DNA of 64,000 bases from Mermis nigrescens. Lineage: Eukaryota; Nematoda; Enoplea; Mermithida; Mermithidae. The DNA lies in the NCBI GenBank assembly GCA_036768485.1, contig JAVLUZ010000509.1, forward strand, positions 513,221-577,220, written 5' to 3'. Below, piece by piece: positions 1 to 64,000 of the stretch. The notes under the pieces are model-generated. The model did not search any database and was not told the origin of the DNA. It saw only the letters and a program-made list of their open reading frames with translations. The position numbers and the translations under genes are program-made. The first letter of the stretch is position 1, and every line of letters starts with the position of its first letter.

Positions 1-72
1 AGGGAGTTCTCAACTTAGTCTTCTGAAAAATATTTTAACCTCAATTCCAAGGCAACCTCCCCTCCTTCACCA

Positions 73-520
73 CAGATTTTGGGGATTCTTCTACCTCATC
101 TAAACAAAACCCCTGCTGCAATACCGCTTGCTAGGATAAAATTAGGTGAATTCAATGTACCCACAGTTATTGATAGTGAAGCAAGATGCTCAATTATAAG
201 CAAAGGCCTTTTTGACTATTTACAATCAAATACAAAAATAACTTTGATAGTTCTGAGACCAATTTGAGACTACAAACATCCTCTGGGCACCTCTTAGTGA
301 CAGAATCTATGGCTCAAATTCCAGTTGCAATAGGACCGTACCTGATCAAAATTAAATTTTGTATTTACCAAAGTGATGCTTTTTTTAACATCTAATATTG
401 ACTGCATTATAGGTTGCGACCTTTTGAGCCAATTAGACACCATATCAATAAATCTTAACAAAGGCACACTAAAATTAAAAGATAAATTGCTCTTTTCAAT
501 TTAAACAGAAGAATTACTTG
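73..520 (+). pseudogene. First (degenerate) retropepsin-like domain of element A
   Basis: The frame from about 73 contains the retropepsin pattern of a hydrophobic strand, then the active-site loop, then a hydrophobic strand: VIDSEARCSIIS. The usual D-T/S-G-A loop reads D-S-E-A, so the essential glycine is glutamate. The copy in element B (about 19480) also has D-S-E-A, so the change predates the split of the two copies and may be a real feature of the family rather than decay. A frameshift follows near 230, and the second half (IIGCDLL near 410) lies in another frame. A second protease domain with an intact loop follows at 607. It could serve a structural or dimer-partner role, but that is inference. 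Confidence 0.6.
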
Positions 521-606
521 AACGACAGTTTCCTTGGCAACCTGATACTAAGCACTACTACACTTCAAAAACTTCTGAGACAAGTACTGGAGATGTAGGA
601 ATCATT

Positions 607-966
607 ATGGCGCTTGGAAATTTTTGTAATGAATCCCCCTGTGTAAAAATATTTGTAAATGGTATACCTATGGATGATATAATAGATACAGGAGCTAGTG
701 TTTTGGTACTATCCTCAAGAAAGCTTAAAACATTGGGAATAGAATGTGCAAATTTACAGCAAATCGACTCAGTAGTAACAAGTGCAAATGGAAATCAATT
801 ACCCATCACAGGTTCTCTCTATATAAATGTGAGGATAACGTCAGTTAATTTATACATAGAGTTAAATGTTCTAGAGCAAAGCTTTTACAACATAATAATA
901 AGAACTGATATACTTCTCATTTTTGTAATGTTAATTTTGATTTCAAAGCTAACAGCATCAGTCTAG
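607..966 (+). pseudogene. Second retropepsin (aspartic protease) domain of element A
   Basis: An open frame of 119 codons contains the canonical retroviral-type aspartic protease loop IIDTGASVLVLS near residues 25-36 and a flap-like stretch after it. Retropepsins work as dimers and cut the Gag-Pol polyprotein. The C-terminal strand, which normally has an ILG or IIG pattern, appears here as IIIRTDILL. The domain is followed at a distance of about 400 bp by the RT domain, the usual PR-RT order. It stands directly downstream of a degenerate protease domain at 73-520, an unusual tandem arrangement. The frame is open, but the rest of the polyprotein is broken. Confidence 0.7.
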
Positions 967-1329
967 ATGAGACTTTCCTAACATTAACAAGAAAAGTTTT
1001 ATCTAATCATGTGAATTGAGGAAAAGTCACACTTGAAAAAGATATTGAAATACCTGTTTGTACTATCACAATCATACATGAGTCTGTATACCTAATTGGG
1101 ATTGATCTATAGTTTTGCAAGTTAAAAATTCACTCCCACAAGATCTCCAATTATACAAAAATTCTACCATAGGATATGTAAGTAGAGCAGAAGTCTCAGA
1201 CAAGGTACTTGCAAAACCCACATTAACCTTACAGACATTAACTGAGAATTTTAGATTGTAATGATTTCTTAAATAAAAAAGAAACTGTATTATTGATAAA
1301 GTTTTTGAACAAGAATATTGAAATATTTG

Positions 1330-2465
1330 TGAAAAGTGACCATGATTTAGGAAGAAATACTTTAACTTCACATTAAATTGACACAAAAGATAATGCACCT
1401 ATTTGTAGCTACCCCTACAGGATTCCATTTGCTGATTGTGTAAAAATAGTTTCTCATATTAATAAAATCTTTGAAACAGGAATAATAAGTCCCTCAACCA
1501 CCCTGGGCAAATCCCATTGTTTTGGTACTAAAGAAAGATGGTAGTGATTGGTTTTGTGTTGATTACAGAAAATTGAACAAAATAATTATAAAAGGCACCT
1601 ATCCAATCCCTCGTATAGATGGCATACTGGACACGGTAGGCAAAGTAAAATATTTTTCCACGCTAGATTAAGCATGGGGATACTGACAGATCCCCGTAGA
1701 ACCCGCTGATAGACAAAAGACTACTTTTGTCACCTTTAATGGTTTATATGAATTCAATGTTTTACCGTTTGCACTTTGTAATGCTCCTAGTACTTACCAA
1801 CAGCTCATGGACATAATTCTTCAAAATTTACAATAGAACTTTTGCTTAGTATACTTAGATGACATCCTCATTTTTCTGAAACATTTGGTGAGCACATGAA
1901 AAATCTCAACCTAGTATTTGGCAGATTAAAATCCACTGGTCTAAAATTACGATTAGAGAAATGTACATTTTGTAGGCCAAATGTAAAATTTTTAGGGCAC
2001 AAAGTAACGGCTAATGGACTTAAACCAGATGATCTTAAAGTAAAAAGCTGTGCAAGATGTAATAAACTCCTACAAATATAGATGAATTATGTACATTCTT
2101 AGGTTTTATATCCTATTATCGCCGATTTATTCCAAATTGTAGTAAAATCTCATTTCCATTGAATAAGTTCCTATAAAAAATAAAGAATTCAAATGGGATG
2201 AGGATTGTGAAAAAGCATTTGCAAGCTTAAAAACAGCTCCTACAACAGTATATCTTCTTAAATTACCAGATTTTTCTAAAGATTTTTATGTTCAGACAGA
2301 TGCTTCATCATATGGCTTAGTTGCAGTTTTAAGTCAGATTTCTGAAAATGAAGAACATCCTATTGCATACATTAGTCGCACTTTAAATAAAGCTGAGAAA
2401 ACTTATTCTACTACTGAAAGAGAGACATTAGCAGTAGTTCAGGCAATGAAAACCTTCTACCCATA
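1330..2465 (+). pseudogene. pol: Reverse transcriptase and RNase H of element A (broken)
   Basis: RT motifs of the Ty3/Gypsy type can be read in order: an RT N-terminal segment with PYRIPF and ETGIISPS near 1410-1500, VDYRKLN near 1558, AWGYWQ-like near 1675 (with stops), LPFALCNAP near 1760, and the catalytic YLDDIL at about 1853. The connection continues to an RNase H domain with a TDASSYG motif near 2298 and an alternating TERETLAV motif near 2420. Stops replace sense codons at several conserved places, for example TAA for the Gln before AWGY, and there are frameshifts near 1500, 1880 and 2060. The reading decays about 370 bp before the Polinton insertion at 2838. Confidence 0.85.
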
Positions 2466-2837
2466 AGAAGGTATCTGCTGCAAAGGAGATTCTCAAACTA
2501 TCTATGCAATTTAATGGACTATAGAGAGCACCTATGGGGACACCACAAAAAGTCACAGCAAATAATTTGACAGAAACACTATTGAAGAGTCAACATGAAA
2601 ATGTTGATACCCTATCATAAATGGCACTTCAACACACTAGACAAAATATTTACGGAAATACCAGAGATTTGATGAAAATTGTTACCACCATAAATATCCT
2701 AGAAATGGAAAGTTCTTCATATGAATGGAAAGTGAATAACAAATAAGCTCTGGGATGAGGCAACTAGCTCAACATACCTTTTATAAACAGATTATGGAGA
2801 CTTTAATACTGTAATATCACATTCAACGAGACATGAG

Positions 2838-3275
2838 AGTAGTATAGCATGCGTTCCCTAGGTGCTACACACAGTATATACAGCTATGTTTTGTGTTATA
2901 GGCCCCGCCCACTCCATCCCAGAGGAGCAGCCTCTCCTGTGTTATAGCATAGGCGGATACGCTCTGCTTGCGCCCTGGCTTTTTTCTCAGGGCGCAATGA
3001 GGAGGCATGGGGAAGGGGAAGCTGAGCAAGCCAATGAATTAACATACATATTGTAAGGTGCATACCTACACAATTAAAAAATTGGCAAAACAGTGTGCGT
3101 AATATCGCGCATTGTCAAAGCATTTTTTTGCAGCTGGTAATATCGCCCGTGGAATTTATAATATCGCGCATTGGCAGCGAATTTATAATAAGCGCATTGG
3201 CAAAGCAACGTAGACTGAAACACGATGAATATAATAAGCGCATTGGCAGCAAATTTATAATAAGCGCATTTTGTT
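2838..3275. repeat. Left terminal inverted repeat of the Polinton
   Basis: This stretch matches the reverse complement of about 12373-12790 with scattered differences and small indels. It contains a GC-rich part (2900-3010) and an inner part with repeated short units of the form GCGCATTGGCAGC and TTTATAATAAGCGC (3105-3275). The inner units are themselves semi-repetitive, so the inner boundary is approximate. Confidence 0.9.
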
Positions 3276-3496
3276 GACTGGCGAAGCAATAGCACTAAAT
3301 TGATAATTCTCGCGCCAGGATGGATGGATTGTGCCCAATTTTTCGAACGAGGCATACCATTTTGAGTGCATGTGATGAAATATTTATTTATAGTCTAGGT
3401 CCACGGTCTACTGCATCTTAATCATTCAAGGGGTAGACCGCCGCTCTAGACTAGAAGTTCAACCCCCAATTTCCAAGCCATTTTGGACTTGCAAAA

Positions 3497-3508
3497 TCTA
3501 TAAATACT
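3497..3508 (+). promoter_or_regulatory. TCTATAAATACT box before the first left-end Polinton gene
   Basis: An exact TCTATAAATACT lies 43 nt (first T to A of ATG) before the ATG at 3540. The same dodecamer or a near copy precedes other genes of this element at nearly the same distance. Its function as a TATA promoter is inferred. Confidence 0.7.
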
Positions 3509-3539
3509 AATATTTCTTTCATTAATTTAAAACTTCAAA

Positions 3540-3864
3540 ATGGAGGAAATTATCAAACTGAAAAAAACGTCCTTTCACGGATGAGGAAAAGAAACCTTAT
3601 GGGCGGACAATAAGACCGCCTATTGAGTTATGTGGGAGAAATCTGGAGCGTCCCATATACCCTCTCATGATACATTTATGTCATTTTTGTCAGAAAAATT
3701 TGTCTGAAAAAGACATTTTTGAAACAAATTCAGGAAAATGTTATTTTAACGTTCAGATGTGCCCAAGATGTTTTGAGTATAATCAGGCATCCCAGGAGGC
3801 TGGGAACATGGTGATTAAGAAATATATCGCTCAACAGGTTGAAGAAGCGAAAAATGGCTTGTAA
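3540..3864 (+). pseudogene. Unknown Polinton protein with zinc-ribbon pattern, frameshifted
   Basis: The reading starts at ATG 3540, shifts frame in the A-run near 3562-3568, and then runs open to TAA 3862. The protein would be about 108 residues with two CxxC pairs (CHFC about residue 45, CPRC about residue 70), a small zinc-ribbon-like arrangement, followed by a helical charged tail. It is preceded by a TCTATAAATACT box 43 nt upstream, and its stop is 3 nt before the TATAAATA box of the next gene. I do not recognise the family. Small zinc-binding proteins at element ends can be regulators, but nothing here proves that. Confidence 0.5.
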
Positions 3865-3867
3865 AGT

Positions 3868-3875
3868 TATAAATA
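3868..3875 (+). promoter_or_regulatory. TATAAATA box before the second left-end Polinton gene
   Basis: TATAAATA follows the stop codon of the preceding gene by 3 nt and lies about 40 nt before ATG 3907, matching the spacing seen at the other genes of the element. Confidence 0.55.
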
Positions 3876-3906
3876 TGAGCAATATCTGACAAAAATTATC
3901 TACAAA

Positions 3907-4233
3907 ATGAGTTCTCAAGGTGAATTGAGTTTTAATCATTTTGTGACCAAGTTGGCTGATAAAGCCTGCACGAGGTACATTACTTCTCACAATGTACAAA
4001 GCATTGGCTCCTGCTTTTGGAGTTTGCTGTCTGAAGAATACAAAGAAAATTGCAAAAGCATCAATAATCAGAAAGCATTTTGGAATTTTGCGCTTTATGT
4101 GAAACGATGCCTTATAAATCGTGAAATTGAGCCTATTTTGGATTTATGGCAAGATTTTGATCAAAATGGCAAAAATACATGGGAAAGCATGTATGAAAAT
4201 TGCCTAAACAAGCGAGTTAGTCGTGTATTATAA
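3907..4233 (+). CDS. Unknown Polinton left-end protein, 108 aa
   Basis: An open frame of 108 codons from ATG 3907 to TAA 4231, the longest undamaged small gene of the element. It is preceded by TATAAATA at the standard distance, and its stop codon lies inside another TATAAAC motif, the same gene-end/promoter overlap seen further right. The product looks helical and soluble, with many aromatic residues (three Trp in the second half) and no signal peptide or membrane segment. I do not recognise it. It lies on the plus strand, convergent with the minus-strand polymerase. It may be a lineage-specific accessory gene. Confidence 0.5.
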   Translation: MSSQGELSFNHFVTKLADKACTRYITSHNVQSIGSCFWSLLSEEYKENCKSINNQKAFWNFALYVKRCLINREIEPILDLWQDFDQNGKNTWESMYENCLNKRVSRVL

Positions 4234-4253
4234 ACAATTTGATTGAATTGAAA

Positions 4254-4400
4254 AATGAAAAAAAAAACCCAAAAAAATTAGCACCTCTCAGAGGCATCAT
4301 GTGTGTATGTAAAAAATGGTGGTTGCCCACCACTAATAACCTGCTAGCGCATTGGCAGCATTGGCAAAGCAATTTGCTTACAGCATTGATGATGTCCGGC
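4254..4400 (+). pseudogene. Start of a third left-end gene running into TIR-derived debris
   Basis: An ATG at 4254 about 25 nt after a TATAAAC motif begins a Lys-rich frame broken in an A-run. A short coding-looking stretch with a CVCKKWW segment follows, and then from about 4347 the sequence turns into units of the GCGCATTGGCAGC/GCATTGGCAAAGC type that otherwise occur only in the terminal inverted repeats. The junction lies beside the point where the polymerase gene on the other strand stops matching (4411), so the join is probably a deletion scar. Confidence 0.45.
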
Positions 4401-4410
4401 CAGCTAAGCC

Positions 4411-5183
4411 TCAGGGCTTCTCAGGCATTTTTGTTATTAGATCATAATGATTATTAGCAGCGTGCAAGTGAATTACTTTCTCAGCCTCAGGCCCTTGAAA
4501 GTACAAAATATTGCCATTATAAACTTTTATTTGGTAGTCTGGCACCAGACTCTTTTGGATTTTTTCTACAGCTTTAAGTCCATATTTCTCGTCATTAATG
4601 CTTAGATCAGCTTTGTGCATCAGCTCTAATGAAAGTTGCTTTTGCAGAGTGTGCCGTCCTTTGTCACCTTACCAAACAGATTCCCACTTAGGGCAGTTGT
4701 CTAGCTTTGCTATACCTGTTACAACAGCTCTGGCTAATGATAAATTATGGTTTGATGTGATTCTAATATATGCCCCACCATTTTTGCAAAAGTCACCTAC
4801 TTCAAATTCATAATTGGTACCCATTTAGGGTTTTTTGTCCACCAGAACTACTTTGAAAGTCAAGTCTTCACTTAAACAAAAGTCTTTTGGGACTGAGCCA
4901 CCTTTTCTATAACACTCAAAACCTTGTCAGCATTTATGCATTGACGTTGGGTGAATCGTACTAACACAGGCGTATAAAGGCTTGGCTGTCTAATTTCAAT
5001 GCCTACCATACTGTCATAAGGACAGCCATGCAACATCAGGTTAATAGCTTTTTCAAAAATCTGTTCGAAAATCTCAAAGAGATTAGGGCATCTCGTAAAA
5101 CGCAACAAAAATGCCTTAGCGGTTGTCCTAAACCTACAAACAGAAATGTGTGGGAGCTCATGTACTTCAAAGTACTGCTCCAT
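4411..5183 (-). pseudogene. POLB: Protein-primed DNA polymerase B, N-terminal remnant
   Basis: Read leftwards from ATG 5183. Motifs typical of the N-terminal region of Polinton PolB appear in order: GIEIRQPSL, a K/E-rich linker to VIEKVAQS, FEVGDFCKNGG, NHNLSLARAVVTG, the LQKQL segment, YGLKAVEKIQ, DYQIKVYN, and finally NNHYDLITKMP at the 4411 end. Polinton PolB is normally over 1,000 residues with exonuclease and polymerase domains. Here only about 260 residues remain and none of the catalytic polymerase motifs (such as DTD) is present. There is one frameshift near 4880 and stops near 4823 and 4670. Divergent from the integrase at 5273, with a shared promoter region between them. Confidence 0.85.
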
Positions 5184-5215
5184 TTTCAAATTGCAACTAC
5201 ATACTTACTAATCTT

Positions 5216-5225
5216 TATTTATAGA
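5216..5225 (-). promoter_or_regulatory. TCTATAAATA box of the PolB gene
   Basis: On the minus strand TCTATAAATA begins at 5225, 42 nt before the PolB ATG at 5183, the same spacing as at the plus-strand genes of the element. Confidence 0.65.
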
Positions 5226-5235
5226 CAGAATGATG

Positions 5236-5247
5236 TTAATAAATAGA
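5236..5247 (+). promoter_or_regulatory. TTAATAAATAGA, candidate box of the integrase gene
   Basis: A near match to the TCTATAAATACT box, 37 nt before ATG 5273 and only 10 bp from the divergent PolB box. Weaker than the exact copies. Confidence 0.4.
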
Positions 5248-5272
5248 TGGACTGTTATAAAATGTTTAAAAA

Positions 5273-6333
5273 ATGGAAAAAGTGTTAAAGCACATATATT
5301 ACAACCCTAAAACGGGATATAGTAGCGTGGAACAGCTATATGAGAGGGTTAAAAAAGTAAAGCCAAAAATAGACCGGTCCTATGTGAAACAATGGTTGGA
5401 AAAGCAGCCCACCTACACGTTACACAAACCCGCCCTTAAGAGGTATTCTCGAAATAAAGTGTTAGTAAGTAGCATGGATGAGCAATGACAATGTGATATT
5501 GTAGATCTGCAGTCCTTAAGCAAGTTTAACGATAATTTTAAAAATCTCTTGAATTGCATAGACATATTTTCAAAGTACGCATGGTCCATCCCTTTGAAAT
5601 CAAACAGTTCAAAAGATGTTCTGACCGCTTTTCAAAGCATTTTGCATTCATCAAATCGAAAACCGTACAAGCTGCAAACAGACGCAGGGACCAAATTTAC
5701 AAACAAAGAATTCCAAAAATTTCTTAAATCTGAATTTATTGATTTTTTCACAACTAAAAGCAAAATGAAGGCTAGCGTAGTTGAACGTTTTAATCGCACA
5801 CTTAAAGAACGTATGTGGCGGTACTTCACCAAGAGCAATTCATATAAATTTATTGATGTATTACCCGACTTGATGAAAAACTATAATCACTCCAAGCATC
5901 GTACAATTGGTACCTCACCAGCTAATGTTACAGTCAAAAATGAGACGGAAATTTCAAATAAAGCATTTAGGATTGATAAACAGAATGTTGTTTTTAAATT
6001 TAATATTGGCGATGAAGTCCGACTGAGTAAAGTTAGGCGCGCTTTTGAAAAAGGATTTTGGCCCAACTGGACAGAGGAGTTTTTCATAATTAAGGAGAGG
6101 TTTGCTCGCACACTGCCTGTTTACGTTTTAGAAGACCAAATGGGCAAAAAAAAGTCAAGGGTATTTTCTACAAACCTGAACTGCAAAAAATTGATATATC
6201 CTCGGATGACTTGTTTATTGTTGAAAAGATTTTGAAACTGCGTAAGAAAGGCAATAAAACTGATTATTTAGTGCACTGGCGAGGGTACCCAGAAAAGTTT
6301 GATTCCAGGGTCTCAAACCTGATAAAGTTATAA
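5273..6333 (+). pseudogene. INT: Polinton rve-type integrase with C-terminal chromodomain
   Basis: Starts at ATG 5273. An N-terminal helical part (about 70 residues) is followed by TGA 5486, then in the same frame the DDE core: first Asp in CDIVDL (5492-5509), second in QTDAGTKF (5680-5703), Glu in VVERFNRTLK (about 5779-5808). The catalytic triad is thus intact in the text. The C-terminal part shifts frame near 6160 and ends in a chromodomain (IVEKIL...YLVHWRGYP...) with stop at 6331. The conserved Trp in the chromodomain tail is replaced by Arg (AGG at 6307). Polinton integrases make the 6-bp duplications seen here. Stop plus frameshift make it non-functional. Confidence 0.9.
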
Positions 6334-6377
6334 ACGTCTAAAAAGGGGCACCTAAAGGCCAGATTTTTACACTTTGC

Positions 6378-6655
6378 AATATTTTTTGTAAAGTTTGGGA
6401 TATTTTTTGTAAAGTTTGGAATATTTTTTGTAAAGTTTGGAATATTTTTTGTAAAGTTTGGAAATTTTTTTGTAAAATTTGGAATATTTTTTGTAAAGTT
6501 TGGAATTAATTTTACATGCTTAAGCATAAAACTTTTGCAAAGTTTGGAAGATTTTCTGTAAAATTTGGAATATTTTTGTAAAGTTTGGAATATTTTTTGT
6601 AAAGTTTGGAATATTTTTTGTAAAGTTTGGAAATTTTTTTGTAAAATTTGGAATA
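6378..6655. repeat. 21-bp minisatellite between integrase and TBP genes
   Basis: About 12 units of a 20-21 bp motif of the form AATATTTTTTGTAAAGTTTGG. A unique-looking 24-bp insert near 6507-6530 divides it into two sub-arrays that both end in the same variant order, suggesting a higher-order duplication. It fills the gap between two convergent genes and abuts the TBP stop codon. On the minus strand it reads as a heptad PNFTKNI repeat, which I regard as a by-product. Confidence 0.9.
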
Positions 6656-7174
6656 TTACGTATCTAAGTTGCATTTCTCAAGCATTGTTGAAACTATTTT
6701 ATATGCTATATGCAACTCATGCTTGTGTTTTGCACCTGTGAGAATCATTTTTCCACTTGTAAAGAGTAAAAAGGTCACTTTTCTAAATTTGTATACTAAT
6801 CCGGGAAATAATTCTACTTCATACATGCATTTCCTTTTCACCAGCTCATAAAACTTACAAAGATCAATGCAAAATCCCAAGTTAGCCGAGCCAACAAACA
6901 GCACTGGCTATATTTTCAACATGAAATTCTCCATATTCAGTATATCAATGGATGTCTTTATCGTATTTTCGCCTTCTTGCATAGTTTTAGCTCCAACACA
7001 TACAATTTTACCCGACTTGAAAATCTGCAATGTTGCCTGAGGTAATCAAAATATGATGCCTGGAAATTTTGAGCGATTGTATTGTGCAGTATTTGGCAAT
7101 TTAGGGTAGATATAATCTAGATTCAGCGTATTTGGTAGTGCTGTAGTCAGCACAATGTTCTGTATAGTTACCAT
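6656..7174 (-). pseudogene. TATA-binding protein homologue encoded by the Polinton
   Basis: Read leftwards from ATG 7174 to TAA 6656, a single frame of about 172 codons interrupted by two stops (near 7053 and 6916). It shows both halves of the TBP saddle. Repeat 1 has IQNIVLTTAL, YNRSKFPGIIF and KSGKIVCVGAK; repeat 2 has FVGSANLGFCIDL, YEVELFPGLVYKF, VTFLLFTSGKMILTGAK and a C-terminal helix. The FPGLVY and SGK.(V/I/L).(T/V)GAK signatures are diagnostic of TBP. Length fits the bare core domain (about 180 residues) with no N-terminal extension. Convergent to the integrase, divergent from the ATPase. The context of TATAAATA boxes before its neighbours suggests a promoter-binding role; that link is inference. 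Confidence 0.88.
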
Positions 7175-7176
7175 TT

Positions 7177-7188
7177 TCTATAAATACT
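7177..7188 (+). promoter_or_regulatory. TCTATAAATACT box of the packaging ATPase gene
   Basis: An exact dodecamer 43 nt before ATG 7220, in the 45-bp divergent region between the TBP and ATPase genes. Confidence 0.7.
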
Positions 7189-7202
7189 TCATTATAAACT
7201 TA

Positions 7203-7210
7203 TATTTATA
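7203..7210 (-). promoter_or_regulatory. TATAAATA box of the TBP gene
   Basis: On the minus strand GGTATAAATATA lies about 36 nt before the TBP ATG at 7174. With the plus-strand box at 7177 it makes a compact bidirectional promoter. If real, the TBP gene would be under the same kind of promoter it might recognise. Confidence 0.5.
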
Positions 7211-7219
7211 CCTATAACC

Positions 7220-7867
7220 ATGATGTTCCAACATCCTTTCACCTGCCTTCTTTCAGGACCAACCAAGTCTGGCAAAACAATATTTGTCACGCGATTAATC
7301 AAAAAAAGAGCACACTTGATTGATATTAAAAGCAAAAAGATATGGTGGTGCTTTGCAGAAAATCAGCCTCTTTATAAAAAATTAAATGTTTTATTCATAG
7401 AAGGGCTTCCTGATTTTAATTACTTAAAACAATTTAGTCATATGCCACAACTTTTGATTCTCGATGATCTTATGCAACAGAGCAAGGGTAATTCCCAGAT
7501 TGTTCAACTTTTTACGTGAAGTTGTCATCATTGGAACATTAGCATTATACACATTGTTCAAAACGTTTTCTTTGATGGTCTAAGAACTTCACGCATCAAC
7601 TCTGATTATATAGTTTTATTCAAACACCCTGCTGATCAGCTACAGGCACAAATGCTTTCCAGACAGGTCTATCCTGCCAACGCTAAATATTTTCTAGAAG
7701 CTTATTCAGAAGCTACTTCTCAGCCACATGGTTACCTTTTAATTGATCTAACTCAAAATGCTAGAGATGAGCTCAGGCTTAAAACAAATATTTTTAGCCC
7801 TCATCCAACTGTTTATGTGCAGAAATCTATAAATACTAGTAGAGACATTGCAACAAAAAATGGGTAA
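7220..7867 (+). pseudogene. ATP: Polinton genome-packaging ATPase (FtsK/A32-like)
   Basis: One frame from ATG 7220 to TAA 7865, about 215 codons, broken by a single TGA at 7517. Residues 11-19 form the Walker A loop GPTKSGKT and residues 78-85 the Walker B segment LLILDDLM; the downstream HHWNIS, QNVFFDGLRTS and DLTQNARDELRLKT segments are typical of the Polinton/adenovirus-like packaging ATPases. These load DNA into capsids. The 3' end overlaps the TATA box and start of the next gene. The position of the TGA, where the family usually has an Arg or Gly codon before the HHWN segment, points to a simple point mutation. Confidence 0.9.
7826..7837 (+). promoter_or_regulatory. TCTATAAATACT box of the pX-like gene
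   Basis: Exact dodecamer inside the 3' end of the ATPase gene, 34 nt before ATG 7860. Confidence 0.65.
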
Positions 7868-8210
7868 AGAACTATTAACATGCAATATTGGTTTTTTACA
7901 TCTCCTAAGTCAAGCTAAAAAACCTCAAAGAACCGCTATTATAAATACTGCCAGCAAAGATCAAATCCTTTGTCTCTGTGACTGTGCAAACAACTTTCTG
8001 AATGGTAATATTCCTTTTGCTGAGAAGGATATAAATAAACTTCGAAGATATCAGAATCAAATAAGATACCTGGCAAAGAATAGGCAGGCAACTACAAAAC
8101 AAAAGAAAGATATTATAATACAAGAAGGTGGTTTCCTTCCTCTTTTACTTACTCCTATACTTACAATATCTGGTAGTTTGTTAGCTGATGCAATAGTTGG
8201 TAGAAAATGA
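7860..8210 (+). CDS. Polinton pX-like small virion protein
   Basis: Open frame of 116 codons from ATG 7860. The ATG was chosen because it follows the TATA box by 34 nt; a TTG further up is less likely. It has a helical N-terminal half with a CDCANNFLNGNIPF segment, a basic middle (KLRRYQNQIRYLAKNRQATTKQKKD) and a C-terminal GGFLPLLLTPIL hydrophobic stretch. This layout, ending in a basic run plus a GGFL.LL motif, is common to a small protein of Polintons and adintoviruses that has been compared with adenovirus core protein X. It overlaps the ATPase 3' end by 8 nt and the next gene by 4 nt. It appears undamaged. Function in DNA condensation or capsid is inference. Confidence 0.65.
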   Translation: MGKELLTCNIGFLHLLSQAKKPQRTAIINTASKDQILCLCDCANNFLNGNIPFAEKDINKLRRYQNQIRYLAKNRQATTKQKKDIIIQEGGFLPLLLTPILTISGSLLADAIVGRK

Positions 8211-8772
8211 AACATACTGAAAAGATGATTCTTATACCCGCTGAAATCAGTGAGCGGACTAAACCTATTGATGTTGTGCTAGATTCCTTGGATAATAAAA
8301 TGCAAAAAGTTTTGCATAGCAAAAGTGTAGCTCCTGAAATAAAAGTCATGAAATACAATCAGGCGCTTAACAGATTTAAACGACTATATGAACAAAAGCA
8401 GCAGCCATATAGAGCTAGTATACTTAAAGATGCAAAAAATGCTTTGAGTGTTGTAGATGTGCTCGTTGGTATGCCAAAAAATCAGATTCCAAAGGCCAAA
8501 CTCCTTCTTCACTACATTCTACAAATCCATTTATTGAAATTGAGCCTAATGGCGAGCTTGTGATAGATGGCAATAAAATTGAAGGCTCAAACATTACAGA
8601 TTTAGTTATTGATCTTGCACGTGAGTGTAAGAAAATAAGTAGGCACCCTGGCACAAAAGAATTGCTGAAAGTCTTTAATCACACAAATGTTCCACTGGAA
8701 AGTATAGCAAATAGACAAGGTAAGGAGATTTTTGCTGCAAGTAGTGAATTCGACTGGGATGAAAGTCTATAA
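8207..8772 (+). pseudogene. Conserved Polinton virion-module protein, frameshifted
   Basis: Reading begins at ATG 8207, overlapping the pX-like stop, and shifts frame near 8490 into the frame that ends at TAA 8770. The first half is helical and charged; the second half has GELVIDGNKIEGSNITDL followed by a helix and HPGTKELLKVFNHTNVPLESI. This second pattern (a Gly-rich turn, SNI.DL, a basic helix and NVP) recurs in a Polinton gene of unknown function that usually lies between the ATPase and capsid genes. No TATA box precedes this ATG, so it may share a transcript with the pX-like gene. Its stop codon is inside the next TCTATAAATACT box. Confidence 0.55.
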
Positions 8773-8777
8773 ATACT
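8766..8777 (+). promoter_or_regulatory. TCTATAAATACT box of the pVI-like gene
   Basis: Exact dodecamer 47 nt before ATG 8813; it contains the TAA of the preceding gene. Confidence 0.68.
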
Positions 8778-8812
8778 TATCATATTTAATTCCTTCAAAC
8801 AAAATTACAAAA

Positions 8813-9190
8813 ATGCACGTTCAATTCAATCCTAACAATTACAACATTTGGTTGGACTATTACACAGGGCAGGCTGCCCAAACAGGCTATGGGTTGGAGG
8901 GGTATAAAGGCATCCCATACCAGCGGGGCATGAGTCTTGGCAGCTTTTTCCGTTCGCTTTTCAGAATGGCAGTCCCAGTTTTGCAGTCAATTGGTAAGCA
9001 AGTTGGAAAACATGCTCTAGCTGCAGGTTCAAACATAGCATCTGACTTGGCATGAGGAAAACCGCTTTTTGAATCTACTAAAGAACACTCAAAGCAAGAA
9101 GCTGCAAAACTTTTTGATGAAGCCTCTCATGCCATTCAGCAGCAGCAAGGAGAGGGTCTTGGTAGTCGCCCAAAGTCTATAAATACTAGC
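8813..9190 (+). pseudogene. Polinton pVI-like minor virion protein
   Basis: From ATG 8813 the product has YYTGQAAQTGYG, a QRGMSLGSFFRSLFRMAVP amphipathic region near residues 40-60 and a KQVGKHALAAGSNIASD helix. This resembles the amphipathic small protein found before the capsid gene in Polintons, which is likened to adenovirus pVI, a membrane-active cement protein. A TGA at 9053 ends it early, but the same frame continues with a plausible tail (a Gln-rich run and a Gly/Arg motif) up to the next gene. The frame enters the capsid gene without a stop, probably because the original terminator has mutated. Confidence 0.65.
9176..9187 (+). promoter_or_regulatory. TCTATAAATACT box of the capsid gene
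   Basis: Exact dodecamer 42 nt before ATG 9218. An earlier in-frame ATG at 9191 is only 15 nt away, so 9218 is the better start by the spacing rule of this element. Confidence 0.7.
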
Positions 9191-9988
9191 ATGATTGATG
9201 CTTTTCCAAACAAAAAAATGGCTCTCGTAAACGGAAAATCTATTCTCAGTACTAAAACTGAATTGGACCTTTTCACAGTCCCTCCTACTCAAGTAGTAAT
9301 AAAACGCGGCTTTTGGCATGAAATGCAACCTACAAATCCTATTACCAATGAGGGGCCCTATGAATTCAGAGTACCTCCTGATCCACATTATATTCAGCTT
9401 AATAAAAACTACATTTATATGCTACTGAGAATCAAAAAACCAGTTGTTGCTGCTGGAGCAGCAGTGCCTGACTATGCGCCTATCAATCTTATTGGTAAGA
9501 CTTTCTTCAAGCAAGTAAAATGCTTTTTAGGAGGCAAATTAGTTTTTGACAGCTTAAATATGCATATAGATCATATTTTGAAACTGAATTGAATTATGGG
9601 TATGATGCCAAACATTCACACTTTCAATCTGCGCTGTACTTTCATGATGGTGGAGGCAATGTTGACACAAAAGAGAATGAAGCTTTCAAGAAACGCTCAA
9701 AAATGTTCAAAGATGAAAATGTTGTGGAAGTCGCGGCCCCACTGCACATTGACATGTTCTTGCAAGACAGATATTTAGTTAATTTTACCAATTTCTGCCT
9801 AGAATTACACAGAAATAATAATGCATTTGTTTTGCAGTGTTTTGAGGATGTCAGCCTTGACTTGAAAGTCTCCCAAATAAAATTATTTATTCGAAAAGTT
9901 GAGGTTTTGGACATTGTGAATTTAGCTCTTTAGCAAACAATGCTTTCATATACAGCAAAATATCCCATAAGGCGTGTAGCTTTGACTA

Positions 9989-10865
9989 CACGTCGTTTTC
10001 ACACAATCTGAGAATTTGAGTAGATTTATAAGTATAACTTTTGATCCGCTGGAATTTGTTATGAAAATAAATACAATAAATGATCACAATTCATTCAGCT
10101 TGCTCAAAAATTAGTCCATGTTTCATGTTATAACATGCCTACAGTTTGACAGTCGGTCAATGCTGATTTACCTGCTCACCATTGAATAACTCATTTGAGT
10201 GAAGTGAGGTTTTTTGAGATGAACTCAAGAACCACTAAATGGATTTTCACGAAATAAAGTGTTTTAGATAGACAATTTTAAAATAAAACTATTTTGCTAA
10301 AAAAAGTGTAGCTAGCTTATGTCTACAGTATGCTAGGTCCGAAAAAGTGCTCAAACTTTGTTTGGTCACAGCAGTATACAGGTTAAGTTTCATATTTTGG
10401 AAAATAGCAAAATAGTTAGATATTTTTGTGCTCTAAATTTCACCCCTTTTTGTTTTTCGTATTTCTGAATAGTTCGTCCAGCAATTTCAATTCAATTTTT
10501 TTCCAATATGGCTGCCCTCATAAGGTATGCATTTTACTTGCACTATTTTTCATATTTTCAAACGTTTAAGCACATTTTAGAATGCCCAAAGAAAGCTCAA
10601 TCAAATGATATCCTATTTGTCTGATTTACTAAAGAATTCCAGTTTTTCAATATGGCCACCAGAAAGGCTGTCATACTGTAGCTTTTGATGTTTTTAGCTA
10701 TTATTCTGTGAGTTTCTGACATATTTCTAAATTTTTTTTCAGTAAATAGCTAGAAAATTTAATGTTCTTTTTAACGAGCTATGTCTCATGTTCTGAATCT
10801 TTCTAGTTCATTCCAGGGAAGTTCAAAAACCTCAGAATTATTCATTGTATAGTGAAAATGACGTG
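9989..10865. mobile_element. Chapaev-like non-autonomous element, copy 1 (877 bp)
   Basis: Ends are CACGTCGTTTTCAC and its imperfect inverse GTGAAAATGACGTG, so the element has CAC...GTG termini. It is flanked by the 4-bp duplication ACTA (9985-9988 and 10866-10869). A second copy lies at 51768-52642 with a different 4-bp duplication, and a 3' fragment at 58734-58893. No coding capacity was seen. CAC ends with 4-bp duplications match the Chapaev branch of the CMC superfamily. Confidence 0.8.
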
Positions 10866-11241
10866 ACTAATTTGCACATTTCAAATCCTGCAAGAGAAAC
10901 GCCCAATTAAACATTGTTCACTGGTCAGCTGCCTAGAGCGTATAGTGTTTGCCTGTGTTGAAGGCAGTGCTTATTGAGGCAACTTGGCAAAATCGTCAAT
11001 CAACTTCAAAGCGTTCAGCATAAATGATGTAAAAGTAATGTGTGGAGGTATAACATATCCTGCTTACCCACTCAGCATTTCATTTAAACATGACAGGTAC
11101 TTGCAAGCTTATACTCAGATGTTTGATGCATTAGATATTGGGCACAAAGGTAATTTTATTAGCAGAGAAGATTTTAAAACAAGTCACTGCTTCTTTGTGT
11201 TCGATTTGACCCCTGATGCAGATGATGGAGGACACTGGGAC

Positions 11242-11505
11242 CATACATGGGCAGCAAGAAAATTCTGGGGGATGCAAGATTTTTTTGAAGGTCGAAAAAT
11301 GGCCTTAAAAATGGTGGTATGGCGATAAAAACACAATTTTTCGACGTTTCTCATCAAGCACTATCCATTGGCATCAAAAAATTGCAAAAAAAAACAAGAA
11401 AAATTTTCAAAAATTGAATTCTGGGGGGGTATTTTGATTTGGGGGGGGGGTATTTTGGTTTCTGGGGGGGTGCATACCCCCCCAAACCCCCCACGCCCAG
11501 GTGTG
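11242..11505 (+). mobile_element. hAT-like MITE, copy 1 (264 bp), inside capsid gene
   Basis: Begins CATACATGGGCAGC and ends CGCCCAGGTGTG, imperfect inverted ends of the form CAYACVTGGGC. Flanked by an exact 8-bp duplication ACTGGGAC (11234-11241 and 11506-11513). The inner part has three runs of six or more G separated by TATTTTGRTTTCT-type spacers and a G-run/TGCATA/C-run palindrome. Removing it rejoins the capsid frame. Confidence 0.92.
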
Positions 11506-11662
11506 ACTGGGACCTAGTTCGTGAAGGAACAATGAGCATCGCTGTTAGGTTTTCTGAAAATTTGCCCAATTCTGGCATTGAAATCATTATATATGCTGAA
11601 TTTGATAACTTAATAATGATTGATAAAAATCGAAACACGTTTCATGACTATGATGCATAAAC

Positions 11663-12080
11663 ATGAACACTATTGAAATATTCAAAATTCTCAGACATAA
11701 TAATATATTTGCAGGCGTTTTCCCCATAGATCTTCTGCCACCTATAAAAAAATTACCCTGCGGCTCTGGTTGTAAATTTGGACTCCAGTAAGGAACCAGG
11801 ATTGCACTGGGTCACAATTTATTTCCAAAATAAGAAGCATTGCGACTATTTTGACAGCTATGGGTTAGAACCTAATATTCAATTACATCAATACATTTCT
11901 GATAATGTGCTCTCATTTACATACAATAATATGCAAGTACAAGGGCTTTTTTCAATTAGCTGTGGTCATATGTGTATCTACTTTTTGGTCTGCATGAGCC
12001 AAGGCATAAGTTTCACAAACATTGTTCTGTCTATGCTCAGTAAAAAAATTAATAAATACTTTAATGAACTAGAATTATAA
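11663..12080 (+). pseudogene. PRO: Polinton adenain-type cysteine protease
   Basis: Starts at ATG 11663, three bases after the capsid stop. An N-terminal FAGVFPIDLLPP segment is followed by a 1-nt frame change in the A-run near 11748, and then the catalytic part: His in GLHWVTIYF (residue about 50), Asp in YFDSYG and Cys in SCGHMCIYFL. This His-Asp-Cys order is that of the adenovirus protease family (peptidase C5), which matures capsid proteins. Total length would be about 138 residues, somewhat short of adenain but usual for Polintons. Ends at TAA 12078. Apart from the one shift the frame is whole. Confidence 0.85.
12049..12060 (+). promoter_or_regulatory. TTAATAAATACT, candidate box of the penton-type gene
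   Basis: Ten of twelve positions match TCTATAAATACT; it lies 34 nt before ATG 12083, inside the protease 3' end. Confidence 0.45.
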
Positions 12081-12082
12081 AC

Positions 12083-12372
12083 ATGGATACAAAACAGTTT
12101 TATGTAACGCTTCCGAGCAATTCCCAAGAAAAAAATACTGCAGCCACATTTGTTACCAATCTGCCTAGACAAATCGCATTAAGTGGTGACTGATATGTTG
12201 GGTTATCCAAAATAATTTATGCAAATACATGGCACAATGTTGCCGAGGAGCAGAATATGATACAATTTTATGATTTAAAAAATAATGTTTGAATAAAAAT
12301 GCTTATTCCTCGAGCAAGATATCTAAATATACATGATCCTGTTAAAACAATGAGCAAATGCGTCAATCATAA
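12083..12372 (+). pseudogene. Penton-type minor capsid protein, truncated by the TIR
   Basis: From ATG 12083 the product reads MDTKQFYVTLPSNSQ, then TFVTNLPRQIALSGD, a TGA at 12190, YVGLSKIIYANTWHNV. This matches a conserved Polinton virion protein whose start combines a LPSN motif with a (W)(E/Y)VGL.EI.YP..W.N segment; the TGA falls exactly where that family has Trp. A second stop is at 12291. The frame loses similarity at about 12370, where the terminal inverted repeat begins, so most of the gene is missing. I think it is the penton or another minor capsid gene, but the exact role is uncertain. Confidence 0.6.
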
Positions 12373-12790
12373 AAAATGCGCTTATTATAAATTCGCTATC
12401 AATGCCCAATATAACTTGTCTTTGCCAATGCGCTTACTATAAATTTGCTGCCAATGCGCGATATTATAAATTCCACGCGCGATATTACCAGCTGCAAAAA
12501 AATGCTTCAACAATGTGCAATATTATGCACACTTTTTTGCCAATTTTTTAATTGTGTAGGTATGCACCTTACAATATAAATGTTAATTCCTTGACCTGCT
12601 CAGCTTCCCCTTCCCACATGCCTCATCATTGCGCCCTGAGAGAAAAGCCAGGGCCCAAGCAGGGCGCTTATCCACCTATGCTATAACACAGGAGAGGCTG
12701 CTTCTCTGCAATTGAGTGGGCGGGGCCTATAACACAAAACATAGCTGTATATACTTTGTGTTGCACCCTAGGGACGCATGCTATACTACT
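12373..12790. repeat. Right terminal inverted repeat of the Polinton
   Basis: Inverse of 2838-3275 with differences and indels; ends ...CTATACTACT at 12790, followed by the duplication CATGTG. Confidence 0.9.
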
Positions 12791-12796
12791 CATGTG

Positions 12797-13981
12797 ATCA
12801 TTGAAGCATACCATGATGATGTTCTTTCTGGGCATTTTGGTTTTGAAAAAACTTATGAGAAGATTTGTGAGAAATATTTTTGGGATGGTATGATGCATGA
12901 CATCAAAATACACTGCCAAGAATGCTGATGATGTGTAATATAAAAATCTCCAACTCAAAAAAACACCTGCTGCTCTATGTTCAATACCTGTCAGAGGGCC
13001 ATTTGATAGAGTAGCTACAGATATATTAGGACCACTACCTTGACTTATTCTGGTAATAAATATGTAATTGTATTCAATGATTACCTTATAAAATGGGTTG
13101 AATGTTGCGCAATACCCGATTGCATGGCAAGGTCAACTGCACAAAAACTCATAGAAAATATTTTATGCAGGCTATCAGCCCCTAGGCAGCTTCTTTCAGA
13201 CAGAGGAACTAACTACATGTCAAAATTTGTTAGTGAAATTTGTGAGCTATGTGATACAAAAAAGATTAACACTATGGCTTATCACCATTGACTGATGGAT
13301 TAGTAGAAATATCCAATCACGCCTTAATGAATATGGTTTCTATGTATGCTAGCCAAAATCAGAAGGATTCAGACAAATTTTTTACCTTTTGTTTCATTTG
13401 GGTATAATTCTACACCACAAACTAGTTCTAAATTCAGTCCTTTTGAGTTAGTATATGGCCGGACACCCAGACTACCCATTGATATTACACTAAATTATGT
13501 ACCATCTTGTTACGTAATAGATCTAGATAATTATGCATTATCAGTAAAGCAATACCTTACTTTCGCTTGGACCTCAGCTAAAAATAATATTAATCAAGCT
13601 CAATTTACACAGAAAATGTATTATGATAAAAAGTTTAAAAATGATGAGTATAGAATAGGGGATTTAATATTAATTTTCAATCCTGCATGTAAAATTGGTA
13701 AAACACCTAAACTCATGCATTTGTGGCATGGTCCATATAAGATCAAGGAAATTAATTACCCAATACTAAAAGTTGAAAATAGCACTAAGAAAACTGAACC
13801 GGAATTTGTTCACATTAATTGTATTAAGTTGTATAAACACACATAAGAGGAAAAAGTTAATGATCTATCTCTTACCCCTATGAAACCTTCTGTAAATAAA
13901 TTAAAAAAAGCTGCATCAATAGCACCTAGACATGCATATAATTTGAGGAGCAGATTAGGAATTAGTAATTCTGAACAATAA
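12797..13981 (+). pseudogene. pol: Integrase of element A
   Basis: Continues the pol frame cut by the Polinton. A zinc-binding part (EAYHDDVLSGHFGF, HCQEC) is followed by the core: FDRVATDILGPLP with the first Asp (13008), LLSDRGTNYMS with the second (about 13194), and TDGLVE with the Glu (about 13300). There are shifts near 13040 and 13290 and several stops. After the core a GPYKIKEI segment and a C-terminal HAYNLRSR motif (about 13933), common at the end of Gypsy pol proteins, precede TAA 13979. The first 6 bases downstream of the Polinton are its target duplication. Confidence 0.85.
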
Positions 13982-14144
13982 AATGGTAAGTAATGCATCA
14001 ATCTCAAAGCCAACAACAAATCCAATCACTTTAACCTTTTCTACATTTAAGATATCTACAACCAATTCCACAACCTCATTTGAAACAAGCCACTCCCATT
14101 CCTAGAAGAGGAATGATGGTCAGCCCCAAGACCAAAACCAATTA

Positions 14145-14880
14145 TTGTCCCATCTGTTAGAACAATGGGCCACAAGATTTGGTCGTTGGCCAGGCGGCTT
14201 ACAAAATTTTAAAGTACCAGCTGACTTATCCATTGATGTGGCCTGCCGCGTGCTGCTCACCCAAGACAAGACAACAAAAGGTCTCTTGGCCATTGCTACG
14301 GATGTAGATGGTCATGAGCAACAAGGATCATGCACAAGCATGGCCATATACAGACAGGTTGGCCTGTGTTGTACGTTTGATTTTAGAGTATTAGGCACAT
14401 TGCCTAATTACCTCTACAAGCTGCTGCCTGACCCTGAAATCTCTTTTATTGGGTTCAATTTTCCCAGCAATCTTGGCAGTTTCCATCCCAAATTTTAAGA
14501 TGCAACTGTCAATATTGACGTTGGGAAAAGCGCTCGAGAGCTTGACCAGCAAGATCTTCTGCTGCCCCAATAAGATAGCAATACGGATCTTGCCAACATT
14601 GCATCAAAAATTTTGGTGTTGGAGCCTCTGGTTGTAGAAGTTTTACAGAGCTCCAACGCATCAATCACCTGCCTAATTCAAGCGGGCCTTTGCTTAGATG
14701 CATTTGCTCTACTAGATAAAATGCACAAAATTCCACCAATGCCAATGCCCAAAGAACAACAACCAAGCCTGCTAACCATGCCAGCCCCAACAACTAATTC
14801 CCCAAGACCACCAATCCCGAATGATTCATTTCCATGCCAGAACATCTGAACCCAGAACATCAAACACCAATTTAGCTTGC
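14145..14880 (+). pseudogene. 3' accessory gene of element A, exonuclease-like fold
   Basis: Lies between pol and the LTR. The segment CTFDFRVLGTLPNYLYKLL...FIGFNF (about 14370-14465) aligns with the RNase D/WRN-type exonuclease motif II region of the 3' gene in element C and with that of element D. An Exo I-like position reads ATDVDG (D-x-D rather than D-x-E), the motif II Asp is Asn, and the motif III region reads AGLCLDAFALL, keeping the Asp but not the Tyr. The protein ends in a Pro-rich tail. Stop at 14497 and another near 14572. Without the element C copy I would not have recognised it; catalytic activity is unlikely. Confidence 0.6.
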
Positions 14881-15121
14881 TAATTCAGGAGATGGAAACC
14901 AAATATAATGCATGATTTTTTGCCTATACCAACAATACCTGGCCCCGACCTATGGATTGTTCTTATTTGCATGGGTAGAACAATTCAACAAAGCCTTTGT
15001 AGTGCCATTTACCAATTGCCCGTATAAGATAAATCAAATGCAAAATGCTTTATGGTTACGTATTTGTGCAAAATCAAACACTTCAAAACTCTGGGTATAA
15101 TGTTTTATTAAGGCGTGAAGG
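14881..15121 (+). other. Untranslated region of element A before the LTR
   Basis: No coding signal recognised. It ends in a purine-rich GGCGTGAAGG just before the LTR, a weak polypurine-tract candidate. Confidence 0.35.
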
Positions 15122-15600
15122 TGTGTAAGCTGAAATTTGTAAGCATAACCAACACAATAGATAACAATGCTACAAGATATGAAATATGAAATAAAAACAT
15201 TTGCTACCTGTTTATGTGTTTACTACATACAATTTTCTGTTCTCCTAAACTTTCTTATCTATCTAATGTTAAAGCATAGCATTCAACAAATTCAACTAAC
15301 AAATGTTTTACTTTTTATAGTAAATATCTATAAACAATCATGCTATATAAGTCCGAACCCTAATCTCCCAAAGCAAAATTCACATTCGCTCGTTAGTCTA
15401 TCCACTGTCTCTGCTCATATTCAAGTTGTGTTTATTCATTGACAATCAGTTTCTTATTGTGTTGTGTCAAGCGTAGAATAAAGATTAGAGACAGTTTAGT
15501 TAGCCCCAAAACCATTTATTGTGTACTCGTCACAGACCTCCTATTTCAAGATTGTAGCATAATAACCTTCAAATCGCTCAGAAGCCCCAATTCCTTTACA
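15122..15600 (+). repeat. LTR shared by elements A (3') and B (5')
   Basis: TG...CA limits fitted between element A's 3' gene and a primer-binding site at 15606. Contains TATATAAG-like CTATATAAGTCC near 15342 and AATAAA at 15477-15482. The left edge is a best guess because no second complete copy lies in the window; the right edge is fixed by the primer site 5 nt away. Confidence 0.6.
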
Positions 15601-15605
15601 ATAAG

Positions 15606-15626
15606 TGGAGGTTCTACCAAGATTCA
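15606..15626 (+). promoter_or_regulatory. Primer-binding site complementary to tRNA-Gln
   Basis: TGGAGGTTCTACCAAGATTC closely matches the complement of the 3' end of animal tRNA-Gln (TGG + AGGTTCC + ACCGAGATT), with two differences. It follows the LTR by 5 nt, where minus-strand DNA synthesis of a Gypsy-type element would be primed. Confidence 0.7.
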
Positions 15627-15719
15627 AATTTATAACTTGAAAAGGTGAAAGATACAATTGTCACCCGTTCTGTTTTACGTAGGATGCGAGGAATTTAAGA
15701 CCAAATCCGGGAGAGTGTC

Positions 15720-16560
15720 ACCACCGCCATTCACAATATCAAACCCATGTTTTTATATCAGGCTCAGCCCTCGCTCTCTTTGGGTAAACCACATAAAAAT
15801 GCTGAAGATTGGTTTCAAACATTTGCATGCTTTTCCAAACCATACAAACTTAGTGAGCAACATAGTATTAATCTTCTACTTACATTTTTAAGAGGCTTAG
15901 CACTTAATTTTTTCGAAAGTGAGCAATGAAGTGCAGCTAACCCACTCACACTACAACAATGGATTGCAGCCTTTAAAGTACAATTTCCCATAGGATTAGA
16001 TTCAGCTCTTAAAGAATTAGAATTATTACATTGCATTCAGAGACCTAATGAATCTGTATCCAATTTTACAGTGGATATAAAAAAATTAGTAAAATCAGCA
16101 TATCCAATGCTTAATCATGAACAACTTGAAATTGTTGCAAAAGGAGCTTTCTTAAGAGGACTACTGCCGAATATAAAACGTTACAGTACCTTAGGTACTG
16201 TACCTCTTAACTTAGATAAAGCCATCGGATAAGCTATTCATCAAGAACTACAAGAACAGGCTTGCTCAACACCGCAAAGTTAATCACACACATCAGATTT
16301 TAATACTTTATCTAATTCTATGGATATTCTTTCGCGACACATTTCTAACCTCACTCTACAGAACAAACTTTCAAATAAGAATTCTCAAACCCAAAACTGC
16401 AGTAGGAATACTTGGACACAAAGAGGGCAGGAGCAATGGACCCCACAAAGCAAGGACTAGTGTTGGAAGTGTGGACGGCTAGGACATCATGCAATTAAAT
16501 GTAGATTAGCATTTCAGCATCATTTTCAACCAGCTTACAAAGAAAATAGTGATGAAAATG
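15720..16560 (+). pseudogene. gag: Gag of element B with CCHC knuckle
   Basis: A single frame (phase of 15747) with four stops (15927, about 16230, about 16281, 16458). The capsid-like part carries LTLQQWIAAFKVQFP, LELLHCIQRPNESVSNF and IVAKGAFLRGLLP, all of the retrotransposon-gag domain, which assembles the core particle. About 70 codons later a zinc knuckle CWKCGRLGHHAIKC (16461-16502) gives the RNA-binding part. The stops sit within conserved positions, so this is decay rather than programmed readthrough. Confidence 0.82.
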
Positions 16561-17132
16561 TGCAAAAAAGCTATTACATCTTCTGATTTTTGCAATGTGA
16601 GTCTGGGGCCTGGGCCAAGAATGGGGCAAGGTTGGAGAATAATGACAGTCTTTGATCCAGAAAATGCTGGATTAAGTAGCGAATTAACATTTAAAAACAA
16701 ATGAGAAATTTTAAATACTCCAGAGAATTTTATTTTTGAAGAGGAAGAAAAACACCTCAACTCAAATCAGGGACCGCAAACCCAAATTTCCGGAAGAGTA
16801 AATGTTGTATGACTGGTTAGGGAGAGAAAGAAAGAACCTGAAAACAAAATCCCTGCTTCGCTGCAAAATTTGAATTGTTATTTTTTGTTATTGTATGAAG
16901 CCATTGACCTAGGGGAACCAGGTGTACCCGGGAAGGGCCAAATTAAAGTTATGGAGAAGCTAGCTAAGACATTCAAATTGAGCGCACCTAAGTCACGAGT
17001 GTACAAGGGGGTACTAGCCCTAAGGTGGAAATAAGACCGCATTCCTTGGCAGACCTACCACTATTGATGGTGGTGAATGTATCTCTTGGTGCTCATGAAA
17101 TTTGTAAATGTGCACATACTTGCAAATTTAAA
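16561..17132 (+). other. Gag-env linker of element B
   Basis: Broken reading frames with acidic and Lys-rich stretches; no domain recognised. Element C has a 204-codon unknown frame in the matching place (21480-22091). Confidence 0.4.
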
Positions 17133-19195
17133 ATGCTAAGAGCTCTTACATGCATTTTATATTTGGTAAGTTTAGGGGTATGCTGGGATGTTGTAGATGT
17201 GCGTATTTTTAACCTATATGGTAAATCTAAAAGCAGATATGCATTAGCTATTCCGTAACAAATTGATTGTACTTTACCAAAAATTAATACAAGCACTTTT
17301 GATATAGAAGTAGATGTTTGGATTCCAAAAGACACACCACATACAACTGAGGCAATGAAATTCTATACTCATAATCGAACAACCTGCACTAATGCAGGTT
17401 TCTTTAACAGTAAAGGCATTGTATATGATCAGATTATGACACAATTTGTTCTGCTTTTACATGCACAGGGGCATGGAAAGAGAAAAAATGGGATTCTTCT
17501 GAAGTTGTACGCCTTCATCAATACCTATGGTCTACCAACCACATCTTAACATTGAGTTTACATGGTGCTGTCATGATGTGCGTAAATACAATGATTAATC
17601 TTTCCATAGAAGTGGGAGAAGTAGGGACTACTGATGAGAAAGCATTAAGCTCAGACTAGGAGGACATGGGTGGCTGCCAACCATACGTGGGCAGCAAGAA
17701 AATTCTGAGGGGGGTGCAGGATTTTTTTGAAGGTCAAAAAATGGCCTTAAAAATAGTGGTATGGCAATAAAAACACCATTTTTTGACGTTTTTCATTAAG
17801 CACTATCTATTGGCATCAAAGAATTGCGAAAAAAATGTAAAAAATTTTCAAAAATTGAATTCTGGGGGGGGTGGGTATTTTGATTTCTGGGGGGGTATTT
17901 TGGTTTCTAGGGGTGCATACCCCCCAAACCCCCCACGCCCAGGTTTGCTGCTAATCCCAAGTTGGGCATTGTTAATCATGTATACAAGATGCTGTAATTA
18001 TTTGGGATCCATTTCCATTAAGCACTACTTGTATGTATTAAAGGCTAGGATTTTATGTAGCAGAATCAAATTATCCATTTGTAATGATTAAAGCCATTCA
18101 AAGTGGATTTACAATAACCACGCCCACCACTGAGTGTAGTCTTTTTGCCACATATATGACATCTCAAAAAGTTATTTTAAAGATTATTAAGAGTAGAGAT
18201 CATAAAATAATTCACATTTATTTTAATAAGCATCAAGTAAATACTACAGTGAGCTTGCCATCAAAATTTACAATCAGGAAGTTACCTCTAACCTAAAACC
18301 AATGCCAACGTGATCCTGAGGATGCTAAATTTCAATATTTAGAAGAAATATTACTCAAAATTTGGCAGGAAAATTTTTGGAATTTGTGGAAAGAACTTTG
18401 TAAATTTATTCAGCAACAGCTAGTTGTAATGAAAAAGATAATGAGAATCGACCTAACTGCTGGAACTAGAATACTGTTAGTAAGTGATGATATACATGCA
18501 GCTTATGCAGGCGATGTTTTAATGGTTTGGCAATGTAGACGCATAAATAGCACACAAATTCTTCAAGATTATAATGTAAACAACATTTGTTATGAGGACC
18601 TACCTATACACCTGGGTACTGAGCTCTATTTTGCAAAAGCTGGAAGTTATGGCTTAGTTAAATATTCTAATAAGGTGTCGTGCGAGTTTATGGCAAAAGC
18701 CATTTTTCAAAAGGAACTTCTTTCTACTCACAGCAAGGTCTTACACATGATATGCACTTACCCATACACTTAACCTGGGCTGGAAAGTAGTCAATTTTCA
18801 CATTTAGCTCTCCGATTCTTTTTCATGATCAAGCTGATCCATTAGGTAGTCATCAAAATCAAGTTCATGAGATAGATGAAAAAGTTGAACGGATTATGGC
18901 TTATACAGCTCAATTATCTGAAAATCCTAATACAGATTACCAAATCCTTGCAGGCACGGGAACCGCAATAAGCAATGTCTTAGATCGCAATGGAAAAAGG
19001 TTCAAACACATCTTAGTAGAGGGCACACAAAAAGCATTGGGAGCACTTGATAGTTTGTTAAAAGGAGCTCCTCAATAGCTAATTAATGTTTTATTTATCC
19101 TTATAATTATTTTAGCTTTTGCTGCAAGTGCGTATCTTGCCTACTATAGAGTTATGCGCTACTGTTATGCTAGACAGTGGAGATTTGAGGTTAGT
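17133..19195 (+). pseudogene. env: Env-like glycoprotein of element B, between gag and protease
   Basis: ATG 17133 starts a hydrophobic signal-like segment (MLRALTCILYLVSLGVCW). Downstream is a Cys-containing motif TTCTNAGFFNSKGIVYDQ (about 17390), a WCCHD-like segment (about 17566), a MITE insertion at 17682-17947, then IYLTAG-like and DVLMVWQC segments (18440-18540) and NICYEDLP. A transmembrane helix (LFILIIILAFAASAYLAYY) at about 19090-19150 ends it. Each of these has a counterpart in elements C and E. Stops and shifts throughout. The family of the glycoprotein is not recognised; it is called env-like because of signal, cysteines, N-glycosylation sites and C-terminal anchor. Confidence 0.7.
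17682..17947 (+). mobile_element. hAT-like MITE, copy 2 (266 bp), inside env-like gene of B
   Basis: CATACGTGGGCAGC...CGCCCAGGTTTG. Flanks CTGCCAAC and CTGCTAAT are a decayed 8-bp duplication (6 of 8 identical). Confidence 0.85.
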
Positions 19196-19680
19196 TGAAT
19201 TCAGCTGGGGCAGGGTCTCAAATTAGCAAGACTACGCACAGACCCTACGTTAATCAGCCCCCTGCACCTGGCATTCTGTCTCTTGAAACTGAGGAATCAG
19301 AAGAAAGACAGATATCAGGGAGTTCTCGACTTAGTCTTCTGAAAAATATTTTAACCTCAATTCCAAGGCAACCTCCCCCTTCCTCCACCACAGATTTTGG
19401 GGATTCTTCTACCTCATCTAAACAAAACCCCTGCTGCAATACCGCTTGTTAGGATAAAATTAGGTGAATTCAATGTACCCTCAGTTATTGATAGTGAAGC
19501 AACATGCTCAATTATAAGCAAAGGCCTTTTTAACTATTTACAATCAAATTTTGATATTTCTGAGACCAATTTGAGACTACAAACATCCTCTGGACACCTC
19601 TTAGTGATAGAATCTATGGCTCAAATTCCAGTTGCAATAGGACAGTACTTGATTGTAATCAAATTTTGTATTTACCAAAG
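19195..19680 (+). pseudogene. Env-protease junction and first protease domain of element B
   Basis: A Pro/Ser-rich linker after the env-like membrane anchor (19195-19440) leads, with a frameshift, into the same degenerate protease domain as at 73-400: VIDSEATCSIIS, again with Glu where retropepsins have Gly. The domain is cut at 19680 by the LTR of element C. The order anchor, basic/polar linker, protease copies the arrangement in element C. Confidence 0.6.
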
Positions 19681-20255
19681 TGTGACAAAAGTCAATGTTA
19701 CAGTATGATTTAATGACAAAATTCTTGTGCAATTTTAAGTAATTTGATTACAGTAGTATGCTTAGATCATAAGAAATTCTTGATTTTACGCTCGATTACA
19801 TAAAAACCATATTTTGGGAATTCTTTTCTATCTGTTAGCTCATGTGCTTGTGCTCTAAATGTTAGTTTTATTTGTTCTCTGGGCAAAGTCCGGGAAATAT
19901 TTAGTTGTAATGACGCAAATTACTTCGATAAGATTCGTTTTTATGAAACCTTCTTCCATCTTTACCTTTTACAAAAAAAGAGTAATTTAGTCATGCTTGT
20001 TTTAATGTTAATTAGCCAATCGGAAATCGTGTTACCCTAATCTCATCCAATAGAATTATTCTCCACCTTTTTTGCGAAAGTATAAAATATATGTGCTTTA
20101 TCATTTTAGTCACTTCTTCTCTTTCCAGCAAAACCGGGGTTTTAACTTTCTCAAGTGCTCCGTGCTATGTGCATAATTATTTGTTTACATTATTATTTGA
20201 CAAAAGCGTAACTGCAAACCACCGTAATCCTAATTGCTGAAATAGTTCAGTTACA
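19681..20255 (+). repeat. 5' LTR of element C
   Basis: Starts TGTGACAAAAGTC, ends AGTTACA. TATAAAATAT at 20081-20090 is a candidate core promoter. Direct copy at 30901-31474. Confidence 0.9.
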
Positions 20256-20258
20256 TTG

Positions 20259-20275
20259 TGGCGAGACGTTCAAGG
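20259..20275 (+). promoter_or_regulatory. Candidate primer-binding site of element C
   Basis: TGGCGAGACGTTCAAGG begins with the TGG expected of a tRNA 3'-CCA complement, 3 nt after the LTR. I could not match it to a tRNA species; it differs from the tRNA-Gln site of element B. Confidence 0.4.
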
Positions 20276-20286
20276 ACCTATTGCTG

Positions 20287-21476
20287 ATGATGAGACGACT
20301 ACAGTCACTACTAGCCATGATGAAAAATCAATCAGTAAGTCCGTTAACTCTTTCTGACCAGTTTGTAGATATAATTAATAGAGCTAGATCAAGCATTAAT
20401 TCTCGCAGAACACAAAGTAATAGAATTTATTCTGAGGATAAGTTGAGTGATTCAGAGACTGAGGAAGACATGAATCAGGCAAACGCATTAGCTGATGTTC
20501 AAGCACTTTTACATCAAACTGTAGAAAACGTAAGAGAATTATATGATTCTAGGCCTATTTCACAATCTCCGTCAAATTTAAAATCATTTAGTGGTGATCC
20601 AAACGATAATAATTGGTCTGAATGGGTACGTATTTTTTGCATATGTCTGTGTTAGCTGGAGCAACTGATTTTAAGTGTAAGTTAGCGTTATTACTGCTGT
20701 ATTAACAGGATTTGGCTTTGTCATTTTATAACGAGTCAGAAAAACGTGATCCTGCTCTAAATTCATGGCATGAATGGTGTGATGCTTTCTTGGAGCGTTT
20801 TTCTGATAATAGGCAAATGGATGTGAAGTATGAACAGCTAGTGGTGTGAACACAGCAAAATGGTGAAAGTGTTACAGTATTTGCCAGTGAATTAAGACAA
20901 TTAGCAAAAAGAGCTTTTCTGTCATGGCATGGTAACGGTGAATATGATAATATTGTGAAAAATCATTTTATAAATGGGCTAAATACCAATTTGAGGCAAT
21001 GGGTGCAAAATGCAGAGCCAGCTAGTTTTGAGGAAGCGGTCACGGAAGCAGAAAAACAAGAGTTGCACGAAAAACATTGTGCGAGTAACTGGATAGGTAA
21101 CCTAGCTACGACAGCTCATCAATTAGGTACATTAGTTAGGCAGTTAAACGCGGTCAGTGTTGCCAATTCCGTGCCATTGGAAGGTACTCAAAACCAGAAT
21201 CACGATTCAACTGATTATCCTTTTCTTGGTTCATCCAAAAATGGTTTTTCAAACACACGGAATTTTCCATCAAATTTTAACAATTTTGGTGCAAATAATC
21301 AGTTCAGTCGCGGTGGCAGTTTTAGGTCCCATGGGAATTTTAATGGAGGTGCCTCAAGAGGGCCCTATTTCAACAACAGAGGAGGACGCCCCTATGGAAG
21401 GACACCCAATGGAATGGTTATTTGCAATTACTGTGGTCGTGGGGCACTACCGCGCTTGCAAAATAATACGTAACAA
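20287..21476 (+). pseudogene. gag: Gag of element C
   Basis: ATG 20287 starts an N-terminal part with an acidic linker and a VQALLHQTVENVREL helix. The capsid domain begins at SFSGDPNDNNWSEW, shifts frame near 20640, and continues through ALNSWHEWCDAFLERF, TQQNGESVTVFASELRQLAKRAF and KNHFINGLNTNLRQWV, typical of retrotransposon Gag. A Gly/Asn/Arg-rich stretch with GGA repeats follows, then a CCHC knuckle (CNYCGR...GHYRAC, about 21423-21464) broken by a 1-nt frame change. Stops near 20655 and 20848. It should make the core shell and bind RNA through the Arg/Gly part and knuckle. Confidence 0.85.
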
Positions 21477-21479
21477 CCT

Positions 21480-22091
21480 TTGAGATTTTCACAAAATGCG
21501 CATCATGACGGTCCGTCATGGGCTACAGTGCCTAATGACCATGGCTTTTCAAATACTCGTGCTTTGCGGGATGCCCAGCCGCAAACTCGAGTAGTTAGCA
21601 CTCATGTTCAGGAGGTAGGAGACATAGGGCCAAGCGATTATGAAAATTTGTTAGAAAGCTGGGAAAATTTCAATTTAGATCCCTTCAATTGCGACAATGT
21701 CGAGATTTTGAATTTTCATTCTTACAATCCCCCTACTTCCTCCATCCGAATGGTCCTGGGTAGAAATTATAATAAAATGCGCCACAAAACCCCGGGAAAT
21801 ATTGATTTTTATGTTTTCAATGGGAGCTCTGAGGGATTGAAGGAAGGCGACCATCCCATTGAAATGATCCAGAATTACGGCTCAAGTTTCAAAGACGAAA
21901 GCTTTCGCGTATTTAATGAACAAGGGAAAAGTAATAATAGAAAGCTGGATCAAAAAGAAAGGACCGCGGATGATTTTATAGCTGCAGCGTGTAAACAAAA
22001 GGCGCATAGGAAGTTAAATGAAAAATTGTTGAGAAATATGAGCCGAAAAAGTATACAAAAGGTCACAAATAAACAAAAAAAAGTTACGTAA
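21480..22091 (+). CDS. Unknown linker ORF between gag and env-like gene of element C
   Basis: A 203-codon open frame just after the gag knuckle. The product is hydrophilic with an acidic first half (NYENLLESWENFNLDP-type) and a strongly basic C-terminus rich in Lys. There is no signal peptide and no membrane segment. It may be the C-terminal part of Gag after a frameshift, since the spacing is only a few nucleotides, or a separate protein. The corresponding region in element B (16.56-17.13 kb) is decayed. Not recognised. Confidence 0.45.
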   Translation: MRFSQNAHHDGPSWATVPNDHGFSNTRALRDAQPQTRVVSTHVQEVGDIGPSDYENLLESWENFNLDPFNCDNVEILNFHSYNPPTSSIRMVLGRNYNKMRHKTPGNIDFYVFNGSSEGLKEGDHPIEMIQNYGSSFKDESFRVFNEQGKSNNRKLDQKERTADDFIAAACKQKAHRKLNEKLLRNMSRKSIQKVTNKQKKVT

Positions 22092-22152
22092 GCATAATAT
22101 CATAAAATCAAGCATAAGTAAGGAATCAAAACGGCAACAAGTAATTCAGTGG

Positions 22153-24000
22153 TTGCATTCTATAAAAATGGACGATTTATGTAGAAATCTGAGGCGCTTA
22201 CCTATAGGCATCAACATCATAGCTTTTCTTACGTTTGCGTTGTTTTACGGAAATATTTTCCAAACTACTAGTGCTGAACCGCATTATCAATGCGGGATGT
22301 CCCAGGGCGGACAAGCCTTTTTCGTTCCGCCACACATAATATGCGCTCCTCCAAAATTGGGAAGTCCTGAAGTAAGCGTCACACTGAATATTTGGGAACA
22401 TAAAAATAAGCTAGATCAAACTAAGACAGTAAGATGCATTATAAGGAATCGTACAATTTGCACAAATACTGGTTTTTTTGGTTCAAAAGGAATTGTTTTA
22501 GATCAGACTAAACAGTTATTAGTCACACCTGCTGAATGTTTACAAATTTGGATAGATAAAACTTATCATAAATTGTCATTAATCAAAATAAAACCTGGAG
22601 TATGGGTGACAAATAAAACTCTAAAATTAAAATATGTATGGTGCTGTCATGATTTGTGTGAGAGAGTAAGTAATGTTTTACTCGAGGTAGGCATAATTGC
22701 AACTGTTAATAACGAAACAACTATCAGTGATTTAGGGGATACTGGAGGTTGTCCCTCTAGCCGTGGACTTTGCACTAACCCTTCCGGAACTATAATTTGG
22801 AATGCAAGTGATTTTAGCAATTTTTGTCCAATTCAGAAAATAGGAACTTATGCAGGTCGCATTGTTGGTTCTCATGTCATTGTTGAATCCATTCAGGGAG
22901 CATTTAAAATAAAGCGTTCTGCTTTGCTGTGTAACTTATCTTCAACATATTTCACCGAGCAAGGACTGATACTTCAATTCCAAAATGAAACAAAATTATT
23001 AAAAGATTTATCAGATTTTAAAAATATTTCCAATTCATTTTCTGACTTTGATCCGCAGAACGCTAAATTTCAATATTTATATATGATAAAATTAATGAAC
23101 AAAATTTTCAAAAATCTTTCGAGCAATTTAGTCAGAGTTGTGCCATTCAGCAAGACGGCAATTAAAAATGATTTGGCAATTTTTAAAATTAGACCCAATG
23201 CTCGGGGCTCGTGCTCTTTTGCTTCGGAATGATGTTGTTGCATCTTTTGCAGGACAGGTACTGATGGTTTGGGAATGCGATCCTGTAATACCAGACGAAA
23301 TTTACTGGGACTATAAAATTAATAATACGTGCTATGAATATTTGCCTGCTAAAATAGGAAATTTAACACTTTTTATCGTACCTGGAAGTCGCGATATAAT
23401 ATCTATTTCACCAATAGTTGATTGTAACCATCACGTAATAGGTATATATCATGATCACAAGGTAGGGTGGCGGACATCTTTGGGATCCATCCATGTTAAC
23501 TCAATACCGTATGAAGTTTCATGGAAAATAAATCAAAAAGTACTAACTTTCAATTCTCCGGCCATTTTTCACGACCGGAAAGCGGGAATCGTCTCAACAT
23601 TTGGCTTAATACGAAGTTATTCATCTCGAGTATTTAGATTAGAGCAGCAGTTTCAACGACTTTTAACGTATACATCTAGTTTAACATTAGATCCGGACAT
23701 AGTCTACAAAACTTTAGCAGGCACTAACTCAATGTTATCAAATGTTATCAATGGACCCTCCCTGGCTATAGAAAGCGTAATCACTCACGGAGGCACATCG
23801 ATTATTTCTGGACTAATGCAATTAATATCAGGTCCACTACAATTATTACTAAATTTACTTATTATTGCAGTTTTTGTCATTCTCATGTTTCTCTTTTTCT
23901 GGTACGTTTTGAAATATTTACGTCATCGATGTAAGAAAACTAGAAAACGGAAACGTCATAGTAAATCACCAAGAGAGAGAAATCAAAAATTTTCAGTCAA
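22153..24000 (+). pseudogene. env: Env-like membrane glycoprotein of element C, upstream of pol
   Basis: ATG 22153 (or 22168) precedes a hydrophobic signal-like segment (INIIAFLTFALFYGNIF). The ectodomain has many Cys, including CTNTGFFGSKGIV near 22465, WCCHDLC near 22645 and CPSSRGLC, plus NxS/T sites. A frameshift lies near 23140-23200. The second part contains GQVLMVWEC, a DHKVGW segment, a long amphipathic region and a transmembrane helix (LLIIAVFVILMFLFFWYVL, about 23850-23910) followed by a highly basic tail. Homologous segments occur in elements B and E. The fold class is not recognised. It lies before pol, unlike env genes of known Gypsy or retrovirus genomes, and continues in frame into the protease. 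Confidence 0.75.
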
Positions 24001-24610
24001 TTTGCCACAACAAAATGAAATCCCTAAGCAGAATGCAACATCTAATGGAATTATTTCTCCCAATTTTTCAGATTTATTAGTTCAAACTTTTTCCTCATTA
24101 TTAACAAAAGAAAATAATGAACATGATACTAATAAAAATGATTCAACAAGTCAAAACGTAAATTCAGAAGTAAATGACCATTGTCCTCATCTCGATATCT
24201 GGATTAATGATTTTGAAAAACGGGTAACGGGATTACTAGATTGCGGTTCTGATATTACGATAATCAGCGTTGATCTGTGTAAGCAATATAATCTAAGAAT
24301 TGAGCGACCGACCGTTAAACAATTTAAGACAGTAACTGAGGATATTGGGACAATTATAGGATCTGTATGGATAAAAATTTTGCTTATATCGCCTATTAAA
24401 TTTTTGTCTGCACATGAAGAAATGATGCGCGTTCATGTTATCCAAAATTGTCCTGCTAACTTTGTTTTAGGAACAGATTATCAAAGGAGATTTTCGAAAG
24501 TCGGTATACAATGGAAAAATCAGAAAATTGATTTTGGTACTTTTAGCGTGCCTATGAAAACTTATTTATATCTGCCTGAGACAGACCAGGGGCGCAGTAG
24601 TTGTGCATAA
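24001..24610 (+). pseudogene. pol: Protease domain fused downstream of the env-like protein, element C
   Basis: Same frame as the env-like membrane anchor with no stop between. After a polar linker rich in Asn and Ser, the segment HLDIWINDFEKRVTGLLDCGSDITIIS (24187-24270) carries the retropepsin active site as D-C-G-S, a rare variant of D-T/S-G. The C-terminal NFVLGTDYQRRF (about 24460) is the usual ILG.D part. The domain is followed by RT in another frame; the shift lies near 24590. Protease joined to a membrane glycoprotein would be membrane-anchored unless cut. Confidence 0.75.
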
Positions 24611-25825
24611 AACTGTTCTCGTTCCACCTAGGTCTATAGCTTTTATTTCTGCTTATGTCTCATTACCGTATTCTCGCTTATATTCTTTCGTTTTCGAACC
24701 ATTTCAAAAATTTATCGATAAATATCAAGTTCAAGTCGCATGCTCGATCGTTAGACCAGAAAATGATAATATACCTATTAATATTTTGAACGCTTCGTGT
24801 AATCCAATCATAATTTATGCTGGTTCTAAAATTGGCAAGGTTAGACTTTATCGAACAATAGAAGATACTGAGACTCTTCTAAATGCACGCGGCGCGAAAA
24901 CTGAACAGCCTAAAGCTAACTATTTTCAGGACATTTTTAAAAAATTTAAAAATTTTTCTTTGGACGAAAGAGGAAAATTTTTGAATTTAATCAAGCGATT
25001 TCGACATATTTTTGCGATAAACGAAGAAGATTTAGGACATACAGATCTTACGGAACATCATATCGAAACTCTTAGTGATAAGCCTATTCGTCAAATACCT
25101 TACAGAGTACCGCAAAAACAGCGGGAGACTATAGACGCAGAAATAGACAAAATGCTACAAAAGAAAGTTATTCAACCATCACGGAGTCCTTGGTCAAGCC
25201 CTGTAGTCTTAGTACCGAAAAAGACGGGTGGTTTTAGATTTTGCGATGGACTATAGAAAATTAAATGCCATCACTAAAAAGGATTCTTACCCATTGCCCA
25301 GAATTGATGATATTTTTGACACGGTCCAGGGGGCTACTTTTTTCTCAACTTTAGATCAAGCTTGGGGGTATTGGCAGATTCCCGTTGCTAAAGCCGATAA
25401 GGAAAAAACGGCATTCATTACATATAAAGGTTTATATGAATTTAATGTTTTACCTTTCGGACTTTGTAATGCGCCGGCGACATTCCAGCGGCTTATGGAC
25501 GTAGTTTTGAGTGGCCTACAATGGTCAACATGTCTAGTATATCTCGATGACATACTGATTTTCAGGAAGACATTCGACGAACACCTGAAACGATTAGAAG
25601 AAGTATTTTTGAGAATTGAAAGTGCTGGTCTAAAGCTACGCTTGCAAAAATGTAAATTTTTCTTAACGAAAATCGCATATTTAGGGCACGAAATTTCTAG
25701 TGAAGGTATAAATCCTGATCCTGAAAAAGTCAAAGCTGTTTTAGAATTTCCGGTTCCTATAAATGTTGATAGCTTACGTAGTTTTCTTGGTTTAGCTGGT
25801 TATTATCGACGCTTGCTTTATTAAA
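24603..25825 (+). pseudogene. pol: Reverse transcriptase of element C
   Basis: Ty3/Gypsy RT in two overlapping frames. First part: PPRSIAFISAYV, a connection to ETLSDKPIRQIPYRVP, IDKMLQKKVIQPS and SPVVLVPKK. A 1-nt shift near 25245 leads to MDYRKLNAITKKD, YPLPRIDDIFD, FSTLDQAWGYWQIP, VLPFGLCNAP and the catalytic YLDDIL (about 25542-25559), then LKLRLQKCKFF and the thumb SLRSFLGLAGYYRR. A second shift at about 25820 ends the frame. Substrate is element RNA, in the cytoplasmic particle. The better preservation compared with element A suggests a younger age. Confidence 0.9.
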
Positions 25826-26340
25826 GATTTTTCTAAAATAGCTAATCCATTACATACGTTGCTAAAGAAAAATATCTCATTTAAATGGAATGAAGAATGT
25901 AATAATGCATTACGTAAATTAAAATTTGCTTTAACATCGATACCGGTTTTGGCTCATCCTGATTTTAAGAAGCCTTTCATTTTAATTACAGACGCATCGG
26001 GAGTAGGATTAGGAGCTGTTCTCTTGCAAGAAACCGAAAACGGGGAAAACCTATTGCTTATGCGAGCAGAAGTTTAAATAAAGCGGAAAAAAATTATAGC
26101 GTAACTGAATTAGAAGCATTAGCGGTAGTGTGGGCTGTGAAACATTTTAGACAATATCTTTATCAACAAAAAGTCACCGTTGTCACCGATCATTCTGCTT
26201 TACAGCAAGTTCTGAAAAAACCAAATCCGTCGGGATGCATTGCTTGATGGGGCTTAGCCCTGCAAGATTTTGAAGAACTTATTATTAAGCATAGGGCAGG
26301 TAAGAAAAACGGCAACGCAGATGCATTGTCTTGACATTTA
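25826..26340 (+). pseudogene. pol: RNase H domain of element C
   Basis: From the connection (ISFKWNEECNNALRKLK) through LITDASGVGLGAVLLQ (about 25985) and, after a shift near 26040, the TELEALAVVWAVKHFRQYLY helix, VVTDHSALQQVL and HRAGKKNGNADALS. The D-E-D-D carboxylates are visible. Stops TGA at about 26245 and 26332 stand where the family has Arg, consistent with CGA to TGA changes. Confidence 0.85.
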
Positions 26341-26457
26341 GCAGCTGCATCTTCAGCTATTCACGATCAAAATCAAAGCTCAGAGGAGGAAAGCAAAGAA
26401 AAAGGAAGTTTAACAAAATTTTGAGAAGCACAAAGTAAGGACAGATTTTGCACAATT

Positions 26458-27716
26458 TTGTCAAATTTTCTGAAATATCGGGATCTCCCAATCAATGATA
26501 AAGAAGCTAGACATATAATTTTAATAGCCGATAAATATATAATTTTGAATAATTTATTATATTTTATCGGAACACCGGGAAATAATCCAGAAGGTGATAA
26601 AAAGCTAGTTGTTCCAGAATCTTTGCATGAAGAAATTTTGAGAGCACATCACAATGACGTGTTTTCTGGATATTTTGGGTTTGCACGTACATATGCAAAA
26701 ATAAAATTGCATTATTTTTGGCGTACTTTATATCTTGACACCAAAAATCATTGCAAAAATTGCGTAAGCTGTGCAATGCGTGAATCGTTAAAACAAAAGG
26801 TTAAGGCTAATTTAGTTCCTATACCGGTTACGGGACCATTTGACAGGGTATCAGTTGACATTTTAGGACCCTTACCACTCACCAAAAACGGGAATAAATA
26901 CATAATAGTCTTTACAGAATATTTAACAAAATACACTATAGCACAAGCAATACCTGATTGTACAGCGAACTTGACGGCACAAGCTTTTGTGAACCAAATA
27001 ATTCTGAATCACGGCGCGCCGCTCATATTGCTCTTGGATAAAGATACAAATTTTTTGTCAGAACTAATATCTAAAATATGCCACTTGTGCGGAACACGTA
27101 AAGTTAATATTACATCTTACCATCCGCAAACTGATGGACTGGTCGAACAATTCAATAAAACATTGGCAACGATATTGTCGATGTATGTGAATAAAAAACA
27201 TTCAAACTGGGATATGTTTTTGCCATATGCACTTTTTGCGTATAACACTTCTCAGCAAGAATCTACGCGATTTTCTCCTTTTTTCTTACTTTTTGGGCAA
27301 TTGCCAAACTTACCAACAGATAGCATGCTCAATTTTGTGCCAAGTAGGTATAGAATAGATCTTGATGATTATGCGGAAGAAATGCAAAACCTATTTTCAG
27401 TTGCTTGGACATTAGCAAAGAAAAATATTGCAAAAGCGCAAGAGCATCAAATGAATCAGTATAATAAAAAACATACAAATTTTCTGTAAAAGTGGGCAAT
27501 GAAGTTTATCGGTATATACCGGGAATTAAGCCCAAGCAATCTCCAAAGTTTGCATTCAAATGGCATGGTCTGTATGTAGTTACTGATGTGAGGTATCCTA
27601 ATATTAAAATAAAGATGAATAAAAGCAAGAATGAATGTTCAGAAGAATGGGTGCACATAAATGCAATAAAACCTAAAGGCAAAGGTGTTTTTATGAAACA
27701 AAATTATAAAGTTTGA
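26458..27716 (+). pseudogene. pol: Integrase of element C
   Basis: Open frame of 343 codons: zinc-binding HHND..SGYFGF with HCKNCVSC, core with SVDILGPLP (first Asp about 26858), LLLDKDTNF (second Asp about 27037) and TDGLVEQFNKTL (Glu about 27147), then SWDMFLPYALFAYNTSQQESTRFSPF. Near 27485 the frame shifts and continues to 27716 with GPYVVTDV-like and WVHINAIKP segments. Element A and D integrases align throughout. It would insert the cDNA; almost intact apart from the shift. Confidence 0.9.
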
Positions 27717-30732
<3,016 letters not shown>

Positions 30733-30888
30733 TCCGTATATTTTTGTTTTTTTTTCTGCTGATCACGCGGGTTTCTGTTCTATTTAGTCTTCAATACACT
30801 ATACAATGTTTATTGCTTTAATCAGCTGTACGCTATGTTATTTGTAAACCCTTGCATACCACTCATTGCGGGACTCAATTTTCGTTTA

Positions 30889-30900
30889 ACGGGGAGAGAG
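30889..30900 (+). promoter_or_regulatory. Polypurine tract of element C
   Basis: ACGGGGAGAGAG directly before the TG of the 3' LTR: the plus-strand primer site of LTR elements. It proves that the exonuclease gene is inside the element. Confidence 0.8.
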
Positions 30901-31474
30901 TGTGTTAAAAGTCAATGTTACAGTATGATTTAATGACAAAATTCTTGTGCAATATTAAGTAATTTGATTACAGTATGCTTAGATCATAAGAAATTCTTGA
31001 TTTTACGCTCAATTACATAAAAACCATATTTCAGGAATTCTTTTCTATCTGTTAGCTCACGTGCTTGTGCTCTAAATGTTAGTTTTATTCGTTCTCTGGG
31101 CAAAGTCCGGGAAATATTTAGTTGTAAAGACGCAAATTACTTCAATAAGATTTGTTTTTATGAAACCTTCTTCCGTCTTTACCTTTTACTAAAAAAAGAG
31201 TATTTAGTCACGCTTTTTAATGTTAATTAGCCAATCAGAAATTGTGTTATTGTAATCTCGTCCAATAGAATTATTCTCCACCTTTTTAGCGAAAGTATTA
31301 AATATCTGTGCTTTATCATTCTGGTCACTTCATCTCTTTCCAGCAAAACCGGGGTTTAAACTTTCTTGAGTGCTCAGTGCTATGTGCATAATTATTTGTT
31401 TACATTATTATTTGACAAATAAAAGCGTAACTGCAAACCACTGTAATCCTAATTGCTGAAATAGTTTGGTTACA
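30901..31474 (+). repeat. 3' LTR of element C
   Basis: Starts TGTGTTAAAAGTC, ends GGTTACA; direct copy of 19681-20255 with several dozen differences by eye. Confidence 0.9.
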
Positions 31475-31960
31475 TTATTTATTTTCTATTAACAATGAGT
31501 ATTTACTTTTCTGATTTTAATACAAAAGTTAACAAAAAATCAATTAAATTTTAAAATTATATAATTATAAAGTCTAATTTTCAACACTTAATAAATTATT
31601 TAAAAAAATAAATAATTATGTTACATACGCATGTATAGACACAACCGATGGTTGGCGAGATTGTTAGAGAAGAAAAATGCTAAATTACAACTTTTAATTT
31701 TTCTTTATTCCAATTTAAAAAAAAAACTACTGGAAATAATTCATAACTTGAAAATATGTGTGTATCATAAGATAGAACGGGACCAGTGATTCTTTCTTGA
31801 TTTGTTCGACGCGCAAAAGATGGAAATTAAAAGATATAAAAAAAGGTAGAGAAAATTGGAATGAAAAAGCAGCAAAAGAATAAGCTGAACAGATGAATAG
31901 AAGAATACAGAGATGAAATAAGAGATGATGCGCGAGGAGCTCTTTGTTTTTTTTTAAACG
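31475..31960. repeat. Duplicate of the 27.9-28.6 kb segment
   Basis: 31531-31950 matches 27945-28600 directly without its MITE. The first 55 bp (31475-31530) match 27893-27950 in inverse orientation. This shows a rearranged second copy of element C-type 3' sequence outside the LTR. Confidence 0.8.
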
Positions 31961-31976
31961 CGGCGTCACTGTACAC

Positions 31977-32250
31977 CACACCTGGGCATGGGGGTGAGTT
32001 TGGGGGTATGCACCCCCAGAAACCAAAATACCCCCCCCCCCCGCAGAAATCAAAATACCCCCACCCCAGAATTCAATTTTTGAAAATTTTTTTCGTTTTT
32101 CTCACAATTTTTTGATGCCAATGGATAGTACTTGATGAGAAACGTCAAAAAATGGTATTTTTATTGCCCTACCATCATTTTAAAGCCATTTTTTGACTTT
32201 CAAAAATCTTGCACCCATCCTTCCCAGAATTTTTTTGCTGCCCACGTATG
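31977..32250 (-). mobile_element. hAT-like MITE, copy 4 (274 bp), inverted
   Basis: CACACCTGGGCATG...GCCCACGTATG; flanks CTGTACAC and CTGTATAC, an 8-bp duplication with one difference. Confidence 0.9.
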
Positions 32251-32258
32251 CTGTATAC

Positions 32259-32690
32259 CCATTATATGTACTGCTGCGGCAACACGGCACATGTTGCCTC
32301 GTACTTCCGGAACTGGCTCAACAAACATTGCAAGCAGCAATGGAAAATGACTGCTGCCGACTATTGCCTCAAGCATGGCTTGACGGGCAAGCGCAAAATT
32401 TGAGGCTTCTAGCAATTTGCCTTGGCCCTCGAGCGCATGTGGCTCAACTATGAGATGGCCCTCTACTACAAAATATGGCAAAACATGCTTTCCAAGCGTA
32501 GCACCGTTTGGCTCATTCCCGGTGGCAATATGCTTGACTACAAGATTGACCGCATATTGGGGTCATCAGTCGACAATTTATTGTTATAACCGCCCCCATG
32601 TACATATTTGTTTGCTTTGTACATATTGCGTATTTATTGGAAATAAAAAAAACAAAAAAATATAAAATGGCCTGCACTGAAGGCTTGGGT
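32259..32690 (+). other. Unassigned stretch with coding-like composition
   Basis: More GC-rich than its surroundings. A frame with several Trp, Cys and basic residues (FRNWLNKHCKQQWK and, after stops, LNYEMALYYKIWQNML) suggests a decayed gene, but I recognise no family. It lies between a MITE and the second Polinton fragment and may belong to that element. Confidence 0.3.
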
Positions 32691-32786
32691 CCACATCCTG
32701 CAGGCTGGACAACTCTTACAAGTTGGCCGAGAGAACTTCATTTATATTAAAAAAAGCAAGACGAGACGAGAATAAGTTTAAAAAAG

Positions 32787-33365
32787 ATGGATTTACGTTT
32801 TAAACACCCTTTTACATGTATTGTTGCTGGTCCAACAAAGACTGGCAAGACAACTTTTGTTAAGAAACTTGTTGAAAAAACACACAGTTTCATTTCTCCA
32901 GCTCCTAAATTTATTTGGTGATTTTTTGCTAAAGATTACAAAAAAATGGAAAATGTAATTCTTATGAAAGGCCCTCCAGATTTGAATTTAGTTAGACAAA
33001 ATTCGCCGAACCACAACTAATAATTATTGATGACTTGATGCATGGAATGAATAATGAGATATTATTTACATGTGGTTGTCATCATTGGAATATTTCTGTT
33101 GTACACATTGTTCAAAATTTATTTTTCAAAGGTCTAAGAACATGTCAAGTAAATGCAGAGTATTTAGTATTAATGAAAAATCCTTCGGATTGATTGCTAG
33201 TACAGACTTTGGCTAAGCAACTCTATCCTCATTATGCAAAATATTTCTTAGAAGCATACAATGATGCGACTGAAAAACCATTCTCGTTTATTTTAGTTGA
33301 TTTGAGGCAAAGTACGCCCAAAACATTTCGGTTGCGCGCCAAAATTTTTCAAATAGTCCAGTAGT
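32787..33365 (+). pseudogene. ATP: Packaging ATPase of a second Polinton (fragment)
   Basis: ATG 32787 starts a frame with FKHPFTCIVAGPTKTGKTTF: the Walker A loop GPTKTGKT at residues 13-20, as in the Polinton at 7220. A TGA near 32920 replaces a Trp/Cys position, then a frameshift near 33000 leads to the Walker B LIIIDDLM, HHWNISVVHIVQNLFF and KYFLEAYNDAT..FSFILVDLRQST. Amino-acid differences from the first copy are numerous, so this is another lineage rather than a recent duplicate. No left end or inverted repeats of this element were found. Confidence 0.85.
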
Positions 33366-33419
33366 CTATAATGAGAAATTATAAAAGACTTGCATAATAT
33401 ATTTTCTTCATACAAAATC

Positions 33420-33615
33420 ATGGTTGCTCTAAAACGCTTCCAGAAAAACATCACTTGTCTCAATGTTTTAACTGACGCAAAGCCAAAATTATGTCATGCT
33501 ATAATAGAAAAAGCTGATGATGATTTAATTTTATGTGTATGTGAGTGGATACTTAATGTACTGAATGGTAATGTTCCATTGCAGCCGCATGAGCTTCAAA
33601 AACTGAGCAAGTAAA
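33420..33615 (+). pseudogene. pX-like protein of the second Polinton (truncated)
   Basis: ATG 33420 follows TTATAAAAGA at about 41 nt, resembling the promoter spacing of the first Polinton. The product has CVCEWILNVLNGNVPLQPHEL, the same segment as in the pX-like gene at 7860, then a TAA at 33612 followed by recognisable but decaying sequence. The basic and GGFL.LL parts are missing. Position right after the ATPase repeats the gene order of the first element. Confidence 0.65.
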
Positions 33616-33719
33616 AAACGCAACTTTGTAAAATTGTAGCTCCTGAGGCAAATGTAGAACGCCTATGCATTGCGTGGTTAATTCAGTTAAAATATTATTT
33701 TATTATTAGTTAAAAGTAA

Positions 33720-34360
33720 ATAGTTATAAGAATCAGCCCAACCAAATTCAAAAGTGAAATAATACGATGATACACAATATTATATATCAAATTTGCAGCA
33801 TTGCTAAGGTCAGGTGGGCAGTTCTAGTTTTTCAGGATTATTAAAAAGTCATATGGTTAAAGTTCAATTCTTAAATTCTTTTGTGGATGCAGCATATATT
33901 ACATGACGCATGATGCATTTTTTACAGTTAAAAGTAACAAGATTTTAGCTTCAAAATTCAGAGATATTTTGCTAAGATAGGAATATGTAAAATGCCATTC
34001 ACAATTATAATTTGCATGCACGTGAATTCTCAAATCTGCAGTAACAATCTTTGTTATGTCCTTCCCTCCTTAGAAGGAAGGTATGACCATACTAAAATGT
34101 TCATACATAATCAAATATCAAGGATGCAAATATCTTGTCCGTCACAAGTTTAATTCAAATATTAAAGAGTCATTTTTCATCCTGTCCTTAGTTCCTAGCT
34201 CGGCATGAGTAAAAGATTATTTGGTTTAGAGTATAAATCTTTTTGATAGTATCTATTATGTAATTAATATGATTTAATGATGGAAAATTGGTCTTTTAGT
34301 GAAATTAAAAAAACGGTAATGTTAAGCTAAAATGTTAAGTAAGTCAGTGAAAAATTGATG
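33720..34360. other. AT-rich stretch, nothing recognised
   Basis: No reading frame, repeat or RNA gene could be supported here. Confidence 0.5.
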
Positions 34361-34481
34361 ACTTATTGGCTGCAAGTTCGAGTAATGCATACATAGATAG
34401 CGTTCAAGTAAATATAACTACATACTGAATGTAAAATGTTGCAAAACAGTAAATAGCAGAATAAAAAGAGAACAACACGTA

Positions 34482-35855
34482 TCACTTGTTGTTTTGCCTC
34501 CAACACTCGTTGTGCTCCACACACCCCTGAATCTGTTTCTCGATTGCTTTGTGAATATGCATTTCTTTGTGCCAAAATTTGGGCAATGGCAACATGAATG
34601 CCGCACACAACTTCTCACAATGTTTGACGTAAAATGATTTGTGGAACGGCTGCCAGACGCTATTGTCACAATGCAAGAAACGCATAGAACATGGTAAACA
34701 TTTTGCGTATGAACTCATCAAAACAATTTTTGATTTTCTGGGTGTGATGGTCACCCGCTGGTTAACAATAGCTACTATTGATTGGTTCCTTTCAGTTCTT
34801 CATGATTGCAGGCGGTGCAAACTGCCGGTTCTGCATGATTGCTGGTTGTTGAAAACGGCGCTGCTGTTGCTGGGATGGCCGCTGCTGCTGGGAGGCCACA
34901 ATTGGTTGCGGTTGAGGTCCCATAGCTGGAGTAGCAATAGTTGTGAAAAGCTAGTTTTGCTTTCATTGTTAAGTGTATTAGTGCCACAACTGATAAATTG
35001 TGGTTCAGTCCAAGAGAATTGCTTAGCCCTGTAAAATGGTTTCATTCAACCCGTCTTCTTTTTCAAATTTGTTTATGAATGAAGAAATTTCCAAGTTGTA
35101 TTTGGCTATCAGTGCATAGGTGACAAACCACACAGCCGCACACTGAACCGTGGCCCAAGAGTCATTTTCAAGCATTTCATCAATAAATTTTCCACTAACT
35201 TGAGAAAACTCAGCTGCTAGTGAAGCTAGATCAATGTCAACAGAACTAAAAAGATGCAGTAGTACGCCAAAATTTTGTATAGCACTTAACATGTCAAAAA
35301 GATCCATGTCAACGCATTTGTTTCAAAAACTTGGATCAATATTCTCCAAAGCTCTTGAAAACTGAAACCCAATTATATAAATACTCGGGTCCATAAGCAA
35401 TTGTCATAGACGTTGAGGAATGCCACACATTTTCACTAAGTCAAATGTAAACAAAGCCCATCAGACCAAAAAAGTGTAAGATATTTACAGAATGGACCTT
35501 CTCGTTCCTTTTTAACTCTACTTTTGGTTGCTATCTTTGGTTCTACATAAGGTTTAGGTTCTGCATCTGGTTTAAACCCAGAATCCGGTTTAGGCTCCGC
35601 ATCTTGTTTAGGTTCATCAGGTTTACAACTAGATTCCTCTTTGGTCGTATTATTAAAAGCTTCAACATAGTACGCAGGACAGTAAATAGCTAAGACGCCT
35701 GGTGCATGAGGATCCCTGCACAAAGCTTTGCATGTGGACTCAGACGGGTACATCTGCTGGGACCAGATAACCATGTGCATCCACCATAGCTTAGTCAAAT
35801 TTTGACCACCAATCTTCAAGCAATGCTGTTTGCATAAATTTTGGTGCATTGTTGA
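34482..35855 (-). pseudogene. 3' exonuclease-like gene of element D
   Basis: Read leftwards, directly after the integrase of element D. The start region (TCKALCRDPHAPGVLAIYC) aligns with the element C exonuclease before and over Exo I, but the D-x-E is replaced by Y-C-P. A low-complexity insert of (K/P)PDxEPK repeats follows (about 35530-35620). Then FTFDLVKMCGIPQRL..LLMDPSIYIIGFQF (about 35440-35365) matches motif II, and WATVQCAAVWFVTYALI (about 35145-35095) stands at motif III, without Tyr or Asp. A C-terminal segment at 34500-34700 loosely matches the C-terminal domain in element C. Several stops and shifts. Probably not catalytic even before decay. Confidence 0.6.
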
Positions 35856-35969
35856 TATTTTGTTTAATAGTTTAGGTTAATTGTTCACTTTTTGTAGACA
35901 CAGGGTCTACTGACATAGATATCCTGGAGTTAATAGTAATACTAGTTAATTTTATGAATCTTTCAAAGT

Positions 35970-37195
35970 AAAAGTTTACTAATATGGGTTTTTGAAACTC
36001 TAGGTTGCAGGTTGTATGAGTGAAATAAAGTTTTTTGCAAATTTTCTGCTTTTTTAATCTTATTAACTTTTGTATCACTTTTTATCACTTTTGTATTGGT
36101 AGAATTTACTTTTTTAAGCCAACTAATATGAATAAGCTGTGTTTCATTACCTCCTTTCTTCTGTATCAATATGACAGGAAAACGTGAAATGTTAATAGCA
36201 GTAAATGGTCCTTTCCATGGATGTATAAGTTTAGGAGTTTGACCTCATTTTGTAGTAGGCTCGTACTTAAATACTATATCACCTACCAGAAGTTGAATAT
36301 CCTTCAATTTTTTGTCATATTGAATTTTTTGATTTTTTTGTGCAGTTTCAATGTTCTTAATTGCAATATTCCAAGATTTATGTAAAAATCTTTTAAAATC
36401 AAAAAAATAGTCAGCAGGTCAATAGTATACTTGTGTATGTGAAGATTAAGTATGGCATCTATCTGAAAATTGGGTTGCCAACCATAGATTAAGTGAAAAT
36501 GGGCTAAATCTAGTAGATTCTTGCTGAGCAGAGCTATACGCAAAAGTCACATATGGTTAAAATAGATCCCAGTCATTATGCTGAGCAGTAATGTACATTG
36601 AAAGCATGCTAGCTAAAGTTCTATTAAATTGTTCTATAAGTCCATCTTCCTAAGGATGATAAACAGTTGTGTTTATTTTATGTGTGTTACACAGTTTACA
36701 AATTTCAATAACTAAAGTAGAAAAAAAAATTTGATCCTTGGTCTGAAAGTAGCATTTTAATAGCACCATGTCTTAAAATACCTTCATGCAATAATTTTTC
36801 AGCTGTCTCCTTTGCTGTATATGTAGCGATCAAAGCAGTCATGCAGTACTTTGTTAAATAATCAGTAAAAACTAATATATACCTATTTCCTTGTTTGGTT
36901 AAGGGAAGGGAACCTAAGATATCAGCAGCAATTTTTTCAAAAGGTCCTTTGACAGGAATATTAACTTATAAGGTGCTCGAGTAAATGAATGAGGTGTCTT
37001 TCTACCTAGGCACTTAGCACATTCATTACAATATTCTTTAACATCAGTGTAAAGTTGAGGCCAGTAAAAACGTTCTTTTATACGAGTATATGTTCTCTGA
37101 AAGCCTAAATGTCCAGCAAGTACATCATTGTGAAAAGCATGATCAATTGCCGCCAACCGGGTGCAGTGGCGCACAATTTCAAACAACATGGTCAA
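35970..37195 (-). pseudogene. pol: Integrase of element D
   Basis: Read leftwards: HHCC zinc-binding part (AFHNDVLAGHLGF, CNECAKCLG), then after a shift near 36960 the core with AADILGSLP, LLSDQGSNFFS and EDGLIEQFNRTL, so the D-D-E triad is visible. The C-terminal part (GPFTAINI and a Lys-rich tail with a YNLQPR motif resembling the YNLRSR end in A) reaches about 35970. Several stops and shifts. No RT or RNase H precedes it on the right; 37.2 kb upward is unrelated DNA, so this element is truncated. Confidence 0.85.
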
Positions 37196-37281
37196 TGCCC
37201 ACTATGGGTGGAATGGCCGTTAAGCAATTGAGCAATTTGTTACAGATAAATAAACAAGAAATATACATAAATGTGGGATAA

Positions 37282-40200
37282 AAACAATTATGTCACAATG
37301 CAATAGCTTGATAAATCAGAGATTACAAATATTCAGAATAAAGCGTGAGTGCAATAATCTGAATCAAAATATTGGTTAATACCATGTATTTGTACATACA
37401 CAAAGATTTTTGGAGAGAACAATTGTAAAAAGTGTAAAATTCCTAAAATTTCTTTGGCGTTTTGTGCCAAAATGAGTAATTGGCTGTCTTATATATCTTC
37501 TTAATGGCAGAATTTGTATCTAGAATGAAAGGCATTTCCTGATACTTTCCAATTAAAAAGATAAAAGTTTTTGGACTTTGCGCCATTTACAATATTTTGG
37601 ATTGTATATTATTAAGGTTTTTCAATTTTCCTATAAAATGTGCATGTTTTTATATTCTAGACAGAATAATCATCATCATCAGAAGCGTCAAAAATAGTGT
37701 TTTTAGCATATACCAAGGCCCATATACAGAGAAATAGCGGTCACGCATAATACGTGCCCCCTTTGCTTGCCCTCCCGAAAAAATCTGAGAATGTTTTTCC
37801 TCTACTCCCCTATGCATTTTTAGCCAAAAATCACAAAAAAAAAATTTAGCATATCGCACTCTCCTCAACCTGAGATCCAATATACCATTAATAAATTATA
37901 ATCACTATTTAATGCAACATTCTTGATCATCAGTATTTGGCAGATCGCAAATGTTTGTCCATCGGATTCACAAAGTATTGCAGGTATAAAATGGATGCCT
38001 GCAATTGACATACTTAAATTTTTCTAGTCACATGAGAAAGAAGCAAATGGCAGCAACTGCGAAGAGCACAATGGAGGTTGCAATCGTTATTCTGCAGAAT
38101 AAAATTTTTATTTTGTAACAAAATGTATTGTAATGTTGAATACTACACAAGCCTGCTGTAGTCATAAGTGAATTCTAAATAGGACATTTCTCTACTCTAA
38201 GAATTCTGAAATAATATGTATTCCCTACTATTTTTGATTAAAAATATGTTATTTAGAATTTTTTCTTCTGGCCACCACTAACGTAAGTATATCTGTGTAT
38301 GTTTTGTGTTTTCATTCAGTCAAAAATTGTTCCCAATGTGCAAAGACTTTGGAACTGTTTGGTAGATACATTTAAAAAGATTTATAAAAGTACAAAACTG
38401 CAAAAAAGTTTCCAATGTCTGCAAAAATTTGCAGAACCTTACACCAGAATCAATTACTGTCTGTTTTAAATAAATTCCTTTGAGATGGTAATAATTATGT
38501 TTGGAACAACAGCAAAACCATCAATTTTTTGGCACTTCTCACTGATTATGTATGCATAACATGCAGATTATATAGAAGCTCGAATAGTTTGTACACTTTA
38601 ATATTTGCAGTTTTATCATCAATACTGAATGCCTAAGTTGAACTTATCTTATTCACAATAGAATTATTTTGCACAAATTTGACAGTTTTTTAGCTCACTT
38701 ATCTTTGAAAGCTTCAAAGTGTGTATCGAAACGTTGAAAATCGTTAAATTTCTGAGTCCATTTAGCATTAGGAAGCCAATAATTGCAATTTAGCATGGAT
38801 TTCTTGATCTATTCCAATATATTTTTAGTGACATTAATGCAGACAAAATATTTATAAGCAAATGATATTGACATTCTCAAACAAAAAAAAAGATGTGTAT
38901 AACTTGTAAAAGTCAGACATGTACAAGTGCACTATAAGGGTTCATCCCAAATCAAAACATTGGGTGATTTCCTCCAAAAAAATAAGGCAAAATGAAAGAT
39001 AGACATGGGTGAAAATTCAGAATTTTTTTTACAAATGCCTGTAATGGACCAGTAATTATTGCAGATTAGTAGTTTTTAACACCATTTCATCACTTTTAGT
39101 ACTTTTTAAATGCAATTTCGGTTCTAAGCTTGTTTTTGACCCCCTCCCTCCAGATGGGCATTCTGTTAGTGCATCCATATGTAAATTCATGAACTGCATA
39201 GGCAGAAAGCTAGCATGCTACTGTAAGCCATCTCATGCTAATGACAATGATTTTTATTAGTTGGGTTGAACAAAAGTGTTTTCAGGTCAAATTGACTTTG
39301 AATATTCATGATAAGTAAAATTTGACTGGTTCTTCAAGGGTGTGTCAGAAAAAACAGAAAACATGTATGTAATTAACAAAAAATCCTCACTTTAACACCA
39401 TTTCCAAAATACTTACCATCAAAATTAGTCAACTACCCTCCCACCCAAGGAGTCTATTTACTTCCCTCCTAGAACTTCTATTTGTGTGCATAAACAATAA
39501 TCTGTATGGACTATGCATGTAAAAAAGAAGGGATAAAAAGCAAACAGACTATAGTTAGATGTACACTGCAGTTGCAGACAAGACTATTTGGCAGATCCAA
39601 CTATTAATAGATCCATGACCATAACCCGGCTTAGCCACACCTACAAACCAGAGAGTTTTGTAGTTTGCATTACAGCCTGCATAATAAAGAATAATTTTAC
39701 CCTTTTTCGATTTTGTAATCTGGAAGCTCACAAATGACTTTCATTATATTTTTTAGAAATTATATTTCCAATTGAGCAACCTAAAACAAAATGATAGGCA
39801 ATATGAACTATGATGCAGGCGACTGCCAGTGCCACACATATATGAGGATGTCATCCATCAGAATGCATGTTTTAGGGAGCTTTCAGGAAGGGGTTGACCG
39901 GACCCCCACTGGGAATGGCAAGTGACCTCCAAAAATGACTCGCACCACTGCATTGCATTGTGTTGTGACGCGAGCAACCATACATGCACATATGGGTGAG
40001 GGGGAGGACCCCCCACTGAGGGGTCAGTCAGTCAGACAGGTATATACTGTCTAGCAATTTTTAGCTAACAAAACTTTTTCTGCTTCATTTTTGAAGTCAA
40101 AAGCTGTAAGAATAACAAAAATTTTCCAGCACTCTGTGCCAGATTTGTACCTTTATGTACTATTTTACACAAAAAAAACGCAGAAAATTTATCAATTTCT

Positions 40201-41095
40201 GCATTATTTAGCCTCAAAAAAGATACAACACAGTCAAAATGGACTAGAAATGATTTGAAATTGAGAAATTACTACAACAATACGTTTTATAGGCTATTTT
40301 AGACCTTACAACAAAAAATTTGTGAACATTAACTGTTTTGGATGTCCAAGATATCCCCCCAGCTGCCGGCCCTAACCTTGTGCACCAATGGTTGCATGAC
40401 AAGCAATGCGAACCCCTACAAGTTTACAATTTCTTTGTAAAAATTGTAAAAAGTGTGCCTTTTTAAGAGCACATTTTTGGCTGAAAAGTATTAAATTTTT
40501 GATGCTTCACGCCATATACACATCTTCTGAGTAAATTTCATTCAATTTTTCAATTTTTTGAAATTTTTTTCATGTTTTTATGTTCTAGAAAGTATGAGCA
40601 TTGTCTGAAACGTCAAAAAATGGTGCTTTTGACCTTAAGCAGTTGTTTTTAATACAAAAAGGCACTTTTAAAAAATTTTCTGGGCTTGACCCCCTCCCCC
40701 AGAATTACTATGCAAAACATGTATGGTCAAGTATCTTAGGCCTGGAACAGCTTTGTGTGATATAGTGAACTTTTTAAAGCCCTATTTCTTTGACAGATTT
40801 ATTTATTATGTAGATATATATATATATATATATGGCAGGAGGTTTATAGTATGGAAGAAATACTGTAAACAAACTGCACTACACTGATTGTGCAGTCTTT
40901 AGATTCATTAGTATATCAGTAAAAATCTCTAGTACTTATCCATCCTACTAGATTAACATTAAACTAAGATTAAAATTTTGTGCGTTAAAATAGGGATGAT
41001 TTAGACCCACGTAAATATATAAGCCTGAATAAAATCTACCTGAAGTCATACCATTATGTTTTCTGCATATTTGGAAAGTTTTGTCAGGACTTTTG
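37282..41095. other. AT-rich non-coding DNA
   Basis: No gene recognised. 40540-40725 and, more weakly, 37600-37700 resemble the inner part of the hAT-like MITE in inverse orientation (GAAACGTCAAAAAATGGTG at about 40608), perhaps very old copies. A short (TA)12-like run lies near 40813-40833. Confidence 0.5.
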
Positions 41096-41103
41096 GTAGG
41101 CAG

Positions 41104-41363
41104 CATACGTGGGCAGCAAGAAAATTCTGGGGGGGGGTGCAAGATTTTTTTGAAGGTCAAAAAATGGCCCTAAAAATGGTGGTATGGCGATAAAAACAAC
41201 ATTTTTCGACGTTTCTCATCAAGCACTATCCATTGGCATCAAAAATTGCGAAAAAACGAAAAAATTTTCAAAAATTGAATTCTGGGGGGTATTTTGATTT
41301 CTGGGGGGGTATTTTGGTTTCTGGGGGGGTGCATACCTCCCAAGCCCCCCACGCCCAGGTGTG
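41104..41363 (+). mobile_element. hAT-like MITE, copy 5 (260 bp)
   Basis: CATACGTGGGCAGC...CGCCCAGGTGTG with an exact 8-bp duplication GTAGGCAG (41096-41103 and 41364-41371). Confidence 0.95.
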
Positions 41364-41371
41364 GTAGGCAG

Positions 41372-42855
41372 GTATTTCAAGCAGGAGAAGAAGACATTTA
41401 TTGCTGATACAAAAGTGATTGAAACACAAAACCAATAATAATTAATATTGAACAAATCTCATGCAAAAAATGTGATCTGTTCAACATGGTGTAAATCAGA
41501 TTCTCATCACATTTAGGGCATTTGCAGGCCCATATCCTATATTTTGTTTTGGAGGGGGCAAGTACAACACAACCGGAATTTTTTTAAAAGCATAAGGGAG
41601 GACCAAGTGATGACATGAAAATGATGTTTCATGACCACTAGAGCTGTATGCATTGTAAATTTTGCCACCCAAATGCCTTAAATATGATGAGAAGAGAATC
41701 CAATGGACACCCTCTTGAAAAAAATTGGATTTTTGGCATTGTCATGAAAAAATTGGTGACTGATCTTTTCCACATGTAATAGTGAAGTACTCATAGTGAG
41801 CGAGTGACATGCACCATGGATGAGAGCCGCCAAGCAACTAATTCAAAATTCGTTTTTGAGCAGTGTGCAGATTACAATATGGAAAAATATGGCCTGGTCA
41901 AACAACTTATCCTAAATTTTGAAATGATCGGCTCATTTAAAATTTAGTTTTTGTACAGATTCACTTGGAACTCAGCAGCATAGATCAGGCTTATATTGGA
42001 ATGCACTCACAATATGATACAAACATCAATGATAATTTTAGTTTACCATTGGGCAAAAATTGGCATGTCAAGATGCGAGACAGACATACACAAATAAATA
42101 AGAAAAAATGAAAAATCTCACTTACTAATTTTTTCTGATTTTATCACCATTGTCCGCATGCTCTGCAGAAAAAACACAATCTGAATAAGTCACATGGTCA
42201 GCACAAATTTTTTGCCTCATCACTGTGCATAAAATATGTGGCATAAAAACAAATTTTAAATGAGTTGCTTGGTGTGTGTCATCCATAGTATGTTGGTCAC
42301 TCACTATACTTCACTTTTGCTATTACCCACTTGTAGAAAAGACAGGTCTGCACCTGGTTGTATAATTATGCAGACTCTAATTTTATTTTTTTTGGAAAAT
42401 TTTTTTTGTGACTTCAGGCTAAAAAAAGCAAATGGGGAGTACTAATAGGAACAAATCATTCTTACGTTAAATTTTGGATTGGGCACGTGCTCTCCTATAT
42501 CACCCTGGTTGTGATCCAGGGCATTTGGTTAGCAAAATTTACAATGTGTATAGCTCTCTTAATTGTAAAATGTCTTTTTTATTCATTCTTTTGTCCCCTT
42601 TTTAATTTTGGTTGTGCATCCCCTCCCCCCAAACAAAATCCTAGATATGGGTCTGTACTAGCTATGCCTACACTCCTTAGCTAAGTAGTTCAAATTCTAG
42701 AGTATTTTAAGGAATAATTGAAGGATTTGCTTGCATCCTGCACTAAATAGCCCACAGCCAAAGCTGTTCTACATTTTGCAGCCAAGACCTAACTCGCCTA
42801 ACAGCTCGGGAATTCAGGTGAAAGGAACAATTGCCATCAATGACACGCCTACACT
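41372..42855. other. AT-rich non-coding DNA
   Basis: Nothing recognised on either strand. Confidence 0.5.
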
Positions 42856-42857
42856 CA

Positions 42858-42859
<2 letters not shown>

Positions 42860-42925
<66 letters not shown>
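42860..42925. repeat. (CA)n microsatellite
   Basis: About 33 uninterrupted CA units. Confidence 0.98.
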
Positions 42926-42926
<1 letters not shown>

Positions 42927-43609
42927 CAGATTCACATCACATTCAAGTCAAAAGTACCATACAGTAAAGAAGTATGAATGAAGTATTGAATAAACGCACA
43001 AATTGCATATCTAATATGTCCTGTATAATTCTGGAAGAAACTTGGCTTCACACCCCCCCAGAAATTTCAATCTGGTGTTTTTTTGAATTCTAGGGGGGGT
43101 GTAAACCTCTCACACCTATGTGAGGACATGACTGTATAATCAGAAAAAGATGGACAAACTTGACATAATAAGTTTGTTAGAATTATCTTCGAATCTCAAT
43201 AGTCATGCTAATAAAATTTGAGTGAGGTATTAAAAAGTAAGAATTCAAGCAGTTAATAACAAACTATCAAATAACAACAAAAACATATGTAAAAGCCATT
43301 TTGATTTCTTGTGAAAGCATGATTAACAAATAGAAATATAGCTAATTCATCATCCAGTTTTCTTTAAGCCTACGTTAACCAAGCTCCAGATCCATGATCT
43401 AGTTGCCTGTTTTTTGCATTTACTGTAAGCCCATAAATTCTTTTGTGGCAAGCTTCTCAGTACCCTCTTTTTTATTGCAACACATGTTTTATTGAGCAAA
43501 AGAAAAGGTATTGGCCTATATTTTATTAGAAAAGCTTGATTTCATGATTTTATAACATGTGTAACGCATGTCCCTGATCAAATTTCTTACACATTTTCGA
43601 ATGTTCAAA
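42926..43609. other. Non-coding DNA with a possible MITE fragment
   Basis: 43048-43140 has CACACCCCCCCAGAA and a G-run with CACACCTATG, reminiscent of an internally deleted inverted MITE copy. Otherwise nothing recognised. Confidence 0.35.
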
Positions 43610-43827
43610 TATGTTTTTGGGGGGAGTGCAAGATGTTTTGAAGGTCAAAAAATGGTGGTATGGCAAAAAAAACACCATTTTTTGACAGTTCTCATAAAGC
43701 ACTACCCATTGGCATCAAAAAATTTTGAAAAACGAGAATATTCAAAAATTGAATTCTGAAGGAGTTATTTTGATTTCTCCAGGGGGTATTTTGGTTTCAG
43801 GGGGTACCCCCTCCCATGCCAGGTGTG
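43610..43827 (+). mobile_element. hAT-like MITE, copy 6, damaged 5' end
   Basis: Recognisable from GGGGGGAGTGCAAGAT to the CCAGGTGTG end; lacks the CATACGTGGGC start and a roughly 12-bp inner segment. No target duplication can be seen. Confidence 0.75.
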
Positions 43828-46800
43828 TATGTGACCCCTTGGTAACAGGAGGGTTAAACTCAGCATTTTAGCATACTTTCTATGTTTACAACTGAGTGCC
43901 TAGCAATGTTTTAATGCAAACAATTTACATACAACACAAAGCTGGACAAACAATAATTTTGAATCAATCTTCTTGATACATTTTGCATTCCAATCAATCA
44001 GCAGTACAATCTATATGCTAAAACTCAACAGAAAGCAATTTTTGTAACAATGTGACATTTAGCTCAGTCTTGCAAGCCTGTAATTCAATAATTGTAATAG
44101 ACTCAGGATCTAATTCATACAATCTCCATTTCTGGCCAATGCACTACATCAAAACTTGAGTACAATTTTTTCTGGTAGATGCTATTGAGCTATGGGAGCA
44201 GGAGTAGGGACACTAGGGACACTAGGTCACTCTTTGATTTGGTTTTTGATCATCTTGTAATACAAGAATTTTGAATCAAAATAATTATACTGACATTTGA
44301 AGACATTTTATGTTAGCCCTAATCACAGTCATCAGCAAATCAATTTTTCAATATTAAACAAATAAGAGGACCCAGCCTTCAAATAGAGTACAGGTTATTA
44401 ATATAAACAACTTTGAGCTAATTTATTGAGAATGAATATGCTTGCTTAGTAAGGAATAGCTTTAATGCTTAAATAATGCAGGAAAGATACATACCTCACA
44501 AAGGTTGTAATAGTCTTTTTCAAAGAATGATACTTTTTTACATTCCAGACATGTTTCTAATACATAGAAACATTTACAAATGTCAAAAAAATTTTAAAAA
44601 TTTCAGTAAATTAAACCAAGTGTAGCTAAAAATGAGTATATGGCGCAAACCACCAAGAGTGTCAAAAGAAGCACACTTGCTATGACTTCTTTGGAAAATC
44701 GACAAATCTGCGAGATAGCAGCTATGATTGAACAAATATTCCAGATTACTACTTTCATTTACAAACTATTTCACAATTTACACAGGATTGGAAGAGAACA
44801 CAAGACTTACTCAACATTTTTTGGAAACACTGGTTAATTAAGTATTCAGTAAGTTGAGTTTATGTGAATGACTACCTTTACATCACAGGCCCTTACAAAT
44901 ACATTAAGCAATAGAAGCAAAACAGGATGACATTGTAATAATTAGGACAAAGATTTACAAAGAGGAAAGTGGATATTATGTCACATAGTTCAACTGAATT
45001 CTAGTGGAGATAATGAAATCAGATCACATAGGTAGAACTGTCTAACAATAGAAAAATAAGAAGACCTATCAATCATTTGTATCCTCTTGAGATACCAAAC
45101 AACAATAATGAACCACAAACTTCTGTCTAACATTATCCTTCCATCAGCATAGGACAGTAGCACATAGACTCAAAAAAACTATGTGCAATGTTACTGATTT
45201 TAACTAAAGTCTCTTTGCTCAAACTTTCATTAAACAGGGGATAATTATACTAAAAGACATATGAACAGATCATTATAATTATGTTGTAAAAGATCTTGTG
45301 TCATATGGGCCACTTGATGAGTGATGACAAATGTGGCAAAAGTGTGGATGCCCACCTAGGTCATGATTGTTCATTTTATGATGGACCAGAACCAAAAAGA
45401 ATTAGTAAAAGAGGACAAATAATTAAACTTGCAAAACCACTTATCTGCTCACCAGTACATACAAAACATAATCAAATTCAGCTTTATAACAAAACAACAC
45501 ATTTTGTGAATAATCTACAAATTACATTATCAACAACTGATACTGCTGATTTGTTCTATCTTGCAGAGGGAGATCTGATTCTTGGTATGACATAATATTG
45601 TGAAGCTTATAAACAAATCTATTCTAGAACTGATTATTATTAAGAGCATAAATACTACATATTTCTAATCAAGATTGTAATTGTAATTTAAGGGTTGGAT
45701 ATTTTCCTACTAGAAGCTAAAGAAGATTGAGTGATTTACGAATCTAGATCTATTCAACCAAATTTAATTTATTACATGTGCTGAAAAGCTGGCAGATAAA
45801 TCTTAGAAAAACCTGTGTTTTTACACTGTTCACTAAAGTATAAAGTTTATACCCCTGGCAGTAACTCCATATTGAGTGTACAAAACTTTGCTGCTAAAGC
45901 AGAAATCAGCCCTTGAGCCATTATAAATTCTATAAGAAAAAAATTTTTGGGAAACAGAATCAGACTTGTTGGCAGACATAAACATATCCAAAACTTGATC
46001 AAAATTTTTTTCATTGCTCCTGATTTTTGCATTCTTAACTTTACCATTCATGAACTGATGCCAAATTCGAAAATTAAAAAATATTTATCTAGAAAATTCT
46101 ATCCTCTACAATTCTAGACTATTGAATTGTATAAGGCGTTTACAGAGTTGTGCACATGCTACAAAAAAAGCCACCAAAATGAGCTACATGTTATAACATT
46201 ATACCAAAATTTTACATCACCATTTCAAACTCAGTCTTGAGTGCAAAACAAAAACAAACAAGCTCCATTGACTTTTTTCTTTATCTATTGTTTGAAAGAC
46301 TGCATCTTAAGATGTGTCCATTATAGCTGTAAGGGCAGGTGCACAGGTGTTAGGGGTTCCTACTTAAGTATGTTATAAGTACACACTAATGCACTACCTC
46401 ATGGAAATCTAAAGTCTGAAATTACCAAAAAGCAAGAACAGGTAAGCTTGTGAAGTATAAAATCACATTTCTGTAGGTAAAACAGCAAGCTGATGGCTGT
46501 CTCTTGATCGCAAATACCAACTAGGAAAAAGCCCAGCATGTTGGGGGACTATAATGAAATAGGGATTTCATTTAGACCCTGGCAAAATTGAAAAAAACAG
46601 CATTATGAGAACACTTGTTGAATTAATGCTCAATTCTTATTGGTGTAAGGTGAGAAAAATTTTAATAATCATATCTGCAAAAAGTATATTTGTGTGCTAA
46701 GAGTATGCTAAATAACCTTTGGCATTTTTAGGTTTATTTGGAGAAATTATTAAATTTCATATTTCCTTCATTTTTTATGAAATTTTGCAGTGGAACAATC

Positions 46801-48399
46801 AATCCCAAATGAAATTTTCACAGATCAGTGGCACTTTTTGACCTCATGTTCAGCTATAAAATCAATATCCTGATCACAAGCAAGAAATTTTTGGAGATTT
46901 GCTGGCATGTCACCTGCCCAAACAAGGACCAGTTTTTGGTAGCCCTACATAGTACCATCACAGCTATTGACAATTTTGTGACTGTTAAGCTTAATTCAAA
47001 GTTCATTCATATGTAGAAAATCTTTAAGGAAGGGTGCTCTTTCCCGATACCAGTGAAGTACATTTTTTATCAACTTTGTGACGTTTCTGTGAAGTTGGTA
47101 TTTTTTACAATTGTGTATAAAAGATAAAGGGGTAAGCATCAGAGGCCAGCTCAAGCAATTTACGCTTATGCTGACATTTCTCTTTTTAGTTTTAGACTCA
47201 ATAATTTATCTTACTAAGACCAGCAACGCATATTCCATGCCAACTGGCTGTGATCTAGGGGAAATGACCAAAAAGCTGAAAAATTTGGAGAAAATTCATA
47301 CATTTAGGTGTTTGTGACAGGGGCCCTTAAGACTCTGGGTACAGAGTTCTAAACAAGGATGTGGAAATAGTGGGAGAAGGTATTAAAGTTAGAAAAATCA
47401 AAATGACCTATCCTGCAAAAAAACCGCTTGTTTTAAATGCTGCATTCCATGACTAACCATTGCAGATTTTTTTGACAATCCTACCATAAAAACAATTGTG
47501 GAAACACAAATTTTACTCAATGATTAATATAAGATTTTCACCCTGATTTGTTCTAAAGACTATAGCGTAGTTTGAACCAAAAGAACTTTGTATCCCACCT
47601 TTCACACCCTTCTATGTTGCTACTGAGTTTTTACAGCATTTTTGCTGGCTGTACATCATTAGCAGTATTATGTATTTTTCCAAAAATATCGCACTTTATT
47701 TTGCATATGTTCTGTAAAGCTGAATAAAATTTGGAGAACAAATGTGTCTTCAAAACACATATATAATCCGTACAAGCAAAAAGGAGATTAAACCTATGGT
47801 GAACTAACCTTGGGAAGTCTTCAGCATAGAATGAAAATTCACATTGCTCTCACAAATATATTTTTGTTTTAACAAAAAACAACATCAGAAAAAATCACAA
47901 GTCTTTGGCTGTCTCCATGCTGCTCAAAAAATCATGAAGTGAAGTGATAACAGTATAAAGGTGCAGAAGGTGAAAATAGTGAAAATAACATACTAATAAA
48001 CAGAGTGAATAGTAATACTACGGCATTCTTCGGCTGAAGAACTTGGGGAAATAAAATGGACCTATGAGCTCAGCTTTTAAATCAATCTTAATGTGGGTAC
48101 ATCTTCTGTAAATAATAAGTACTTTATTTCTGCCAAAATTGTACTGCTCCATTTCCATGGCATGGAAGATCATCCTAATTTTTGATTCTCTTATTCTAAA
48201 ATAGGAATCACGTCTCCTATTTTCAATCATGTAATTGACAGCTGTGATCATAATGATTAGTTTTGAGAAATGTCTGTACACATGATCAGAGAGAAAAATG
48301 ATGAACCAAAAATTTTTGAAGAATAATATCGTTTTGAAACTACTGTTAATGCAAAACAATATACATGACTTTTAAAAAATGATGAATATTACAAGTGCA
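43828..48399. other. AT-rich non-coding DNA
   Basis: No gene recognised. A 99-codon frame at 45296-45595 and a 66-codon frame at 47117-47317 with a hydrophobic segment resemble nothing known to me and have no supporting signals. Confidence 0.45.
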
Positions 48400-48980
48400 A
48401 ATTTCCTCCCTGAGAAAAATTTCCCAGCAGTAAATGAGGAATTTTCCACAGGGAATATGCATTCATTTTGAATCATTCTACAGTAAATATTGCTTCTCTA
48501 TTCAATGGATCTACTATAATGACACTCAATAGCTTAGCTATTGAGATAAAATAAACTTATTTGGCCACCTCAAATGCAAAAGATCACTGAGAAATGTTTA
48601 AAATTTATCAATTTAATTTAAAGAAAATTTGTAGAGTGAAATATGATTGGTGGGAATTTCCCTATAAAAGAGGTTCAAGGAATTTCCCTAGGGGGAAATT
48701 TTACTCTGGCTGCATACTGGATGATTTACAATTAATCTTCAGTATGTATTGCTTCTCTAGCTAAGAGCTCTATTATTATGTCACTAGATAGCCTTATTAC
48801 TGAGATAAAATAAACTTATTTGGCCACCTGGAACGCATAAGACCACTAAAGAACATTTCAATTTTGATTGAAGGAAATTTACCAGGGGAAAATTTGATTG
48901 TTAAAAATTTTAATGGGAAAACTGTCCTATTAAAAGTTTTACTGTCTGTACACTGTACTATGTATGACCATTTGTCAGTC
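48400..48980. repeat. Diverged tandem duplication, about 255-bp period
   Basis: 48475-48610 and 48730-48870 share GAGATAAAATAAACTTATTTGGCCACC and neighbouring text (TATTGCTTCTCTA, GACCACT/GATCACT). GGGAAATTT-type motifs stand before each copy. Confidence 0.65.
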
Positions 48981-49267
48981 AATTCTTAGTTGTGCTTTGC
49001 ATCTGTTGGTCACAATATTGTTGAATGGCTCATTTATAGTCAAAATAAAAAAGCTTTACATACCTTGATTTTTTAGCTTGATTCCTGGCAGCAAGTGTCT
49101 GTCCTGAATGGCATGGTATAATTCTGAATGGCATTAGTTTGAATTAGTATAAATTAGTATAAATTGATATAAACATAAAAAATAAATCTGAATTAGCATT
49201 AATCTGAATTAATCTGAATCTAGATCATCAACATTAGTCAGAACAATATTTTCTTGACAGCTGTGAT

Positions 49268-49476
49268 CATACCTGGCGTGGAGGGGGTAAATACCCCCCC
49301 AGAATTCAATTTATGGATTATTTGTTTTTTTTGCAATTTTTTGATGCCAATAGATAGTGCTTGATGAGAAATGTCAAAAAATGGTGTTTCTCTTGTCATA
49401 CCACCATTTTTAGGACCATTTTTTTGACCTTTGAAAAGATCTTGCATCCCCAGATCTTTAGGGCCGCCCACCTATG
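49268..49476 (-). mobile_element. hAT-like MITE, copy 7 (209 bp), inverted
   Basis: CATACCTGGCGTGG...GCCCACCTATG with an exact 8-bp duplication GCTGTGAT (49260-49267 and 49477-49484). Shorter by internal deletion in the G/C-run part. Confidence 0.92.
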
Positions 49477-49484
49477 GCTGTGAT

Positions 49485-51763
49485 GCCAATGTTTTTCAAC
49501 AGTTTTATTATGACAAAAAGTAAAGGCTTGCCAAAATGTCTCAGTTTATCTTTAAGTTTTCAAAAAATTGCCGGAATAGCCTATCCAGAATTGAACAATG
49601 TAGCTATAGTATCCTTTTCAAAGCCAATTTTCATACAAGGACTTCTACACAGAATTAGACATAGAATCAGGTTTTGTGATTTTCCTCCCTGAGTGACACC
49701 AAAAACGCAGCTTTCTACGTTATATCACAACTAATTTGTGATTAAGTGGTACTTACTGCAGACATTGACCCTACTTGTTACTGAATTTAAATGATTTTCA
49801 AAAATTTATTACATTTTGAAATGAAGCCTTGTATATCTTTAACATGGCAAAATAATTAAGCCGTATAAGAAAGACAATTGAATTTTCATTCAAATGATGT
49901 ATGTGTTCTTTCACACATTTGCTCCTACAGTAATCTATCAGGTAATAAACATTATGTAATCTGGAATAACACAAGACCACTGATGAATCTTAAGTTACAG
50001 ATATAGTTTTTTTGAGTAAATCTCGAAAACCACCCTACTGATTCTAAAAAAGTAAAGGTCTCTAAATAGAAAGCAACAAATGGATTTATTTTGCCAGAAA
50101 AACATTTAATTTGTTATTAGTGCAGTATACCACATAGCAAAAATGGCTAAAATTTCAACATGGCCAAATACTGTACTAGTCTATGGCATTACACTTGAAA
50201 CTGGCAAATAGTTGCGTTTTAGCATCCTTTAAAATGTCCATGCTCTGGTTTTTCTTGTAAGCCCGCAAGCACAACATCACGGAATTGAAGGGAAATATAA
50301 ATTTTTTGATGGAATTAAATTTGAGCAAGCGGCAAAGCAGAAAAAACCCAGTACCACCAGCAGTAATTTTTCTTCAACAATGGCCAATGTGGAATCTACC
50401 ATTAACAGATTCAACACTAGCATTGATAACAGAGAACATGTGCAATTTTAAGACTCAGATAACCATAATTTTAATTGCAATTAAATTCTAGTAAAACCTA
50501 ATCATGCCACTGCAAGTGTTAATTGCAATGATCAGGTAATTTATCAATCAAGAAAAACCATTGAGAACCACATTGAATATTGAAGAGAGGGAAACAGTAT
50601 CCTCAGCAACAAACAGTAATTACATTACAGTCACAATCAACATTGCTTGATCATGAATATTGCATGGCTTCTTCTTCTGAAATTAATCCAACAATGGATT
50701 GTCTAGAGGCAAAACTTCTAACAACCCAAGCAGGCATTTAGGGTGCTATGCTTTGTCTTGAACAAATAAATAGGCAGTTGAGCAACAAACCCAGTTCAAG
50801 TGCATGTAATATAATGTTTTTGGAAAAACAAACTCCTCCAAATACCCAAAATAATATGAGTTCATTTCAGTAATCGTTGAAATCATGGAAATTTACAATG
50901 ATAGATGATTCTAGTTTTACTCATAGTTCATTATTACCTTCAAAGTGGTCCTTTATTACTTTTTTCATTGAGGTATTGTCTACTACAGCATGTTTTTTCA
51001 CTCAGAAAAGTAGAAAAAGTGCTCCGGGAAACAAATGGACAAATTTCTTGAAACAAATCCTCTTTCCAAGGAGAAGTACTTTCATGGTATTTGCATTTTC
51101 TTCAAGGCAAACATCCCACATATCTAAGAGAGTAATTTTTCATTCCCAAGTGGTCACTCCCTCTTCTATCATGGAATTTGTGTTGAAAGAACAAACGTGT
51201 TGGCAACATTGGAAATATTACAAATCCATTTCTACCCTTTTCTGAATATATTCCTTCATATTTTTAGTTTTGGTAAGCATTTTTACACACTTCAAAAGAA
51301 ACTAGCTCGCTTTTAGTTTTATCAAGGGTGGTGCACCAGGAACCAAAAATCCAGTCTTAGGTGCACAGTTCTTTGCATTATTATACATTAAATGGCAAAA
51401 AAAGTGGCTGGTGCAAATTTTGGAACAAAAATCCTGATGTTTTGTTCCTCTGGCTTAGATAATCCCCCCAAGTAGGTAATACTGTATCAAATGATGTATT
51501 TCTACAGGATGGCCATTTTGACTAGTATCACAGATTTAGGAATATTTATTTGTCATTGTATTACATTGCAAAGAGTTCATAACTAATTTTATAAAAATGA
51601 ATTTGCACAGTTTGATATTAAGAATAAAAAGAACAAGGAAATAAGTCAAAGCATGCAAGACACTAGTAAATGATAAACTTTTGATGAATCAGGGTAATAA
51701 AAAGAAAATGTTTGAAGAACTATATGAATAAATTTTCTTAGGACTCTTCTAAAAGCAATTGAG
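49485..51763. other. AT-rich DNA without recognised genes
   Basis: A few frames of 70-120 codons exist (for example 50877-51245) but show no known motif; a decayed gene cannot be excluded around 50.3-51.2 kb. Confidence 0.4.
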
Positions 51764-51767
51764 ATAA

Positions 51768-52642
51768 CAAATCATTTTCACACAAATTGAAAATTTGAGT
51801 ACATTTATGAATATAACATTTGATTGGCTTGTATTTGTTCTAAAAATAAATACATTAAATGATCATAATTCATTCAGCTTGATTAAAAATTAGTCTATGT
51901 TTAATAATATAACATGCCTACAGTTTGATAGTCGGTCAAAGCTGATGAACCTGCTCACCTTGGAATAACTCATTTGAGTGAAGTGAGATTTTTTGAGATG
52001 AACTCGAGAACCACTGAACGGATTTCTATGAAATAAAGTGTTTTAGATAGACAATTTTAGAACAAAAGTAGTTTGCCAAAAAAAGTATAGCTGGCTTATG
52101 TCTACAGTATGATAGGCTCAAAAAAGTGCTCAAACTTTGCTTGGTCACTACAGTATACAGGTTAAGTTTCATATTTTTGGAAAATAGCAAAATAGTTTGA
52201 TATTTTTGTGCTCTAAATTATACCCATTTTTGTTTTTCATGTTTCTGAAGAGTTTGTACTGCAATTTCAATTCAATTTTTTTCCAATATGACTGTCCCAT
52301 AAGGTATGCATTTCACTCATGCTATTTTTAATATTTTTCAATGTTCAAGCACATTTTCGGAAGTCCAAGAAAAGCTCGTTTGATTGATATACTATTTGCC
52401 TAATTTACTCAAGAATTTTGATTTTTCAATATGGCCGCCAGGAAGGCTGTCATACTGTGGCTTTTGATGTTTTCAGCTGTTATTCTGTTATTTTCTTAGA
52501 TATTTCAAAATTTTCTGCAGTAAATAGCTAGAAAATTTAATGCTCTTTCTAATGAGCTATGTCTTATGTTCTGAATCTTTCCAGTCTTTTTGGGGAAGTT
52601 CAAAAACCTCAAAATTATTCATTGTATAAGGAAAATGACATG
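51768..52642. mobile_element. Chapaev-like non-autonomous element, copy 2 (875 bp)
   Basis: Matches 9989-10865 over its full length with point differences. Flanked by the 4-bp duplication ATAA (51764-51767 and 52643-52646), different from that of copy 1, which fixes the ends. Right end GAAAATGACATG; left end decayed to CAAATCATTTTCAC. Confidence 0.85.
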
Positions 52643-52852
52643 ATAAGTACTAATTAATTTTCTCTCCTTACAATAATTTGTAGCACTCCTAAATTGTCAA
52701 AGCCTCAAATATAACTGCTGGTGGGGCAATGTTGGTTGTGAAGTGTGCAGATAATAGTCATGGTCATGAATCAAACAATAGGTGCAAATGCATCTGGGCA
52801 GCATGTTTGGACCTGTTGGGCTGGCATACAATAAGCTGGATTCACAATGAAG

Positions 52853-53940
52853 TCAACGGGCACCAGCAGAATGACCAATGTTTTGCAAATGGCAATTGTG
52901 GCAATGCAGGTGTGGATGCTGACATTGACAATAGACCACTTGAATAGCACTTCCATCATAATCAAATTTGCAAAGATTATTTAGGGGCCTTGTTGAATGT
53001 ATGGGGCATTCTGCATTGAGATTTTTTAATAATGCTGGCAAAGGGGTTGAATGACCGCCATTCCTAGAATTCTTCCTCCAGGCCATACCTATGTCTCTGT
53101 TGCATGGACCATTTGAGTGCTGAGCATACATAGGCAGCCCAAAAATTCTGGGTGGGTTGCAAGAATTTTTTGTTGGTCAAAAAATGGTCCTAAAAATGGT
53201 GGTATGGTCAAAAACAGTATTTTTCAATGGTTCTCATTGATCACTATCCATTGACATCAAAAAATTGTGAAAAAAACAAATAATTGGACCATTGAGCTGC
53301 TAAGCATGAGGCAAAAAAAGCAGGTAAAGAACCAATCATTGAACATATTGCTATCACACTAATCATAGGAGGTTGATTTGAACTGGCAACCCCTTTCGCA
53401 ACAATGTCCACTGCAGGAAGGAGGCCCTTTTGGGCCACCAACCACTAATGTATCACACACATATTTCTGGTTTCATACACAATGTATAGAGGCGAGAGAA
53501 CAAGAGAAGAACTGCCAAAAAACATGAGAGGATTTGGCATTTTCATTGAATTCATTATTCTGTCAATATATTTGGCACCTTTCTTTGCAATGACTTCAGT
53601 TTTTGTTGAATCATTGACTAGATTTGCTTCATCATAGTTGAAGATATTTTCCAGCTGAAACGTTTTGAAGAGTTTGGCTTAAATCGCCAAAATATTGCTT
53701 TATTTGTCCCCTGCTCATTAAAGCCTGGGCCCTCTTGATATTGTTTGCAAAGCACTGAGAAACTTCATATTAATGCAAATTCAAGAATGCTATTCCACAT
53801 TCCTTTCCAGGACAGTTGTCTTTAAACTGGTGAACAACTTGGCCTGATTGCAGAGCACCTCCAATTGCACAAGACCATAACAGCATCCACTAAAGTACTT
53901 TCTTCAACCTTGGATAAAGCAGTTGGTTTACCAATACTGC
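52853..53940 (-). pseudogene. CENP-B/Tigger/Jerky-type DDE transposase remnant
   Basis: Read leftwards: LSKVEESTLVDAV (N-terminal helix), a KDNCPGKE segment, SRGQIKQYF, the diagnostic NYDEANLVNDSTKTEVIAKKGAKY (about 53650-53580) corresponding to the NyDEtn..DdPg motif with the DDE Asp, then GGPKG and, after a MITE fragment at 53125-53285, AWRKNSRNGG and PLPALLKNLN from the C-terminal part. Many stops and shifts. This is the pogo/Tigger branch of Tc1/mariner, common in animals. It could have been a domesticated CENP-B-like gene, but the damage argues for a dead transposon. Confidence 0.75.
53125..53285 (+). mobile_element. hAT-like MITE, copy 8, 3'-truncated
   Basis: CATACATAGGCAGC start to CGAAAAAAAC-like text, then ends before the G-runs. 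The left flank GGACCATTTGAGTGCTGAG and right flank GGACCATTGAGCTGCTAAG resemble each other over 19 bp, more than an 8-bp duplication, so a local duplication probably took part. Confidence 0.75.
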
Positions 53941-54870
53941 CCTATGTTTCTGATGAATTTATTCAACAATCATCAATTTTTGGATACTGTAGAAAGATTC
54001 AGCATCTCACAATAACATTTCATCTTTCATGGCCTGCACAGCTTGGGCTAAAGTATCCTTAGAATAGTTAACATGGCTTCTTAAGCCATTAGAACACTTC
54101 TAACTTTGAACCATTTCAAAAGAAAGAAGAATATTAGTGAAAATTGTTTGTCTAAAGTTACCCCTCAATGATAAATGAAATCAGCATTATGATATTTCAA
54201 GCTTTTCAAATGAATATAAAAAATCAAGATTAAATATTAGTGGAGTGGTAGAAAAAGTTGGCAACCTAAGGAAAATGTTATTAAAGTCAGTATTAGTCAA
54301 AAGCTTCAGTTATGATGGCTTGCACAATGACGCTGAGGTGGTGCAGCAATGCCGTGTCAAGCAATGTGCTTATACTCCTACGAGCACTATAAAGGAAAAT
54401 GGAACATATTATAGTAACAGATCAATAAACTTACTGAGACACTCACTTCCAAAGTAGCATCACTTAATGGTACAAAAATGTTTTATTCAAATATTCAATG
54501 TTCATTTATGTGTTACTTATTTATTTATTTGTGTTTTTTCAAATTTTTTATTTAATATTTACTTATTCATTTAGTTAATATTTCTTTACTTATTTATTAA
54601 TTATTTGTATATTTTTTATAATTTCATCAATTATTTAGACTACATATTTTAGACTTTTACTCATTTATTATTTATTTGTGAAATTGTTTAATTAGCTTAT
54701 GCTTATTTATTTATTTAATAAAATCTTTATTTTTAAAATTCAAATTACACACTAATTAAATTATATAGACCTTATGTGAAATACACAAAAAATAAAAATA
54801 AACTGAAAATGTTTCTACACTAAACTAAAATTTAAAAAATAAAGTCACAGTAGAGATGAATGCAATTTTG
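53941..54870. other. AT-rich DNA with TTTATTTATTTA-type low complexity
   Basis: 54510-54800 is nearly pure A/T with TTTATTTA repeats. Nothing coding recognised. Confidence 0.6.
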
Positions 54871-54875
54871 GTATC

Positions 54876-55510
54876 TTAATACAACTTCGTAGGTTGTTTA
54901 GAATAGTTAATGACTGGAAATGAAGATAAATTTGAATTGTTGAAGAAACAAAAATTTGGAGAGTAAAGCTGTAGTTGAGAATTTTTAGGTAAATATTTTA
55001 CATCAATCCATTGATTTTTTAGATGATTTATTTTAGATTGAACCAAAATCAAGCAAATGTAAGTCGGTGGAAGAATTACATTTTCTTTGACAGAAATAAA
55101 AGCTAATGTCAATTTTAGCTTATTGGTCAAATTCAAAAGTGGAATTGGAGTGTTTTTACCAAAATGTATAAGTCTGGATTTATGATCTATCAAAGTATGG
55201 ATTGACTTACCACATAACAATTGTATAGCATCATAACCCAACACTATAGGGTATGGGCTTCCGACCATAACTATAAAAGTAATTGGGAGACATGAATCTC
55301 CAATCTGCACCTCAATAGTCTTTTCACCTGATGTATTTAAGGCATGCCCCATTATGGATGTTGCATTGAAGGACATCCTAGATTCAAAATTGTCCTAGAG
55401 ATTCAATTCTCACAAAATGGCATTATCAATTATAGAGACGGTAGAGCCACTATCAATTAGGGCTTCTACTTGTTGACCATTCAAAAATTTTACAAAAATA
55501 AGTGGCCAAA
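54876..55510 (-). pseudogene. pol: Protease region of element E
   Basis: Read leftwards from about 55510: KFLNGQQVEALIDSGSTVSIID with the retropepsin loop D-S-G-S, a stop near 55410, then TFIVMVGSPYPIVLGYDAI (the ILG.D part) and ENVILPPTYICLIL, which aligns with the PR-RT connection of element C (VLVPPRSIAF). The sequence ends at about 54876; RT is missing. Directly upstream on this strand lies the env-like part, as in B and C. Confidence 0.8.
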
Positions 55511-55689
55511 GCCACTTTTTAACAGATGTACTCCCCTTTATTGAATAGATTGGGACTCAAGAAGGGCTGGACAATCTACAAAGGGTCAGACTTTCTTGTG
55601 TATTTTGTAAAGCGGGTCTAGAATACTGTGCCACATAGGGGTTTCAAGTATGGGTAACATTTCTTCTTGATCAAATTCTTTCACAAATA

Positions 55690-57580
55690 TTGCTCAGTCA
55701 AAAAATCTGGGGCAAAGTGACCCAAACCAATGGCAAAAATGGCACAGCATCTACATCCCCAATGGCACCATAAAGAGCACCACTCAAACCAAATTCCCAA
55801 ATAAGATATATACAATATAATTGTAATAAGTATAACCAAAAGCAGTATATTGGTTAAAAAGAGCCAAAGTCTTGTAAGAGGCAAAAAAAGCATGACTCAT
55901 TGTATGAAAGATACCTCCCACAGCAGCTTGTAAATGAGTAATAGTTAGTCCATTCACATCTTTTACTCCATTTTCAATGTCTTTTGAGGCTTGCCAAAAT
56001 TGAGCAGGATTAACGTGTAAAGTAGACATAAAATTAATAAGCTGTTCCATTTGTTGGTTTATTCTCCAATTTTCAAAGTTGCTAATACTAAAGATGTTTG
56101 AAATGGCGGAAATTGTCCATCTTCTTTATGTAAATAAACTGGATCAAAAATAATAGGTAAACTTTGAAATTAGGAATGGAAACACTAAAAATTTGCTGTA
56201 TAATTGGTTTCAAGTCAATAGTCCCTTTTGCACTGACCCTATGCTTTGATGAAGGGTCAAAATGGATACCCAATGGAGCCTGGTGACAGGGTATTTTTGG
56301 AGAATAAGAGACAATATCTTCAGTGTCAGGTAGTATGTAACAAATGGTTTCATTAACCACAATAGGTAGAAGTGAATAACATTCTACTTTAATTTGATAG
56401 TTCCAAAAGATTACTCAAGATTTTATTTGAACACACGACCAGATAAGGAGGACTTCTCCTCTTAAAGAAGCAGCAACATCATTTCTTCTCATTCAAAGGC
56501 GAGCAGCAAGAGTAGTGTCCAAACGTAAAAATTGATTAAGTATTCGTTACTCTAAATCAGCTAAATTACACAGTTGTGTCCAAACTTGAGAAAAACAAAC
56601 AGTTTCCATTTCATTAATTTGTTATTCTAAATATTGAATTTTAGCATTAAATTCCGCATAAGTCGTAATTCCGGAAGTTAATTTTAAACCTTTGAGAATT
56701 TCAGAGGTGTTTTTAGCTGTTTGTCTTTTATTAATCTTAGAAGTTGTAGGATAAGCTCTCGCGTAACTATTACTATCAAAAGTCTAGATGAGAGTCCCCT
56801 GATCTGTGTGCACAATAAACCTAAGAATACTGATATGCATAGGGTTTGGGAGAAGCTTCAAAGCAGTAAAAGCTTCTTGCAATACCTCTATAGTGTAATA
56901 AAATTCTGATCTCTGAATTTTATAGTTATAGCCATCTGTAACAAATGGGCATGGGGGTTTGATCTGAGTGGGTTCCCATATTAGTGCACCATCCTTGAGA
57001 TAACACCATCCAGTCTAAGGCTTACAAGGAGTTAAATTGCCTAAATTTGGGCTCATGTTATAACCATCATAAGTAGCTATTTGTCCTTTTTGTACAATGG
57101 CATTATCAACACTGTTACAGATATCTTTGCAGCAATATTGATATTTAACATTTAAAGTTTGATTAGATCGCCAAATATTAGATTTCACTTGATACAAAGT
57201 TAAGCCTTGAAACCAGTTTATGCTTATCTCAGACATCTATGCTGACTTATTTTATAAGATTCCTGAGATTCTCGTAAAATTCCTCTAGATCCTAGAAATC
57301 CCATCTTTGTGCAAATTGTATGTGTGAAAGCAGTACATTTATAAGCAGGGATTAGAAGGGTGTAAAAATTTGGAGTCCATAAATTTGCAGTAAAAGTTTT
57401 CACATCATTTCCCAAAGAAGGTGGCTTACAATTCAATTTCATAGGTAGAGAAAAATGAATTCCAGAAGTATGCGGTTCACATAATTGATAAGCTTGTACA
57501 TTAATGTTAGGCAAAGTATGTACTGCTGTTAGTAAAAAGACAGCAAAAGGATGCTGAGCATTATTTTTAAAATTTTGGAA
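55690..57580 (-). pseudogene. env: Env-like glycoprotein of element E, between gag and protease
   Basis: Read leftwards: a signal-like start near 57560, PHTSGIHFSLPMKLNCKPP, then ICTKMGFLGSRGIL (about 57310), matching the CTNTGFFGSKGIV segment in C, and KYQYCCKDICNSV (about 57150), matching WCCHDLC. A segment with PHETICYILPDTEDIVSYSP near 56330 matches NNTCYEYLP...DIISISP in C. An amphipathic region and a transmembrane helix (LFLTNILLLVILITIILYI, about 55800-55860) end it. Shifts and stops occur, but the domain order is clear. Same location relative to gag and protease as in B and C. Confidence 0.72.
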
Positions 57581-57699
57581 AGAAAATGATTAAAATTTTG
57601 CTAATTGACTATATTTTGATCATTTTCTTGACGTTGAATGTTTGCTACACTTTGCAAAAATTCAAGCAAATTTTCATCATTTTCAACCATCAGCTAATT

Positions 57700-58733
57700 T
57701 TCTTCTAAAATGCTCGGATTTTGCAATTTTTCAACATGTTGAATAGCGCAAATTGTCTTGTACTACAAGGTTACTCACTCCTGCTTCCACCTTGGACTTC
57801 TCTGGATCCAAAATTGGGCTGGAACCATCCTGTATGGCGTATGCTCAGCCCATACGCTGGAACTCCAGCGATTGGTTACCAGCCCGCTGTGGAATGGTTG
57901 CAGGGCTTTGACCTGTTGGTATTGGTAGCCTCCAATTAGTCGTGGATTCCAGGGTCCTAATTTTTTTGTAGCCTCATTTTTGCCAAGTAGAGCTCGACAA
58001 TTTTGACTAGTGTGTCCCCATTGCCCACATTGATAGCACTGAACCAATAAAAAATGGTGTTGTGACCATGTGGACAGCAAGAAAATTCTGGGGAGAGGGG
58101 TTCAAGATTTTTTGAAGGTCAAAAAATGGTCTTAAAAATGGTGGTATGGCGATAAAGATACCATTTTCAACATTTATCATCAAGCACTATCCATTGGCAT
58201 CAAAAAATTGCAAAAAAACGAAAATAATTTCTAAAAATTGAATTCTGGGGGGATATTTTGATTTCTGGGGATTGCATACCCCCACGCGCTGGTGTGGTTG
58301 TGACTGAGGCGGCAATTTATATCAAGATGACCATTACTGAGCAGAGTCATTTCATTTTTTGCCACTTTTATTTTGCAGCTGCCACGGCATTAGCTGCTTA
58401 CTTACTGCAAATGAACTGCTAGATGGTTGCCATTCTGCCTCAAGTCGCTGCTGAGTCTCTGCTTGTTGAGCCAGCATCTCCGCCTCCTGAAATGTTGTCA
58501 GTTTCTTGTCTGATACAAAACGCCAAAAGTCAGAATTTAACCATCTACAAAAAATCTTTGAGTCAAAGCATGCAGGGTATTCACATCTACATTAGGATAG
58601 GCCTGAATAGCCAAAGGGCATATTTAGTCACTGATTCATGTGACCATTGACATCTAGAATGTAATTGCAATGCTTCGAGCTCCATATTTTCTTGGGGCAC
58701 AAAGCATTGTCTCAGACGTTTGACTAATGCGTC
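57700..58733 (-). pseudogene. gag: Gag of element E with CCHC knuckle, split by a MITE
   Basis: Read leftwards: capsid-domain text LVKRLRQCFVP, LEALQLHSRCQWSHESV, a shift near 58610, VNTLHALTQRFFVDGL and a Gln-rich helix (FQEAEMLAQQAETQQRLEAEW), then the MITE (58067-58296), the knuckle CYQCGQWGHTSQNC (about 58038-57997) and a Pro/Trp-rich tail. The N-terminal part is cut off at 58733 by a fragment of the Chapaev-like element. Confidence 0.78.
58067..58296 (+). mobile_element. hAT-like MITE, copy 9 (230 bp), inside gag of E
   Basis: CATGTGGACAGC...CGCGCTGGTGTG with an exact 8-bp duplication GTTGTGAC (58059-58066 and 58297-58304). Confidence 0.93.
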
Positions 58734-58893
58734 AGCTATTATTCTGTGAGGTTCTGACATATTTAAAAATTGTTTTGGGTAAATAGCTAGAAATTTTGAT
58801 GTTCTGTCTAATGAGCTGTCTCATAATCTGAATCCTTTTAGTTCGTTAAGGAAAGTCCAAAACCTCAAAATTATTCATTGTATAGTGAAAACA
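58734..58893. mobile_element. Chapaev-like element, copy 3 (3' fragment)
   Basis: Matches the last 165 bp of the copies at 9989 and 51768 (AGCTATTATTCTGTGAG to GTGAAAACAACAT); joins gag of element E directly at 58733. Confidence 0.8.
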
Positions 58894-58914
58894 ACATAAA
58901 TAATATATACATGC

Positions 58915-59160
58915 CCCAGCCTTGTAGCTAGTAGTTTTATGCAACCTGCACTTGTAGCTTCAAGGCTTGTGCAACTTATAAAACTGGTAGCAATAACAAG
59001 TGATTTTATGCAACACAGACTTCTAGATACAAGACTTGTAGAACTTGTAGTTTTGCACTTGTAGGACTTGTGGCTTGTAAATTTTAGCTAATAGTTTTAT
59101 GCAACAGAATTCACTTGTAGCTTGTAAGACTTCTGGCGACTACATGCCTTTTATGCAACA
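58915..59160. repeat. Degenerate repeat of CTTGTAG and TTTTATGCAAC motifs
   Basis: ACTTGTAGCTTGTAAGACTT-like words alternate with four copies of TTTTATGCAAC over about 245 bp; unit boundaries are irregular. Confidence 0.6.
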
Positions 59161-59596
59161 AGCCCCTGACTTCAAAGTTAGAATCATTCAAAGTCTGAAG
59201 GCCAACCATGTGCCTGAATTTTGTCTGCTTCAAAAAATGCAGTTCCAAAATATGTTTGTCTTACTACCATACATCAATTTACACTATGGTGTAAAGTGGT
59301 TAAGACTAGCTGATAGCACATATTACAAGTTGATCTAGGATCTCTTTGAAAATTTGCTTAATTATCCATTGTTTCAAGGTTTTAGGAGCTTGAGAGCAAG
59401 CTTGATCAGAACTTTTGAAGGAGGGGTTCAAAACTACCATTAAGATTCAATATGAATATCATAGAATTATAAAGTAAAAATTTCTCTCTGTGCACATACA
59501 CACACAACTCAAATTCAATATTATATGTAGATTGTGCAGTAGTTCTATAGTCTGTTTGTTGACCTAATGCATGGATCCACTCAATAAGTTGAAAAT

Positions 59597-59832
59597 CACA
59601 CCTGGGCGTAGGGGTTTGGGGGTATGCACCCCCAGAAACCAAAATACCCCCCAGAACTCAATTGTTGAGAACTTTTTCGCTTTTTTCGCAATTTTTTGAT
59701 GCCAATGGATAGTGCTTGATGAGAAACATCAAAAAATGGTGTTTTTATCACCATACCACCATTTTTAAAGCCATTTTTTGATCTTCAAAAAATCTTGCAC
59801 CCCCATCCAGAAATTTCTTGCTGCCCACGTAG
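59597..59832 (-). mobile_element. hAT-like MITE, copy 10 (236 bp), inverted
   Basis: CACACCTGGGCGTAG...GCCCACGTAG; flanks TTGAAAAT and a shifted GTTAAAAT are a plausible decayed 8-bp duplication. Confidence 0.88.
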
Positions 59833-60032
59833 GGTTAAAATCCGTATTATTGTAGTACTTGTTTTACCATCACATGGCGCGGATTTTGTAGAAAACTTTT
59901 TGATGGTTATGGTATGTCAAACAATAGTGCAACTGTGTGTTACAGTGATAAGCAAGTTTGTTCACCATAGTGAATTCATGCACCAGGATGAAATGATAGA
60001 CTATAGCTATGTATTTACTTGTAGGTACCAAT

Positions 60033-60273
60033 CATACCTGAATGTGGAAGGGTTTAGATTGGAGGTGGGATATGCACCCCCAGAATGCTAAGCACCTGTT
60101 AATATTTACAGAATTTAGTTTTTTAAATTTTTTTCACATTTTTGATGCCAATAAATAAAACTTGACAACATCTTCAAAAATTATTTTTTATAATTGCATA
60201 ATTTTTAAAACCAATATTTGACTTCTTGTAAAGTTTTACACTCTCAGTAGAAATTAGGTGCTGCCCACTTATG
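60033..60273 (-). mobile_element. hAT-like MITE, copy 11 (241 bp), inverted, strongly diverged
   Basis: CATACCTGAATGTGG...GCCCACTTATG; flanks GTACCAAT and ATACCAAT, an 8-bp duplication with one difference. Inner sequence has many changes, so this is an old copy. Confidence 0.8.
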
Positions 60274-60281
60274 ATACCAAT

Positions 60282-61118
60282 GCTTTAAAGGGAAATTAGT
60301 CTAGTTCATAAGTTTCAATGATAAATCTGCTATGAATTCTAATCGGATATAATGCAGTACTTCAGAGTGTATAGGTAAAAATGCTTCAATTAATCAACTA
60401 GAAATAAATCAGTAAGATGGAAGGAATAAACAACAGAAACATGGTTACACTAACACAATAATGTAGAAATTGGCTGTAATGATTAATCAGTCAAATTGTT
60501 TGATAAAATGTCAAGCATATGAATATAATCAATTTCCAATGGCACTGGAAATTAATGTTTGCTTTCTTCTTAGGTGTGTCAAAAATTGCCAAAGTAGATT
60601 ATTTTGGCGATTCTGGAAAATTATGATCATCCTTATTGAATAATTTTAGTTCCACTTGTTTGTTGTTGCATAAATGTTGAGAGCAAATTTTCAACATCAT
60701 GTCGAAGCATGAGAGCAAAGCTCATTTTGCAAAAACATAATCTAAATTCACTTTATATTAGTCTGTTTCACAAAAACCTTGCATACAAAAATCAGTTTTG
60801 AGCCTTCAGGCGTGTAGCTGTAAAAAGTGATTTCCAGGCAGCCTAATGAAATGTGACTCTGTACAATAAAACATCATAAGCTTGTCAATTGTTATGCCCT
60901 ATATCACAATTGTCCTTTCAGTTAAAAAAGCTTACACTGATTCAAAAATTGTGATCTATGCACAAGATTTAGTGAAATAGACTGTAGAAAATGACTTATT
61001 CAAACAATTAAATTCTTGGCATAATGATGTTTAACACAAAAGTATGAAGTAAAATTTGCAAGTTTAGATTTATTAGATTTATATATAAATAACTGAATCA
61101 AAATACAATATAACAAGC
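60282..61118. other. AT-rich DNA, nothing recognised
   Basis: No supported gene or repeat. Confidence 0.5.
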
Positions 61119-61370
61119 ATGAAGTCTGTCAGAGGGCAATTGCATCATTTAAAAAATCCCAATGTATCCCAGGAAAAAACATCATTTTCAGCATTTGTCT
61201 TTAAGCCCTATGCATTGACATCAAGAAATGGCAAAACAATCAAGAACAATTTAAAAATTAAATTCTGCAGGGGCATTATCTGTAATTTTAATTTTCTTTG
61301 TTAGGTGTTTGGCCTTCTGGAGGGGTGCATGCATATCTATTACCCTCTAAACCATCACACCCACTTATGG
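61119..61370 (+). mobile_element. Probable MITE copy 12, very diverged
   Basis: The inner text (ACATCATTTTCAGCATTTGTC..., CATTGACATCAAGAAATGGCAAAAC, AAATTCTGCAGGGGC, GGAGGGGTGCATGCATA) follows the MITE order, ending CACACCCACTTATGG. Ends and duplication are not clear. Confidence 0.55.
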
Positions 61371-64000
61371 TGCTATCTATATGTGTATGGATTATTAAAA
61401 TTTAAACATATATATATGTGTATATTTCAAAAGTGCAATTTATTCATATAAATATTTAAAATTTTATGCAAAATTATCACTCTCCCCTATACAGTTTATT
61501 ACAGTCATTCCTGCCATAGATGTTTTTTAACAAACAGTTTCTGGCTTGGTTAGACCAAAAAAATAAGTTAACTGCAGTGTCACAGTTTAGTTCACATTCG
61601 AAATATGTTCCTTCTGCAGAGTGTGTAATTTTCTAAAATTTCCATAAAAAAACCTAGCAGTAATATATCTGATTAAACTTATAACTCGTAATTAAAATGT
61701 TGTAATTAACGATACACTTAAAAATCCTTTAAAAAATGTTTAAACCAAAATAAAACACTTACTTAAAAATAATAAGTTCTTGCCTAGTATTCTAAAGTGG
61801 TTGAGACTTAGGCAATTGTCATTCCAAAATTAGCTGTTATACCCAAGTATAAACTTGCAAATGGTTTTAAGCCATGTTAAAACAAACAGCAAACTTGCTT
61901 ATCATATATTTGAAAAGTATTCAACTATTGCCTAATGTCATTAAGACATAAGTATATGAACCTAGAATTGCTTCATTTTTTTGATTTTGTCAGGTAATCC
62001 TGTTGGTTACAACATGGTTAGCATAGTTCTCTTATGGTCAGGAGAATTAAAATATACGTCTTTATTTGATTATGACTTTTTTATTATATTTATTTGCTCC
62101 TTTTTTACTCCGCTGTGCAAATTAGCTAGGTTACATTAATTTTTTCCATGTATTCTTCCACATTTTCATGTGTTAAGTGGGGATTGCATTGTCAAGGACA
62201 TGTGAAAATGGTGTGTATACAATCCTTGTTTTTAAAAATCAAACAAAGCTATCAACTCAAAATACATATGTAATTGTTACAAATGTTGACTTCTAATAAT
62301 TCCAAGTTTACAAAAATGAATAACATTACATCTAAAGTAAAAGTAGGGACCTACACACTTTGATTTGATTCCAGTTTGTCCAAAATCAGTGGGCATTATT
62401 TGTCTCAGAAACTTGTGCAAATGATGTACGGGTTCTTCATCAATGATAATTGCCACTATCATCAATCTTTGCTAAATTTGCAACAATTTTGTTCAGTTAA
62501 ATTGTCTAAATAAGTGCTAATAATGATTCATATTATGTTTTCATGTATTTTCTAATTTTTATATTATCACTTTGACTTGTATTTGTATATTAACTTGATT
62601 TAAATTAGAAATAGCATAGCTCCCTTAAGCAATTTTGGACCAAAATCAGATGCTTGAACACACCTTTCTGAATTAATTTATACAGTTCAGTCAATGGAAA
62701 AAAACTTAAAATAACATGCATTATAATGATCCAATAGGTTTCAATTATTTCTTTTTGTAAATCTTAAAGCATTGCACTTTGATGTAGACTGAAAAAGAAT
62801 AGTAAGGTTCAAGTAAAAAGTTATGAATTGGTTATTAAAATTAGGAGTACTAGTTGACTTGCTCATCAATTACTATTATCTTCATATACTGTACTTTTTC
62901 ATACTGTACAGCTTGTACTCCATCCAATATTCTTTAAAGTTATGCCATTCTGTGCCAATATTGCACCTGTAAATAATTCTCATACTACAAATTGTAGCCT
63001 TTGAATGGTCAATTTAATTGAAAAATATTGTATTAAAAATTGTCAAACAATCACAAATGTATCATTTATGCATATAATGGGAAAGTGGAGGCCACTGCCA
63101 TCAAGAAATCAGTCAGAAAATTAATGTCCAGCAATTTTGATATGATGGAACACATTGGCATACTTTTTGATATCAAAATCAGCAAAGATGTCAAAAATTT
63201 TCAGCTGCTTCAAGTTGGATTAAGACTTTCATCTACTTCATGCATCAATCTGTATTATTCACTTTTAAAAATGAATAAATACAGTCAAAATGGACTAAAA
63301 ATGCTGTTTAAATTTTAAATTACAACAAAGAAAAGTTAAATGACCTATTTTAATCATTTTGATGGTTAAAAAGCAACAAATGTGTGAATGTTGATATTGC
63401 TGTTTTAAATTTTGCATATTTTACTCCTGCCAACATTGACCTGGACTGTGCTGATCAGGGATAATAAACTAGTACTATGCACAAATGTGTATATTTTATA
63501 GTATATCTATATATTATGTGTACAAAAAGTTTTCCCCTTGTACAAACACTTTTCTAGAGATCTTTTTACATGTACAAAGAGGCTATGTACTGAAAAATGA
63601 TGTGCATACATATATTTGTTCTGCATTGACACATATTCAATATTACACCAAAATCTGGAACAAACACAAGAGAAATTGATTTTTTCACTCACAGACTCTG
63701 CTAAGAATGTTTAGAAAAAAAAGCAATTTTCAACACTCTCTGGGTGATCCATCTATTAATATGATAAAACTTAACCTTTACAACAGAATGTTTTTCCAAA
63801 CACAAGACTCGTTTGTTTGATTGTGCATCAATCAGAATTATTAAGTATGGTTCCTATTTGGCACCACTCGCTATCTTTCTTGTATGATTAATTTAGATTT
63901 TGTAGAAACAAAAATCGCCAAAAACTGGCTGTAGCATTGCGGACTAAGATGTAAAAGGATCACTTGAAATATTCTTTAACTGGTACAAAAATTTAAAAAA
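61371..64000. other. AT-rich non-coding tail
   Basis: No gene recognised. CAGTCAAAATGGACTAAAAATG near 63283 also occurs near 40229 in a similar context (followed by AAATTAC.ACAACAA), so an unnamed interspersed repeat is likely there. Confidence 0.5.

Follow-up and report, generated by a model that had tools for sequence, protein, structure and literature searches.

A TATA-binding protein gene carried by Polinton-type elements of the nematode Mermis nigrescens

Described relatives and the element of the window

TATA-binding protein (TBP) is a general transcription factor that marks where genes start and, to our knowledge, it lies outside the standard Polinton gene set. The elements described here share with Polintons/Mavericks and adintoviruses the terminal inverted repeats, a target-site duplication of about 6 bp, an rve integrase, an ATPase and, more tentatively, an adenain-like protease and capsid-type genes. 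In the related element at locus L018 the integrase (rve at 44.3 bits) also bears a Chromo domain, as in adintoviruses, whose integrase has a C-terminal chromodomain according to PMC11071296. In contrast to both groups, however, the elements studied here carry a TBP, and those of the window type lack a PolB core in our searches. A term search of PMC11071308, PMC10120064 and PMC11071296 found neither TATA nor TBP mentioned, and no report of TBP in Polintons was found in the open-licence literature searched.

Giant viruses (mimiviruses and kin) likewise carry a TBP. A megavirus TBP has been described (PMC11464507). According to PMC7221094, viral TBPs vary at both glutamates that contact TFIIB, almost all TBP-bearing viruses also encode a TFIIB-like protein, and the basic patch of the N-lobe is assigned to contacts with TFIIA, Mot1, TAF1 and Brf. 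Mirusviruses, a lineage of eukaryote-infecting DNA viruses, have a TBP in 59% of genomes (PMC10132985), and a green alga carries the gene within mirusvirus-like inserts (PMC10675990). Mirusviruses are large HK97-capsid viruses, a description that sets them apart from our elements. Unlike giant-virus TBPs, the element TBPs keep both glutamates in 17 of 18 cases, and the ORFs scanned with Pfam in the window and its relatives yielded no TFIIB; the N-lobe of the element TBPs is like that of viral TBPs, and their TFIIB site is not. Eukaryotic TBPs and TRFs have the same fold and main contacts as the element TBPs, yet the main element clade falls outside those sampled.

The window, that is, the whole 64-kb stretch of M. 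nigrescens DNA that was analysed, holds at 2838-12790 an element of 9.95 kb bounded by terminal inverted repeats of 0.37 kb and flanked by a 6-bp target-site duplication, five of whose six bases are alike when the flanks are read directly. Its features, promoter boxes aside, are the following.

2832..2837, no strand: left target-site duplication CATGAG, read from sequence, edge set by the repeat
2838..3208, plus: left terminal inverted repeat, about 92% identical to the right arm
3540..3864, plus: small CxxC...CxxC (zinc-ribbon-like) protein gene, broken (by eye)
3907..4233, plus: 108-aa ORF, resembling L018:2823-3149 by eye
4420..5189, minus: gene labelled PolBN (tblastn)
5273..6330, plus: rve integrase, fragmented (tblastn; profile)
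6656..7174, minus: TBP gene with both repeats, broken by two in-frame stops (Pfam, tblastn)
7220..7822, plus: packaging-ATPase-like gene, broken (tblastn, 83% to L018)
8207..8715, plus: conserved element gene g234 (tblastn)
8813..9217, plus: conserved element gene g145 (tblastn)
9212..11657, plus: major capsid protein gene, interrupted (tblastn; 9987 to 10863 without match)
11663..12077, plus: adenain-like protease gene, broken (tblastn)
12083..12358, plus: minor-capsid-like gene, truncated match (tblastn)
12416..12790, minus: right terminal inverted repeat, partner of 2838-3208
12791..12796, no strand: right target-site duplication CATGTG, read from sequence

The minus-strand reading of 6656-7174 translates to 172 codons and a final stop, with two in-frame stops. 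Searched separately, the three pieces between stops all exceed the 22.9-bit cut-off of the TBP profile PF00352 (1.7e-7, 2.7e-8 and 4.2e-19), and the last of them hits 35 distinct sequences from solved TBP structures, with values from 1.4e-22 to 8.2e-15. The first-pass annotation, made from the letters alone, had read both TBP repeats and their motifs on this strand, and translation, Pfam and the solved structures bear it out. It was equally right in placing the gene between the integrase and the packaging ATPase, with an rve profile on one side and the ATPase-like gene found by tblastn on the other, and within the arms of the inverted repeats. This copy of TBP is a pseudogene. It is 73.7% identical to the TBP of L018 (tblastn), and the TBPs of the relatives L018 and L017 reach 152.7 and 162.3 bits with PF00352.

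The element as a whole is decayed: integrase and capsid matches are fragmentary and the capsid gene is interrupted. The rve profile is found on ORF 5549-6235 (2.7e-8, 34.4 bits, cut-off 32.6). The ATPase-like ORF itself gives only Pfam scores below cut-off, its relative in L018 matching Pox_A32 at 22.8 bits, exactly the cut-off of 22.8; the protease scores 20.1 bits (window) and 20.4 bits with PF00770 (cut-off 21.3). As to a double jelly-roll capsid protein, the capsid of L027 scores 20 bits with PF21738 (cut-off 27) and that of L018 has no Pfam match; the capsid and minor-capsid-like names are tentative. PolBN, whose relative in L015 gave no match in a Pfam search, is presumably tied to the N-terminus of PolB. 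Tblastn with the PolB of L012 and L013 as queries detected no PolB core in the window element, nor in L015, the sole relative read end to end; we therefore describe both as Polinton-type elements without PolB.

Several other structures were observed in the window. A short tandem repeat with units of about 21 bp (by eye) occupies 6380-6655, between the 3' ends of the integrase and TBP genes, and a 71-bp repeat lies at the corresponding spot of L018 (4314-4512). The right flank, 12797-13846, has an integrase-like reading of Ty3/gypsy type (by eye), and the element seems to have inserted into such a retrotransposon. Other Polinton-type pieces, with an L017-like ATPase and PolB-like stretches, are found at 32793-33352 and 46441-47596. 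A near-perfect, spacerless inverted repeat at 28883-29276, whose arms slide, is probably a self-complementary simple repeat.

Copies, synteny and other lineages

We searched the genome to which the window belongs (same assembly, 524 Mb, 860 contigs). The best 150 of 2553 candidate TBP repeat matches all lie above the Pfam cut-off, and 142 of these 150 stretches are free of stops. They represent at least 139 places on 80 contigs, among them contigs of 23 and 49 Mb. Two places on contig C73 we take, judging by eye, to be exons of the animal-type TBP gene of the host, which leaves at least 137 places beyond it; element context was read in part of them, in twenty 9.9-kb stretches around TBP matches. 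Intact TBP frames at the same syntenic place are present in related elements of this genome, in line with the search for intact copies that the first-pass annotation had proposed. In L018 and L019, which are 97.7% alike over 7.45 kb, the TBP, ATPase and capsid frames are all open; in L015 TBP is open and the capsid broken.

The association of TBP with the capsid gene was counted from the capsid side. Among the best 96 of 2614 candidates for related capsid genes (92 of the 96 stop-free), 26 have a TBP among the matches listed within 10 kb, versus 0.6% expected by chance, and 24 of these 26 pairs are spaced by 2.25-2.87 or 3.34 kb. For 20 of the remaining 70 capsids the expected spot was sought and, one having fallen off its contig, 19 were read: TBP was there in 15, nine times as a full-length open frame, and absent from the spot in four (L030, L031, L032, L043). 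By these counts TBP is part of the gene set in the element lineage of the window.

TBP is also carried by other lineages. In the L017, L026 and L027 elements, whose capsid is 58% identical, it is placed after the minor-capsid-like gene; it is found in L016, with a remote capsid (24-29% identical), which L024 resembles. It adjoins PolB in L011, L012, L013, L020 and L022 (confirmed by Pfam, PF03175, in L012 and L013); its neighbours in L011, L012, L013, L020 and L023 include F-box-like genes, co-occurrence here meaning presence in the same stretch, as terminal repeats do not fix a single shared element. The F-box-like genes lie at L011:6161-6979, L012:5645-6511 and L013:2943-3779, with a Pfam F-box confirmed in L012 only, and F-box-like pieces flank TBP on both sides in L003-L006 and L008.

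A small CxxC...CxxC protein, the zinc-ribbon-like protein of the window, recurs at L018:2437-2778, L012:4341-4724 and L009:4065-4427, is 60-62% identical across three lineages and adjoins TBP in L012 and L009; in the window, the DNA of this region (3492-3807) matches L018:2392-2702 at 74%. L009:1-9015 is a large inverted repeat whose arms match over 2.88 kb (98.4%) and a further 1.26 kb (96.8%), and at its centre TBP and the CxxC...CxxC protein are the only ORFs of at least 90 aa. The inverted repeat may be an assembly artefact; L010, which has a similar TBP, shows none of this type.

Outside this genome, the metagenome proteins P0007 and P0018 are 54% and 48% identical to the TBP of L018. The CxxC...CxxC protein has 24 metagenome relatives, one labelled as a phage protein; they show no Pfam domain and otherwise no informative name. 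In IMG/VR viral contigs, pattern matches (ATPase 8, TBP 30, capsid 26, zinc-ribbon protein 43) yielded 0 confirmed loci, so that spread to other hosts is suggested by metagenome proteins free of context.

Ancestry, selection and contact residues

Between element TBPs dN/dS is 0.11-0.23 in nine of 12 pairs and 0.32-0.55 in the other three, where changes are few; the pairs are partly non-independent and dS is saturated in one. Such purifying values show that the source lineages were under selection, and not that every copy was.

A 42-row tree that takes in TBPs of Asgard and other archaea joins ten element TBPs with P0007 and P0018 in one clade (97/91). This clade, the eukaryotic TBPs and the L017 type together split from the archaea (100/98), and neither element type falls within the group of sampled eukaryotic TBPs (91/86). 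Trees of 41 and 70 rows likewise set the main element clade apart. Constraining this clade to join the host TBP is weakly rejected (p 0.041, 41-row tree); joining it with a wider animal set is not rejected at 5% (p 0.088, 42-row tree). The archaeal outgroup comprises 15 of 80 TBP loci from a contig scan, and the eukaryotes with a name make up a small set of insects, fungi, one plant, Fonticula and one eukprot SAG. Left out were near-identical element copies (L019, L026, L009, L016, and in the 41- and 42-row trees also L014 and L015), a second TBP present in L023, and the majority of the 120 homologues listed; P0002, with its very long branch, enters the 70-row tree only. Because of long branches, a short alignment, a host row without its first exon and the few eukaryotes, a position of the element TBPs near the base of eukaryotic TBPs is a best guess. 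In these trees the element TBPs do not come out as host retrocopies, and tree, synteny, copy number and dN/dS lead us to reject a recent retrocopy or passenger gene.

The L017-type TBP falls nearer to eukaryotic TBPs than the main element clade does, occupies a different position within its element, and may represent a second, separate capture. A single clade of all element TBPs is not rejected, however (AU p 0.323 and 0.282). Between L017 and L018, TBP is 39% identical, compared with 58% for capsid and ATPase and 55% for g145; this is no proof of separate capture, because the minor-capsid-like protein (36%), g234 (33%) and the protease (42%) are equally distant.

The TBP of L018 is predicted to fold into a complete saddle (model; VIA comparison). 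In the same 17 of 18 element TBPs that keep the TFIIB glutamates, the four DNA-intercalating positions are Phe or Tyr; L016 has a deletion across the TFIIB-contact stretch. Of six basic N-lobe residues, at positions chosen by presumed numbering, the host keeps six and other element lineages two to four, while a single Lys is retained in the window lineage (L018, L023a), along with one His in each. An Asn of repeat 2, presumably involved in DNA contact, is replaced by Leu in the window lineage and Met in the L012 lineage, which may alter that contact. The KFPG of repeat 1 in the window lineage corresponds to RFAA in the host; QFPG is found in several archaeal TBPs.

TATA boxes and the possible role of the element TBP

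The sequence CTATAAATA occurs seven times in the window, each time inside the element. These boxes and one further box facing TBP are:

3385..3393, minus: CTATAAATA box
3498..3506, plus: CTATAAATA box ahead of the zinc-ribbon-like gene
5216..5224, minus: CTATAAATA box ahead of PolBN
7178..7186, plus: CTATAAATA box facing the ATPase gene
7203..7210, minus: TATAAATA box facing TBP
7827..7835, plus: CTATAAATA box
8767..8775, plus: CTATAAATA box
9177..9185, plus: CTATAAATA box ahead of the capsid gene

We counted TATAAATA 20-60 nt upstream of the first ATG of ORFs of at least 100 aa. It was found at six of 11 sites in L018 (P 1e-7), 31-49 nt upstream of six ORFs, at 6/11 in the related L019 and at 3/11 in the window element (P 4.5e-4). 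Among the other lineages, L012 (2/5, P 0.0015), L013 (1/3), L017 (1/1) and L016 (1/6) show weak enrichment, which is not significant or absent in L024 (1/9), L027 (0/4) and L026 (no site); in the L017 type, AAAGTCTATAAAAGA stands ahead of two capsid-side genes (by eye). The promoter of about 45 bp shared by TBP and ATPase has TATAAATA facing TBP in all 11 distinct sequences (20 copies). The box facing the ATPase, which adjoins the TBP start codon, is TATAAATA in eight, TATATATA in two and TATACATA in one; the count is a descriptive one, over sequences related by descent. We would guess that TBP binding here could switch between the two genes.

The reading that we favour, with moderate confidence, is that the element TBP loads host TFIIB and RNA polymerase II on the element's own TATA promoters, in keeping with the suggestion of the first-pass annotation that such an element could direct transcription of its own genes; the boxes and the conserved contact residues point this way. 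TBP is a lasting part of the gene set of these Polinton-type elements, of which the window holds a decayed copy. It is predicted to bind the TATA boxes about 30-50 nt upstream of many element genes and, once bound, would bring in host TFIIB and polymerase. The element would gain a promoter-selection factor depending less on host TBP and its regulators, and might escape control of the TFIIA/Mot1/TAF1 type. Boxes alone do not prove a need for the element TBP, because host TBP should bind them too. A bolder version, possible at best, holds that an ancient third TBP lineage near the eukaryotic base and its zinc-ribbon-like partner form a minimal promoter-selection module acting via host TFIIB and Pol II, and that compact L009-like elements mobilise the pair alone.

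It is unlikely, in our view, that the element TBP serves as a decoy or competitor, disturbing host transcription through titration of TFIIB, TAFs or TATA sites and playing no dedicated part at element promoters. A partial competitor might keep the TFIIB glutamates and DNA-contact positions and lose most N-lobe basic residues, as the window lineage does; the strong TATA boxes upstream of the element's own ORFs in this lineage speak against it. Less likely still is that the protein works outside transcription, in replication, integration targeting or DNA bending. TBP bends AT-rich DNA, L009 has it at the centre of a large inverted repeat, and the lack of a PolB hit in the window element and in L015 leaves their replication unexplained. 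However, the L018 boxes stand 31-49 nt ahead of ORF starts, and the terminal repeats of the window element contain none of its 11 TATAAATA sites. That TBP is a passenger, a retrocopy or chance capture functionless for the element, is very improbable: no introns interrupt the gene and the copy in the window is broken, but the TBP of the window lineage is about 38% identical to host TBP, groups separately in trees and recurs with the same placement in dozens of copies, dN/dS is far under 1, and several element lineages carry a TBP. A misjoin or contaminant is hardly credible given the many places and the long contigs listed above.

The descriptions of virus-borne TBPs that we found concern large viruses. 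At about 10 kb, an element with a TBP, and with no polymerase or TFIIB seen, would rank as a very small means of redirecting Pol II, and its family offers a natural test of co-evolution between TBP and the TATA box. If their deep branching is true, the element TBPs sample early TBP diversity.
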